From the NCBI RefSeq assembly GCF_964275005.1, contig NC_092698.1, forward strand, positions 32,932,162 through 32,996,161: DNA of 64,000 nt, read 5' to 3'. The notes beneath the pieces are model-generated. The model was given only the letters and a program-made list of their open reading frames with translations, made no database searches and had not been told where the DNA came from. This document shows, piece by piece, positions 1 through 64,000 of this stretch. Source of the stretch: Diadema setosum. Taxonomy: Eukaryota; Echinodermata; Echinoidea; Diadematoida; Diadematidae. Both the position numbers and the translations under genes were made by a program. How positions within the stretch are numbered: position 1 is the stretch's first letter; each line of letters begins with the position of its first letter.

Positions 1-1375
1 GTTTACCATGTTTACCATATGTGACAACTTTAGTTACACAACACTACCACCAACACAGACAGCAATGACACATACAGATAGTTACACTTTATACATTTCT
101 TATAAAAAAGGGTTTACTCACGTTAAGTGCATGCTTGTTACTGATACACTATTTACAGAAGGTTCATAAGTCTATAGAGAGCCCTCATGATAAGTCCATT
201 GAACAAAAAATGGCACTTTCTAGCACAGTAGAACAGCGCAGGAGTCCCCCACCGTCGGGGTTAATCGTTGCAGAATTCAAAATGACGAGTTGACTACTCA
301 GCAAATTATACGTGCGCGGCTCGAAGTGCAGCGATCTATTGCGTGCGTGCGCTCTTTGGTAGCAGCATGCACGGTCGACAGCGTAACCTTTAAAAGTGCA
401 TTCAAGTCGAGCGAACTGCCGATTATCAGATGTACCGTTCGCACATGCCGCATATAATCATTATTTTCGGTAAGTTGTAAAATGTGCATTTCATTAATGA
501 TAGCATAGATATGAAGTCCTCGTCCACAACAATACCACTAACTAAATAGACACTGCCACTGGCACTGCTGGTGCAGATGGACGTTAGTCGTTATGACACC
601 TCAGACTCAGAGCAGAGACGCTCTAACGTTAGCTCTAACGTTAAATTGCGACCAGCCCCAACGCTACAGCAACAGTAATTAAACTGTGTACTAGCCCGAC
701 CAGATGCTGTTAATACGCTATGAGCAGGCCTACGTACGTACACAGTGACTGGCGTACGTACACAGCAACTGGGCTGTGCCTGTGTATAGTTAACTGTGTA
801 CAAGCTCAAGGAGGAGCGCCCTGCCCCTGGGATTAATACTCTACTAGCTCGAGCCAGCAGTATAGAACACCTAATACTAGATGAAAATCCCTCTTTTAGT
901 TTTATGATAGGCCCCTAACTTAACTAACCACCACTGGCATGACCATGATGGCTAAGTTAGAGACAAAGAGTTACTTTCACTTCAGAGACCATAAAATAAG
1001 GCACAGCCCTGCTAACAGACTGTCTAACTACTAAATTAAGTTATTAATTTACATTAAAAACTGTAACCACTAATGCACTATTCAGCTAAGCTAAGTGAGT
1101 AATTGATATGAACGTTAGTACTAACGTGTTAACCAAAGATAGTAGAGATATAAGATACGAAGGCGCGCGATAAAGATGGACACAAAATGGCTACCCTACA
1201 TGACGATACAAAAGAGAGCTAAGTACAAACTCAGTACACCTAGAAACATCATTCATTTCCAAAGGTAGTGGTATTCTTGTCATCTTAAAAAGATTTAAAA
1301 ATTATAGTCGTAGCTTTTTTTCGATTAAGGGGATTATTTTGAAGAACGAGATTTTAGAGTAATAAGGATTATTTC
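1..1375. other. Intergenic, no gene recognised
   Basis: I see no coding exon with supporting splice sites or a recognisable protein. The short open frames here resemble no family. The sequence is non-repetitive at the level I can judge by eye, apart from short runs such as repeated CTAACGTTA near 624-640. Confidence 0.4.
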
Positions 1376-1417
1376 GTGGAGGTAAAAATTTGGCAACAAC
1401 ATGATCTCACAATCAAA

Positions 1418-1580
1418 ACGCTTGATAAACAACAACAACAACATCTTCAAAGACAGCGCGTCTCAGGCAAAGACACACATCACCTGAGACGCGCTGTCCC
1501 TGAAGCCGCTGCTGTAGTTTATCAAGCGTCAAGGCAGCGCGTCTCAGGTGATGTGCGTATACGCTTGAAGACCGCGCGCT
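1418..1580. repeat. Nested inverted repeat, GC-rich core
   Basis: An outer pair ACGCTTGATAAAC (1418-1430) and GTTTATCAAGCGT (1517-1529) encloses an inner 16-bp perfect stem GACAGCGCGTCTCAGG (1452-1467) / CCTGAGACGCGCTGTC (1483-1498). A third copy of the core, GCAGCGCGTCTCAGG, follows at about 1534. The two apparent open frames through it on opposite strands are products of this symmetry. It is probably a degraded foldback or MITE. Confidence 0.6.
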
Positions 1581-2328
1581 GTCCATTTGTTTTGTACAGC
1601 CAGGATTAGCGCGCACTTTCGTGTCTTATTTATTAAGCGTCTTTGGTGTTAACCGTTAACAGTTAGTGGTTTAATAGACTACACTACAGCCAGCTCTATA
1701 GTCATGATAGTGATAGTATTAGATTCTATAATATAAATTTCACTAAACGTTAGGACTTAGAGAATGTGTTGTGTGAAATCTACCGGTATGTCACACGTGA
1801 TCTAACAACAGCAATCCACGCCACACGGTACATACAGTTACAAGTTAGAGATCCAATCTCCACTCAGTCTGTTCATCAAACTCGTGTGCAGCTGGGCTAC
1901 AGTAATATTCAACGTCAATGGAGAAAAGTAGTCAATGACATTGATGACACCACGGCCACACACTGGTTAGGTAGGCGTGTACCGTATTACGGCGGATCTG
2001 AATAGGAGACTGACTGTGTGAAACGACATGTAGCTCCCACTGCCGTCCCGTATCGAGCTTGCTTGAGATGTAGCAGCTTTAACGTACGGTTGTAAACAGT
2101 GTACAGTGTGTAGATCTAATTTAGGATCACATCACGTGCAGAAAGGAATCGTGAGTTGCGATGACTTGAACAAAAGAGGGCAGCATACATTCTTTTGGCA
2201 ACGACTAGTACCGGTAGTCCGGACGCGTCGCGTCTGGAGTGTGGTCCGGGGTCGAGGTACAAGATGTACAACCAACGAGATTTTCCGTCTCACACAAGCA
2301 TCGGGCCGGCGGGGCGTTTTCAAAGATG

Positions 2329-2640
2329 TGGGGGCCCACTTCCCTTCCGGGTTTCATGAGCTGACAAGCAAAAAAAAAAAAAAAAAGAAAAGGTCCTCAG
2401 CTCATCTCTCCCCTTCCATTTCCGGGTTTCCTCAGCTAACAAGCAACAAAAAAAAAAAGTATTCAGCGGAAAAACATAAACCTTGCCGCGCTCACACTTC
2501 AAGGTCTCTACCTACTAGCATTAATTTTTTTTTTAGTGCCACTAACGTACTTCCGTTAAAGTGGGGGCCCAAAGTGATGACACCCACGCCCCCCCCCCCC
2601 CCCCCCGCGCGGTTCTGCCGGCCATGATCTTTACTGTCAG
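2329..2640. repeat. Diverged array of poly-A-bearing short repeats
   Basis: Two copies of a unit running CTTCCGGGTTTC, AGCTGACAAGCA (or AGCTAACAAGCA) and a poly-A run lie at about 2344-2390 and 2421-2460. The same unit occurs inside the transposon at 15248-15567 (about 15314 and 15403). GTGGGGGCCCA occurs at 2329 and again near 2560 as a direct repeat. The block is probably a remnant of the same family. The 173-codon frame through it is lysine/proline low-complexity read from A and C runs, not a gene. Confidence 0.5.
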
Positions 2641-2989
2641 ATCACTGCCATCCGCGTATACAGTAATATTTCAGTCTTTGTATCTCGAGAGTTGGTAGGC
2701 CTATGTCTGCTTGTGTCGGTCTGTGAAATACTGGCAATTTGAAATGAAACAGTCTGAGGAAGGGTGTTGTGTTTCATTCTCCAGTGAAATATTCAAATGT
2801 ATTCCTTCCTTTGAATTTCGTAACATTATTTCATTGATTTAATATCCATCCATGACGCATTTTACTGTAAGTTTTCAATAAAGACATTGTACAATGGCAA
2901 ACCGAATCAATTCACTATTATTACCTTTGGTCTTGATTGACACCATTTTTCCACCTACAGAATCACCCTTCTCAAGGCCTACACGTTTG

Positions 2990-3024
<35 letters not shown>

Positions 3025-6000
3025 GCAAACTGAAATAAGAATAATAAAAGTTAGGGTCTAAATAATGACAACAAACGTAAAAATGCCCAATGCATTCATT
3101 TGTGTTAGTATTTCCTCTACTAGACCTGAATTCAATTTAATTCAGACAAACATTTGATGTCCGTCAATGCCAAATCATTACAATATTTATAACTTTATAT
3201 ACAATTACAATTTATGTAGGGCCCATGGTTTGAAGAATCTGAACATTCAACATCTCAGGTAACACAGTTTGTAATGTTAACCTATACAGACGAGGTTGAG
3301 ACGACCTATCACTAAATCATGAGTGTCCTAAGACCACTTTCTCGGGAGGAATTCACTCCATATTCAGTAGAACCCCAACGCAATGCGGCCCACTTTGTTA
3401 CAAATATCTGCTTTAGAAAGTATGTCTAGTAATGTCACCACCATCCACAGAATATAGGTGTGAGACCGTGAACATGCAGAATACAGCCAATGCCAACTGT
3501 GATACCTCGTGAAAGAGCAAATGCTCAAGTGCCTGAATGCTCAACTTGTTTCTCTCAACACAGAGAGGATCATACAAGTATATCGACTGACTCACTGCGC
3601 ACCCAAAACACGGATTACTGTATTATTTCCTCCCAGTAAGAGAGACGTTTCCCAGAGACAACATCCATTTCTAGAATAACCTATATACAGCCCGTAATAC
3701 GCTGTAGTATGAATATAAGAAGTTAGCTTGTAATCATTCCTTTCACGCCTTTCTTCAAAGTACAGTATAAAGGGCGCGTCAGGGCTTTCAACAAGTCCCA
3801 TGATTTCATCCGACTGGTATGACAGAGAAGAAAACAGGACCTATATGTTTTTGCCAGCGTCTTCGGCCTGTTGTTTGTTTGTCTGCCTGTCTGTCTGCCA
3901 GCAAATCGGCAATGTAATTTTTCTTGCAGTTTGATGAAATGTTTAGAATGGATCTGTTAATTGCGGCCAAAGGAACAGGTGAATACTATAAGTTTTTGGG
4001 CCGGTCCTGTGTGTTATAGGCGATCCGGATCATATTCTGGATCCAGGATGCGTTTTTAGGATGCCCGTGCATTATAATTCTACACGGTGGCGTTTTTTCT
4101 GACCCCGGTGGTGGTTAACTTTGTTGCGCTTTCTGTGTTGTGCATGCACCTCTGTCTGCCTAGCTCCATGCCTCCACAATGTAATCGCTCATATTCTTTC
4201 GTGCCCTGAGACTTGCGTCCATTACACTCAGAGCATACCGCTCATTGTAATTTTTAATAGGGGTTCGTTGTCATATAGGCCCTACATGGACTAACAAACA
4301 AAGAATGCGAACATTATACTTTTTGCGTGCACATAGCAAAAAGGAAAGGAAAATACTGGTAAATATTTATAATAATGATTGTACGACAGAGGTCTATTTA
4401 TGATAATGACACGTCTTAGAATAGAATTTCACAGTATATTTTCTTTCTAGGGCACCAGTCCTCATGAAGGCATGAAGAATAAAAAAAAAAATGTAATTAA
4501 AACTTTTAAAGATTAATTGATTTGACGGATGGTTGGATTTTCCTAAAACTTTCACTGATTTTTCATTATTCCGCCATTGCATTCGCTGAATCCACACCAC
4601 TGATCTAGAGGGGAGATCAGTGATCCACACTCGAAGTTCGAGATAATTATGTCTTTTATCAGAGAAACAGAACTGCTCGGCCTATATTAAAGTCTGAGCC
4701 AACGGTAGTTGTATTCGTGTTATATCAGGAAGGCATGAACGGTAACTTTGCACCCAGTGTTCTTAGAAAACAGTACTTTGATAGGACCTACATTGACAGT
4801 GAATACAAATTAATTGAAATGATCAACGATCAATGATATTAGGCCTATAAAATATGCATGCATCTCACACGTCTCCCTTTGATTTGAACACTTATCACAA
4901 TCTTTTAGGGCTTACTTCTTGAAGGCAAAAATTGTTAATTGACGAGATTCAATTATCCTTTGTATTAAATATTTTGATTAGAACAATTGGGTACAGGGAT
5001 TTTTATAGAAATCGGAGTAATTGTTGTCAAGCTACTGCAAAAAAAAGCAAAAAAAAAAACACAACAACAACAAACAAACTCAAAAAAATCCTCGTGCACC
5101 GTTTGAGTGTTGTGAAAAGAAAGCATAATTTTTATCCCACTGTGAAGCGACTACTGTATCAACGTCTATACAGCTACACAATCATGTGAAAGGTTTCAAA
5201 CTTCAACCTGTTCCTACTTGATGTGGTCCGGATTGAACATTCATTACTTTAAATTGTTTTACACTGAATTATCTTAAATGGTCACCTCTATATGTATATC
5301 ATACACAAAAATCAATTGCAGGATTGCTACATAATTAAACTAACAATAATGACAACACTGTCAAACATCAGCAAACACCTGTCACGTAGATTTTTTTTTT
5401 TTTTGGTGATATATTATATTTTCTTCTCAAACAGACAAAAAATAAAATTAAGATAACAATGCTGAAGTAATTCATGCAAAACAGCGGGTGTTTGGGTTCC
5501 ATCAGCTGAACGGATCCCAGGCACGATGACACAAGGACAATTTTGACGTCACACTGAAAGTCAACTTACCTTTAATTCAGTCGCGAGAGAAAAAAACACA
5601 CGCATAATAGTCTTTTAATCACGATCATAAAGCATGTTAAATATTTTGTATGAGAAATGATTGGAGGTTAATTCTGAAGATATGAACATATTAAGAATAA
5701 AAGAAGCTGTGTGCAAGAATTATGTAACAATAAACATGAATATACTATATAAGGTCTGCGATAAAGAATATAAACGGGTTTTTATTGCGTAATTCTATGG
5801 CACAGCTACACTACACTACACGCGCACGTTGCAGAATGCACTCCATGTGAAACCCTTCATTCGTCACGTACACCATGTACTAATCGTACTGTGACCCGAA
5901 TTTCGTCTCGCTTGCTAGCCGCTAACTGCAGTCAGTCGCCTCACCTTCCCCCGGCCGTAAACGTCTCCTGGAGACTTAAACTACAGCGTGGATAGAGACA

Positions 6001-6732
6001 AACGTCAAACCCGTGAGTAAAGCGAAAAATGATCTTTTTAATATGTATTGTTCTAAATATGTTTGAAACTAAGCATGCTATGATTGCCCAGGCCTGGAAG
6101 GTCAGGTTGTCTTTCCAAGCTCTAAATGCAGAAGAAATTCAAAGAGGTCGCAGGTCTCTGATCTTCATCCACGCCTGCGCCTCTCTCTCCAGCACCCGCT
6201 ACCCGCGCCCCGAGATACATGATACCATGGACCTACGTAGTAATTTACTGTAGTATAATGAAGTATGGGGGGGGGGGGGAGGGCACAGCCTGGAAGGGAT
6301 ATTTGGCGTTTATAATTTCCTCCATACACTTACCCTCCTTGGTTGGTCATACGTATTTGATCCCTGATCTGAGACCGTGTGTGGCAATACATTTGCTAAG
6401 GCTATTTGTTACAATGGCAAGACTTCCTTTAATGTCCCCCCCCCCCCATTCCGAGAATCAAACTACCATGACCACGATGACTACTGTATTACTGTAGTCT
6501 ATAACTCATGATAACTATACACAGCCCAGTCGCTGTAAGTAGCGACACAGTGTACTAACAGCGTCTTGCCGGGCTCGTCTATTCCAAGGAACAAACACTC
6601 ACTGAAAATATTCAAACATTTCTTCTTCTTCTTGCCTAATCTTCAAAGGGCTATATAATGCAGCCTATCACGAAGATGAATACAACTTGTGTGCACGATA
6701 AGACTATCGATCGTAAGAGAAGGGGTGTGGGC
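2641..6732. other. Intergenic, simple repeats only
   Basis: No exon or recognisable protein. It holds a (CA)n run at 2992-3021, poly-A and poly-T runs (about 5040-5060 and 5392-5404) and a short CpG-bearing stretch near 5880-6012. That stretch ends in a donor-like GTGAGT at 6013 and might be a 5' untranslated exon of the gene at 10.5 kb, but this is speculative. Confidence 0.35.
2992..3021. repeat. (CA)n microsatellite
   Basis: Uninterrupted CA dinucleotides. Confidence 0.95.
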
Positions 6733-7279
6733 TTAATCACAAGGTGTGATTTTAAGGTAGGTCACTAAAAGTTCCTTGAACTGTTCAGGTGAGACTGCAC
6801 AAACTACAGAGCTTAAGGAATGGAAGTTTGTTCCACTCAGGTATAGATCTCTGGGCAAATGCAAATTTGTCGATGTTGCCCCTAGGGCGGTATGTTTGGA
6901 AGCACATGTCGTGATTTTCCTGGTTTTAGACGAGGTAATTGTAAAGAATGTATCTGGATGGATTGCAACAAGGTCGTTCATGATTCTGTACACCATATTA
7001 AGTCTGCTCACAGTACGTCGTGAAGATAGGCTGGGCCATTTCAACTTATTGATCATGCTAGTCACACTGCTCGTTCTTCTATAACCAGAGACAAAGCAAG
7101 CTGCTTGGCGTTGAATCCTTTCCAGTTTTTGAATAATCCGAGGCCATATGTGGGTCCCAGACACTACAGCAATATTCTAGGTGAGGTCGTATAAGGGACT
7201 TATAAGCTGCCTCCCTGAATGACTGAGGGAAGAACCTTGTGTTGCGCCGGATGAAGCCAAGCTGTTGCCTAGCTTTCAT
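6733..7279 (-). pseudogene. LINE reverse-transcriptase C-terminal fragment, frameshifted
   Basis: The minus strand encodes the C-terminal tail of a non-LTR (CR1/L2/Jockey-type) reverse transcriptase. The first part reads FREAAYKSLIRPHLEYCCSV followed by WDPH, the common thumb-region motif of these proteins. The second, in another frame, continues with IIQKLERIQRQAACFVSGY and a stop at 6733-6735. The frame changes at about 7145-7150, just after WDPH. The piece is 5'-truncated near 7280 and lacks the catalytic FADD region, the endonuclease and ORF1. It is a dead fragment lying outside any recognised gene. The family call rests on these motifs only. Confidence 0.8.
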
Positions 7280-7820
7280 TCTTTATAAATTTACGTAATT
7301 TACTCTATTAAACTGTTAATATGCAGCACTTACGGGTCTATGAAGAATGTAGCTATCCAATTGGTAGAATCCTCATCACATGACATGCAGTTAAGTACCA
7401 TCGCACGCTATCGCTATCAGCCGTGCAATTTTGCTTGAGCAAAAATGGATATCGATCACATGGTTGTGACGTCGCCAATTTCCTATGATGCCCGTATTAA
7501 ACTCATGATTGACTCAGTAGATTTTCTCCTGATCATTGTCCATTGCACAGCTGTGATGTCACAATAAACAAATCTTTGGTGCGCGCACTCAACGGTAACA
7601 AGCGTACCTTCTGTCTCTCATTTTAGTATTTTACGGTAAACAGTTTCAACTGATTGGTTTCAAGTATGACAAACTGACTATGCTACTCATTCCATGAAAA
7701 AATGTTTGCCATTTCTGTACTTACATTAAAAAAAAAAAAAAAAAAAAATCTCTGTGGACCACATTTGTTGACATATTCGAGGTGTTGTATTTACAAATAG
7801 TGCATGGTCTTGTGCAGTGG

Positions 7821-7918
7821 AACAAGATTTCACACTCGATGAAAGATGAGGCATACTATTCAACGAGGCTTTACCTCGAATAGAATGCCTCTGTTCACCT
7901 TAATATATGAAATCTTGT
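7821..7918. repeat. Imperfect hairpin (small foldback element)
   Basis: CAAGATTTCA (from about 7823) pairs with TGAAATCTTG (7908-7917). Inside it, GAGGCAT, CTATTC and CGAGG pair with CCTCG, GAATAG and ATGCCTC around a short loop near 7870. It is probably a MITE remnant. Confidence 0.5.
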
Positions 7919-8496
7919 ACTGTCGTACTCATCACCATTCAGTAATTTGTACCGGTATATAATCTTCTCATTTGCTAACAGCAATGTTTTGCCTTGTCAC
8001 CAGCTGTGCCATCTACAATATAGATATACCACACATGGTTGCAACCTGAAATATGGCCAAAGGTTGTGAAAAAGTGTAACCAATTGATTTGTTGCGTCCA
8101 CCTGAGTAGAATGGCCATCATACAACAATGGCCACAATGATTTTCCCCGCAGCTGGCAAACACCCACCCAATATAGAGATAGAGCCACGATGGCTGCTGG
8201 TCTAACATGGCAAGTGGTCATCTTCGATCATCCTGTCACCTGTTTCTGCTGACCTCAATAGACAGGTGTCCATTTAATTTTTGTGGTGGATAAAGATGGT
8301 CATACTACTTGTATTAATCTCAAATTGTAGCTCCTTTGAAGCTATATATCACTTACCAGGATGAATCTACTATACTTGTTTTGTGCCATTAAGGTTGCCA
8401 ATATTTCATTTGTTTGATGCTCATGTAAACAAGAAATGAGGTTTCTTGTGCTGTGCACTTGAATTCATAACCAAATCTACACAATATATTCTAATT

Positions 8497-9462
8497 GTCC
8501 CCGCCGAACGAGTTCGAGCAGGGGACTATGAAACGGGCTCCGTACGTGTGTGTGTCTGTGCGTCCGTGCGTCCGTCCGTCCGTCCGTCCGTGCGTCCGTC
8601 CGTGTGTGCGTCCGTGTGTGATCAAAATGTTCAATTTGCTACTTCTCTGTCATTTATGAGCCAATTTTGATTCTGTTTGCTTTATATGATAGCACTACAT
8701 GGGAGCTTTAAAACTTCTACACAGAATTTCAGTTGTGACCTTTGACCTTGACCTTTGACCTATATTGTACATTTTGCTACAAAATGCTACTCCTTCGCCA
8801 TTTCTAACCCGATTTCGATTCCGTTTGCTTTATGTGATGGCACTAGGTGAGGGCTTCAAAACTTCTACACAGAATTTTGACCTTTGACTTCTTTGACCTT
8901 TGACCTTGATTTTTGACCTATATTGTACATTTTGCTACAAAATGCTACTCCTTCGCCATTTCTAACCCGATTTCGATTCCGTTTGCTTTATATGATGGCA
9001 CTAGTTGAGGGCTTCAAAACTTCTACACAGAATTTTGACCTTTGACTTCTTTGACCTTTGACCTTGATTTTTGACCTATATTGTACATTTTGCTACAAAA
9101 TGCTACTCCTTCGCCATTTCTAACCCGATTTCGATTCCGTTTGCTTTATGTGATAGCACTAGGTGGGGGCTTCAAAACTTCTACACAGAATTTTGACCTT
9201 TGTCTTCTTTGACCTTTGACCTTGATTTTTGACCTATATTGTACATTGGCTACAAAATGCTACTCCTTCGCCATTTCTAACCCAATTTCGATTCCCTTTG
9301 CTTTATGTGATGGCACTAGGTGAGGGCTTCAAAACTTCTACACAGAATTTTGACCTTTGACTTCTTTGACCTTTGACCTTGATTTTTTACCTATATTGCA
9401 CATTTTGTTACAAAATGCTACTTCCGGCGGGGACATATATTACGCACCGCGTAATTTCTACT
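8497..9462 (+). mobile_element. Non-autonomous Helitron-like (Helentron/HINE-type) element A
   Basis: The element starts with GTCCCCGCC (8497-8505) inside an imperfect hairpin (GTCCCC ... GGGGAC). It carries a GTCC/GTGTG microsatellite (about 8541-8620), then about five copies of a 158-bp tandem repeat, then GGCGGGGAC (9426-9434), the inverted match of the start. A perfect 7-bp hairpin ATTACGC/GCGTAAT (9439-9455) and CTACT (9458-9462) follow. The right end extends past the inverted repeat, so the ends are asymmetric. A GTCY microsatellite, internal tandem repeats, asymmetric terminal inverted repeats and a 3' hairpin are together typical of non-autonomous Helentrons of the DINE-1/pearl kind. 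No coding capacity. The class is inferred from structure. Confidence 0.65.
8633..9425 (+). repeat. 158-bp tandem repeats, about five copies
   Basis: The landmark TATTGTACAT or a one-base variant recurs at 8763, 8921, 9079, 9237 and 9394 (spacings 158, 158, 158, 157). A more diverged first copy begins near 8633. Each unit ends in runs of TGACCTTTGACC. Copies two to five are nearly identical, so the array was homogenised or amplified recently. Confidence 0.9.
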
Positions 9463-10500
9463 TTTCCTTGTTTATTTTGATGAATGACCCTGATCAAAAG
9501 TCAATTTTGTCTTCACCCATCATCTGACATTTTTTGCCAAATGGCACAGATGCCTACAAACTTTGTCAGTGGATAGTTGCCATGGCATCCACATAGGACC
9601 TGACCCCATTTAAGTAGCCATACTCCATTACAATCCATGTGAAGTGAGATGACTCACTAAAAATTCATAAAATTAACAGCAAGCTGTTACTATATATGCA
9701 CTAGCAGGGAATATTTTACCCTTCTGCAAATTGAATAGCAAATTTTAGTCGATAGACATACATTTTGAACAAAATTATGTGTAAGTCTATGAAATTAAAT
9801 TTCTAGACAAATGAAATTTGTATACAGTCATACCAAAATGAATATCAAATTGCTATGCAATACCAGGAAAATTATTCTCTGATTAGGCTTAAGATAATGT
9901 TGAGAGGTTTTATAGAATATACCTTCTTTCTCTAGTTCCATCCCAGAAAAGACTCATTTACACAAAGCCAAACAAAATTGAAAACATACTCCACCCCCCC
10001 CCCCCCAAAAAAAAAAAAAAAAAACAGAGACAGCATGACAAAATATACCGGTAAATTAAATCTTTAAATACTTGGTGTAGGAGGCTACAGGATAGAGTAA
10101 CAACTTGTATAACTGGCGTTGGAATTTTTAACAGCATATCATGATAAAACTGAGCATATCAGCTGTGATTCATTATCGCTTTGCATGCTCGCCCAAGGAT
10201 TAGATGTGGGGATCTACTGTTTGTGCCATGCTTGAAGGGCTTTGGAAATTTCATAGACTTTTGTACACCAGCCCATGTTGTTCAAAATGTATACTGACTG
10301 CTTCATTGTGAAGATTAGGTGTTTAGTGTATGTGTTTGTTATTGTAATTTTATGCCAAACTATTACCAATTGCAGATCACCATCCCCTTTAAATCTTCCT
10401 ACTTGATTGATACTGTCTACCAGAAGGAGCGTGTAGTCTGCAGCATCAATTTGGGGAAACACCTACATTCTACCATTCATCCTCTGACACCCTGGTAATC
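9463..10500. other. Upstream region of the HIG1-domain gene
   Basis: No coding exon seen. It holds a C-run and A-run (about 9993-10023). Acceptor-like CAG sites preceded by pyrimidine-rich sequence lie at about 10420-10442, just before the ATG at 10501, compatible with a spliced 5' untranslated region. No core promoter element can be called. Confidence 0.3.
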
Positions 10501-10591
10501 ATGCCAGTACCAAGGATATCGGACTATGAGCAGGAGTCGCAGACTGATAAACTAAAAAGAAAAGCCCTTGCTGATCCCTTTGTGCCTATAG
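10501..10591 (+). CDS. HIGD1A-like: HIG1-domain gene, coding exon 1
   Basis: Encodes residues 1-30 plus one base, ending DPFVPI. The donor is GTAAGT at 10592. This ATG was chosen because the following residues align with the family's N-terminal tail. There is no upstream in-frame family sequence. Confidence 0.9.
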
Positions 10592-13419
10592 GTAAGTGTG
10601 CCAGCCAGTATTAAGATTTCATGCAGTCACAGAGAATCTATCCCTCAGCATCTCCTATAAACTGGAAATTCTCCCGCCTGGATCATGCGCGTGCAGCCCA
10701 CTTTATGACTTGAAATGAGTGCAAACTAACTTGGCAGGGTCCAAAGCCAGCTGAAGGGATGGTATGGAATCTGTCTGACGCTGCTGTATTGTGTACCAGT
10801 ACCATAGTTTTCATTTGTCTGCAACAGCCACAATATTCTGTGCTTGTGTATATTGCATGTATGCTTGATGCTCAGCGTACTGTATGGTCACCATCAGTGG
10901 TAATAGTGGGCAATTATATGGCAATTATACCACTGCATCACTGCATGCTGCTTTATTTGTTGTTGGTTTATTTATTTTGTTTAAAGCCAAAATTTCAAGA
11001 GGAGAATGCATTTTAGTGAGTGGTAAAACTGCCTGAAGGGAAGAAAAATTCAGGGAGAGAGAGAAGAGAAAAAAGTGCTGATTTAAATTGTCCCTTATTT
11101 GGAAGTGAGGTGACCTACATAGTAGCTCCTGTCATGTCCATTAAAATGTACGTGCCAATTCGCACGTGCAGTCCCAGTCCCAATACATACCACCTGGGGG
11201 AAGTGATTTATAGCCAAGGATCACAATCCTTTTCTAAAGGGTCGTGTCAATGTCAAGCCAAAACAAAATTTCATCTTTTTGATCATCCATTATTTGTGTG
11301 AGATGTATGTCATTGTACCACAAATGTTTGCTTCATGACTAGCGTTCTAGTCAGTTCATTGATAAGAATGATTGTGTGGTCGTATAATCAGTTTTATTGG
11401 ACCGTTATTCTCTGGCAAAGACAGCATTTCATGTGGTACCGGTACTAGTAATAACTTTTAGCATCACTTGTGCACTTTGAACTTTATTTATGTCCCCCAT
11501 CAAACCTTTACTGTGCAATCATCAAAATGTTTGTACATGTATGTAAGTAAGGATAAAAATTAGGGATGGTGTGGAATACTTCTGCTGCGTGCCTACCTGA
11601 CCAATAACTAAGTGTGCAGCAAGTATGAGGTTAGCATCACTTAGTAATTGTATTATGCATGCATAACCTGCCCTAATTAAGAAATCGGAGTCCGGGATAT
11701 GTTGTTGTGGTAACCTGAAAAGGCTTAGAACACGGCAAGAAAATAACATTGAATAAGTTTGTTGAAACATCAAGAATATGGAAATTTTCAAAGCATGCAA
11801 ATAAAGGAGGTAACATTAAGCTCTAAAAATAGAGGTTGATTAAAAAATTCTGTTGTATTTCAAATAAGATGCTGTATTGTAAGCCCAGTGTCACCTCTAT
11901 TTTAACCATGCTGCAGTAAAAAAGTAATCCCTAACACAGAATAGGAAGAGTCCATATAAGAAATATTAGAAATTATTTTAAACACAACAACACTGCTAGT
12001 TCTATTATCTATTATTATCTATTATTCTATTGCTTATCAGAGCAATTACCCTTGCCATATTTATGCACATGGAATTAGTTTCTTCTGTAGGACCTGTACT
12101 GGTTAGTGAATTTTGTCATCATTATCAATGATGGTTTTATAAATGAACTAAAAGAGTACCGGTACCTGGACATTTCCAAAAATATTACTTTGGATAATAT
12201 TATTTAAAAGCTTGCACTACAAAAGGCTATTGTGTGCGATTTTTTTTTTTAAACGTAGTGGTCAAGTACACATCACATAGTTTAAGATGATATCGTAGGG
12301 GGAATAGACACAGTAGTGTGCGTGTGTGTGCATGTATGTCTTTGTGTCTGTGCATGTCTTTGTGTGTATTGCCCGTGTGTGATTGTTTATATTTATATGT
12401 CAGAAGGCTGTGGATAGTTTGCATTCTGACATGGAAGCATACCGGTATGCGAGATGAGAAGTGTTATACCCTGGCAGTCTTCCTCTACAGCTGTAGGTAC
12501 AGTGTGCTTCCTTTTTGACACAATGAGTAGAACAAAAACATTTTGAGAGATTTCCAGAGTTTGATTGTTGTTGGAGTGTTGTTTTCTGGATTCATAATAA
12601 GCCTGTGATATAAAGTTTCTGCCACATACATTGCAGTGTTGTATTTAGGGGTCTATCTATAATACTTTTAAGCATTGTACTGTGACTTCAGGCAACACAA
12701 TATCAAATGTTGTTGTTGTTGCTGTTGATGTTGATGTTGATGATGTTAATTGGCACTGTTCATTCTGTAGGTAGTCTTGCTCCAGACAACTTTGTTATGT
12801 GCTGCCATGCATGGCCAGAAAGGATGATGTTTTCAGCAATTATCAAAGGGCAATGCACATTTTACAGACAGTAATACAAGTGTGAAGATTTTTAAAATTT
12901 GGACAGCTGGTGTCAAAGACTACCGGTACACATTATGGCCAAAAGTTTTGCAAACCTGAGTAATGTTGATGTTAATATTGACTTGAAAATACCTTCGACT
13001 TAGGCAATTATTTGATTAATAAATGCCAGGTCTACTTAAGCAGTGTTGACTGTAATTATCATGTTGTTTATTGTCTATTGATGACGAAGTGCTATGTAAA
13101 CCAGGTACATGTATAGGAATTTGGAGAATCATGCCAAATGCGTAAATTTCCATCAATTTGTTATTAAGTTACTTACGCCTGATGCTTACTGTATATTATT
13201 AGTAATGTGATTTTGAACACTACTTATATCCCCTTTCTAGGTATTCTTGGCTTTGCGGGTGCAGTGACATGGGGTGCAATCGCTTATAAGAGACGTGGTA
13301 ACATGTCCACCTCCATTTACCTGATGCGGCTTCGTGTCATCGCCCAGACGTGTGTCGTTGGAGCAATGGCCGTTGGAGCAGGTGCGACGCTGTTGAAGAG
13401 TTATTACAAAAGGCCGTAA
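10501..13419 (+). CDS. HIGD1A-like: HIG1 domain family member 1-like, two coding exons
   Basis: Exon 1 is 10501-10591 and exon 2 is 13241-13419, joined by a phase-1 GTAAGT...TTTCTAG intron; the stop TAA is at 13417-13419. The product is 89 residues (human HIGD1A has 93). It begins MPVPRISDYEQESQTDKLKR and has the conserved ADPFVPIG segment (about 24-31), a first hydrophobic segment (ILGFAGAVTWGAIAY, about 32-46), the type-1 HIG1 motif I-x3-R-x-R-x3-Q (IYLMRLRVIAQ, about 54-64) and a second hydrophobic segment (CVVGAMAVGAGATLL). HIGD1 proteins are small two-pass proteins of the inner mitochondrial membrane. They associate with respiratory complexes, chiefly cytochrome c oxidase, and modulate its assembly or activity under low oxygen. 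Which vertebrate paralogue (1A, 1B or 1C) is closest cannot be settled. Earlier untranslated exons are possible but not shown. Confidence 0.93.
13241..13419 (+). CDS. HIGD1A-like: HIG1-domain gene, coding exon 2
   Basis: Follows the acceptor CCCTTTCTAG at 13231-13240 and encodes both hydrophobic segments and the I-x3-R-x-R-x3-Q motif. A downstream in-frame reading from 13207 includes intron sequence and is not the real start. Confidence 0.93.
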
Positions 13420-14314
13420 CTTGGCTATCACATCAGGAATAATTAAAGGGAGAACAAGGTCCAGGTTGATGGGTACATCTGTCCCAAACCATGGACTAGC
13501 TGTTTTTTGTGGACCAGCTTGCCACTGAAACTGAAATGCAAGCATGAAAAGGAGTTCAAAAATGGATTTGCCCTGGTAGAATCCATGTATCTCCCCAACA
13601 AATTCATCGTCAAAAGTAAAGAATCATTGACTTGTCGGATGCTTTACTTTTACTGCGCTTTTTCCCCGGGAAGCTCTTGATATCTCACAAAGTTTATCGC
13701 TAGAGAGAAAAAGAACTAATTGACAAACATTGCATGCAGCCTGTTTGTTGTTGAGCAGGATCTATAATTAGAAAGAGGACCAAGAATCATGTGTTTCAGG
13801 GGTTTTTTAACTCATACTGACGTTAAATTGCATTGACGTGTAATATCAAGTTAGATGGAAAATGTAGGCTGGCTTCCAACTCTATCTTTTCTACATACAA
13901 TATGTAGTGAGATACTTTTCATGTGTGGATTATTTGTATAACTGGCATCATTCAAGCCTGACGTTTGTTGACTTATGATAAATACATGTTGACTGCAAGG
14001 TGATTGTAAAAAGCCAGAATCTATGTATTTATAGATCTCAACAAATCATCTGTCCAAAGCTCAAGCTTTTGCATTGCAGTACAAATGCATACTGTTTTAA
14101 AGGTAGAACATTTTCTTGTACTTAATTATTCAAGCTTTGCCGGATAATATAAATAACATGGTTTTCATTCAGATAAAAACCTTTTTTTTTTGGTCTTTAA
14201 AGACCAACATATTTCCCTTAACATACCCTGTTTTCATCTTGTAATCACTTGAGATTTTCTTTATTTTCATATGTAGTACAATTTATGGAATGACAGCTAA
14301 CAAAACTGATTGTA

Positions 14315-14504
14315 CAGCCAACTCCTGTTATAATGAAGTTCTTGGGACCAGCAGTTTTCTTTTGTTCTATCGAAATTTCTTTATAACGGAACAAATAAAG
14401 TATATAAAGATATATAGATTGTAATTTTGGGAAATGAATTTTTACTTTGTTGTAATCAATGGGAATTTTCTTAAAACCATGTTTGTTACAACGGGAGTAC
14501 ATTG
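14315..14504. mobile_element. pogo/Tigger-type MITE, older copy
   Basis: The ends read TA-CAGCCAACTCCTGTTATAA and (reverse complement) TA-CAATGTACTCCCGTTGTAA, flanked by TA. The ACTCCCGTTATAAC core is typical of pogo/Tigger-like mariner termini. About 190 bp, no coding. A cleaner copy is at 16839-17024. Confidence 0.7.
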
Positions 14505-15247
14505 TATACAATTGTATTAGTTGCAAGTGGATTGGCTGTCTGTAGCACATTAGAAGGTGCAGTTATCGCGAAGAGTTTTACTGTTTTAATTGACAGTGTG
14601 TTTAGATGTGTCCTCATAGCTTGTTCATTAGTCTTATTAATTATCTATAATCAGATGATATTATCAACACATAGTATATGTTGCTAGATATTTATCATAT
14701 TTAGTGTTTGTGCTAGTCTGCAATGTTGAAGTGCCATTGTGGTTGTGGGTCTGTTTTCCCTGTCTGCGTGTCTTGCCCAAAATCTGCACTGGTGATGCAT
14801 GCAGCTCGCCTGACATGAAGCTTTTTTATATCTGCATGATGCTATGTAGGACTGCCCATCAACTTACATGTACCATGTTTTGGTAGACGAGTAATATGCA
14901 TGGTCACGTGACACGGAGAAACTTCTCTGCCATACCGTGGCTTGGGATCTTTGTGATTGTTTTTATGGCAGTGTAGATGTCATGGTGGTTGGTTTGAAGA
15001 TTAATTGCATTCATAGTAATGCTGTCCAGACACTTGCAAACAGAGAGTAGACAAATCTCAAGCCTTGAAATCAATCTCAAATGCCTTTAATGTTTAATAA
15101 GACAATAGAAAAATGTATTAGTCTTTTTTTTTTTTAGTCTTCATATTATTTTTTTTTCCCAGCACAAAGTTTTATATACATGGTTATACGTGCAGCTTGT
15201 GATTTATCAAAAGTCAACAGTGTCAGTGTCATTTTATGAATAATTTG
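14505..15247. other. Intergenic, nothing recognised
   Basis: Between the MITEs at 14315 and 15248. Short open frames here have no family resemblance or splice support. Confidence 0.35.
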
Positions 15248-15567
15248 CAGGGGCGGATCCAGAAATTCCGTAAGGGGGGGGGGGGGGGCAAAGCAGTTTA
15301 TATTTCTGGTGCCACTTCCGGGTTAACTCAGCTGGCAAGCAAAAAACAAAACAAAAAACAAAAAAACAAAAAGGCCTTAACAGGTATTTTCTTGTACCAC
15401 TTCCAGGGTTAATCAGCTGTCAAGCAAAGAAAAAAAAAGCATTACCAAAAAAAAGGGAAAGAAAAAAAAGCCTTAAGCACAATACAATTGGCAGCTGACA
15501 AGGATGGTTTCTTTTAAAAAAAAATGCAGGGGGGTGCTCAGTGCACCCCCTCCTGGATCCGCCAGTG
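15248..15567. mobile_element. CAGGGGCGGATCC MITE with 5-bp target duplication, copy 1
   Basis: The ends are CAGGGGCGGATCCAG and (reverse complement) CACTGGCGGATCCAG. Flanking ATTTG occurs at 15243-15247 and 15568-15572. The interior has G-runs and two AGCTGACAAGCA plus poly-A units like those near 2.3 kb. A TIR DNA transposon derivative; a 5-bp duplication with CAG...CTG ends would suit a hAT subgroup. Confidence 0.8.
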
Positions 15568-15844
15568 ATTTGATGGCTGTTGTCTTATGAAATAGCAAGT
15601 CCCAGTGGCAATGTTGAAAAGAGCTAGACACACTAGATGTATACACTGGAAATTACCCTTTGCCATGCAAGAAAGATGTGTGACATGCACCACCCTGTGA
15701 TAATTTTGTGAGAATTGTAATGCTTGAAAAGTTTGTCATTGGATTTAAAGTGCCAAAGCCAACTGTAATTTTTAAGAGTACATGTTTGCCATATGACCAG
15801 AATAGGTCTGCATTGTATTGATACTGAAGTTTATAGGAGATACC

Positions 15845-16126
15845 AAGAGACTCCAACTCTCCCGCTTTCGACGGGAGATCTCCCGCCGAAAGCCCATTTT
15901 TGCAGAATCGCCTGTTCTCCTGCTTGAAATGATTTCTTACTTAATTTCATTGTATGTTGAAAAATAAGCCTTAGATAGCACGAGAGAGCATCTAGAACCC
16001 TAGACCGCAAGGGACTTCGTGCTCGTGATGTGCACTTCGTGCACATGAAGTTGGAGTCTTCCGTTTGCTAGGGGTTTCAGGCGGGAGAATCTCCAGATCA
16101 GAAGGTGCATGGGGTTGGAGTCTCTG
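15845..16126. mobile_element. MITE with AAGAGACTCCAAC ends
   Basis: AAGAGACTCCAAC at the left matches the reverse complement of the right end, CAGAGACTCCAAC, with one mismatch. GATACC flanks it at 15839-15844 and 16127-16132. Secondary inverted pieces (TCTCCCGC / GCGGGAGA) lie inside. Class unknown. Confidence 0.6.
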
Positions 16127-16838
16127 GATACCTGTACCCTGTTGCTCGTAGGAAAGGAGGCGAGTTCAAGAATCAAGACTCTTCGCCTAGCTGAGCATAG
16201 GAATATTGCATACAGCTGCCAGTGCATACATACAAAGATGGTATACATGTAATTGTGTATATCAAATGTGCTTGTAGTTTGAATCCTGCTGTGGCATTAA
16301 TGATGTTTGACTTTGGTAAAAAAATCTGGTAGGTGGTGGTGTAGTATGCGAGGATTTAGATAATTATTGAAAGATTTTACTGCTGTATGTACAAGATACT
16401 TGTATGAATGTCGAAGAGCTCTATCTATGTGTATAGGCTTTTATTAAAAGCTATGACGAACCAAAGAGTGTTGTCTGTGTGTGTATATATGAATGTGTTC
16501 AATGATCAGTGTCTGGCTGTTGACTTTATTCTATGGACTACTTTGACAATCTGCTCATATCGACATGTACTGTAAATGTCATGTCGTGATTAATTTTTCG
16601 TGCTGAGCAGCTCAAAAACAATTTTACGGGTTCTTGAATTAGCACTTTGCAAGTGCTTACTTGTATGTTTTCATCCAATTTACAGAAAAGACAGAATTTG
16701 ATTTGACATTTCCTTGCATGAAAATTAATTAATGTAATGCCCAATCCATTAAGATGTAAGGCTTGCACATAAACTACTGCATACACGCATTCGCTCAAGT
16801 GAATACTATTAATTGTTGTACTAAAGAGATACATTGTA

Positions 16839-17024
16839 CAGTGCACTCCCGTTATAACGAATACGGTCATATCGAAATTCCGGTTACAACGAAGTAAAAA
16901 TTCAGGCCGCAACATTATCCGCTCTATGTATTTTTGTTGTTTATTTGTTCGGTTATAACGAAATTTCGATACAATGAAAGAAAACTGCCAGTCCCGAGGA
17001 CTTTGTTATAACGGGAGTCCATTG
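16839..17024. mobile_element. pogo/Tigger-type MITE, younger copy
   Basis: TA-flanked. The ends CAGTGCACTCCCGTTATAAC and (reverse complement) CAATGGACTCCCGTTATAAC are close inverted matches. Internal GTTATAACGAAATTTCGATA-like words repeat on both strands. Non-autonomous, 186 bp. Confidence 0.85.
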
Positions 17025-17352
17025 TACTAGGCGAGCATAGTACCTCCTGTGTAGCACAAACTGCACGCACACACACACTTGTACCAGGGAGACACCACCG
17101 ACGAAGCTCATCTTTGAACCCTTTCAAACTGTGCAGAGAAAATCATGAACATATTTTTGTAGGTTACAGAATTTGTGATAACCAAAAGTAGCACAGAATA
17201 CACAAAAATTAAATGTATAGCGGTTATTTATGCATTACCAGTAATTGAAGATGAAAACATGAAAAATCTCTCAAATGTGCAATCATATGATTTTCAATAC
17301 TCTGCAATTTTCATTTCCATTCTTCAAATATGAGCTTGGTGGGGATGAAGTA

Positions 17353-17575
17353 CTGTAAAAGTGGAAATTTATGCACATTTTTCACAACCAGAAACTAGCA
17401 CAAAATAAAATCACACCAATATTTTTTCCCTTAATTAAATCAAATAACTTAAAAAAAAAAATCAAACAATTAAATTAATCTGTAATGTCATTCTGCAGAA
17501 TTAAAAACACAAATTCATTTTGCCAGCTGAGCAAGAAAAATTGCTAAGGGGGTGTAAAAATTTTCACTTTTACAG
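17353..17575. mobile_element. TA-flanked MITE, CTGTAAAAGTGGAAATTT ends
   Basis: Left end CTGTAAAAGTGGAAATTT; right end, as its reverse complement, CTGTAAAAGTGAAAATTT; TA on both sides. About 223 bp with A-rich interior. Mariner-type by target site. Confidence 0.75.
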
Positions 17576-19283
17576 TACACTAAGATAAATGACTAAGCAC
17601 TACAAGCATAATTTTTGCAAAATGAAAGAAAAATCTATAAAGTTTATTGCCATACAAAAAAAAAAAAAAATCCTGATGTGCTACACTTTTGATATTTGAC
17701 ATAAAACATTTTTTTTTACTGTCATCAACTGACATTTAAGACTGTAAGGCATTTTACCTGTAAACAGCTAAAGTCTTTTATACAAAGTCTCCATAAGGGT
17801 GATGCATTATTTTGCATTTGTATTGATGTGTGTACATGTAGTTTTGAAAAAGGAAGTCTATTTGATGCAACTTCTGAATTTCCTTCAACTCATCCCTAAA
17901 AGAGCATTTACCATCACTATCATGCTAATAAAATGTCAGATATCACCAACTCCTTATAAGGAATGAGACAATGCAACAAAATTTCTTTGTAATTCCTCCC
18001 AAAATCCTTTCCATTCGTTCACCGTTAGCTTGAGCAGAACACTCGCATCACATCATGACATGATGGACTTAGGGATGCCATACATGCCGAGCAAAAAAAA
18101 TCTGCCTGAATATGAACACCCTCAAATCACCTGATACTCGGAAGTTCCTTTCACATTCATACATATGAAGAGCAAATGAGGAGGAATAGTTCCAGCTTTT
18201 AAAAAGTAGAAATGTTGTAACTGATGCATTTTGAGCTTAGATTTGATATGCTGTAGCTGCGAATAAAATTGGGACACCTTGAAAATATGTTTGCATGACA
18301 ATGGTAGGGTTTGCAAACAAAAATGTCAAATGCTACTGGAGGAGAATTTTTTGTTAAATATAAAGTTTCGATAAGAAGGTGTTGAAATATTTTTAATTCA
18401 AGCTCTTATTTATTTTCAGAAATTCATATTTCCCTTAAAGATCCTAACCATAGCTGACAGACGAGGGATGATAACTTTACAGAAGCAGTAAATTCGAACT
18501 CAACACTCATTTTACACAATTGTCCTGAATCAGAGCTGCAATAGCTATACTATATGGTGAATGGGTTAAACTGTCGTAATAGCACCAGGAATATAACCAC
18601 TATCAAGTTAGTGACTCAATCTATTAACCCCACCTCTCTTACAGCATAGAACATGTATTTCATTTCCATCTTTCTTAAATGGAGTCCGTCATGAATACTG
18701 AACCAAACATTAAAGATGTAATCATCATTCGACTATTCAAAGATTTTCAGTATTGTGAATCAGAACTTTATGCACTTGATTGATTTCTATTGTAGCATTA
18801 CACACATGGATGCTTGCACACTCATTTCAGAGTCTCCTTAACCTGAACTCTAATGGTTCATTTGTTTGAAAGCTGACAATGAATCTCAAGATTTACAACA
18901 AATTGTTTTCACATTCATCTCTTCATTCTGCATAGATTTTTTTTTAAGATCAACAAACACTAATTGGACACATGTATTTGAATAGAAAAAAGAGAGTACA
19001 TATATCACTAAAAATAATTTATGTCACGCACTCACATATAGTACACTTTCAAAACTATTCAAGAATATTTACACTGATCAAATATTGAAAATTATAAATA
19101 GGGTATATGGTCAGCATCCATAGCTACAACAGTGATATTTGAGTAAGAGCAAATTTGATGGTACTTATTGGTAGTCGGTCTTATCTTCAAGATGTCTACT
19201 ACAAACTATTTTGTGTGGCTTTCTAAGCACAAGTCACATACTCTTTAATACCCTAATATGTTACAATACTGAGCTGGAAAGTA
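17576..19283. other. Intergenic, nothing recognised
   Basis: AT-rich with poly-A/T runs. No exon, RNA gene or clear element recognised. Confidence 0.4.
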
Positions 19284-19287
19284 TTAA

Positions 19288-19673
19288 AGGGATGGTATAG
19301 TATTGGTTGAGGTGAGGATTCAGTCTTTAACTTTTTGCACGATACTTATAAACCACTTTATAAAATGTGAAAGAGCACAAAATTTTAGAATTCAAAGTTC
19401 ATTGATGAAAAATTTAAATGACTGAGATATCCAGATATCCAAAAACAAAGCAAAACAAAGCGATCCTAATAAAAGTTAGGTCACATCTTTTATTAGGTTT
19501 GCTTTGAATAGGATATCTCGGCTATTTCAAAACAAATTCTTATCGAATGAACTCTGAATTCCTCTTAGAATATGCACTTTCATATTTCATAAAAGGTCTC
19601 TCATTATCTCAAGAAATAATCAAAAAATGTTAGAAACCTGAAGTCCCATCCCAACCAAAACTGTACTATCCCT
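19288..19673. mobile_element. TTAA-flanked MITE, copy 1
   Basis: TTAA at 19284-19287 and 19674-19677. The ends AGGGATGGTATAGTATTGG and (reverse complement) AGGGATAGTACAGTTTTGG match. The interior is weakly palindromic (GCGATCCTAATAAAAG and its inverse). The TTAA target site fits piggyBac or Kolobok derivatives. The second copy is at 58865-59160. Confidence 0.8.
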
Positions 19674-19677
19674 TTAA

Positions 19678-21368
19678 ATGTATCTGTAAAACATCTGTGT
19701 GTAAATATGACTAAAAAAACAAAGATTTTTAGTTGTCTATTTTTTCATTGTGGTTTGGACATCTTTTGCTTGATTCAAATACCCAGAACATACAAACATT
19801 TGCGATACAGTTTTGTATTAGAAGACCCCACACTCTGTAACTTATTCACAATATCTGCATAATCAAAACCATGAAAGAGAATCACAGGAACTCTACATGT
19901 ATGTTTCATGTATTATTTCAAATCTGCCATCTCTTTCTGAGTTATGTGAAATAAAATTATGACTAAAATATTTGTCATGCATGTATGAGATCAGAGTTGT
20001 ACAATAAAGAAATAGCATAATACATTATTATCTCCTACAGATGCTAAATAGCATATAAATAGAAAAAACAAGACCCCTTTGGCAATAACTGGCAAAGGCC
20101 ACTGAGACATATAATTAGTTAGTAATTCTATTACTACTGCATGCATGATTATGATAAATATGATGATATGACAACTATGCAAAAAAGGTTTTTCAAAATA
20201 GCTTTATATCATATTTCTCAATATTGCATTATTCAATAATTTTCTTGTGAAACATTTTTATAAAACATGCTAAATAAAATAAAATCCCACAATTCTATAC
20301 TTATCAGGTGGAACAAAAAGAATATGGTCACAGTATGTGAAGTATTAATGTTACTGCATTTTACTTTTTCAAGGTATCAAAGATTTCTACAGACAAAAAA
20401 AAAAAAAAGGTCAACAAATAGCAAATAATCACACACATTGCTGCCCAGAAGAGAAAGAATTTAAATTCTTATTAAAAAAAAAAAAAAAAAAAACTTTTAC
20501 TCTTAATTGTCTGGACATGGACAATTATTACCTAACCTCCAGACGAGCATGAGTTTAAACTTCAAGACACAAAGTTGGAGTAGAAATTGATGTTGCTTAA
20601 ATTTTACACATGAAAAGAAAGCATGGGTTTAAACATTGCATGTGACAGACTTTATAATCACACGCTGCCAATCGATAGACACTGGGGTCACAGAAATAGC
20701 ACAGCTGGCATCACTCTTCATGTACCTTAAGTACTCAATTTTTCTCTCTTTCCAGTGATGAACCAATGTGCCAAAATTTGCTGAAGTAGAACAAAGCTGT
20801 TCTCTGAACACTTTGGTTGTAAAGCTAACCACTCCTATTCTGGCTTTGACACCATAGAATTTTTGCTGGATTATACATCTTTGCCATACACAGCACGGAG
20901 ACTCAGGAAAGTTTGTTTGGATGCTTCATAAACAAACCTTTTCAAATTTCTCATCAATGTCGATTCAAAAGATTCCGTTAAGGTTTACAAGGCAGCTATC
21001 TCTGGGGACATTTGTACAATGACACTCTTATCAAATCAACCTGGAAACCTTGGGACGTAGCTAACTGGCAAGATGTGACTTCCTTGAGAACATAGTTCTA
21101 GGTCTTGGGAGTCTTGGTAAAGACCAACACATGAATGAGGTGATCCTCCTCGGAAACTATCATTTAACTTTGAAGAGGCAAACGACAATGATCACTGGAC
21201 CATGACTGGACTCTACAGCAGCAGGTGAGATGTGAAAGAGAGGAGAGAAGACATGTCTGCATCCCTTCTCTCTCTCCCTCTCTTGCAATCTCTTTCTGTC
21301 TCTTCTCTACGGAGGTGGGGTAGGAAGTTGAAGGGGGGGGGGGGGGGGGGGAGGCAGCTCCGTCTTCT
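19678..21368. other. Downstream of RSU1; may include its 3' untranslated region
   Basis: On the minus strand this follows the RSU1 stop codon. A polyadenylation site cannot be fixed by eye. Contains poly-A runs at about 20395-20408 and 20472-20492. No other gene recognised. Confidence 0.35.
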
Positions 21369-21468
21369 TTACTTCTTGCCCCAAACCTCCCGTCTACTGA
21401 TCTTCTTAGCCTTGGCGTTGGTCTTGGGCGGGGGAGCAGCACCGGCCTGGACATGTCTGCCATACAGA
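21369..21468 (-). CDS. RSU1: RSU1 coding exon 8 and stop
   Basis: Encodes LYGRHVQAGAAPPPKTNAKA and a basic tail; TAA at 21371-21369. Acceptor CCATCCCAG. Confidence 0.94.
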
Positions 21469-24400
21469 CTGGGATGGAGAAAGAGAGAGGAAGAAATCAA
21501 TACTAGTACTCCATTTGAGATGAAAGGGCGAAAGATTAAGATGGCATCAGAACTGAATGACCAGTATGTCACACATCCAATTCTTTGTGCACTCAAGTCT
21601 GGATGGACATCTATTGTTCGTTAGGTTGTACATATGAGATGTACAAAAATGATGGCACAGAAATACCCCCACATAACTGGAATTGTCTTTTAAAGTTCAT
21701 AATATCAGGTAATGCTACTTTATTGTAAAGACCTAATATCCACTTAACTCTTTTACTCCTATGTAATATGTTTATCATGGTATGTACAATGTCAATTGCA
21801 TTTTAAGATGGTGGTGCTGAGATGGTTAAATCACTTTACAAGCATATATTGTCTACTGTTACAGCATGGCTACTAACACACTTTCTGTTTTCACCTCGAA
21901 AGTTCAATGAAGATATCCTGTTGATAAAAACACTACAAGCCATGTAAGTCTGAAAGGCCAATATGTAATTTTTTTTTTTGGTATTTGTGACAATTGCATC
22001 TGAAAATATGCCGAACTTTCCTGATTTTTGTTTATAATCTAGAGTGTCTATGATCATGTTTGCACACAGGTTTCATGCCATAGGTAGAGATACTCACTAT
22101 TTGTATGTTTCTGATCTGATGTAATCAAAAACATGTGACACGCCCACTTGGAACTGGTCAGCGATTGGTGGGACCCAGGGGTTGTTTTCAGCCTTCATAG
22201 TATTCCTACCAGTGTACAAGTCCAGTTTACCTGTGTACAGATGAATTAAGCCCCTATGAATTCAATATAGGACAAAGTGTGAATGCATCCTACTCATTTC
22301 TTGCATTTATTATTCTAGGCTATGCTTGTGACATTTCAATTTTTTAAATTTCAATTTATTGTTTCTCACAGTTCTCAAAGGAGGAAAAATATCTGTAACA
22401 ATGTAATAAACACATGATTTTGACATTATGTTCAAAGGAAAAAAAGTACATAACTATAATCATAGAAGTGTAATATGTCAATATCATGTAGTAACAAAGA
22501 AAGCAAATGCAAGAAAAACTTGATGGAACTGTATGAAAATGGAATTTGTAAAATGATACTTTGTAGAGTTTGCACTGTAATAATACAGTCTTAGCAATTC
22601 CATTTACTGGTATGGCTTACATCAGCTCTCATCATCTGTTACTAACAGCTCTCTCTTGCTGTAGACATTTTAACATACCTGTCAAACTCATCCATTCTAT
22701 TTCTTAACCATTTGGAGTCACTGTCATTTGGTCATAACACTTCATCTCCACAGATCCAATGCCAAGTATACTTGAAACCAGTGATAAACAGGTTAATGCA
22801 GCCAAAACATTCCATATGACAGAGTGATCTCAACATCAAAAGGAATCTACCATTATTTTAAGTTGAGGGTATTTATCTTTGCAATTATAAATTCATTTGG
22901 CTCATTTCACGCTGAAACAATGTGATTTGTGTCAAGTTTGGAAATCTAGATTTACCTAGTTCTGGAGGCAGGACGGTGATTCTGTTTCCTTGGATGTGGA
23001 ACTCTCTCAGCTTGGAGAGCTGACCGATGGACTTGGGCAGAGCAATGAGGTCATTGTCCCTAACGGCCAGCTGTGTGATGTCCATAGAGAGTGTGAGAGA
23101 TTGGAATCAAATTAGTTAACATCTTTCAGGAGGTATGCCAACATGACTATCACGAAGATCATGAATATCACTAATGCATGTATCAAACATTAAAGACATT
23201 TTCTTCTTCCACAATGAGAGCATAATATTTGAGAGATTTCTGAACAAGACCGTCTCCTAGCCCCAAACAATTTTGACTGGAGGAGAAACTGCCACGCGAT
23301 AGCAACAAAAAAAAAAATACAATTCAGAAAGTCTTGCAAAGGAGGCCATTACTGCATATGTCAACATAATGCCAGTCAGCACAGAAGAGCCCATCTATAA
23401 ATGGCATGTGAGCCTCTATGCAAGAGCCCTTGCATAGAGGCTCACATGCAAATGTATGAATACATCAGACAGCACCAGGAGATTTTCAGGGAAAGCATTC
23501 CAATTTGACATTCCCCATTTAGCGTCTGACGTCCAACTGTACTTTTCATTTTTCCTCCTTTTGTAAAACCAATTATGACGTGACCCTATCAAATTGAAAT
23601 CCTACAATTATACAGAAGCAACTCTAATACAAACACATTCAGTATCACACTAGTTCTTTGAGGTAACAGAAGTAGGAGAGAAATAGTGGTCTATCTACTT
23701 CAATGCACCTAGTAGGAAGTACTCTTAAGGTGAAATCAACCTAAGCTTTGGTAGAGCTGAAAGTGTGTATTCCAGTGATTAATTCAAGCACAGCTATTGA
23801 CAAGAATCGGACGTGTAGTTAAGGTCCTACATACTTCTAAATCTGACAAGACATACCACTTCAAGCTTGCTGAGCTGTCCAATTTCTTCAGGGAGGACCT
23901 CGAAATCATTGTCACTCAGGTACAGAGCTCGAAGCGTATCTGCACACAAAAAACATCAGAATACAATTTCCCAGAATGATACAAAATGAGTATCGCATAT
24001 AAATTCAATGGTAACTGGGGCTTTTTGTTTGTTCATTTGTGTCACTGTTTGTCTACGAATTACAGAAAAAAAAAAAACCATAAAATTGGTGTATCTAATA
24101 TCTGCTGAATTGGACTTGTAAGGTAACTTCAATAAAATATTCATTTACATATTTGATATGCCACTCACAGTAAGAGAGAGGAAAGTTCTCTGCCAGTTCT
24201 CTCTGGGATGTTGATAACATGATATTCAAGTAAAAGTTGATTAACAATTTGGTCAACATTTTGTTTTTAATGACCAATGTACTTCTGACTACTAACTGAC
24301 TACTGAAGTCCTTATGAACAGAAATTATGAACATTCTTTCATCATAAAGAGTCTATGGTCTCATACTGCAGCGACACTGAAAGGTGATTCCCAGAATTTT

Positions 24401-27400
24401 TCTTTCCCCTGCTTGCCTGCCATGTTCAAAACAAAATGTGTGGACAGTACAATGGAATCAAACTTGGGTTTCCACTTGAGATATTTAAGGACCCATGAGC
24501 AGAGTGACTTTCAACCCACCGAGCAGGAAGAAGTTTCCAGGCAGGCTGTTTTCATTCAAGTTGTTGTAGGTAAGATCCAGGATCTCTAGCTTGGGGAAGG
24601 AGCCAAACCCTCGAGGCAAACTGTACAACCGGTTCATACTGGGATCAAGAAAACAATAGAGCAGGCTAGAGCTGCATCAACTATTAAAAGTATCCTTCAT
24701 TTATTTTGTACAAGAAATATTAGGATACGCCACAAGGACAACTTTGTAGGGTTGTTCCTTTTTCACTACAAACAGAACTTGTACTCAGGCTTTTAATGAC
24801 ACATAACAAGACAAGCTACACACAGCCTCTATATCTCAATAAACCAATGTCAATGAGGATATATGCCTTTTGATGTACATTAAATATGGGATAGCTAGCA
24901 TTGGATTTAATTCTCATATTTGCTGAATAAGTCAATACTACATTAGATGAAAACCTACATTCAATGAACATTTACAAGAAATGCTGTGCAATTTTCTTCT
25001 TTTTTTTTCTGTACTAAAGCAACCTCCTTGCCCCTTTCACAGATCTATTTATAGATACACGGATCTGCCCCACAGTACAATGTTAATTTGCTGACATTTT
25101 ATAATCCTCCCAGATGTTTAAGATCATCCGATTGTAGATTGCTTGTTGTTCCAAAAATGAAGAAATCATGGGGGGATCGGTCATTTGCACAAGCTGGACC
25201 TTACCTGTGGAATCAGTTGCCTCAAGCTATCCATTACATTCAAATGTTGACTCCTGTAAAGTTGCCCTTAAGACTCGTTTGTTTGTAACCACGTTTTTTA
25301 TGATATTTTTTCATCATCATTATTGTTTCATTCATTTTCATGTGCATGTTTGTGTAATGATTTTTGTACTTTGTAACTCACTTTTCCTACTGTGCCTTGA
25401 GTATGTTAGTTATGTGGAATTGGCGCATTATAAGTACCCTGTATTATTATTTATTATTATTATATATGGAAGAGTGAGATGTCACTGGATGAGACAAAAA
25501 ATCAAATTGATAAAAGGACATATCTACACTTCACAGACAGAATTAAAACATGCTACGAGATCATTGTTTACTATGTAAATTGCACACTCCTTCACAAGAA
25601 AGGGGAAAAAAAGAGAATCTTGACCAAAAATATATCTATGAACTCTGCAAAGGACATGATTATTTCCAAGTTCCTGGGAATGAGACTACTTACCCTATGT
25701 TGAGGATCTTGAGGTTCTGCATGGAGCTGATGTTGGTTGGAAGTTCCTCTATGTGGTTGTTGAAGAGATTTAATGACTCCAGATTTGTCAACTCCACTAG
25801 GTGAGGTGGAACGGCTGCAGGGCAAAGGCAGACATTGGATGTGGAAACTTTAGGCAAGAATCTTACATTGGAAACTTAGTACGCACGGTCTATACACATG
25901 TACCATTATATATACCAACTCAGCTCATAATCATCATCTACAAGTGAACATTGTTTTCATACCTACTTAAGTAAATTCTCAATCACCTCTACTTTGGCAT
26001 TTAAAAAAAAATAAAATCATTATCACTGACATTACTTCAAAACAGCAACCTTTCAGATATTCTCTGATAACCAGCCAGTCATTAATGGTATATTTTTGTG
26101 GGTAGTTAGAATTAGCAAAGAAAATTGCAACATACATTTAAGTGTTTTGGTAGTAATTAGTTGATCAGAAAGTAGGTTAATTGAATTATTGAATAGTCTT
26201 TTCACTGATCTGCTGCTATTCTTTCGCAATATCCTATATACTATCAGAAGCGGATCTAGGGGGGGGGGGTGGGGGGGTTGCAACCCCCCCCCCCTCCCCC
26301 AAAAAAAAAAAAAAAAAAAATCTGGGGACCTTTTTTTTTTATCTTATCTTTTTTTTTTTTTAACTTGTAATTTTATTTCTTTTTCTATTTATGGCAATGA
26401 CCTCTTTACCAAAAATAGTGGTGTTTTAGATGCAAGAAAATGCCATTTTCACACACAGATTTTCAAAAATTCTCCCTACTGTGGGAGGGGGGACACCCCC
26501 TTCCACACCCTCCCCCTCTCGCTCGCTCCGCTCGCTCGGGCTTGGTCGCTACACTCTCTCGCATACCGCCCCCAACCCCCTCCTTTATAAAAAGCTAGAT
26601 CCGCCCCTGACTATTACAGCCCAATGTTATAAAACCATTACATCAATACCTCAAATGTTTTTACCAAGAGGAACTGGACTTACATTGTAAGAAAAGCATC
26701 ATTATTTTCTAAGCCAATCTCTCTGAAAGAATTACATTGTATTATAGTGCTGATGTGACACATTTTGCCTACTGAATCATTGCAAGGACATACATAACCT
26801 GCCACAGATAAAGAAGCTTGAAAACTACTGATGTATTACTTTTGTTTTACAACATTTTGTTTGTGAAGTGAACTCTTTCTCCACAAAAATAATACAATTG
26901 GTATAAAGATGGTACTCCACTATTTTCGTATACAAATTGTGTATCATGACATATTGTATAATGATTCATTTGACAAAATATTAGGCTTGCAATATTTTGA
27001 GGGTGATTGCATGACAGTTTCATTTACCAAAGAGTTATCACCAGTGTTTTCCATGAAAAACACTTTTCTTTTTCCGTAACAGTGAGTGTAGGTTAAAAGC
27101 ATACAAACCTATGCTTTTGTGTGTATTACAAATGTACAAAACATAAAACTACACCATATGCAAATCATTACATTAGAACAGGGTGTGATTCACCTGACAT
27201 TGTTCTTGTTGATCAGCAGTGCATTTTTTGGCTACTGCATATATGCATAAGGCTACAGTGGTTCCATAGGATATGTGCAGTACTCATAAAGCAGCACGAT
27301 ATCATAGTATTTCACAGTTTCCTGTTCAGGAACATTACACTTGCTTCCTGTTTTTGCAGTGTACCAAGATCACTTCCACCTTATAGACAAGCAACAAAAG

Positions 27401-28762
27401 ATATTATCATTACATTTAGGTGAATATTCTCAAACACAACACTACATATATGGGGAAACAGCCACATATAAAATCACTTTTTCTCAGTCAAACTGTAATT
27501 TCCAGGTTCTGAAACTCCATAAACTTAGTAACTACTCATGAAAATGAGGATATGATTAATACCTACACAGCTGAAGTATGATATCATCAACTGAGAACCA
27601 GAAGGGCATTATTGCAAGGGGGGGGGGGGGGTATTGAGTTACTATTAGTATCACATTGCAGAGCTCAATCTCATTTACATTATAATGTCAAATTTACACT
27701 TTCTTTCATTTTCAGTGAAATGTTCACAATCAAAACCTGATATTTGGAATAATGCTTACCGGTATAGTTTATACCGTACATCTCTCAACATTTGATTTTT
27801 GATAAAATCGTCATTTAATGATTAACTAATTGTTTCACTTTATTAATTCATGCTCAAATCTTAGAACCTGAGAACTATAACACCCCTCTGGTTCTCAGCT
27901 GATTGTATGTTGATAGGTTTCACGGTACTTACCATCAATCTTATTATGACTCAGTGTCAGCCGTACCAAGTTATTGAGAGAAACTGAGGAGTAAGAAAAC
28001 AGGAGGCAGACAAGAGTTTTGAAACATATGGCATGCAAAAATATTCGTGTGCTTTTATTTTTGCGCTAGCATCTGGTTGCGCAAAATGCGTGAAAATTTC
28101 CACATTTAAAGTATTAACTGTTAGACACATTAGAGCCATCAGAGACTCAGTCACAGAAAGTCTATACAGCTTATTCTTTTACAATTCACCTTTGCTCCGC
28201 AACACAATCAAACAGGAATAAATCTACTTTCAGTTATGTGATGACTTTCAACGCTGGCGGCCTTACTTTACTTTACTATACCGAAGGGGTAGGGTCATTT
28301 GTAAATCAAGTCCACCAAGTCTGAAACTACAGAGGGGTCCGAGTATTATTAAATCAAATTCAAAATTTAAATCTGAATTTACTGCACTGCATAATACCTC
28401 AACCCAAGCTCAACTGTCCACTTGCACAGCATGCAGTCAGAAAGCAGAAAACAATTTCCCCGTTTAAAACTATCACTGCACAAATCTTGACAGCGCTAAC
28501 ACTTTATAGACTTTCCAGCTTCACATGTTAAAAAAAAAGAAAAAGATACAGACACCTTTCCAAGCAAAGTCGATCAAAGACAGACAGTATATTTTCACAA
28601 CACAGATATGCACACATGGGAACTTGCAAAACGACACTTTCATCAGCCAGATTACTTACATAGCCCAGGAATGTCATGGAGCTTGGATATGCCCTTGTCC
28701 GACAGATCAAGATCCTTATTTCCCTTGGAGTCTTCGATCTGTTTTTTGACAGATTTAGACAT
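21369..28762 (-). CDS. RSU1: Ras suppressor protein 1, complete, eight coding exons
   Basis: Coding exons in transcript order: 28762-28660, 27983-27933, 25814-25694, 24638-24520, 23939-23857, 23070-22956, 22230-22098, 21468-21369. They sum to 825 bp (274 residues; human RSU1 has 277), every junction keeps frame, and every intron has GT/AG ends. The start MSKSVKKQIEDSKGNKDLDL, the leucine-rich repeats (LVRLTLSHNKI, LESLNLFNNHIEELP, LEILDLTYNNL, LRALYLSDNDFEVLP, LAVRDNDLIALP, FHIQGNRITVLPPELG) and the tail (KAENNPWVPPIADQF, ETYKYLYGRH) align with RSU1 along its length. RSU1 is a cytoplasmic adaptor of the ILK-PINCH-parvin focal-adhesion complex; it binds PINCH through its repeats and dampens Ras signalling. 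The basic C-terminus (KAKKISRREVWGKK) is shorter than in vertebrates. Introns hold a LINE tail, a MITE and a 46-bp palindrome. Confidence 0.96.
22098..22230 (-). CDS. RSU1: RSU1 coding exon 7
   Basis: Encodes the post-repeat segment: KAENNPWVPPIADQFQVG and VSHVFDYIRSETYKY. Acceptor TGTACACAG, donor GTGAGT. Confidence 0.95.
22956..23070 (-). CDS. RSU1: RSU1 coding exon 6
   Basis: Encodes LAVRDNDLIALPKSIGQL through NRITVLPPEL. The ATG in the preceding intron (to 23085) is not the true start. Confidence 0.96.
23404..23449. repeat. Perfect 21-bp stem hairpin in RSU1 intron
   Basis: GCATGTGAGCCTCTATGCAA plus G (23404-23424) pairs perfectly with 23429-23449 around a 4-nt loop (AGCC). AAATG directly flanks both sides (23399-23403 and 23450-23454). 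It could be a tiny foldback insertion or a hairpin RNA; nothing shows expression. Confidence 0.9.
23857..23939 (-). CDS. RSU1: RSU1 coding exon 5
   Basis: Encodes TLRALYLSDNDFEVLPEEIG and QLSKLEV. Acceptor TGTGTGCAG, donor GTATGT, phase 0. Confidence 0.95.
24520..24638 (-). CDS. RSU1: RSU1 coding exon 4
   Basis: Encodes MNRLYSLPRGFGSFPKLEIL and LTYNNLNENSLPGNFFLL, the stretch most typical of RSU1 among leucine-rich proteins. The donor is GTGGGT. Confidence 0.95.
25060..25463 (+). pseudogene. LINE 3' end (CR1/L2-type), 5'-truncated, antisense in RSU1 intron
   Basis: The frame LTFYNPPRCLRSSDCRLLVV ... GDRSFAQAGPYLWNQLP is the conserved extreme C-terminus of CR1/L2-group reverse transcriptases. 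An AT-rich 3' region follows, with TGTGCCTTGAGTATGTTAG and GGCGCATTATAAGTACCCTG, ending in a (TTATTATTA)n tail at about 25441-25463. Only this end is present. It lies between RSU1 exons 3 and 4 on the opposite strand. The left border is approximate. Confidence 0.85.
25694..25814 (-). CDS. RSU1: RSU1 coding exon 3
   Basis: Encodes residues about 52-92, including LESLNLFNNHIEELPTNI, two repeats. Acceptor CCCTGCAG, donor GTAAGT. Confidence 0.95.
26245..26609. mobile_element. CAGGGGCGGATCC MITE with 5-bp target duplication, copy 2
   Basis: Left end CAGAAGCGGATCTAG; right end, as its reverse complement, CAGGGGCGGATCTAG. Target duplication ACTAT at 26240-26244 and 26610-26614. The interior is G-, C-, A- and T-runs. 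It lies in the RSU1 intron between exons 2 and 3. Confidence 0.85.
27933..27983 (-). CDS. RSU1: RSU1 coding exon 2
   Basis: A 51-bp exon encoding FSLNNLVRLTLSHNKID, the first leucine-rich repeat. Acceptor TACTCCTCAG, donor GTAAGT. Confidence 0.94.
28027..28110. repeat. Partial copy of the GCGAA-rich MITE family
   Basis: The words TTTATTTTTGCG, GCATGCAAAAATATT and GTGAAAATTTCC resemble the interior of the TA-flanked element at 42485-42725. No intact ends seen. It lies in RSU1 intron 1, close to exon 2. Confidence 0.45.
28660..28762 (-). CDS. RSU1: RSU1 coding exon 1
   Basis: Residues 1-34. ATG at 28762-28760 in the context AAA-ATG-T; donor GTAAGT. Encodes the family start MSKSVKKQIEDS and LSDKGISKLHDIPGL. 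Confidence 0.95.
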
Positions 28763-29379
28763 TTTGAAGCAAGTTAGTACTGTGCGTAATGAAATTAACA
28801 GAGTTTCCTAGAAGAGTTCACACCGATTGTCTGTCAGAAAAAGATTGACCGGAAGTGCCTGACGCTTGGAGCTTGGTATGTCATAACGTACTGTAATAAA
28901 CATTCGCAGAATTAGTCTCATTTACAAGACTGTAATTCTCCCCACGATTCCCAAATTTCTACATTTTGAGATTATTGTGAATAGCTAATACATGAAAACA
29001 ACAGTTTAAGGTTTGGAGTTTTGAACAACTGTTTATGACGTAGTCCTTATGTATAAAGCATCCTGTAGACCTCGGGTTTTCGCAACAACAATAATGATAA
29101 CAAAATAGAATACCACGTTTATAGTGCTTTGAGTTTAAATGAATTAAAGCAAACTGAGCCAGATGGTAAAATGTCATTTTAAAGAAGTTAATCATCTATA
29201 CATTCTGACACCTCCACAGGTTTTGAACACCTTTTGGATTAACAAATTTCCAAATATTCCACAAAAACTGTGCACCATATCATTTAATATCAGTTCTAAA
29301 ATGCATGAAAAGCTCCCTCGACGACTCATGTACTGTATATGCACATCATTTTTAATGCCTTGACAAAAAACACCATGAC

Positions 29380-29534
29380 CAATGGCGGATCCAGAGGGGT
29401 GCACCATATAGGTGCGCGCCCCTCTTTATATTTTGTTGAAACAAACAAACAAACAAAATGGGGGGGGGGGCGTGCACCTCCCTTTAATTTTGTAAAGGGG
29501 CCTCCCCTTTAGGAAATTCCTTGATCCGCCCCTG
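29380..29534. mobile_element. CAGGGGCGGATCC MITE with 5-bp target duplication, copy 3
   Basis: Left end CAATGGCGGATCCAG; right end, as its reverse complement, CAGGGGCGGATCAAG. Target duplication ATGAC at 29375-29379 and 29535-29539. Only 155 bp. Confidence 0.85.
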
Positions 29535-30017
29535 ATGACGATCGATATGCACGTTTAGGATTGACAAAATATGCCACAAAAAGTGATTCAGATTGTTTAA
29601 TTTCAATTCTGCAAAACGCAAGAGTTCCTTCATGAGGGAAACCTCACTCTGAAACCTCCCCATCCCCCCCCCCCCCCCCCCATCCCAGGCTTGGTTGTTA
29701 ATTCGCTGCGGGCTCGCACATAATTACCACGTTTTGCCCCAGAGGCCGTCAGTCCCCCGCCCCATCCTGTAAACGGATTGTATACCCCTGGGAAGAGGAT
29801 CACGACTCTTTCACCTTATACCCCATTCCTAGATCATGTAATGTAACTGGGATCATTATAAGGTACTGATGATACATTTATGGACCTGCAATTACCCGGC
29901 AACGAACACATTAGGGGCAAATCTTCCTCGTGGTTAGACTCGGATTTTTGCGTTGATAACACCCAATATGATCAAACCGTCTATATGCTACTTCAGGGTC
30001 TTATTAACTTTATTTTG

Positions 30018-30238
30018 CAGAAAACCCCATTCAATAACATAATTGGTTAAGCGGTTACCGAGAAATGTGGATTGTTGTAAAGCATGTCATGAGTCTGATT
30101 CTTCCAAGTTTAGCACTTGGATGCTCTTGGAACAAATCTACAGACAGAACTTCAGAGGGAAGGGATTCCTGACATGCTCTATACAAAAATCCTCATTTCT
30201 CTTTGACCACTATAAAGCAAATTGAATGGGGTTTTCTG
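30018..30238. mobile_element. MITE with 18-bp perfect inverted ends
   Basis: CAGAAAACCCCATTCAAT (30018-30035) and ATTGAATGGGGTTTTCTG (30221-30238) are perfect inverted repeats 221 bp end to end. No target duplication evident. The apparent ORF inside is not gene-like. Confidence 0.75.
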
Positions 30239-33200
30239 TAAGATGTGGGCAATGAGTTATAGTTTCCTACACTGAAATTTTGTTTGGATTGATTCACTAT
30301 TTTTTAAGTTATCGCTGCGGAGGGTAGGCCTACCATTGTATTTTTTTTTTTTTGGGGGGGGGACATACAGTATATAATTATATGGAATTTGTATATGTTT
30401 CAGAATTACGAACCTTTGTTTCATTTTCGGATTGACAAACATTATCAATAAAAATGGTGCTATTCTTTTGAAAATCTGGAGTTTTGCATTTAAATGCTAT
30501 TCAGTTAATGTATAATCATATAGAACAGAATGATTACAAAATCTCATGGCCGGGGTAATCTGCTTTCTGGAGCTATGCATGATAACCGCAGTATGGCCCT
30601 GTTCCCTATTTTCAGTTTCAGTTTATTTTCCACTTATAAAAAAATAATGAAATCAACAAAATCAACAATCTCCACACAAAAATATTAACAATAGTGCTTG
30701 AATGAAAAAATAGAATGAACATTATAGCGTTATTTATGATCTCCAGGTGTACAGGTGCATTATCAAGTGTTGAACTGGTTTGAATGGAATAACAGCCTCT
30801 AGATGACAGAATATCTTTTAATTCTCAGTATTTCTAACTGAAGGAACATAACACATACAAACAAATAAACAAACCTTATAGAATAAATGAAAAGCCAGAA
30901 ATCTGTTTGAAAAAAAAAACAACAACAGTCAAATCAGGTAATGATCATGAGATGAGGCGACGAATGCTACGGTATATAGGCCCTATAACAAATCTCTCTT
31001 TCACTTGCACACAAAACTAGCTTTTCCTCGATATCTTATAATGATTTACAGACGGACAACAACCATAAACTTCCTCAAGGAATCCTTCATGCACATCTAA
31101 ACGTTTGAATGATTTAGCTTTGATTGACAACTTTCATTTCATTTTGTTTCGTTTCAGTTTCCAGCTCTAAACCTTAGGCACAAAACATGTACATATGCAT
31201 ACACATAGTAACACAAAATCAGTGGTGTTGTAACAAAGAAAAATAACGACTGCTATTGACAATAAACTATGGTCTTTCTGATGACACTGAATTTGTAAAA
31301 GGGACAGTGAAATTTGAAAGGGACAGGGTTATACTTGCTCTATAGGCCTATTTGCAAGAATGACTGTTATGAACAACCAACAGAAGAGTCATTATTGCCT
31401 TTCTAATGTAGATTCAATTTTTCTCGACCAATCCGTTTAGATTTGTTTATACTAGGACTACTCATCTGTTTCACTTTTTACTCTTTTTATTAAAGTCACT
31501 TGAACAAAATAATGATCCTCAGTCTTTTCTCTGATATCGTGCTTCGTTGTTCTATTAATGCGTTTCGACTTTTTTCTTTTCATATTCCAGTTTAAAACAC
31601 ACACACACAATAAATATGTAGAAAGGACATCCCTGCAGATATCTTGTTTTTCATTTGCAGGGAGATATTCACTGGAACAAATTGGTAATAGATAGTATGA
31701 ATGGGGACGCGGATATCTACGTCTGCTCTTGTGGTAATATTTTGTGAAGGGAAAAGAAAAAAAAAAATCGTCTTTGCTAGGATTAGGGTCTGAACATTAC
31801 GTCTAGGTTTGTTGTCAAATTGCTGTGCAATAATTCACATATGTGGCACGGATAAAAAGTGAGCCTTTGGTAACATAGGTGTGACACACCGCGACCGCAG
31901 CAGTACCGCAGCGCGCAGTAGTGCATACCGCGGTACGGCCGGTGTGTGTAGAGTGTGTCAAAATAGGCAAATAAAAGCAGCGGAGATTCGAGAAGAGATC
32001 CACCACACGCCCAGGCGGCATCCTGAGTTCTACTTCGATTTCACTCTGAAGTAAGATCACAAGATGAGCCAAATTCCATCGTCTGAGTGAAGACAATGAG
32101 ACGCAATCTTCTGTGGTGAGATATTCTAAAAATGAAAGACAAAACCCTGTGCTACTAAAGCTCTCCACACCCCGCTTTCTGTCGTGTTGTGCGTGACCAT
32201 AAATCTGACGTTAGATCTATCATCTACAATGATCTAGACCTACACTTTGTATAAGTAACGTCAGAAATACTGTTGGCCTAACCTTGATCTGCTTTCGTAC
32301 ATTTTATTGGCATTGCATTGTATCGTGTACGTGTAGACTAGAGCACTATCTAGTGAGATTCCAGTCATAATTCAGAAAAAATTGTTGTAGGCCTAACAGC
32401 TTGTAACGTATTGTACAGTACAGTTTACAGGATGCCTTCGTGACCATGCTGCATATATAATGGAGCTTGAGCTGTTTTAGTCCCGCCCACGTGCTTGTGT
32501 TGTATGCCATTGCCCGTGCCCATCAGGCCATGCTCTATACATTTCTAATATCATGAATATAGATAAGCAATTAATGGGCGCTACTGTTGGTATCTTTGTC
32601 AAGTTTGGGTTGTCATCTTGCTTTTTAAACTTTATAATCATGATAATGTAATGTTGAAACAAATACATCACATGTCGCAATCTGCCGGGCCTGCCTCTGC
32701 TGCTCGATGCTCTTGTTCGTATTTACGGTCTAAATTAGGCCAAATCGTGATATCGGTCCCCTCTCGTTCTGCCTGTGCGTCTCCACTATGTGCAAAGTCT
32801 ATGGAGGTTGAGAGAAGTCCCCGGCTCTGACGAAATGAATGGTGGTGAATGGAGTGGCGTGGGGACCTATTTCACGATAATGCCCTAAATTATTCTCTAG
32901 TTTCTATATATATTCATTTTCAAATAAATTTACAAGGCAATATCATGATATTTATATTAGATTAGATCTGGAACATTCTGTAAGCACTGACATTACCACA
33001 CACATGACTAATGAATGAATGAATGAATGTCAATTTATTCAAAAACCAAACATAAATAACTAGCACCGATTCTACCCTATAACAAAATTACATATAAAAT
33101 CTTGCCCAATTGTGTAGCTGTAAGAAACTTAGCAAGATTTATGCATTGTTCAGTTGACTGAAAGATCAGTCTGTTTTTTGTCGTCGGGGAAATGTTCTGA

Positions 33201-34553
33201 GGACACTACTTCTGGCTTCATGGAATTCCCATGCCCAGGGCTTCTAATTACTAATGTCTACGGAGGAGAGTAAATGAAGAGTTTGTTCACAAAAACCGAT
33301 GAGTCCATTTTTAAAGATTTTGAAGTACGGTCTCTGTCATAAAGTACAAAATAATGCCTTTTAAATGATATATTGGTCACTACATATAAAGGTACATTTT
33401 TGAAGTTATGGTCAAAAGAAGCAAACATTTTCTTATTATTCTCTTTATTTTTCTTGACTTTTAATCGCGAATATCTCCATTTGGCAAATATGGACTTATC
33501 GGTTTTTGGGAACAAACTCTTCAAATGTTAAAAAAAACAAAAACAAGGAATGATTAAAAAAAACTCCGGACAGACAGATTTGAGTGGTTTTACTGTCTAA
33601 ATCGTTACACATGCTATACGAAGTGTACACAGTATATCAAGTATGATGGTGCTGGATGATGATGGTGTGGTAGAAGTTTGATGTAAAAACTGTATTTGAT
33701 ATGTGGAATGTTTTGGCATGTGCAACAAGACATTACGTTTAAAACGTTCATATGTACAATTGTACATGTATGTGTGTTGTAAAAGTGTCTGATGATATAT
33801 TCAAATGCATCGAGTAGTGGAACGGGAAGTGCAATCCAGCACTAGTGCAGTTTTGTGCTCCGTGAATGTGCATACTCCGAAGTCCCAGGATCAGGGTTTG
33901 TTGTGGTTTGATGAAGTATGAGAATGTCGAAGGACTATGTACGAAACCGCATGCTGCATTGGTGCTGTGCAGTCCTTCTGCTGTAATTAGATCATGTACA
34001 TAATCCTTCTAACTTCCTGAGTGAGTCCATGATAGTGTACTCTGCTGTTGTTAAATCCTTCTTTGCCACATAATGAGAGAGAAAAAAAATTACATTGACT
34101 CTCTCTGCTCTGGACCATTGTACATGTGTATCTCTCCAATAATGAAAATAGCTGGAAAATTCAACATGTTTTCATTTTTCTAGGTGAGAGCACCTGACTT
34201 TATACAGTACCTCTTTTCAGAAGGCAGGGGGAATGATATTACTCCTGACATAACATGTCAGTACAAAGTCAAACAATGTGTTTTTTCATAAGAAAGTGAA
34301 ATTTTGCAGACTTCTTTTTTTTTCAACATTCTTTATATTGTTGCCCTACATTGTAATGCAGCATGATGAATTGTTGTCTTCTTTACAGTGATGATGGCAC
34401 ACGGTTAGATTTAATCAAAAATTTTAAATTGCATAATTTTTGAATGGATAGTCCAGATTTCCGCATTTCCGCTTTCCGCATATTTCTGCATTTACTGAAT
34501 TCACATGTACCCAATGTCTTCATGTGTACTTGAGGTAAACTGCCCCCCCCCCC

Positions 34554-34607
<54 letters not shown>

Positions 34608-37294
34608 GCATAATGACTACATTATATGATTAGTTTCAGGATTTCTGCTGGGATTGGTGTGGCATGATAAAAAATGAAGAGTGCAATATGAAAATCAAGG
34701 GAAAATAAATAAGTTGCATGTTTTGTTTCCTCTGGAACAAGAATGACATGTTGTCTTTATTCTATGTCATATCTTTTATTTAAATTAATTTCATTTTTAA
34801 GATATTAATGAAAAGTTTAAAGTATCCTACCTAGCAGTTTTTCAGAACCAATTCATCAAAAGCAGTGACCTCCTGTATAGTATGAGTTGTAATACATAGG
34901 GCCTAGTCTTTGCAACTTGTCTCAATGTTACCATTAACTGTGACTTGTAGTGAATGCAATTACCTGGTACTCCACATACTTGATCATGAAATCTAGAGTA
35001 GGACCTACATTGGAATACAGATCTGCAGAATGGAAGCCGTTTTCTCTGTAATATCTCAGAACATCATAATTTGCTGAAGTGAAAGGGTAAAAAAAAAATG
35101 TACCTGTAAATACAGAACTCTCATTGCTCTAAATATTCATTGGAAGCAAGACAGTCAGGTTGTACAATGTATGCATGTGCCTACTGAAGATGTGATTTGT
35201 TGAATGACAATAAAAAGTGATTAAGTGTTTCAGTAGTAGCTATGATAAAAGATCATGGGCATACATGTGGTTGGGTTGGACCCGACTGTATGCATGTGGT
35301 TGTTTTTTGTTTTGTTTTTTGTTTTTTTCATCAACTACTACTTTCTACTAAAACACTGAATTACCAGCGTTTATTTACATCAATGTCAGGCAATTTGACA
35401 ATCTGTTGCATTAAAAAAAAAAAAAAAATCAATTTGACGTAAGAATCATTAATTCAATAAAAAGTGATGTTGTTCAACTTCAACATAGTCAAGTGAGATT
35501 GAAGCAACATGCAGTCTTTTACTTCGATGTTTTTCCAGTTGACTTTAGAAGATCATTCCAATCCTGATAGGATTACAATGCTGACATACTGGGAGTACCC
35601 AGTTCCACTCCAGAAGCAAATTATGACTTATCCATTGACCAACAGTGTGGCTCTCTCCAATTCAGTGAGCAGATGTCCCTCCTGCATTTTGATGCACAGA
35701 TAGGTCATTGCAAGTTTTGGAGGAAAAGTGTTCATCTGCTGTACACGTGACATATATTGTGTATGTTCTACTAGTTACTATGAAAGTTTGCGTGCCTCAC
35801 CAGATGTGTTAGAGTGGTACAGCACACTTTCCTACTCGGCATGCAGGAATTGAATGTTTAAGCATGGAGCTACTGGTTTAAGTTGGCTTGATCTCATCAC
35901 ACATGTTTACACACTGTCCATGTACAATGTATGTACAGTGTTTGGCAGCCACTTGTATACTAATACCGGTACATGTAACACATGCAATCTGTAGGGAATG
36001 GAAAACAGCAAAGTTCCTTCCAGGAGCACTCTACCACAGAATCCTTGAACTCAAATTTGGTGGATTTGGTGTACCAGTGTGTACACATATAAAGTGTTAG
36101 TGTCAAACATGAGTGTATGTACTGCAACTGTTCTACAATTTCACAAAGTAGGATGTGAAATGTAGGGAAGGCTTATTAGGTATGATCCATACAATTCTCA
36201 TACAATACATAAAGGGTGTTGTTCCACTGCTGTTACTGGTATACCTTAGGGACTTTCCTTATGAGTCCCACTTGTAGTTGTACTTATTGAGCTACATGGT
36301 GTATGTATTGAGCTATGGTCATGATACCGAGATTATTATCTCTTTACTACAAGTTTTGTACAATGTACAGTACTTATATTACGAGTCCCAAACAAGCCCC
36401 TTTCTGTAAATGATCCCCTTTCCCTAACAATAGAAATTGTATAAGAGCAGCTATTTTTTTTTTTTTTTTTTTGTACCTCTGCACTGGATATCTTGAAGAT
36501 CCTGCTACTTAAAGTATGTTGCATTTCATGTAATCATATCAGATATTGCTACAAAATTGATTCTATCTTGTCCAGCTCAAGACTAATTCATTAATGAGGT
36601 ACATTGTACATGTACACAATGAATCTTACTTATAATAGTTGTATACAGCATAGTATTGGAACCAATTTTCATTGGAAAACCTGTCAGATAGTTGTTTCAG
36701 CGCAAAGATAGCATTTATTATAATGTACAATTGTACAAATGAATGTGCATCTTGAGTATTTGTGCTTATTCCTCTGTTGCTACTGGTATTGACTTGTCTT
36801 AGTACAATTTGGTTTAATACTGCACTCTAGATTATCGATTGCAGTTCAAGCAAGTGAAATGTATTAGCACCTATGGATAATCATTTCTGGAGATGTGATC
36901 TCCAGTTATTCAGGAAGCAGCTGTTGTGTCACTCACAAGTAGATTAATGGCTGAAGATGCACTCTTGCAATGTGAGGAGATGGATGTATTATCGCACTGA
37001 TGCCCCCATTCATGCTAAAGGCAGATGCTGGATATTGGAGATTTAATTTCTTAAAACAAGATACGCAACAATTATGTTATCACATGATGGTAATATCAGA
37101 AAATAGGATTGTACCTTGAAGAGCTTTGGAAAGTAAGAACCAAAGAATGGGTCTTCGTAGTTCTTTGTGATACGCTTTGTTCCAACATGGATTTTTTTTT
37201 TTTTTTTTGGGCCAGGAGTTTTAATGATTAATTACTACCAATTTCTTCACATTCATGATCAATAATGAATGTGTGAAATAAAAGAGTTACCTTT
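30239..37294. other. Long stretch without a recognised gene
   Basis: No exon chain, RNA gene or protein family recognised on either strand. It holds an (AT)n run (about 34568-34603), poly-A/T runs (about 35415-35428, 36451-36472, 37192-37208) and an (ATTC)n-type tail near 33010-33030 next to AATAAA on the minus strand, which may be the end of a short LINE or SINE. Confidence 0.35.
34568..34603. repeat. (AT)n microsatellite
   Basis: Alternating AT directly after C- and A-runs. Confidence 0.9.
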
Positions 37295-37722
37295 GGGTGC
37301 GTTCGAGCGCTCTCCTAAAGCAAACTGTACCGTACCGTATCCGCGCCAGAGGAGCGTTCGAACGCTCCTAAAGTGTACCGTACCGTACTGTACCGAGCCA
37401 AAAGTGGACCACTTCCCGATGTGCTCCAAAAGCGTACCAAAGCGCACCAAAAGTTTGTTGTAAAGCATGCGCGTATCAAGCGCATACGTCACAATGCAAA
37501 AACATCATTCTCTTTGTTCGGGACAGCTGTAAGTAGTTCAAGCGAGAGGTGAATGACATTCTTGCTGTAAACAAGCGTGACCTTTTCTAAAAATAATTCG
37601 TGAGGTACGCTTTCTCCACAGAGCGCTCGAACGCACCAAAATTGGCACGGTACGGTACGGTACGCGTTAGTTCAGTTCGCTTTGGTTCGCTTTGGTTCGC
37701 TTTAGAGCGCTCGAACGCACCC
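37295..37722. mobile_element. MITE with GGGTGCGTTCGAGCGCTC ends
   Basis: GGGTGCGTTCGAGCGCTC at the left and GAGCGCTCGAACGCACCC at the right form an 18-bp perfect inverted repeat 428 bp apart. Subterminal CCGTACCGTA words on the left are mirrored by GGTACGGTACGG on the right. An internal partial copy (GAGCGTTCGAACGCTCCTAA) lies near 37352. No clear target duplication. Confidence 0.85.
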
Positions 37723-40517
37723 ACAGTTTGAATCAAATTTTCTATAAATATGAGAGGCCATATCTCTCTTCAAGGAATAATGATGACAGTGTGTAATAGA
37801 CAAAACATGAAGGGAAGGCTATCTATTTCCTGTATTGCTGGTCACATTTTGTATCAAAAGTTTTTTTTGTGTGTGTGTGTTCTTTTGTTTTGTTTTTTTT
37901 GGCTTATCACTTCTCTGTTTGAAACTCTGAATGATGTGTCTGTATCATCAATCAGCACAGACAAAGAGCACCATAATTGATGCAAACAATGCAGTGTTGT
38001 ATTTACCAAGAATGTAATAACCTATCAAATTGTGACACATTCATTACTGTTGGTATAACAGCCACAAGTATATTAAACAGGAAAATCACAAGTGTGAGTA
38101 TGGCATGCAGCCTTTTGTGCAGTACTTACTGGTCGGAAGCAGTTCAGTGAAGTCATCTTTGTTCCGTAAAGTGCCGGTTAGTCCACAGTATGAATTCCAG
38201 AAATTTCACTCATTAAAGGGAGTCCAGAACTTTGTCGATCCTGGAAGAAAAACAAAAGTTAGAATACTTTCTCAGAAATAAAGCAACACCCAAGTGACAA
38301 AATCCTCCGATTGATAGTGTTTGATGCCTTCCTACCCTCGTTCAAGCCACCACCGAGATGACACTGATGAGGAATGGCCGAGTGAATGTGAAATTGACTC
38401 CAAGAGATACGAGATGAGCGGTGTAGCGGTCAAGCCCCCGGCTGTCGGATTTCTAGAGAAAACAAGTGATGAAGCTCCCCTCTCGGATCACCAGCCTGAG
38501 CTAATGAGCAGAGAGGTAGACGGGTGGTGCGAGTGGAAAAGCACTTGTCTCGAGTTCCCGAGATTTGACTGCATATTAGATAGATTGGTGGCGATGTGCA
38601 GCAGCTTTGCAAATATGCCTCAATCTCCATAAGCGCCGCCCGTACGTGATAGTGTTTGTGGCAAGTGGGCCGGATTATCGAGACGGCAAACTTCTTTTTT
38701 TTTTGGGGGGGGGGGGGGAGAGCTGGAACTTGACTGCAGTCTTGACAAGCACCACATTTTGATCTGCAGGAATTTTTTACACTGGGGAAATGCTTAATTA
38801 TTCTTGCACATGAACTCCATGTACACATACATAAACAGAAATATGATTTTTATGACTCATCATAGCACCTATATTTCCTACTGCCATAACATTTTCTCTT
38901 ATGATTTTCTTTTAAATCACTTAGGAAGATGAAATGAATAGCAGTTTTGATGAACACATAGGAAGTAGCATAATTAGTTACCACATAATCCTGTAAGACT
39001 GCCTACAAAAAAAGAGTGTCAGAAGTGTTCAATCAAATTAAATGAAAATAGATTGTTCATAAAAAGAGAACCATCTTATTCAATCATACATGTATTCAGA
39101 CTGAATCACCACAGTTTTGATTCCAAGTAATGTAAAACCAGCCACTTTCTGCAGGGCTGGATGTGATCTGGGGGGGGGGGGGGAAAGAAAGAACCCTCCT
39201 CTTATCGCTAAAACCATTTTGCAAGGGAAGCATCAACCTAAAGCCGGTAAGCCCTATAATGCATCCCAGCGTGTTGTCGATGTCATGTGACTTCTTGAGT
39301 GGAGTCGGGGCGGAGGAGGGTGACACTAATTGGGTTTGTGAAAATGAACCGTGAGGGATGACAAATTAGAGGAGCATGTGTCAGGGACTCAAGAGATCCG
39401 CCCAGGTACTCAGAACATGGATGTACAATGTACAACAGTGTGTATAATGATGTATGAAGGTGAAGAAAGTCAGGCAGTGACATGAGGGCCTATACTGTCT
39501 ATTGAATCACTTTTCCTTTGCTTTTTCTGGATGGAATAGGTATTATACATCAAGCTCCATCTGTCCACAAATCTTTACATTGAGTACATCAAGATGTATT
39601 CAGCAGGGTTCAATATTTCCACTTATTAATTTGCATATTTTGTTAACTATAGTGTCAAATTGCTGTCTGTTTGATCTAAACCATACTGTATAATGGTTTT
39701 GCAATATCCATGTACAGAATGTAAGTACAGTGTATAATTCAAATAAACATGTCTGATATCGTAGGCCCCACTACAGAGTAGCATACATACCGGTAGTTAG
39801 TGCACAAAATATAATTACTAAATTGTGTCTGTCACAGAGATCACATTTCATGAAGGAGACGGAGATGATAAAGAAATAATGACAGTTTACAATCAATTGA
39901 ATTCAGAATCACTTGAAATACATTCAGCATGAAACATATAGTATTTGAACAGTAACTAACTTTTTTTTTTCCTTTGCTTATGGTATTCAGAAGTAAACTT
40001 GTTTAATTAGTTAACTGGTATCATTTCCCTAATATGCTGAAATCTACTATGCCCCATGACAGGTGCAATGCACCCACTGCATACCTCTGGCTAGTTCATT
40101 GCCACATTCCATGCATAGCAGTGGTTGGTTGCTGGACTAGTCTCTCCTCAAGGAGTTCTCTTCTTATTCTAATCCAAATGCTGAGTAAGACTTCAACCAG
40201 TACTGTATTTTGCATTCATTGCTATATTTTGCAAGCCAACTGTACTCTTATTTTTATGAATTAATTTTACTGCTGGTTGTTTTAGAAATTTGAAATCATG
40301 ATGTACTTATTAAGCCAAAGTTATTGAAAATCTAAAAATTCATCTGCTGGAGGGATCATTTCATAGAGTTTAAACTCGTGTCCTTGAGTAAAGCCACATG
40401 TAGACATGTCAAGTAAATCCATGCTTCACACATTCACAGTATATGTGAGACGTGTAGTGAATTTGGGTCAAAATATGGTTCAAAGAGTGGATTGTGTGTG
40501 TATGCGTGTTTGTAAAA

Positions 40518-40554
<37 letters not shown>

Positions 40555-40754
40555 TTAGACTGTTTCCAAATTACAGTATGTCTGTGATCTACATGTACAT
40601 GTATGGTTGATGTCAGCATAGGTTGCATCAGTAACCTGTGCCAAAGTGTTTCAGTTTATTCAATTCATGAAATTCTTGTTCCTGTGTAGATGTACGAAGT
40701 GAATGCAAGCTTTAAAGGGAAATGTCAATCTGTCTTTTGTCTCATCTAATGCAG
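37723..40754. other. Upstream of the candidate snoRNA host; no gene recognised
   Basis: Contains a CpG-bearing block at 38320-38690 that I do not recognise and an exon-like minus-strand segment (38130-38240) with a good acceptor and a GTAAGT donor but stops in all frames. A (GT)n run is at about 40519-40551. Host exons upstream of 40755 are likely but not identified. Confidence 0.3.
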
Positions 40755-41702
40755 CTACCCTGGAGTTTGAAGGGTACGACGAGTGGAGAATATATGGCAT
40801 CAAGAAGCTACAAAGCCATGCTGTTTGGATACGGGACCCCAGTGACTTGACTCGGGGTCCCAGAGCTGATGTTTGAAGAAGAACTTCACTCTACTGAATG
40901 GAGTCAGGATGCCGTCAGGAACCCCAGGGGATGATTCTCACAGCAGCTACCTGGTATATGCTTCCAGGCAATTCAGGAATTGTACCAGTAAGTATTTTGG
41001 GTATTTATGGTTATCTTTTCCACATAGGTTCTAGTAAATTTGCATTTCTAGTGTATGTTGTCTGAGAAGGAAAGTACTACAGTGAAGAATTTAGGGCGAG
41101 ATGAATTTGAAGTTCGTCTCTAATGCATCTAGATGCTCACTTCAGAATTAGATTTCTTACGAATGAGCGTGGTGTATGTGCTTGTGTATGCATTTCAACA
41201 TTAGAAATTTATTTAGTGTACACCAGATGTTGTCATGTCAGGCAAGCCTTTTGATTGTCCAAACCAAGTCCTTTCATAAAGGTAACTACAACCCATGTAC
41301 ATGTATGTATTTGATAAAGGTTTTTAAGTGGTGTACTGTGAATTTCTGTGGTGGCAACAGACTGAATATACTATGAATGCACAGTGACAATTCTATTGTA
41401 TGGGAGAAGTGACTACAGAGAATAAATCAAGGTAGTGATAGTTTGGTAGAGCTCTGTCCAGCCCAGAAGCAGCTGATCATGGTGACACACTGTACTTGAC
41501 CATGTGTAGTTCATATCTTCAAGGCAATATCCGAAGTAAGCTCAGCATCTTCTCAAAGGGAAGACAGAACAGAAGAAAGAAGTTTGAGGACTTTTTTGAT
41601 AGGTTTTGTATACTCTAACTGCTCATATGATTTTCAGTTGTGGTCAGCGACCGAATATATTTATGAATGACAATGTCCGTAGATGCAATGAAATCCCTTG
41701 AT

Positions 41703-41912
41703 TGCCCAATGATGTGAACATAATGCTTGAGGCTAGCCGGTCATTTTCATAGCAGAGTCTTCTTCTTCCATCTCATTTCTGTCTCTAAGATGTCCTTTAT
41801 TCTCCTAAATACTTTTGTGTCCTTTGTTCTGTCTCTCGCAACTTTCTCGACTTCGTTGTGATTTTGGCCAATTGGCAGCCGCTGATTGTTCAGATTATGA
41901 GAGCTGAGGGCA
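41703..41912 (+). ncRNA. Candidate box C/D snoRNA, copy 1
   Basis: Terminal stem TGCCC (41703-41707) / GGGCA (41908-41912). One base, then box C-like ATGATGT (41709-41715; last base differs from the RTGATGA consensus). Box D CTGA at 41904-41907 directly before the closing stem. The 3' portion GCTGATTGTTCAGATTATGA plus GAG before box D is almost identical in copy 2. The middle is pyrimidine-rich. 210 nt is long for the class. No rRNA target could be assigned by eye. The weak box C may mean this copy is less active. Confidence 0.5.
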
Positions 41913-42255
41913 TGCAGTGGTCTGCGTAGTGACAGTGATGTAATGATGTCATTTCCTACTTCTGTTCCCATGAATAATAGAGGAACAACATGAATGCTCA
42001 TCAGGCTCATATTCACTTGCATGTATTTGGTGAAATGTATATTATGATAAAAGAAAATTCATTTCTTGTAGCTGGGTGCATGATGGTCTTTAAAACCTCA
42101 AATGCATTTTTTGTTTCATGTGATAATGTACCACCCTGTGGTGACACAGTTTGGAAAAAAAAAAAAGAAAGAAAAAGATTTGAAGTAATGTAATCTCCAC
42201 ATCACCTTTTGGGGACTGCGATTTCATCATGTTATTGACATGTGTATTCATACAG

Positions 42256-42322
42256 GTTGCCGGGGATGACGACAGAAGAGATGGACTGGACAACTACAAT
42301 TGTAGCAAGACCTCAAAACCAG
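42256..42322 (+). ncRNA. Predicted exon of the candidate snoRNA host
   Basis: Acceptor ATTCATACAG before it, donor GTAGGATTG after it, 67 nt. It separates snoRNA candidates 1 and 2. Confidence 0.4.
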
Positions 42323-42484
42323 GTAGGATTGTAAATTTTTGATGTGCTATAGAATTATTCAGATATTATTTCTTAAAATATTTATGCTGATTTTTTGCTC
42401 ATTGTCTCTGAGTGATGTAACAGAAATTTCAGCTTTGTGTTGTGGTACACTTCGTGTTTTGTAAAAATTTGTTCTCACCATCTA

Positions 42485-42725
42485 CTGTATACGCCAAATA
42501 TTTCGCGAGGTTTTTATTTTTGCGAATTTCGCGAGTCGGGTGCTATTCGCGAATTTAAAGACATGCAAAAATATTGACTGTGATCCTGATGTGAATGTGA
42601 CGTACGTGTGTACACTTCTCTGTTCAGTACAGGACTCCATGATCGCGAATTTAACCACTCGCAAAATTGTCGGGAATTTCCGATTCGCGAAAATTTGGAC
42701 TTGAGAAAATATATGGCGTATACAG
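42485..42725. mobile_element. TA-flanked MITE, CTGTATACGCC ends, GCGAA-rich
   Basis: Left end CTGTATACGCCAAATATTTC; right end, as its reverse complement, CTGTATACGCCATATATTTT; TA on both sides; 241 bp. The interior repeats GCGAATTTCGCGA-like words. Diverged relatives at 50008-50160 and 28027-28110. Lies in an intron of the candidate host transcript. Confidence 0.8.
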
Positions 42726-43043
42726 TATATCCTCCAAGTGGAGATGGTTCCTATTTAAAAACAAATTAACAAACCAAAATAAAGTGGACAAACAATCCAC
42801 CCTCGTGCATTGCCATTTTCTGACAAATTAATGTTAATAGCATCCTGTTTGTTGTAAACTACAATTTCCTCAAAAAGAGATTGCACCTATACAGTGTTTC
42901 CACAAGATTTGACTTCCAATTTTATGCTGTGTTTGATGTTGCCTGAATATGCCAAATGTGGGGTTGTGAAACATCACCTGCCAAATTCAGCGATTTGCCC
43001 ACTTGTAATGTCTGTCTATAATGTAATTTGCTGACCAGTCATT

Positions 43044-43248
43044 GTGCCCGATGATGAGAGAACTATGCTTGAGGCAAGCCGATCATTCTTGCAGCACTTT
43101 CTCTCTAGTCTTCCATCTTGTTTTCAATATTTCTCTTTCTCCATTGTCTTCATATATCACTTGGACTCAATGTCTGCCTCTTCTTTTGTGCTGTGAGTTT
43201 GGTCATTGAGCAGCCACTGATTGTTCAGATTATGAGAGCTGAGGGCAC
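43044..43248 (+). ncRNA. Candidate box C/D snoRNA, copy 2 (best formed)
   Basis: Six-base-pair terminal stem GTGCCC (43044-43049) / GGGCAC (43243-43248). Consensus box C ATGATGA at 43051-43057, one base after the stem; consensus box D CTGA at 43239-43242. It aligns with copy 1 through TATGCTTGAGGCAAGCCGAT near the 5' end and CACTGATTGTTCAGATTATG near the 3' end, while sequences outside the stem are unrelated. 205 nt. The family, guide and target are not identified. Confidence 0.6.
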
Positions 43249-43458
43249 ATAATACCTGTACATTAAAAAGAATGATGTAGACCCTTCTGATTATGACACA
43301 ATAAGACTAACATGAAATTTGAGAATCACAAGTGAAATTTGCCATAGCCAAGTATGGTCTGTAGTTATACTGATCTGTCTTTTATATCCATGGCATATAA
43401 TCAAGGATGTAATGTGTTTAACTTTCAGTCTGGTTTTGTCTCTATCTGTGTTGGTCAG

Positions 43459-43545
43459 ATTTATATGTCAGAGGTTGATCGCCTTCAAACTGTTCTGGGA
43501 ACCTTGCAGCTGAGAATTTGCCGTCCTACGCAGATGCATGTCTTG
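43459..43545 (+). ncRNA. Predicted exon of the candidate snoRNA host
   Basis: Preceded by a pyrimidine-rich tract ending TTGGTCAG (an alternative acceptor TTTCAG gives 43429) and followed by GTAAGT. It separates snoRNA candidates 2 and 3. Confidence 0.4.
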
Positions 43546-43959
43546 GTAAGTTGAAATAAGGTGAATAGTATTAGTTACCGTTTAAGGGGAAGGGAAAATG
43601 TGAGAGTGCAGTGGTAAATCCATGAATTATGCTTTTATGTGATATTTTTGTGTTCATTTCTGGAAAGATGACTTGCCAAGAACCTGTACCTCAAGGTGTA
43701 ATTCACATTTTATGATAGAAAAATTAGAGAGCAGGAGGGAGGGTGGGGTGAGGTTCTTTATCATTGATAAGTAAACAAGTAATGCCAACCCTGGTGTTTG
43801 TAAAGGTTTACTGTCATTGTTTATCGAGGTTATAGTGTAAAGAAAGTGAAATCAAGTGCAAGTAAAGTCGGTCCATTCAGTCTAATAGTCAAATCAAATC
43901 AAATGGAATCAAAACAGAACTGTTAAATAAATTTTAAAAAAATTAAAAGACTTGGAATG

Positions 43960-44191
43960 TGCCCTATGATGACAAACAGATGCCTTATTCTGCTACTGGT
44001 GTGCAGCCATCCCACCTAAATCTTGTCTACCACTGCTCCATTCCATTCAGTCCTCCTCCTCCTCTTCCTCCTCCTCCTCCTCCTCCTCCTCTGCACTCTC
44101 TTCCACTACCCCTATCTTCTCTTTGTATTCCTTTTCTCTGGGATGTCTGCAGTTTGGGCCAGACTGCTGAAAAATCTTATGTCTGAGGGCA
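43960..44191 (+). ncRNA. Candidate box C/D snoRNA, copy 3 (expanded)
   Basis: Terminal stem TGCCC (43960-43964) / GGGCA (44187-44191), box C ATGATGA (43966-43972), box D CTGA (44183-44186). The outline matches copies 1 and 2, but the body has diverged and contains a (CTC)n run at about 44052-44090, making it 232 nt. The sequence before box D (AAAAATCTTATGT) differs from the other two, so any guide specificity would differ. The proline-rich frame across it is an artefact of the CTC run. Confidence 0.5.
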
Positions 44192-44930
44192 TGGCATGAA
44201 GTTGCACATTTATTGCTTTCAGTTGATCATAGACTCAATTTCACTTCCCCCCCCCCTTCAAAAAAAAAAAAAAAGCTTGATATCGCGTGTGACTCTCGGC
44301 ACTGGCCTATTCACATTGAATGAAATGATTTGTTTGCAGTTTTGCGAACTGTTATTTGACAAGATGTAAAGTGAATGTTTCTCAGTAAACTATTTGTTTG
44401 TGCATAATGTTTGAAAATTTTGAACTAGCGGCAGCTGTAGGCAAACCATCTTGTTTTACTTCCCCACCCTTTTTCATGTTAGAATTTTGGCAGTGTGAAT
44501 ATATGGAATTAAATTGTGCATTCTGCATGCATATTATGGACTTGTGCCACCATTGTGCAAAATATTCAATTCTAAGTGGCTAAAATGGAGTTTATAACAT
44601 TGTTACATGTTCCTGTGTACTCTGCTGTTTGACTCCACAGATTGCGAGGGCTGTGTTCGACACTGGCCGAATGTGCTTTATTTGAATCGTGCTGCAGAGG
44701 AACTTTGGAAGCAGTGGATGCCTTTTAGCTCCTGCTTTTGTGGGGGATGGACAAGAGGATCGTATTCATGAAACAGTTTCACTAGCAGTATAAGACCATA
44801 GGCATAGCATTGATGGTGTCATCTTTCTCTTATGATAAGAACATGTTTGGGTGAACAGAGAGTATGTTGATATGAAACCAAGACAGGGATGTCATTTCTC
44901 ACAATAATTTACATCCTCTGATGGATATTT

Positions 44931-45383
44931 ACCTCCGCCAGGGGAGGAGGTTATTTTTTCTTTGGTGTTGGTTTGTTTGTTTGTCCATGTGCAAAATAAC
45001 TCAAGAAGTTGTGAACCAATTTCGATGAAACTTACAGGAAAGGTTGAGAATGACACAAATAACACATGACTACATTTTGGTAGTGATCCGGGAATTTTTA
45101 TAGATTTTATGAAGGATTTTCAATATTTTGGCAGGTAGGGTCAATGAACTTTGAGGTTTTCATGCACACACTTAAGTGCGTGCTCTAGTTTCTGCTGAGG
45201 CGAGGTGCGCCGCACAGCCGGAAGTTGATGACGTACAAAAGGCTTCTATATAAGGAAATCGCGCGACTTTCAGCATGCATACGTATGGGTGGAAATCACT
45301 GATCTCTATGGAAGAACAAGATCAGTGGTGGAAATGAGCTGTATGCTTGGCGGAGGTCTGTGCTCTCAGAGTGCTTCTCTAGT
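44931..45383 (+). mobile_element. Helitron-like non-autonomous element C
   Basis: ACCTCCGCC (44931-44939) opens a hairpin (CCTCC ... GGAGG) and is matched inverted by GGCGGAGGT (45349-45357). A small hairpin (CTCT-C-AGAG, 45363-45371) then precedes CTAGT (45379-45383). The architecture is the same as elements A and B but shorter (453 bp) and without tandem repeats or GTCC microsatellite. The interior TTTGTTTGTTTGTCCATGTG and GTGAACCAATTTCGATGAAA are typical of a dispersed repeat. Confidence 0.65.
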
Positions 45384-45755
45384 TGTACATATCTCTGCTT
45401 TGGAGATTGATGCAGCAATATTTGTTGCCTCTACCTGCCTCTATACCACATATATACAATTTACTGCTCTTGTACTGAGAAATGTGGTCATGATTGTCAA
45501 AGGACTGTGGTAGCCAAGTAAAAGTTTACTCAGAGCTGTGCAGAAGTTGCTAGAGGACAGAGGATGATCAATAAAGGTTTCCCAACATGAATATACTGTG
45601 AAACCTAGTTGCTTTAATTCAGAGTAAAATGTCTTCTGTATTTGTAGTGACTGTGTGCTTCTTGCTGTGTCATTAATCAACAAAAAAACTGGAAGAGAAC
45701 AAACCTGAAATCGACTGACTGAACAGAAGAAAGAGTTAAAATAAACAACAAACAG

Positions 45756-45758
<3 letters not shown>

Positions 45759-45796
<38 letters not shown>
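45759..45796. repeat. (CA)n microsatellite
   Basis: About 19 CA units ending before GATGATGTACTG. Confidence 0.95.
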
Positions 45797-45798
<2 letters not shown>

Positions 45799-46007
45799 TG
45801 ATGTACTGACACTGCCTAGGCATCTGCATTTGATGACATAAATGGTACCCTGGGGTACCAGAAAAAAATCGGCCATTTTGTTGAATTATTTATTTTTTTT
45901 TTAGGGCTGTACCCTGGGTTACCAAAAAGTGGGAAATTAATTTTTTTGTGTGTGATTAATTCTTCAACATTCAATTATGGCCATTGTTCTTGTAAAAAAA
46001 ACCCTCT

Positions 46008-46250
46008 TCATCCTGTAGTTTTCTCAATTAATCCCTGAGCCAGCAGGGTCATAATAATGCCATCTGCCTCCGCCTTATCCCCGGCGTCACTGGCCTTCTG
46101 AAACACCTCCAGAACATCGGCGGCCACTTCCTTCCCCAACTTCCGAGTGGCGCGAAGCCTCGCGTTTTCTAGCCTCTCCTCTCTGGAAATTTTCCTTCTT
46201 TTCCGGCCCTTTCCTTTCAGTGCGGCATAGCCCCCATCACCTGCTGGCAT
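46008..46250 (-). CDS. Unrecognised 80-residue ORF, lysine/arginine-rich N-terminus
   Basis: An uninterrupted frame from ATG (context AAAATGC) to TGA. It begins MPAGDGGYAALKGKGRKRRK, continues with a charged, probably helical stretch (REERLENARLRATRKLGKEV) and ends with ADGIIMTLLAQGLIEK. Its codons are GC-rich at the third position and CpG-containing, unlike the surrounding AT-rich DNA, which argues for coding. I do not recognise a family. There is no adjoining exon I can support. It could be an intronless retrocopy, the last exon of a gene or a small transposon ORF. The reading frame is visible; its status as a gene is an inference. Confidence 0.4.
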   Translation of the reverse strand: MPAGDGGYAALKGKGRKRRKISREERLENARLRATRKLGKEVAADVLEVFQKASDAGDKAEADGIIMTLLAQGLIEKTTG

Positions 46251-46440
46251 TTTTGCAGCTTGATCCTAATTGATTCAATATTGAATCAACTTTCTTGAAG
46301 CAAACCCTAGCCACACATCAGTTTCAATCGGCATGTATTGTACAACACATTCATGTAATCAGCAACATGACATGTAAGTTACGTGATTTCAGTGCAAATT
46401 GTCCTCTGCATCACCTTATCTGCACTGGATATATTAGCAT

Positions 46441-46767
46441 ATGCAGTGTACTGAACTATCCAGGCTTACTTCTAATGCAGAAGTCTGCAGTCTTTATCAC
46501 TGTCATTGTAAAAATTGATGAAAAGGTCCATAACATCTGTACCTTTGCACTGGATATATTTGCATATCGTCTGTTGAGAATGAGAAGGGCGTTAAGTGGT
46601 CGTGAACACTATGGGTTTAAGGGCAACTTAACACCCTTATCATTCTCAGCCGAAGATATGCAGTGTACTGAACTATCCAGGCTTACTTCTAATGCAGAAG
46701 TCTGCAGTCTTTATCACTGTTATTGTAAAAATTGATGAAAAGGTCCATAACATCTGTACCTTTGCAC
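46441..46767. repeat. 217-bp tandem duplication
   Basis: Positions 46441-46550 and 46658-46767 are nearly identical (one difference seen, TCATT against TTATT) at an offset of 217 bp. The spacer holds an imperfect inverted repeat, TGAGAATGAGAAGGGCGTTA against AACACCCTTATCATTCTCA. It looks recent. Open frames across it are chance. Confidence 0.9.
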
Positions 46768-47978
46768 CCCACTTGGGCGAGGTTGGCTATTCCTTTCATT
46801 TGTTAATATTATTTCTCATATCCATAATCTGAGCTGCGGTTTACAAAATTGTGTTCCCCTCATTTACAGGGCCAGCAGGGAAAAAAGGGGTTTATTTCTT
46901 GTGTTCCCCTCTTGTACAAAAGCCTAAAAGATTAGCATGTTAAGAAAGGGGAATACAGCTGTACATGTATATGTATAGCATCCGGGCACTTGAGCACTCT
47001 GTGATGAAAGGTTGCAGTTGGTGAGAGTTTCGCGACTGAAGACAATTTCCGTTACGTGAACGGAAGACAATCGTTGCAGCTGCCTTCTGTGTGTAAGCTT
47101 GTGTGAGACTATGTGCACTGTATTGGTGTGCCACTTGCCTGAGTTGTATTAAGTGCATGCATGGTATGGATGCAGTGCAGTGGTGTAGAGCTCAAGCTGG
47201 CACTAAGAGAGGCGTTGTTATTGGGAAGTTGTAAAATGTTTACATTGTGCTAATTTCTATGACTGCTCAAGATGCCTAATATGGTTAATAATAATGATAT
47301 GGACTGGCTACTTGAGGGGGATACTTGGTACACGATTCAACATCCATTGTCCTCACTAGAATTGTATTGCCCTCACTAGAATTGTATTGCCCTCATCTTC
47401 AACTCAGGCAAAATAATGTACAATTCTACTTGAGGAAACTAGTACAAGTGTATCCCCCTTTCATGGCCAGTCCATATTGCATTATTACTAGAAATGAAAT
47501 ATTTTGCTACAGAAAGTACAATAATCACAACATTTATTTCTCTAAGCCAACATCACATTTATTTGCAAATGTCAAAAGGCAATTCAAATTGTTTCAACAC
47601 AGATTACACAGACATTTCAAAATGCCAACAAAAAAGTATCTGTACATGTCAATCTATTGGTACACAAAGTTTACTCTACCTAATATGAGGTAAGTGCCCA
47701 CCATTTGTAATAAACAAATCAGTATATGAGGAATAATGGTCACTGCTACAAGTGATGCTGAAAATGCATGTAAAAGGTGGGAGGTGAGACTCCATTTTTC
47801 TTTCTCAACTGAAATTGTACAAAAATAAGACATGACAAATGTAATAATCGTCATAAGGAGCATTTTCGCTATAATTCTGTCACCACATGTGACACATGAA
47901 GCTACATGGCACTCTTGTTCCAACAAACTCCTTGATAGCAACATTTCAAAGTAGCAAAGTGAGAAAGTTCAGGTCCTA

Positions 47979-48158
47979 CAGTTCAGCCAGCGATCAAGTT
48001 ACCCCTAGATCGCGATCACGGGCGATCAGTGATCGCATACGCGATCAATTGATTGTATGCAATTCGGCATACAATCAATTGATTGCGACATATCGCGTAT
48101 GCGATGACTGATCGCCCGTGATCGCGATCTAGGGGGAACTTGATCGCTGGCTGAACTG
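47979..48158. mobile_element. 180-bp near-palindromic mariner-type MITE
   Basis: Flanked by TA (47977-47978 and 48159-48160). Begins CAGTTCAGCCAGCGATCAAG and ends with its inverse, CTTGATCGCTGGCTGAACTG. The two halves pair almost throughout, with the centre near GCAATTCGGC. Rich in GATCGCGATC. TA target and CAGT ends fit Tc1/mariner. Confidence 0.85.
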
Positions 48159-48896
48159 TATATATTATATTTGAGATCCACTGTGGCACACTACAGTCCC
48201 TTACAATAAAGATGGTCGCATGGAAATTCCTGTTTTAACAAAGTTATGTCACAAGCTTGGTGGATAGATAAAAAATTTAAGAAATGCATTTCATTATTAC
48301 AGCAGACATCAGTCTAATAACTGCAATACAGAAATGACTTGTCGAGTGTTCATGTGGTATATAGCGTTTTCTATGGATGTACCGTATCCCCACAGAACTA
48401 AGTACATGAAATGCACATCCTATGAAACCTTGCACACGGGTACATACATATTATACATATGTACTAGGTTTTGTGCCCTTTCTCTATACATGTTGTATCT
48501 TTTGGGGCACTCTTCATGTGACATTGTAGTATGTACCCCTTTACATTGCATGCTTTCAATTTTGCACTTGGTAAAAATCTTAAGCATTTTCATCTTTATT
48601 TTTGTCCGGTGGCTCATTTAAAAAAAAAGTTCAAAACACCAAAATAAAGCATAGATCCAACAGACTTCGTTACCAGTTGTATTTCAGGAGCACCCTGTTG
48701 TGTGAAAAAAAAAAAGGCTATCTAACAATTTGCTACAAGTGTTTCAACCTAAATTGACATACTTCTGAGGTCTTGTCATTACATGACACAGTAAGTACAT
48801 TTTGTTTGTTGTTTCTTTCCTAACACCAACACAGAAATCATACACAAAAAGTAAATCTAACCATCTACTATAAGTACTTCCTGCTACAAGCGAACC

Positions 48897-49065
48897 CTGT
48901 TGTAGCGAGACAACTGGGACAAGAATTTTCTTTCTACATGTACTACAATTTCCCTTTAATAACAAAGCAAGGGAACAGGGGAAATGATGACAGTTTTACT
49001 GGACAAATCCTCTAGTTCAAATGAAATCTTATTGTATCCATGTTTGTTATAATCAGTATCGCCTG
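48897..49065. mobile_element. Degraded pogo/Tigger-type MITE
   Basis: TA-flanked, with weakened ends (CAAGCGAACCCTGTTGTAG and, reverse complement, CAGGCGATACTGATTATAAC). Interior GACAACTGGGACAAGAATTT resembles the copies at 14315 and 16839. Confidence 0.5.
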
Positions 49066-50007
49066 TACATGTGACCCGTCTAACCCTCTGCCCTTGATAA
49101 ATTAATGCCCTACATGTGATTTAATCAGGTGGGCAGTTAAGACATAAAGACGCACCTTTTCAAAGCAAACAGTAAATACAGTCAAGCTTCATTTTATGTG
49201 TTTTACCTTCTTTTTTAGACTAAATGTGTGTCATTATAACAATGGGGTCAATTCTGTTACAATTCATGGTACATTTTGGTCAGGTTTGAGCCATGACAGC
49301 AAATCAACATTAAAGTGCTACTGCACTTCCTCTACTAGTATCTTCCATGATGACACAAAGGTAGAAATTATATTACAGTATGTGCATTATTTTACAAGTT
49401 CCTTCCCCCTTCAGTCCTCACATGATTCAAATATTTAACTTTCTCCGGATTTCCCACTCAAAAGGATCCCTTTTAATTTCTAGTATGCATTTTGTTTGTT
49501 TGTTTTTTATATAACACAAATTCCACATATTCCTGCATTGCATAACAACAATACAGCTCATCCTGTGAATGTAACTGTGCCTTTCCAATGCGAAAATGCT
49601 CAGCAAGCAAAAAGTAAGCATTTCGTACTTTCCATAAGAATACAATCACACACTTACCAAAATGTCTCAAATATTCCCATCACAATTTCTGTATTACAAT
49701 TATCTTCACATCAATCCTGGTATCTCCTTGAATATCAAAACTAGGTTAGCAAGCCAATAAATTACGTAATGAAGTGGATCTGTAAATGTAGTGTCTTGGA
49801 ATGTCAATTCAATGTCCAGTTCCAGCCCAGCTCCAGTGTACAGTTTGACACACTCGGTCACTACAATACTGACCAACACACAAGTAACCCTCACTGTAGA
49901 TTAGATGTCATTAATGTCAATAGCGATATTTTTTTCCCAAACTGGCTTGAAAATGGGGATAGCGATATTGTTGATAAACCAGCGAGTAAACTAGATCCCA
50001 ATAAGTA

Positions 50008-50160
50008 CTGTATGCACACCATACATTTTGTGAGGTATTTATTTTTGTGAATTTCACCAGTTGGGTGCTAATCAGGAATTTACTCGTAACCACTCACAAA
50101 ATTGTCGAGAAGTTCCAATACATGAAAGTTAAACTTTCTAAATATATGGCATATCACATG
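50008..50160. repeat. Diverged copy of the CTGTATACGCC MITE
   Basis: TACTGTATGCACACCATACA at the left and AATATATGGCATATCACATG at the right. Interior TTTATTTTTGTGAATTTCAC and CACTCACAAAATTGTCGAG match the element at 42485 with decay of its CpGs. Confidence 0.6.
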
Positions 50161-50781
50161 CAATAACTTATAGCAGCTTTTATTACTTAACATTTGAATA
50201 AACCTTGTAGCCAACTAGCACATGTTTACTTCATTATGGCCACGGATTACAAGATTTGCCTGCAGTTAGAAGCACATTTGTTTATGTTTGGTTTTTTTTC
50301 TGACTTTGAGTCTATTGTTACATTCCTGATTACACCATATGCAAAAGTGTAACATCCCAAGGAAAAATGTGACATAAAATCCAGAACAAGCAGATAACAA
50401 GCACAAACATACATTGGCACTATTACCTGTGCAAATGCAGCGGCACTTGACCTTGTGCACTATTTCCGTAACACCTGGGTGCCAGAGAGCACAAATCATA
50501 CTTAAAAACAAAACAAGAATGAAAAAATCATGAAATTTGTAGGTCAACTTCAGACACCAAAAAGTCAATGTAAGACTTCTTTCAGGGAATTATGTTCTTA
50601 CTGTTCCTGACAATGTAAATAATACACCCTTCCTGTACAAAGTCATTTGCAAGGTTATTTAGAAGCACAGAAGTTACAACAACTTGGCAAATGACAGGAA
50701 AGGACGCTCTAAAGAGCCACGGCCCCACGCGGATCGTCTCGTACCTGATGTGCAGGATGGCGGTGGGGAGACCTAGGGGGC

Positions 50782-50949
50782 TCAGGACATGGAGAGCCGG
50801 TCCAGGACCTTCCTGTAGTCCTCCAGGAGGAGTTGGTACCACTTCTCCAGGGTCTCGTGGCGCTCCGCCAGGCTGGTCCCTTCCTCGGCGGCAGACAGCT
50901 CCTCTGGCTTCAGCACCTTCTTCAGTTTCTCATAGTCGGATTTCTGCTT
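50782..50949 (-). CDS. HAT1: HAT1 last coding exon
   Basis: Encodes KQKSDYEKLKKVLKPEELSA through DYRKVLDRLSMS and TGA at 50784-50782. GC-rich relative to the surroundings. Confidence 0.94.
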   Translation of the reverse strand, partial: KQKSDYEKLKKVLKPEELSAAEEGTSLAERHETLEKWYQLLLEDYRKVLDRLSMS

Positions 50950-53900
50950 CTGTGGGGCCAGAGCAGATGAGCAAGAAAAGAGAAAACAAAGGGAGATATC
51001 AGAGAGATTATGGCAATTAGACCTGTCACCTCAGACAAGACATGTCAGTTAATGCTTTTTTACTCGCTGCACATCAAAGGGAAAAGAAAAAGATAATGGT
51101 ACATACTGGTAGACTAACCACCTCATCACAACACTGTGCTTTATGATGATAAATACAACCAATCCTAGTATGTCTTAAATTTCATCGCACCACAAATATG
51201 ATGGAATACTAAACATGAAATTTCCCTACAAATATCAGTGGCAAAAAAAAAACATTTCCTGTGTCACACAAATTATGGGACACCATGTTCGTACAAGTAA
51301 TAAATGTCTGCAGAGTTCACAAAAGTTTGAACATTTTTCTAAAGTCATCTACGTTACCATGGTGACTAACCTGGAAGGGAATGTTCAGTCTCTTTTTGAC
51401 ATCCAGTCGGTAGGTTCGGGCCTCATCCTTGTTGCTGTAGTCTGTTATCCGCAGTCTGAGGATTTCGTACACCCTCCGCACTTGTTTCTGTCATAAAATC
51501 CAAGAAAGAGTGTATGTATTTACAGGGATTGTGAAATATTCATGTTTTTATGTAGCAATTTCCAACACATTGTTGTGGCCACAACGCTTCACAACTTATG
51601 CCTTTTTGATATACCCTTTCTCAATGATATTATATTTCTCTCAAAATAGTGAAGCATAGTTAAGTGCGCTTTAATATTTTCTTATCAAACACAGGTGTGA
51701 ACCTGCGTGAAACCTGTAATTCAGTCACTTGTACTTCACAGCTACTGTAAAACAAGAAAAAATAATGTGAATAGTGGCACAGAGTTTTTGTGAATTGGAG
51801 CCAACAGCCTTTTTTTGCAGCATGAAACTTTCATGAACCGTCACTGGCATTCTATGCATTGTGTAGATTAATATTTTGTGTGCATTTTACTTTAGAGAAT
51901 CTTAGCTCCTTGTGAAATTCGCGAAAGTTTTGTGCAGACAAAAATGTATGGTTTTATAGTGTTTCTGTGTGTGTGTGTGTGTGTGGGTGTGTGTGTTTGT
52001 AAGATTAAATTGACTGATCCCTGAATCCAGATTGGAATTATGTGATGTATGAAAACGGAGCACAAGTTGGTACATATGCCAGAATCTGATGTCCTAAAAT
52101 ATTTCTGCTACGACTCAAATTGTTCACGTAATGCAAGGAACTTCTGGTCACATATTTTTTTTTTCTAAATTCTTTATCTACAACATTTTGCTTTCAAATT
52201 ATTTCCAGGCATGCTGTTGAAATTTGGTTTTCATTTCTGTGAATAGGTTGATCACAAATGACACGGTTGATCAGAACTTCTCCAGTTAACACAAAAATGT
52301 GGCCAGTGTATTTTTCTAAAACTCAGCAAAGAAAAATTTCAATGTTAGCATCACAACAGACAATGTAAAGGGCACGAAACAAGGTGTGAATGGGACGATC
52401 TTTTAAATCAACAAAGAAAAACATTATAAAATCTTCCAAGATTTAGTTCTACCCACTGATTCTGAGCTGTTTACACTACCTTATTGAGTTTCAGTTTCTC
52501 CTGTGCTTCTTTCTTCATGTCTTCACTGAAACCCTTGACAAGGTTGGGGGTAGCAAACGCAGACAGCTGTGTGCATTCCATGCAGTCGATGTAATCTCTC
52601 AACCTCACAAAGTCATCCGATGGGTCTTCCACTGATTAAAACCAAAGATTTTGAGAAAAAAAAAGTCAGTCTTTCTAAAACACAATCTGCATTTGTTTAT
52701 AAAGTTTCCAAACGCACACTACTTTCTTTATTAAATGCAATAAAATTTTCAACTGTGCGACATTACCACTTTCTACCATAAGAGAAACAAGTCTTTGTTC
52801 ACCACTTTGACAATGATTGCATCATATTAAAATGACATGAGCCTTCTCAAAGGATATGTGCAAATGGCATACATGGTGCTTTTTCACAGTGACAAAATAC
52901 CCCTTGATCATGATTTCTATCAGTACTCTTCTGCGTAAATCAATTCAAAATCTATTCACAGCAACAAAATATCAACTGACCATGATCTATAACAGTACTC
53001 TTCTGCATAAATCAATTCAAAATCTTTATATTGACAGAAAAAACATCTTCCTCTGGATATTTAGTACTTCTTTGAGGTAACACAACTATGAGTCACTTAC
53101 TTGTTCTTCACGGGACAGTATGCAAAATTATGCCTGCACACACCATATACTTTGCGAATCATGTGATATTTGTAAAACCGTTTGTTAGCATAATGACATT
53201 GTTCATGCATCTCTTGATAGTTACAGCATAATTTTTTACAAATGTGGTATGTTGGTGTACTTATTTCAGCATTTGACCATCACCATACAGCTCAGAAAAG
53301 TTAAACAATTTCTGAAATTTTGCCACAATGTTACTGTAAATACTGTAAAACCAAAAACATTCACGGCATGCAACTTTCACAAATTGCAGCCAAAGGCCTT
53401 TCTCGCGGCATGACACTTTCACGATTTGCCACTCGCATTCAATGCACTGTGTAGACAAACACTTTCACAAATCTTGGCTCCTCACAAAATTTGTGAAAGT
53501 TTCAAGGACACAAAAATTTGACAGTAGAGCCTATTACAGCAATCCTTACCTGTTATGTCTAGGACAATGGGATCTTTCCTGAAGTCTCTGTACATGGTCT
53601 GAAGCAACTGAGCTCCATGACCTCTCCTCTGGAAGGGAGGCAGGATCAGAACTTGACTGGAAGAAAAATAAAAATACCATGGTAAAGAACAAGACATCAC
53701 TAAAATTAACCAACATACATGACTTAAGATTCAGCATGAACATTTTAGTGATGTCTTGTTCTATATTATTCATATTATATAATTCTACAAATAAAAAAAA
53801 ATCACATTTGACATATTGTAATTCTATCTGGGGGAATACATATTCTTCCCACTTGCAAAAGTTGATAGTTTTACAAAAGAAGGCTATACGTAACTGCACT

Positions 53901-56900
53901 GGCTCTACATATCAAGCGCCTACATCTGAATTATTCAAGTCATTGAAAACTCTGAAGTTAATAGATATAAATAAGATGCAAATTGCCTCGTTGATGCAAC
54001 GTTATCATTCACAAACTCTCCCTCCGTATTTTATGAATATGTTCATGATTAATGCTGATGTTCACACTCATTATACTAGATCATGTTACCAGATTCACCG
54101 ATGGTCTTCCTCAAATGATAGGTCCAAATATTCATTACGGTATACTGGACCTGTATTGTGGAATGATTTGAACGTGAACTATGTTTTTAATGTACAATTT
54201 AATAATATTTTTAACTAGAAATGTCGCTTTGGCGACTGGTATGCCTCCGCCATAATGCATGATTTTCCCAATAGGTCTAGATAGTACATGTGGACAATGT
54301 GTGATTACATTTTCACAAAATTGGCAAAATATTGAAATGACAAGTTTGTCACATAGGTGTTGAATGTTCACCTTCCTTGACCTAGGTTTAATTGGATGAA
54401 TAGGAGAGCATTTATTTAGGGATTTAAGGACTTTAACTTGACTTTGACCCATTCATACATTTAGGCATTGAGTAATTTTCAAGGTACAGGTGTGGAGAAA
54501 AAGTGCAATTTCTGAATTGAATAGTAAATTGTTACCATTTTCATCTGGCCCTTGACCCTAAAATTCATAAGATAATCACTTTCAAGTAGAACATGCATAA
54601 TATGTACTAAGTTTCAAGATAACTTGAGCCACTTCGAGATATGGAGGAAAAAGTTAGTTCAGCACTTTCACTTGATCTTTGACCTTTTGACCTTTGAGGC
54701 AAAAAAAGAAGAAAAAAAAAAACTTTCCAGAGAATTTCTATTAGGTTACACATGCATACACCAAGTGTAAAAAAATAATAACCCTGCTGGCATTGCATTT
54801 CATGAGGGAAATAGTAAAATTTTGAAGTGTTGCACTTGACCTTTGACCCCTGACCTTTGACCCCATGAACCCTACATTCTCTAGATAATCACTTCCAGTC
54901 AGTACATGTATATACTATGTTCCATGAAGATACCTTGAACAATTTTCCAAGGCACGGAGAAAAAAAAGAAGTTTTGATATTTTTACTTGACCTTTTGACC
55001 TTTGACCTTTGAACTCATGACCCAAACTTTCACCAGAGAATCTTAATTGGGTAATACATGTATACACTAAGTTTCAAGAAAATATCTTCAGGCATTCAAT
55101 AGATATGGCGAAAATAGTGAAATTTCATGTATTTGACCCTGACCTTTTGACCTTTGACCTCATGACGCAAACTTTCAACAGAGAATCTTAATTGGGTAAT
55201 ACATGTATACACTAAGTTTCAAGAAAATATCTTCAGGCATTCAATAGATATGGTGGAAATAGTGAAATTTTATGTATTTGACCTTTGACCTTGAGCATGT
55301 GCACCCAAAAGTTGATAGGCACAACTTCACCCCCTAATACACATACATGGCAAGTTTCATTAGGATACCTCAACAGGTTTTGATAGTTACCTTGTCCACA
55401 AAATTTATTACGGACGGACGGAAGGACGGACGGACGGACGGACGGAAGGACGGACAGACGCACGGACGGAAGGACGGACGGACGGACGGAAGGACGGACA
55501 GACGCACGGACGGAAGGAAGGACGGACGGACGGACGGACGGACGGACAACCCGAAAACATAATGCCTCCGGCACCACTTCGTGGCGGAGGCATAAAAAAA
55601 CAGTATAAAAAGATTCTTCTGAGTTTATACTGAAGTTCTATGTGAAAGTATTGGTTTTAGATTTTGGGTGATATCCTTATCTATCTTGACCATGTTAATT
55701 TGTCTGTTTGTTTGTTTCTGTATTCTTTTGCTTGTTTTCTCAGTTCAAATTTGTTTCTATATTATTAGGTATGCACCGTCTTACAAGCCATTTAAAGGCT
55801 TTCTTATGTGCATTCCATTTTTCATCATTACAGTTGTGTACTTTGTGCTGATTTGTATAGCATATGAATCTAATAATACCTTATGTTCACGTAGTCTTGA
55901 TTTTTATATGTCATGTGTTTTTTTTTGTTTTGCTTTTTTTTTTTTAATCCTTGTGGAATGATGGAAATAAACGAAATGAAATGAAATGAAACCATGATTC
56001 CGATACATCTTATTCAGAGCCAGATTATTTCAACAATAAAGATGATTAATGTTAACTATGTTACAAATGATGCTGTGAATTTAGACAGAAAAATATTTTG
56101 TCTATTTTCCTTTCTACTCTTATTTTTCTTCCATGGTCAAATGATTTGAAAGGCTCGAGATCTGTGTAAATGTATAAAAATTCAATTCACACTCTTTGCT
56201 GTATTTCAGTAAAATGGATACAGCTGTACGTCCAGACTGAAAGAACTTCTTATAATATTCAAGAAAAACTTCACTACGTAATTTCTTGTATTTTCCTCAG
56301 ATTATCTATGCATTAATGTTTTACTTCATACTTCACAGAGGGTTCAAAAATATACAGTATCCACCCATCAGAAATTAATTCTTTACTCATAACAACTTGA
56401 GTCTCTCATATCTGAGCTACAGCTTAAGCATTCTCTGCTTTTACAAGAAAACAAAAGAAATATAAATAAAAGGAACTCTCACTGAAAAAAAAAAAAAGAA
56501 ACACAAAATTCCCAAAAGAATGAATGAAAGAAGAGCTAGTCTACGTGAAAATCAATGTCACAAACCTTATCCTGGGTCTGATTTTGTCAGGGTAGGCATA
56601 GTATCTGTACACCGTCGCATAGCCCACTGTGGCATACCTCTTTGATTCATTGTGAGGGTACTTCTCAAATCTGCAAGAAATCAAAGCAGAACCATTAAGC
56701 ATTACTCAAATTTCTATGTACTAACAAAGCACTTCAAACAGCCGGTTCATTTTTTCACTTTGTCATGTCTTTGCAATTTGTTGGCAGAATCAACACTACA
56801 AAATATTCATTTGATGTACAATGTTGTACATGACATGTCCAACAATGCCAAAAATTTTGATTCGGTATGTGCCATAAAAGTCACAACATCTATTGTACTT

Positions 56901-59900
56901 CAGTTCACAGTATTTTTCTTTTAATACCACAACATTGTCATATTTCCATGCAATCATGTGTATTCAAATGTTTTATTGCAATTGCATTTTTGTTGGAAAT
57001 GAAATAAGTGAAATGAAATGAAACGCCATGCTGCACAAAGACATCAGGGCATTCAAATTGTTATGGCAAATGTTGGTCAAAAGCACAAATCTAACAAATA
57101 TCAGGGCACTCAGTATCACTGCCTTCCTGATGGAATTTGGTGACAATCTGAAAAGAATTGATAGAGGGATTCACAGAGGAGAGCTACAAGGGTTAATTTC
57201 AACCTACACAGTGTAGTACATCCATTTCTCATCATCTACATCGATGTAGGAGGAAGCGTCCACAAACCACCAGAGGAACGTCTGGAGGTGGGTGTGGAAG
57301 TCACGGAATCCCGCCGTGTTGATGCTGCTCTTGTAGATCTCAAAGTGTCGCGTGGTTCCCTGCTCTGCCTCCTCTATGGAGTAGGAGTGGAGAAGCTCTC
57401 CCATTGGCTGAAACGAGTCATCGTTGTCCAGCTGAGAGATAAAACGGTCCAGATTCTCCATGGGTTGGATTTCCAGCTTCTCAACAATGGGTTTGAGCAC
57501 TGGGTCTGCCTGAAATGTCATAATACAGTAGAAAGGAGCATATAATATACTAATAATAGTCGAAAAGGAAAGTTGGGTACACCGCCATTTGTTATTTCAC
57601 ACGTTTGATTTCAAAATATTCCAAAACTCATTATCCTGCTGTTAAATTGTGTCAGCCACAAAAGATTCTTGGAAAGAGCCTTTCAATATATTGCAAGCAA
57701 ATTCCAAATAGTAGAAGATGAATTTTGAGCCTTTCTGAGAACAATAGTTTAGTTTTCACTTCTCCATTGCTGGCCTTTTCTTAGGCAATGCATAATATTT
57801 GAACATTATACATATTCCTATACTGAGCTACAGGTGCTATTTCTTACCTGAACCCCTTCAAACTTTTTGGGGCTGACTTTCTCCTGGAAGGTCTGGTTGA
57901 TGTATGGTGTGAGCTTCGCTGCTGAGAAGAACAGCTGTACCTTGAGGCCCTTGTATCCAAAAATGGTCTCACTGAAATCAAAGGCACAACACCAAGTTAA
58001 TTAATTGCAGTGTTTCACATACACACACAGCTTGATACATAATCAGTGATGTTGAGTCAGTGTGTACATGTATAAGTTTGGCTACAACTTGACTGCCCGG
58101 GCTTTTACAGATTTCTTTTAAATTTCTTTTATTTTTTTTTTCCCAAATAGTGCAATATAATCACAAAAGTATGCTCCGATAGACTTCTTGATGCATTATG
58201 TCTACAGCACAAATCAACCGATTTATCCGAATTTTATCATGATGACTTATGCTCAAATTCACTGTATAATGACAGTAAATGGAACATCAACATCATGAAC
58301 TTTCATTATTTCTGAATACAAACTTTTATCAAATAAAACCAAGAAATGTGCATAGAAATGCTTATTCATTCAGACAATACCAATGAAAATTAAATAAGTT
58401 TGATTTCTATGATTAAACATAATAAATATTTTCATGATCTTTGTGATCATGTTCGTGAGAAGAAAATTCCACAAACTATCATTTTTTTCATAAAAGTACT
58501 CACTCCCTCAATTAAAAATGAATTCAATTTTCATAATGCTAAAAAAGTGAATACATGCTGAATTTTCTTTGTATTTTCTTTATATTGTAGTCCATATGTG
58601 ACGTCGCAAAGTGTTATAGTGTTCTCATCCAGCGGTGGCTGCACAAAAACTTTAAAAATTCATAACTTATGAATGGATTGTCTGACTTTCCTCAAACGTT
58701 ACTGAAGTGTTCTACTATATAATAGCAATACTGCTGCATTCCCTCAATTCACAGATATTCAAAACTATTATCACAGTGAGCCTGAATAATCATTGATATG
58801 TCCTAGGTTAGTAATGGCATTCAGACAGAAAGTGAACAACTTTTGAAGACGTGCATTTTCTTAAAGGGACTGTACAGTACTGTTTGAGGTGAGGATTCAG
58901 GTTTAAAACATTTTTTGTGAGATAATGGCCAAGATATGCAAAAAAGCGATCCTAATAGAATTGATAGGCCACAACTTTTATTAGGATCTCTTTGTTTTTC
59001 CTTGTTTTTAGATATCTCAGTCATTTCAAAACCAATTTTCATCAAATAAACTTTTGATTCCCCTTAGAATTGCTCTTTAACATTTCATAGAGTGGTTTCT
59101 AAATATCTCGCAAAATGTTACAAGTTGAATCCTCACCTCAACCAGTACTGTACAGTCCCCTTAATCTTTTCTATTTGTATACTAGTTTCCGTATATGCCA
59201 CACATATCACACATGGTGAAGCTTCAAAAAGCAAGGAGTATTTGACAGACTCTGACTGCACATGTCACAGTTTCGTAACCAATACTCACTACCATCCAAT
59301 AAGTGGCAAATATGTTTCACTATGTGATATATGACAGATGCTCTTTCCATAGCTGAAGGTGCCTGTACTCACTTCTGTCCAAAGATTTGATGTGTGAATT
59401 CCGGATGAAATGATGTCTTGTCATCCTCAATGTCTTCTTTTGAACGAACTGCACACGAGGCAGAGCGGGAAAAAGAGTGATCAACGATAAACATCTGTCC
59501 AAAGTGTCTCTTTTTAAAAGCTCTTTCTTTTATAGTATTTACTCTGATGAAATTATACATTGTGAAAACAAACTTCATAATCTCCACTTTATCTTTGCTT
59601 TACAAATTCATGTGCATGTATTGTACACATTACATGCATGATAAAGGGGAAAAGATGCAAATTACTCATTTTATTTAAACAGCAAGAGACCCAAGGGTCT
59701 TGTGCTGAATATTACAAGTTTACCTGCCATGTATTCTTGCTATTATCTAAAAACTTGGCACACATGGGGAGGGGGTGGCTTCGAGGGCCTCCAGGGGGTA
59801 TGCTCTCCATTTGTCCTAATCGGGCAAAATACCTGCTAAGAACATTTTTACAAACATGTATTTCATACTCCGGCAGTAACACAATTTTACCTGCCAAGTT

Positions 59901-60475
59901 TGGTGAAAATATAACCATGCATTTTCGAGAAGATGAATACATGAAATTGGGGCAAAATTTGATCCATACCACCCCTACCCCCCACAATCATTAATCAATC
60001 TACTTACTCATTTACGACTGGTATACATTAATTTGGTTTATCTCTTCCGTTCAAAGAGAAGAAAATTGATAAAGATTCGTCAACTTGGGGGCTTTGTCTC
60101 CCTCATTTTCAAAAAGGTAAAAATGTAAGAAGTTTATGTATCCTGCATGCCACAGGATACATACTGGACATCAGGATATAAATGATTATAATAACTCACT
60201 TGAGCCTTTGGCGCAGGTGAGCTACAAAAAGATAGAACTGTCAGTATGGCTCACTCAAATTCTGCCATGAAGAACTGAATATTAATGGAATGGGATGACT
60301 TGGGCATAGTTTCTATTTGTGTGTTCGTCAGTGTTTGTGAATAGTGTAGATACATCAGTACAGTAAAAGTACATCTACACTGGAACAGCATACTTACCCA
60401 ATTTTAATTCGATGACATCACTGGCATTTGAGATAAACTCTTCCAAAGCACTCCGTAAACTGTCCACATTTGCCA
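50782..60475 (-). CDS. HAT1: Histone acetyltransferase 1 (type B), nine coding exons, 5' end missing
   Basis: Exons in transcript order: 60475-60398, 59448-59373, 57971-57848, 57509-57208, 56670-56566, 53656-53550, 52631-52480, 51487-51371, 50949-50782. All junctions have GT/AG and keep frame, giving about 409 residues (human HAT1 has 419); only the first roughly ten codons are absent. HAT1 transfers acetyl from acetyl-CoA to lysines 5 and 12 of newly made histone H4, acting with RBBP7/RBBP4-type chaperones. Visible hallmarks: ELKLV and FTHQIFGQNETIFGYKGLK (N-terminal domain), FLWWFVDASSYIDVDDEKW, YATVGYATVYRYYAYP, the GNAT acetyl-CoA loop QRRGHGAQLL, LDITVEDPSDDFVRLRDY carrying the expected acidic catalytic residues, and the helical tail ending LEDYRKVLDRLSMS. 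A MITE lies in one intron; another holds a LINE with a Helitron-like element inside it. Confidence 0.95.
51371..51487 (-). CDS. HAT1: HAT1 coding exon
   Basis: Encodes KQVRRVYEILRLRITDYSNK and YRLDVKKRLNIPFQ, phase 0 at both ends. Confidence 0.94.
51745..51959. mobile_element. CTGTAAAAC MITE, copy 1
   Basis: Begins TA-CTGTAAAACAAG and ends near GGTTTTATAG. It shares TGCAGCATGAAACTTTCATG and CATTCTATGCATTGTGTAG with the copy at 53343. Intronic in HAT1. Confidence 0.6.
52480..52631 (-). CDS. HAT1: HAT1 coding exon
   Basis: Encodes EDPSDDFVRLRDYIDCMECT and LVKGFSEDMKKEAQEKLKLN. Donor GTAGTG. Confidence 0.94.
53343..53524. mobile_element. CTGTAAAAC MITE, copy 2
   Basis: TA-flanked; begins CTGTAAAACCAAAAAC and ends AAAATTTGACAG. 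Body matches the copy at 51745. It lies just downstream of the HAT1 GNAT exon. Confidence 0.65.
53550..53656 (-). CDS. HAT1: HAT1 coding exon, GNAT acetyl-CoA motif
   Basis: Encodes QVLILPPFQRRGHGAQLLQ and KDPIVLDIT. QRRGHG is the Q/R-x-x-G-x-G/A pyrophosphate-binding loop. Confidence 0.95.
53686..53761. repeat. 21-bp perfect inverted repeat with 34-nt loop
   Basis: AGAACAAGACATCACTAAAA plus T (53686-53706) pairs perfectly with 53741-53761. It lies directly at the 5' end of the LINE fragment that follows, so it may be a product of that insertion. Confidence 0.85.
53762..55990 (+). pseudogene. 5'-truncated LINE (CR1/L2/Jockey-group), interrupted by a Helitron-like element
   Basis: Translation shows LTYCNSIWGNTYSSHLQKLI, LQKKAIRNCTGSTYQAPTSE, SLMQRYHSQTLPPYFMNM and YTGPVLWNDLNVNY, the C-terminal region of a non-LTR reverse transcriptase. 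The frame is interrupted near 54213 by the Helitron-like element. The continuation after 55595 encodes a short lysine-rich end, then a 3' region and a tail of GAAAT repeats after AATAAA (about 55966-55990). ACCATG occurs at both outer flanks (near 53678 and 55991) and may be the target duplication. It lies in a HAT1 intron, antisense to the gene. Confidence 0.8.
54214..55595 (-). mobile_element. Non-autonomous Helitron-like (Helentron/HINE-type) element B
   Basis: Read on the minus strand it starts TATGCCTCCGCC (55594-55583) within a hairpin (CCACGAAGTGG core), has a GTCC microsatellite (about 55549-55410), then about five repeats of 145-150 bp. GGCGGAGGCATA (54251-54240), a perfect 5-bp hairpin GTCGC/GCGAC (54236-54223) and CTAGT (54218-54214) follow. 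The 12-bp inverted repeats are perfect and asymmetric, as 26 further bases follow the second one. The site is in a T-run (T|T on the element strand), as preferred by Helentrons. No coding. The arginine/serine/proline-rich frames here are read from the microsatellite. Confidence 0.75.
56566..56670 (-). CDS. HAT1: HAT1 coding exon
   Basis: Encodes FEKYPHNESKRYATVGYATV and YRYYAYPDKIRPRI. The donor is the less usual GTTTGT. Confidence 0.94.
56940..57024 (+). repeat. Possible LINE 3' tail remnant
   Basis: A T-rich stretch ends in GGAAATGAAATAAGTGAAATGAAATGAAA, resembling the GAAAT tail of the LINE ending at 55990. Only the tail is visible. Confidence 0.4.
57208..57509 (-). CDS. HAT1: HAT1 coding exon (largest)
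   Basis: 302 bp encoding ADPVLKPIVEKLEIQ through FLWWFVDASSYIDVDDEKW. The upstream ATG in the intron (to 57521) is not the start. Confidence 0.95.
57848..57971 (-). CDS. HAT1: HAT1 coding exon
   Basis: Encodes ETIFGYKGLKVQLFFSAAKL and TPYINQTFQEKVSP. Acceptor TTGATTTCAG, donor GTAAGA. Confidence 0.94.
58865..59160. mobile_element. TTAA-flanked MITE, copy 2
   Basis: TTAA at 58861-58864 and 59161-59164. The ends AGGGACTGTACAGTACTG and (reverse complement) GGGGACTGTACAGTACTG continue matching through TTGAGGTGAGGATTCA. Related to 19288-19673. It lies in a HAT1 intron. Confidence 0.85.
59373..59448 (-). CDS. HAT1: HAT1 coding exon
   Basis: Encodes RSKEDIEDDKTSFHPEFTHQ and IFGQ. Acceptor TCGTGTGCAG, donor GTGAGT. 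Confidence 0.93.
60398..60475 (-). CDS. HAT1: HAT1 first coding exon found
   Basis: Encodes ANVDSLRSALEEFISNASDV and IELKL. Begins in mid-codon after an acceptor (AATAGGTGCAG), so at least one exon lies upstream. Donor GTAAGT. Confidence 0.85.
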
Positions 60476-61539
60476 CTGCACCTATTGAGTCACAAATACG
60501 GCAAAATGACACAAAACTTGTTGTGCGATACATTTTAGATGGGATCGGTCCATACAGACTATAGACCTTCTTCTATCTCGCATTAGGGATTAACACTGAA
60601 GCTAGAAGCAGAACAAACTGAATGTAGGGGTTCTACATCTAATCTTAGAATTCCCCAAGGCAAACTTTTACCTTATTTTAACTTGAAAAAGGGTACCAAA
60701 GCCTATATTTATCCAAATTTGTAATAAAATATTGTGAAAGCAGCAATATAAGTAGAACGCATTGAGGAAAATTGCACAATCAGTTCAAAAGTTATAAATC
60801 TTTCAGTTTGGTTTCGTCATCACTGGATAAGGAGACTACTAGACTTCATGTCATCATTTTGGAGAACAATATTCAGGGCTGCACACTGGCGCCGGTCCGA
60901 CGGTCAAAGACCGGTAAATGTCACTGTCGGACCGGTAACTTTTCAGGAAATCAACAAGTTACCGGTCCGACATGACCAGTAAAAAAAAAAAAAAAGGCAT
61001 TGGTGGGGTCAGTAGAAAGAAAAAGAGCAGCCCCGATCAGGGAGAAACAGAATGCAAGATATCGCACTGTTCAACAAGTGTTACGCAAGTTTTCGTTTAT
61101 GTCTACCGGTGCAATTTGTACAGTAAACATAATACTAGTATTAGTTTTGAGCACCAGCAGTCGACCAGTTATTCACGCTCGCTTGTGCATTTGGCGCTGC
61201 TCACGCACTGCCATGCAATGCCATACATGCAAAGCATGTACAGTGTAACTGCTTTTCGTTTGCTTGCGATCGGCGGTCATGCCAGACAAGAAGCATTGAT
61301 AGAAGCGCACGCATTTCTGGGTCATTTTACTCATGATTTTTTAACGCAAGATCGATCCGATCCCGGCTTCGCAGCAGCGTGGCAGTTATGTTAGAACTAA
61401 TTTACTTGTGTCGATTTTTAGAAAAAGTAAAAACACATTCGATATTCAGCGATACAGTAAATGGATATGATTGCGTTTATTTTCATTTTACACAGTCACT
61501 TCACAAATGAATATTTTCATTCGCTCAGAATGGTCTCAT

Positions 61540-62557
61540 AATGAATTATAGGCGCAAAAAGGATCACGAAATCAGCCCTTCCGTGTACTTTTTAAGAACG
61601 CATGCACAAAATGTGAAGAGATAATACTAGGAAGAAAAAAAAAAAGTCATGAAATCATGGCAGTCCCGCTTACGGGTAGAAATCGTCCCAAAAAGGATCA
61701 TAAATTCGCCGGCTGCGCCCGTATCTTTCAAAAGCTTATGTACGAAATGCGAAGAGATTATAGAGGAGAAAAAAAAATAAAGGACACATTTTGGTGAGTG
61801 CATCATAAAAGATTACAGCCGAATAACAATTCATGAAATCAACGCAATCCCGTTGAAATTTGAGGAAATAATAGGCGCAAAAAGGATCTTGAATTCAGTC
61901 CTGCATGCCGTGTTGGTTATCAAAAACGCATGCACAAATACGACGAGATTATCAGGAGAAAAATAAAAAACACATTTTTACCCTTCTGGTGCATGCATCA
62001 CAAAAAGTTACATCTGAAGTAATTCATGAAATCGCTACAACTCCGCTGATATTTGAGGTAGAAATAGGCGCAAAAAGTATCATGAATTCGGCCGTGTTGA
62101 ACATCTTTTAAGAACGCACTTACGAAATTCGAAGAGTTTATCGGGAAAAAATAAAGGACACATTTTCAACCCCTTTTGGCGCGTGCATCATAAAAGATTG
62201 CAGCCGAAGTAATTTATGAAATCGTCACAATCCCGCTGATATTTGAGGTAGAAATAGGCGCAAAAAGTATCATGAATTCGGCCATGTGGTGCATCTTTTA
62301 AGAACGCACTTACGAAATTCGAAGAGTTTATCGGGAAAAAAAATAAAGGACACATTTTCAACCCCTTTTGGCGCGTGCATCAGAAAATATTACAGCCGAA
62401 GTAATCTATGAAATCGTCACAATCCCGTTAATATTTGAGGTGGAAATGGGCGCAAAAAGGATTGCGAATTCGGCCCTGCATGTCGTGTAGCTTTCAAGAA
62501 CACATGCACAAATGCGAATAGATTATCGGGAGATTAAAGAACCCCTTGCAGCGTGTG
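61540..62557. repeat. About 190-bp tandem repeats inside the hAT-type element
   Basis: GGCGCAAAAAGGATC (or GTATC) with GAATTCGGCC recurs near 61550, 61680, 61870, 62066, 62256 and 62449, mostly about 190 bp apart. Units at 62061 and 62251 are nearly identical; outer ones are more diverged. Confidence 0.8.
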
Positions 62558-62570
62558 CATCAGAATATAT

Positions 62571-62789
62571 GGAATCAAAAGGGGCCTGAGCTTTCGATCC
62601 TAGCAGAATCTTCATCAGAGGCAAAATGACCAAAAAAGACCAAAAATGACCAAAAAAATGACCAAAAAAGGTCATTTTGCCTCTGACGAAGATTCTGCTA
62701 GGATCGAAAGCTCAGGCCCCTTTTGACTCCATTTTACTCCATTGGCTCACCTTTATTGGATAAGCAGTTTTCAGCAGCCTTTTTTGCTA
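62571..62789. mobile_element. 219-bp inverted-repeat insertion with 13-bp target duplication
   Basis: CATCAGAATATAT occurs at 62558-62570 and 62790-62802, flanking the insert. Within it, 62571-62631 and 62670-62730 are 61-nt inverted arms with about two mismatches (GGGGCCTGAGCTTTCGATCC and its inverse), separated by an A-rich loop. The long duplication suggests target-primed insertion rather than a cut-and-paste transposon. Class uncertain. Confidence 0.7.
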
Positions 62790-63262
62790 CATCAGAATAT
62801 ATCACAGCTAAAATAATTCATCAAATCGTCGCAATTCAACTGACCACCAAGAGCAGGTTACGCAGCAAGTTTGTGCGCCGATGTTTAGAAAAAGTCACAA
62901 ACGCATTTGATACAATCTGATTTTGTTCATTATCATTTTACACTGTAATTCACAAACAAACATTCTATTTTTTCCTATCTTTTTTTTTTAATTTCTTGTG
63001 CAATAAATAATGCAAGTTTAAAAAAATAATATTAATCTGTAAAATGTACATGGGTGGGGGGGGGGGGTGGTACGTCCATAAAAAAAAAACAAGAAAATAA
63101 TTTAAGTTTGAAAGTCATTTTATGTTTTTTTAGATTGTCGTTGTTGACCGGTAAATTTTCTGTTCGGACCGGTAAAAAATGGTAAAACGGGGCATTTACC
63201 GGTCCGACAGAGACAGGTTGGACCGGCAGAAAAAATGAGTTAGTGTGCAGCCCTGCAATATT

Positions 63263-64000
63263 GAAAAAAAAATAGAATTTCACTTTTCTGGCATAATGAA
63301 AGAGCACTTGAATTATGGTACCGCTTTCAGAGAGCAGGCAGGGGGAATAATATTAGGGCCTACCATTTAATAGGCCCTAATACTAATAGGTCTACATGTC
63401 AGTAACAAGTCAATGCAATTTCCCCGTACTTTTCATGAAAAATGCAAATTTGTAAAACTCTCCTTATATTTTCTTTGATGGTTTATTTTAAAAAAAAAAA
63501 GTTTCTTAGTAGCTTCGCTGATCATCATACAGTGAAACCAACTAGCAACTTCACATGCAATGCATGGCATGCCATCTGCAGTGATTTCACCAACTTCACT
63601 CGTCACAATAACTCACATGGTGTTCCATACAACAGGATTTTGCTAGCAGTGCAATTCAAGGTGATTTGTGTGTGGCATATTCTAACCAAAAATTAGCAAT
63701 GCTAGAAGAAATGGTATTGGGCTCTCCCATTTTCATCAATCAAATACATGTCATTAGCACTAGCAGCCTATATTTTCTATGCATTTCGTGATCTGGTGAT
63801 TTAATAAATTTACTTCCGTTTCTGCCCCGAGTCTAGGATTTGGCATTGCATTCATTTTTAATAGAATCTAAATTACTCCCTGCAAGATTTAGCTTTAGGG
63901 AGAAGGCAAGATTTTGTGTAGTGGCTCCTAGGTAGCCATATAGAGGTCTAGTCTAGGCATGGAAGACCAGCTTAGCGTAGCTGAATATGGCTTTAATTTA
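63263..64000. other. HAT1: Upstream of HAT1 exon found; first exon not located
   Basis: The missing HAT1 first exon may lie here or beyond the window. I could not identify a short ATG-bearing exon with a donor of the right phase. No other feature recognised. Confidence 0.3.

Follow-up and report, generated by a model that had tools for sequence, protein, structure and literature searches.

Box C/D guide RNAs are stable RNAs that are bound by fibrillarin, NOP56, NOP58 and a 15.5-kDa protein. In human cells, SNORD97 and the 216-nt SCARNA97 are reported to guide the 2'-O-methylation of C34 in elongator tRNA-Met(CAU), and the targeting of SCARNA97 to Cajal bodies is reported to need a 93-nt pyrimidine-rich stretch in its interior (available text of PMC6601510). 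The reverse complement of the FISH probe given in the same text shows that human SCARNA97 ends in ...AGATTATGAGATCTGA, with AGATTATGAGAT preceding box D. Reproducible hybrids of tRNA-Met-CAT with both human RNAs have been described (excerpt of PMC12645875), and Cm34 of tRNA-Met is described as the single Nm34 site that is not made by FTSJ1 (excerpt of PMC9889914). As far as the available text of PMC6601510 goes, each invertebrate examined carries one SNORD97/SCARNA97 gene. Both the family and its mechanism are already known.

In the window analysed here, a 64,000-nt stretch of the Diadema setosum genome, three plus-strand elements open with TGCCC-N-ATGATG[A/T] and end with CTGA-GGGCA, with box C close to the 5' terminus and box D close to the 3' terminus in all three. 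Copy 1 (41703..41912, 210 nt) contains the box C variant ATGATGT at 41709..41715 and box D (CTGA) at 41904..41907. Copy 2 (43045..43247, 203 nt) contains ATGATGA at 43051..43057 and CTGA at 43239..43242. Similarly, copy 3 (43960..44191, 232 nt) contains ATGATGA at 43966..43972 and CTGA at 44183..44186. The lengths were initially annotated as 205-232 nt; the upper figure is correct, and the lower one becomes 203 nt on direct reading. The closing strand was also said to be complementary to the opening one, and it is so in every copy: the TGCCC/GGGCA terminal stem has five, seven and five Watson-Crick pairs in copies 1, 2 and 3, respectively. The stem of copy 2 reaches 43043-43249, and that of copy 3 can be extended to 43958-44193 with two G.U pairs.

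Both TGCCC[N]ATGATG and CTGAGGGCA occur three times in the whole window, in each case on the plus strand and never on the minus strand. A scan of both strands of the window for RTGATG[A/T]...CTGA with at least five Watson-Crick stem pairs returned just these three elements, all of them plus-strand. By comparison, order-1 simulations (n=20) gave a mean of 0.15 candidates per strand and order-3 simulations (n=60) a mean of 0.067; three or more candidates, or two identical stems, were seen in 0/60 of the latter. Three boxed and stemmed elements are beyond chance, which provides for about 0.1 per 64-kb strand. The observation of three C/D-like elements in the initial annotation is thus confirmed, both by direct reading and by the stem scan set against simulations.

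By sequence, copies 1 and 2 are clear homologues, with a local alignment score of 64 against a best score of 19 in 500 shuffles. Their identity is unevenly distributed along the alignment. In the 5' part, 11/12 columns are identical at 1-12, 3/8 at 13-20 and 21/23 at 21-43; through the middle, identity drops to 8/17 (44-60), 19/40 (61-100) and 19/52 (101-152), and it rises again to 20/26 (153-178) and 31/32 (179-210) at the 3' end. The shared sequence of about 25 bases before box D that had been noted in these two copies is therefore present and larger in extent, as it includes the 31/32 block at the 3' end as well as the 21/23 block at columns 21-43. The preservation of the ends of copies 1 and 2, with divergent filler between them, fits constraint on the RNA ends. 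The surrounding DNA had been described as unrelated. This is correct at shuffle level for the 150-nt flanks of copies 1 and 2 and of copies 2 and 3 (score reached by 104 to 140 of 200 shuffles), and marginal for those of copies 1 and 3 (14 and 15 of 200 shuffles as good). A CGCGAA-rich block before copy 2, at 42490-42735, looks by eye like an inserted repeat.

The element ahead of box D bears on what copies 1 and 2 are. Elongator tRNA-Met genes were located at two places in the genome by pattern, were called as tRNA-Met CAT by ARAGORN and are identical over 73 nt. The guide element TTCAGATTATGAGA, at 41889..41902 in copy 1 and in the same form at 43224..43237 in copy 2, can form 14 uninterrupted Watson-Crick pairs with nucleotides 31-44 of this elongator tRNA-Met(CAU) from the same genome. 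In both copies, the wobble C34 falls opposite the fifth base upstream of box D (D+5), so that two of the three copies have a guide with D+5 on a target nucleotide. None of 300 shuffled guides matched the real score on tRNA-Met for either copy. On other RNAs the same guides are ordinary, with 65-68/300 shuffles as good on U6 (one gene of 4 matches) and 203-212/300 on U2 (one gene of 43). The U2 snRNA genes include a tandem array at 27.93-28.01 Mb of G000:C2, often with a spacing of about 1.42 kb.

The guide together with box D (AGATTATGAGANCTGA) is present at four places in the 912.68-Mb genome, two of which are copies 1 and 2. The other two AGATTATGAGANCTGA places were considered as further guides and rejected, having no stemmed box C within 330 bases upstream; SNORD97 was also absent from a loose Rfam scan at both. 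Copies 1 and 2 have a further CTGA some 20 nt ahead of box D, which was rejected as a box D', as by eye no suitable box C' lies between the two. The 5' block contains a UGAG within a possible hairpin, a candidate CAB-like element.

At gathering score, Rfam assigns none of the three copies to a family. Below it, copy 2 matches SNORD97 (RF01291) in an end-to-end alignment at 27.7 bits, with an E value of 0.06 in 2.7 kb and of 1.4 over the whole window. Of the other two, each scanned alone, copy 1 also aligns end to end (17.2 bits, E 1.1) and copy 3 matches through its 5' part (15.4 bits, E 2.9). The gathering threshold of this 142-position model is 45 bits, a database cut-off and not a biological trait. 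The Rfam check suggested for these elements thus produced sub-threshold SNORD97 matches and nothing at gathering score. At a loose threshold, SNORD97 is the sole snoRNA family matching copies 1 and 2, aside from small sR models, which are presumably archaeal. The remaining sub-threshold Rfam matches in the copies (small sR, lncRNA, bacterial sRNA and miRNA models) are at chance level. Since the SNORD97 scores lie below threshold, copies 1 and 2 are placed in the family on the strength of their guide and its register, their boxes and their stem.

A genome-wide SNORD97 search, in which 48 of 294,772 candidates were scored, gave two other sub-threshold places at 28.6 and 27 bits, both without the guide, and missed copies 1-3. 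Genome-wide scores of this size are at chance level, because the same search matched in 8 of 14 prokaryote controls. A pattern search of viral contigs matched two with one sequence in common, which at one locus lies inside an ORF and which has no SNORD97 match; this is set down to chance. Elsewhere in the window, long inverted repeats at 62570-62731 and 1416-1532 match miRNA models below gathering and are probably mobile-element palindromes.

Taken together, copies 1 and 2 are best read as intron-encoded box C/D guides of the SNORD97/SCARNA97 family, with copy 3 most likely a tandem paralogue that has kept the terminal core and a pyrimidine-rich interior while its tRNA guide was lost or altered; we give this reading a probability of roughly 0.87. 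The initial annotation regarded the family as unknown and the size as unusual. Neither description is supported for copies 1 and 2, whose size is in keeping with SNORD97/SCARNA97 (human SCARNA97 is 216 nt) and whose tRNA-Met guide and register are those of that family. By analogy with the human members and with box C/D biology in general, the RNAs of copies 1 and 2 would come out of the host introns after splicing, be trimmed back to the TGCCC/GGGCA stem and associate with the core proteins of box C/D particles. The box-D guide would then pair with elongator tRNA-Met(CAU) along its anticodon arm, and fibrillarin would 2'-O-methylate the wobble C34.

The interiors of the three copies are rich in pyrimidines, which make up 76%, 77% and 90% of the best 93 nt in copies 1, 2 and 3, respectively. 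Stretches of 93 nt reaching 75% pyrimidine account for 0.2% of the window, copies included. Folding of the whole RNAs is no better than that of shuffles (z -0.97, -0.13 and -0.83), and in none of the three copies is there secondary structure above shuffle level past the terminal stem.

Long box C/D RNAs in separate introns of one plus-strand transcript remain the best reading of the locus, with the introns as predictions. An exon of 67 nt is predicted between copies 1 and 2 at 42256..42322 (acceptor 6.6, donor 9.4 bits), and one of 87 nt between copies 2 and 3 at about 43459..43545 (5.7 and 8.5 bits, with an alternative acceptor at 43429), both on the plus strand. Splice sites this strong are common on the plus strand of the window, where 417 acceptors score 5 bits or more and 44 donors score 8 bits or more. 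The placement of one copy per intron, as originally annotated, is accordingly a prediction from unexceptional splice sites. When the two predicted exons are joined, one frame is open for 51 codons, a weak indication obtained by hand. A stricter exon search of 36.0-51.5 kb gave three other exons and neither of the inter-copy exons.

As far as scanned, nothing points to LARP4 or EIF4G2 as the host gene, and such a host is not a defining trait of the family outside vertebrates. In particular, MIF4G, MA3, W2 and La domains had no match on the plus strand at 5.7-64 kb (to 61.0 kb in one of the three frames), and Pfam gave sub-cut-off matches only on the plus strand at 15.6-64 kb (again to 61.0 kb in one frame). 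The genome contains at least six La motif matches, none of which, among the matches listed, is on the contig of the window. As these matches lie on other contigs, a LARP4 host is unlikely. Two other genes were recognized in the window: far upstream of the copies, an exon at 13237-13377 on the plus strand encodes a HIG_1_N domain of a hypoxia-induced, HIGD-like gene, and the minus strand carries exons of HAT1 (histone acetyltransferase type B) at 51452-51496, 52480-52599, 57258-57509 and 57848-57982. The latter were identified by HAT1_C and Hat1_N Pfam matches, with the 51452-51496 piece alone below the curated cut-off.

Copy 3 is a box C/D RNA candidate with a different guide, the sequence before its box D being AAAAATCTTATGT. 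Against tRNA-Met its longest run is six bases, off C34, and 297/300 shuffled guides are as good. Owing to this misfit, copy 3 is left outside SNORD97/SCARNA97. Its alignment scores with copies 1 and 2 were reached by 194 and 111 of 500 shuffles, respectively; as overall similarity is thus at shuffle level, its likeness to them is limited to the ends. The likeliest reading is that copy 3 is a diverged paralogue of copies 1 and 2.

The chance that copy 3 is a duplicate in decay, or resembles the other two without being related to them, is slightly below even. The shuffle-level similarity speaks for this, as does the score of copy 3 under a model of copies 1 and 2: 11.5 bits over its first 46 bases, which is within noise, an unrelated place scoring higher at 15.1 bits. 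Against this, copy 3 lies about 0.7 kb from copy 2 and carries the identical TGCCC/GGGCA stem and both boxes, although chance provides for about 0.1 such element per 64-kb strand.

Slightly less likely is that copy 3 has not decayed and works as a paralogue now aimed at another RNA, such as an rRNA, an snRNA or another tRNA. Its boxes, exact stem and pyrimidine-rich interior are intact, as expected of an RNA that forms a particle, and its best register on U6 (one gene) places D+5 on A47, presumably a methylated site in mammals. This U6 pairing is, however, six contiguous bases long and equalled by 43/300 shuffles, the guide gives nothing on tRNA-Met or on U2 (289/300 shuffles as good, one gene), and a (TCC)n tract occupies part of the interior. 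No target of copy 3 was found among tRNA-Met, one U6 gene and one U2 gene. A 28S rRNA pattern had no match in the assembly. The 18S pattern matched one short, isolated fragment, at G000:C9:5932000-5941900, with none of ten other rRNA landmarks beside it. A more specific version, in which copy 3 would be a SCARNA97-derived guide re-aimed at a different RNA and its pyrimidine tract an ancestral, pre-vertebrate Cajal-body signal, is unlikely.

It is highly improbable that all three elements represent ordinary repeats, or copies of a mobile element, with ends that happen to look like boxes C and D: repeats and simple sequence are present around the copies, but blastn against the 912.68-Mb genome, with simple repeats and very common words skipped, returned copy 1 with itself and copy 2 alone and copy 3 with itself alone, and such an origin leaves the guide fit to tRNA-Met unexplained.

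What appears to be new, modestly and at the level of sequence, is the presence of two intact guides and a diverged third in one genome, together with a SCARNA97-like pyrimidine tract in that genome. No report of such a SNORD97/SCARNA97 cluster was found in the titles and abstract openings among the literature matches listed. The RNA-guided methylation of a tRNA wobble base, which has been shown in human cells, seems to be conserved outside vertebrates. Further, the locus suggests that guides of the long SCARNA97-like type, pyrimidine tract included, did not originate in vertebrates, and that this guide has been duplicated in other lineages as well.

Among known systems, human SCARNA97 (SNORD133), from intron 10 of LARP4, resembles copies 1 and 2 in length (216 nt versus 210 and 203 nt) and in its pyrimidine-rich interior, 93 nt in the human RNA. 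It also carries the guide AGATTATGAGA before box D, with D+5 on C34 of elongator tRNA-Met, and it is sense intronic, as copies 1 and 2 are predicted to be. The 3' end reads AGATTATGAGATCTGA in the human RNA versus CAGATTATGAGAGCTGA in copies 1 and 2. Unlike human SCARNA97, the present locus has a different host, as far as scanned, and consists of two adjacent copies and a third with another guide. Human SNORD97 (RF01291), from intron 13 of EIF4G2, is similar in that its UGCCC/GGGCA stem, box C, guide and block order align with those of copies 1 and 2 from one end to the other; it differs in that its model has 142 positions, against which the matches here stay below threshold (27.7, 17.2 and 15.4 versus 45 bits). 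The SNORD97/SCARNA97 candidates of insects, Ciona and plants have the same predicted target as copies 1 and 2, according to the main-text description in PMC6601510, which gives a single gene in these organisms, in contrast to the two intact guides and third candidate found here. Finally, the archaeal C/D sRNAs for tRNA wobble positions, that of tRNA-Met included (excerpt of PMC7994747), are alike in box C/D-guided 2'-O-methylation at position 34, a likeness of mechanism.
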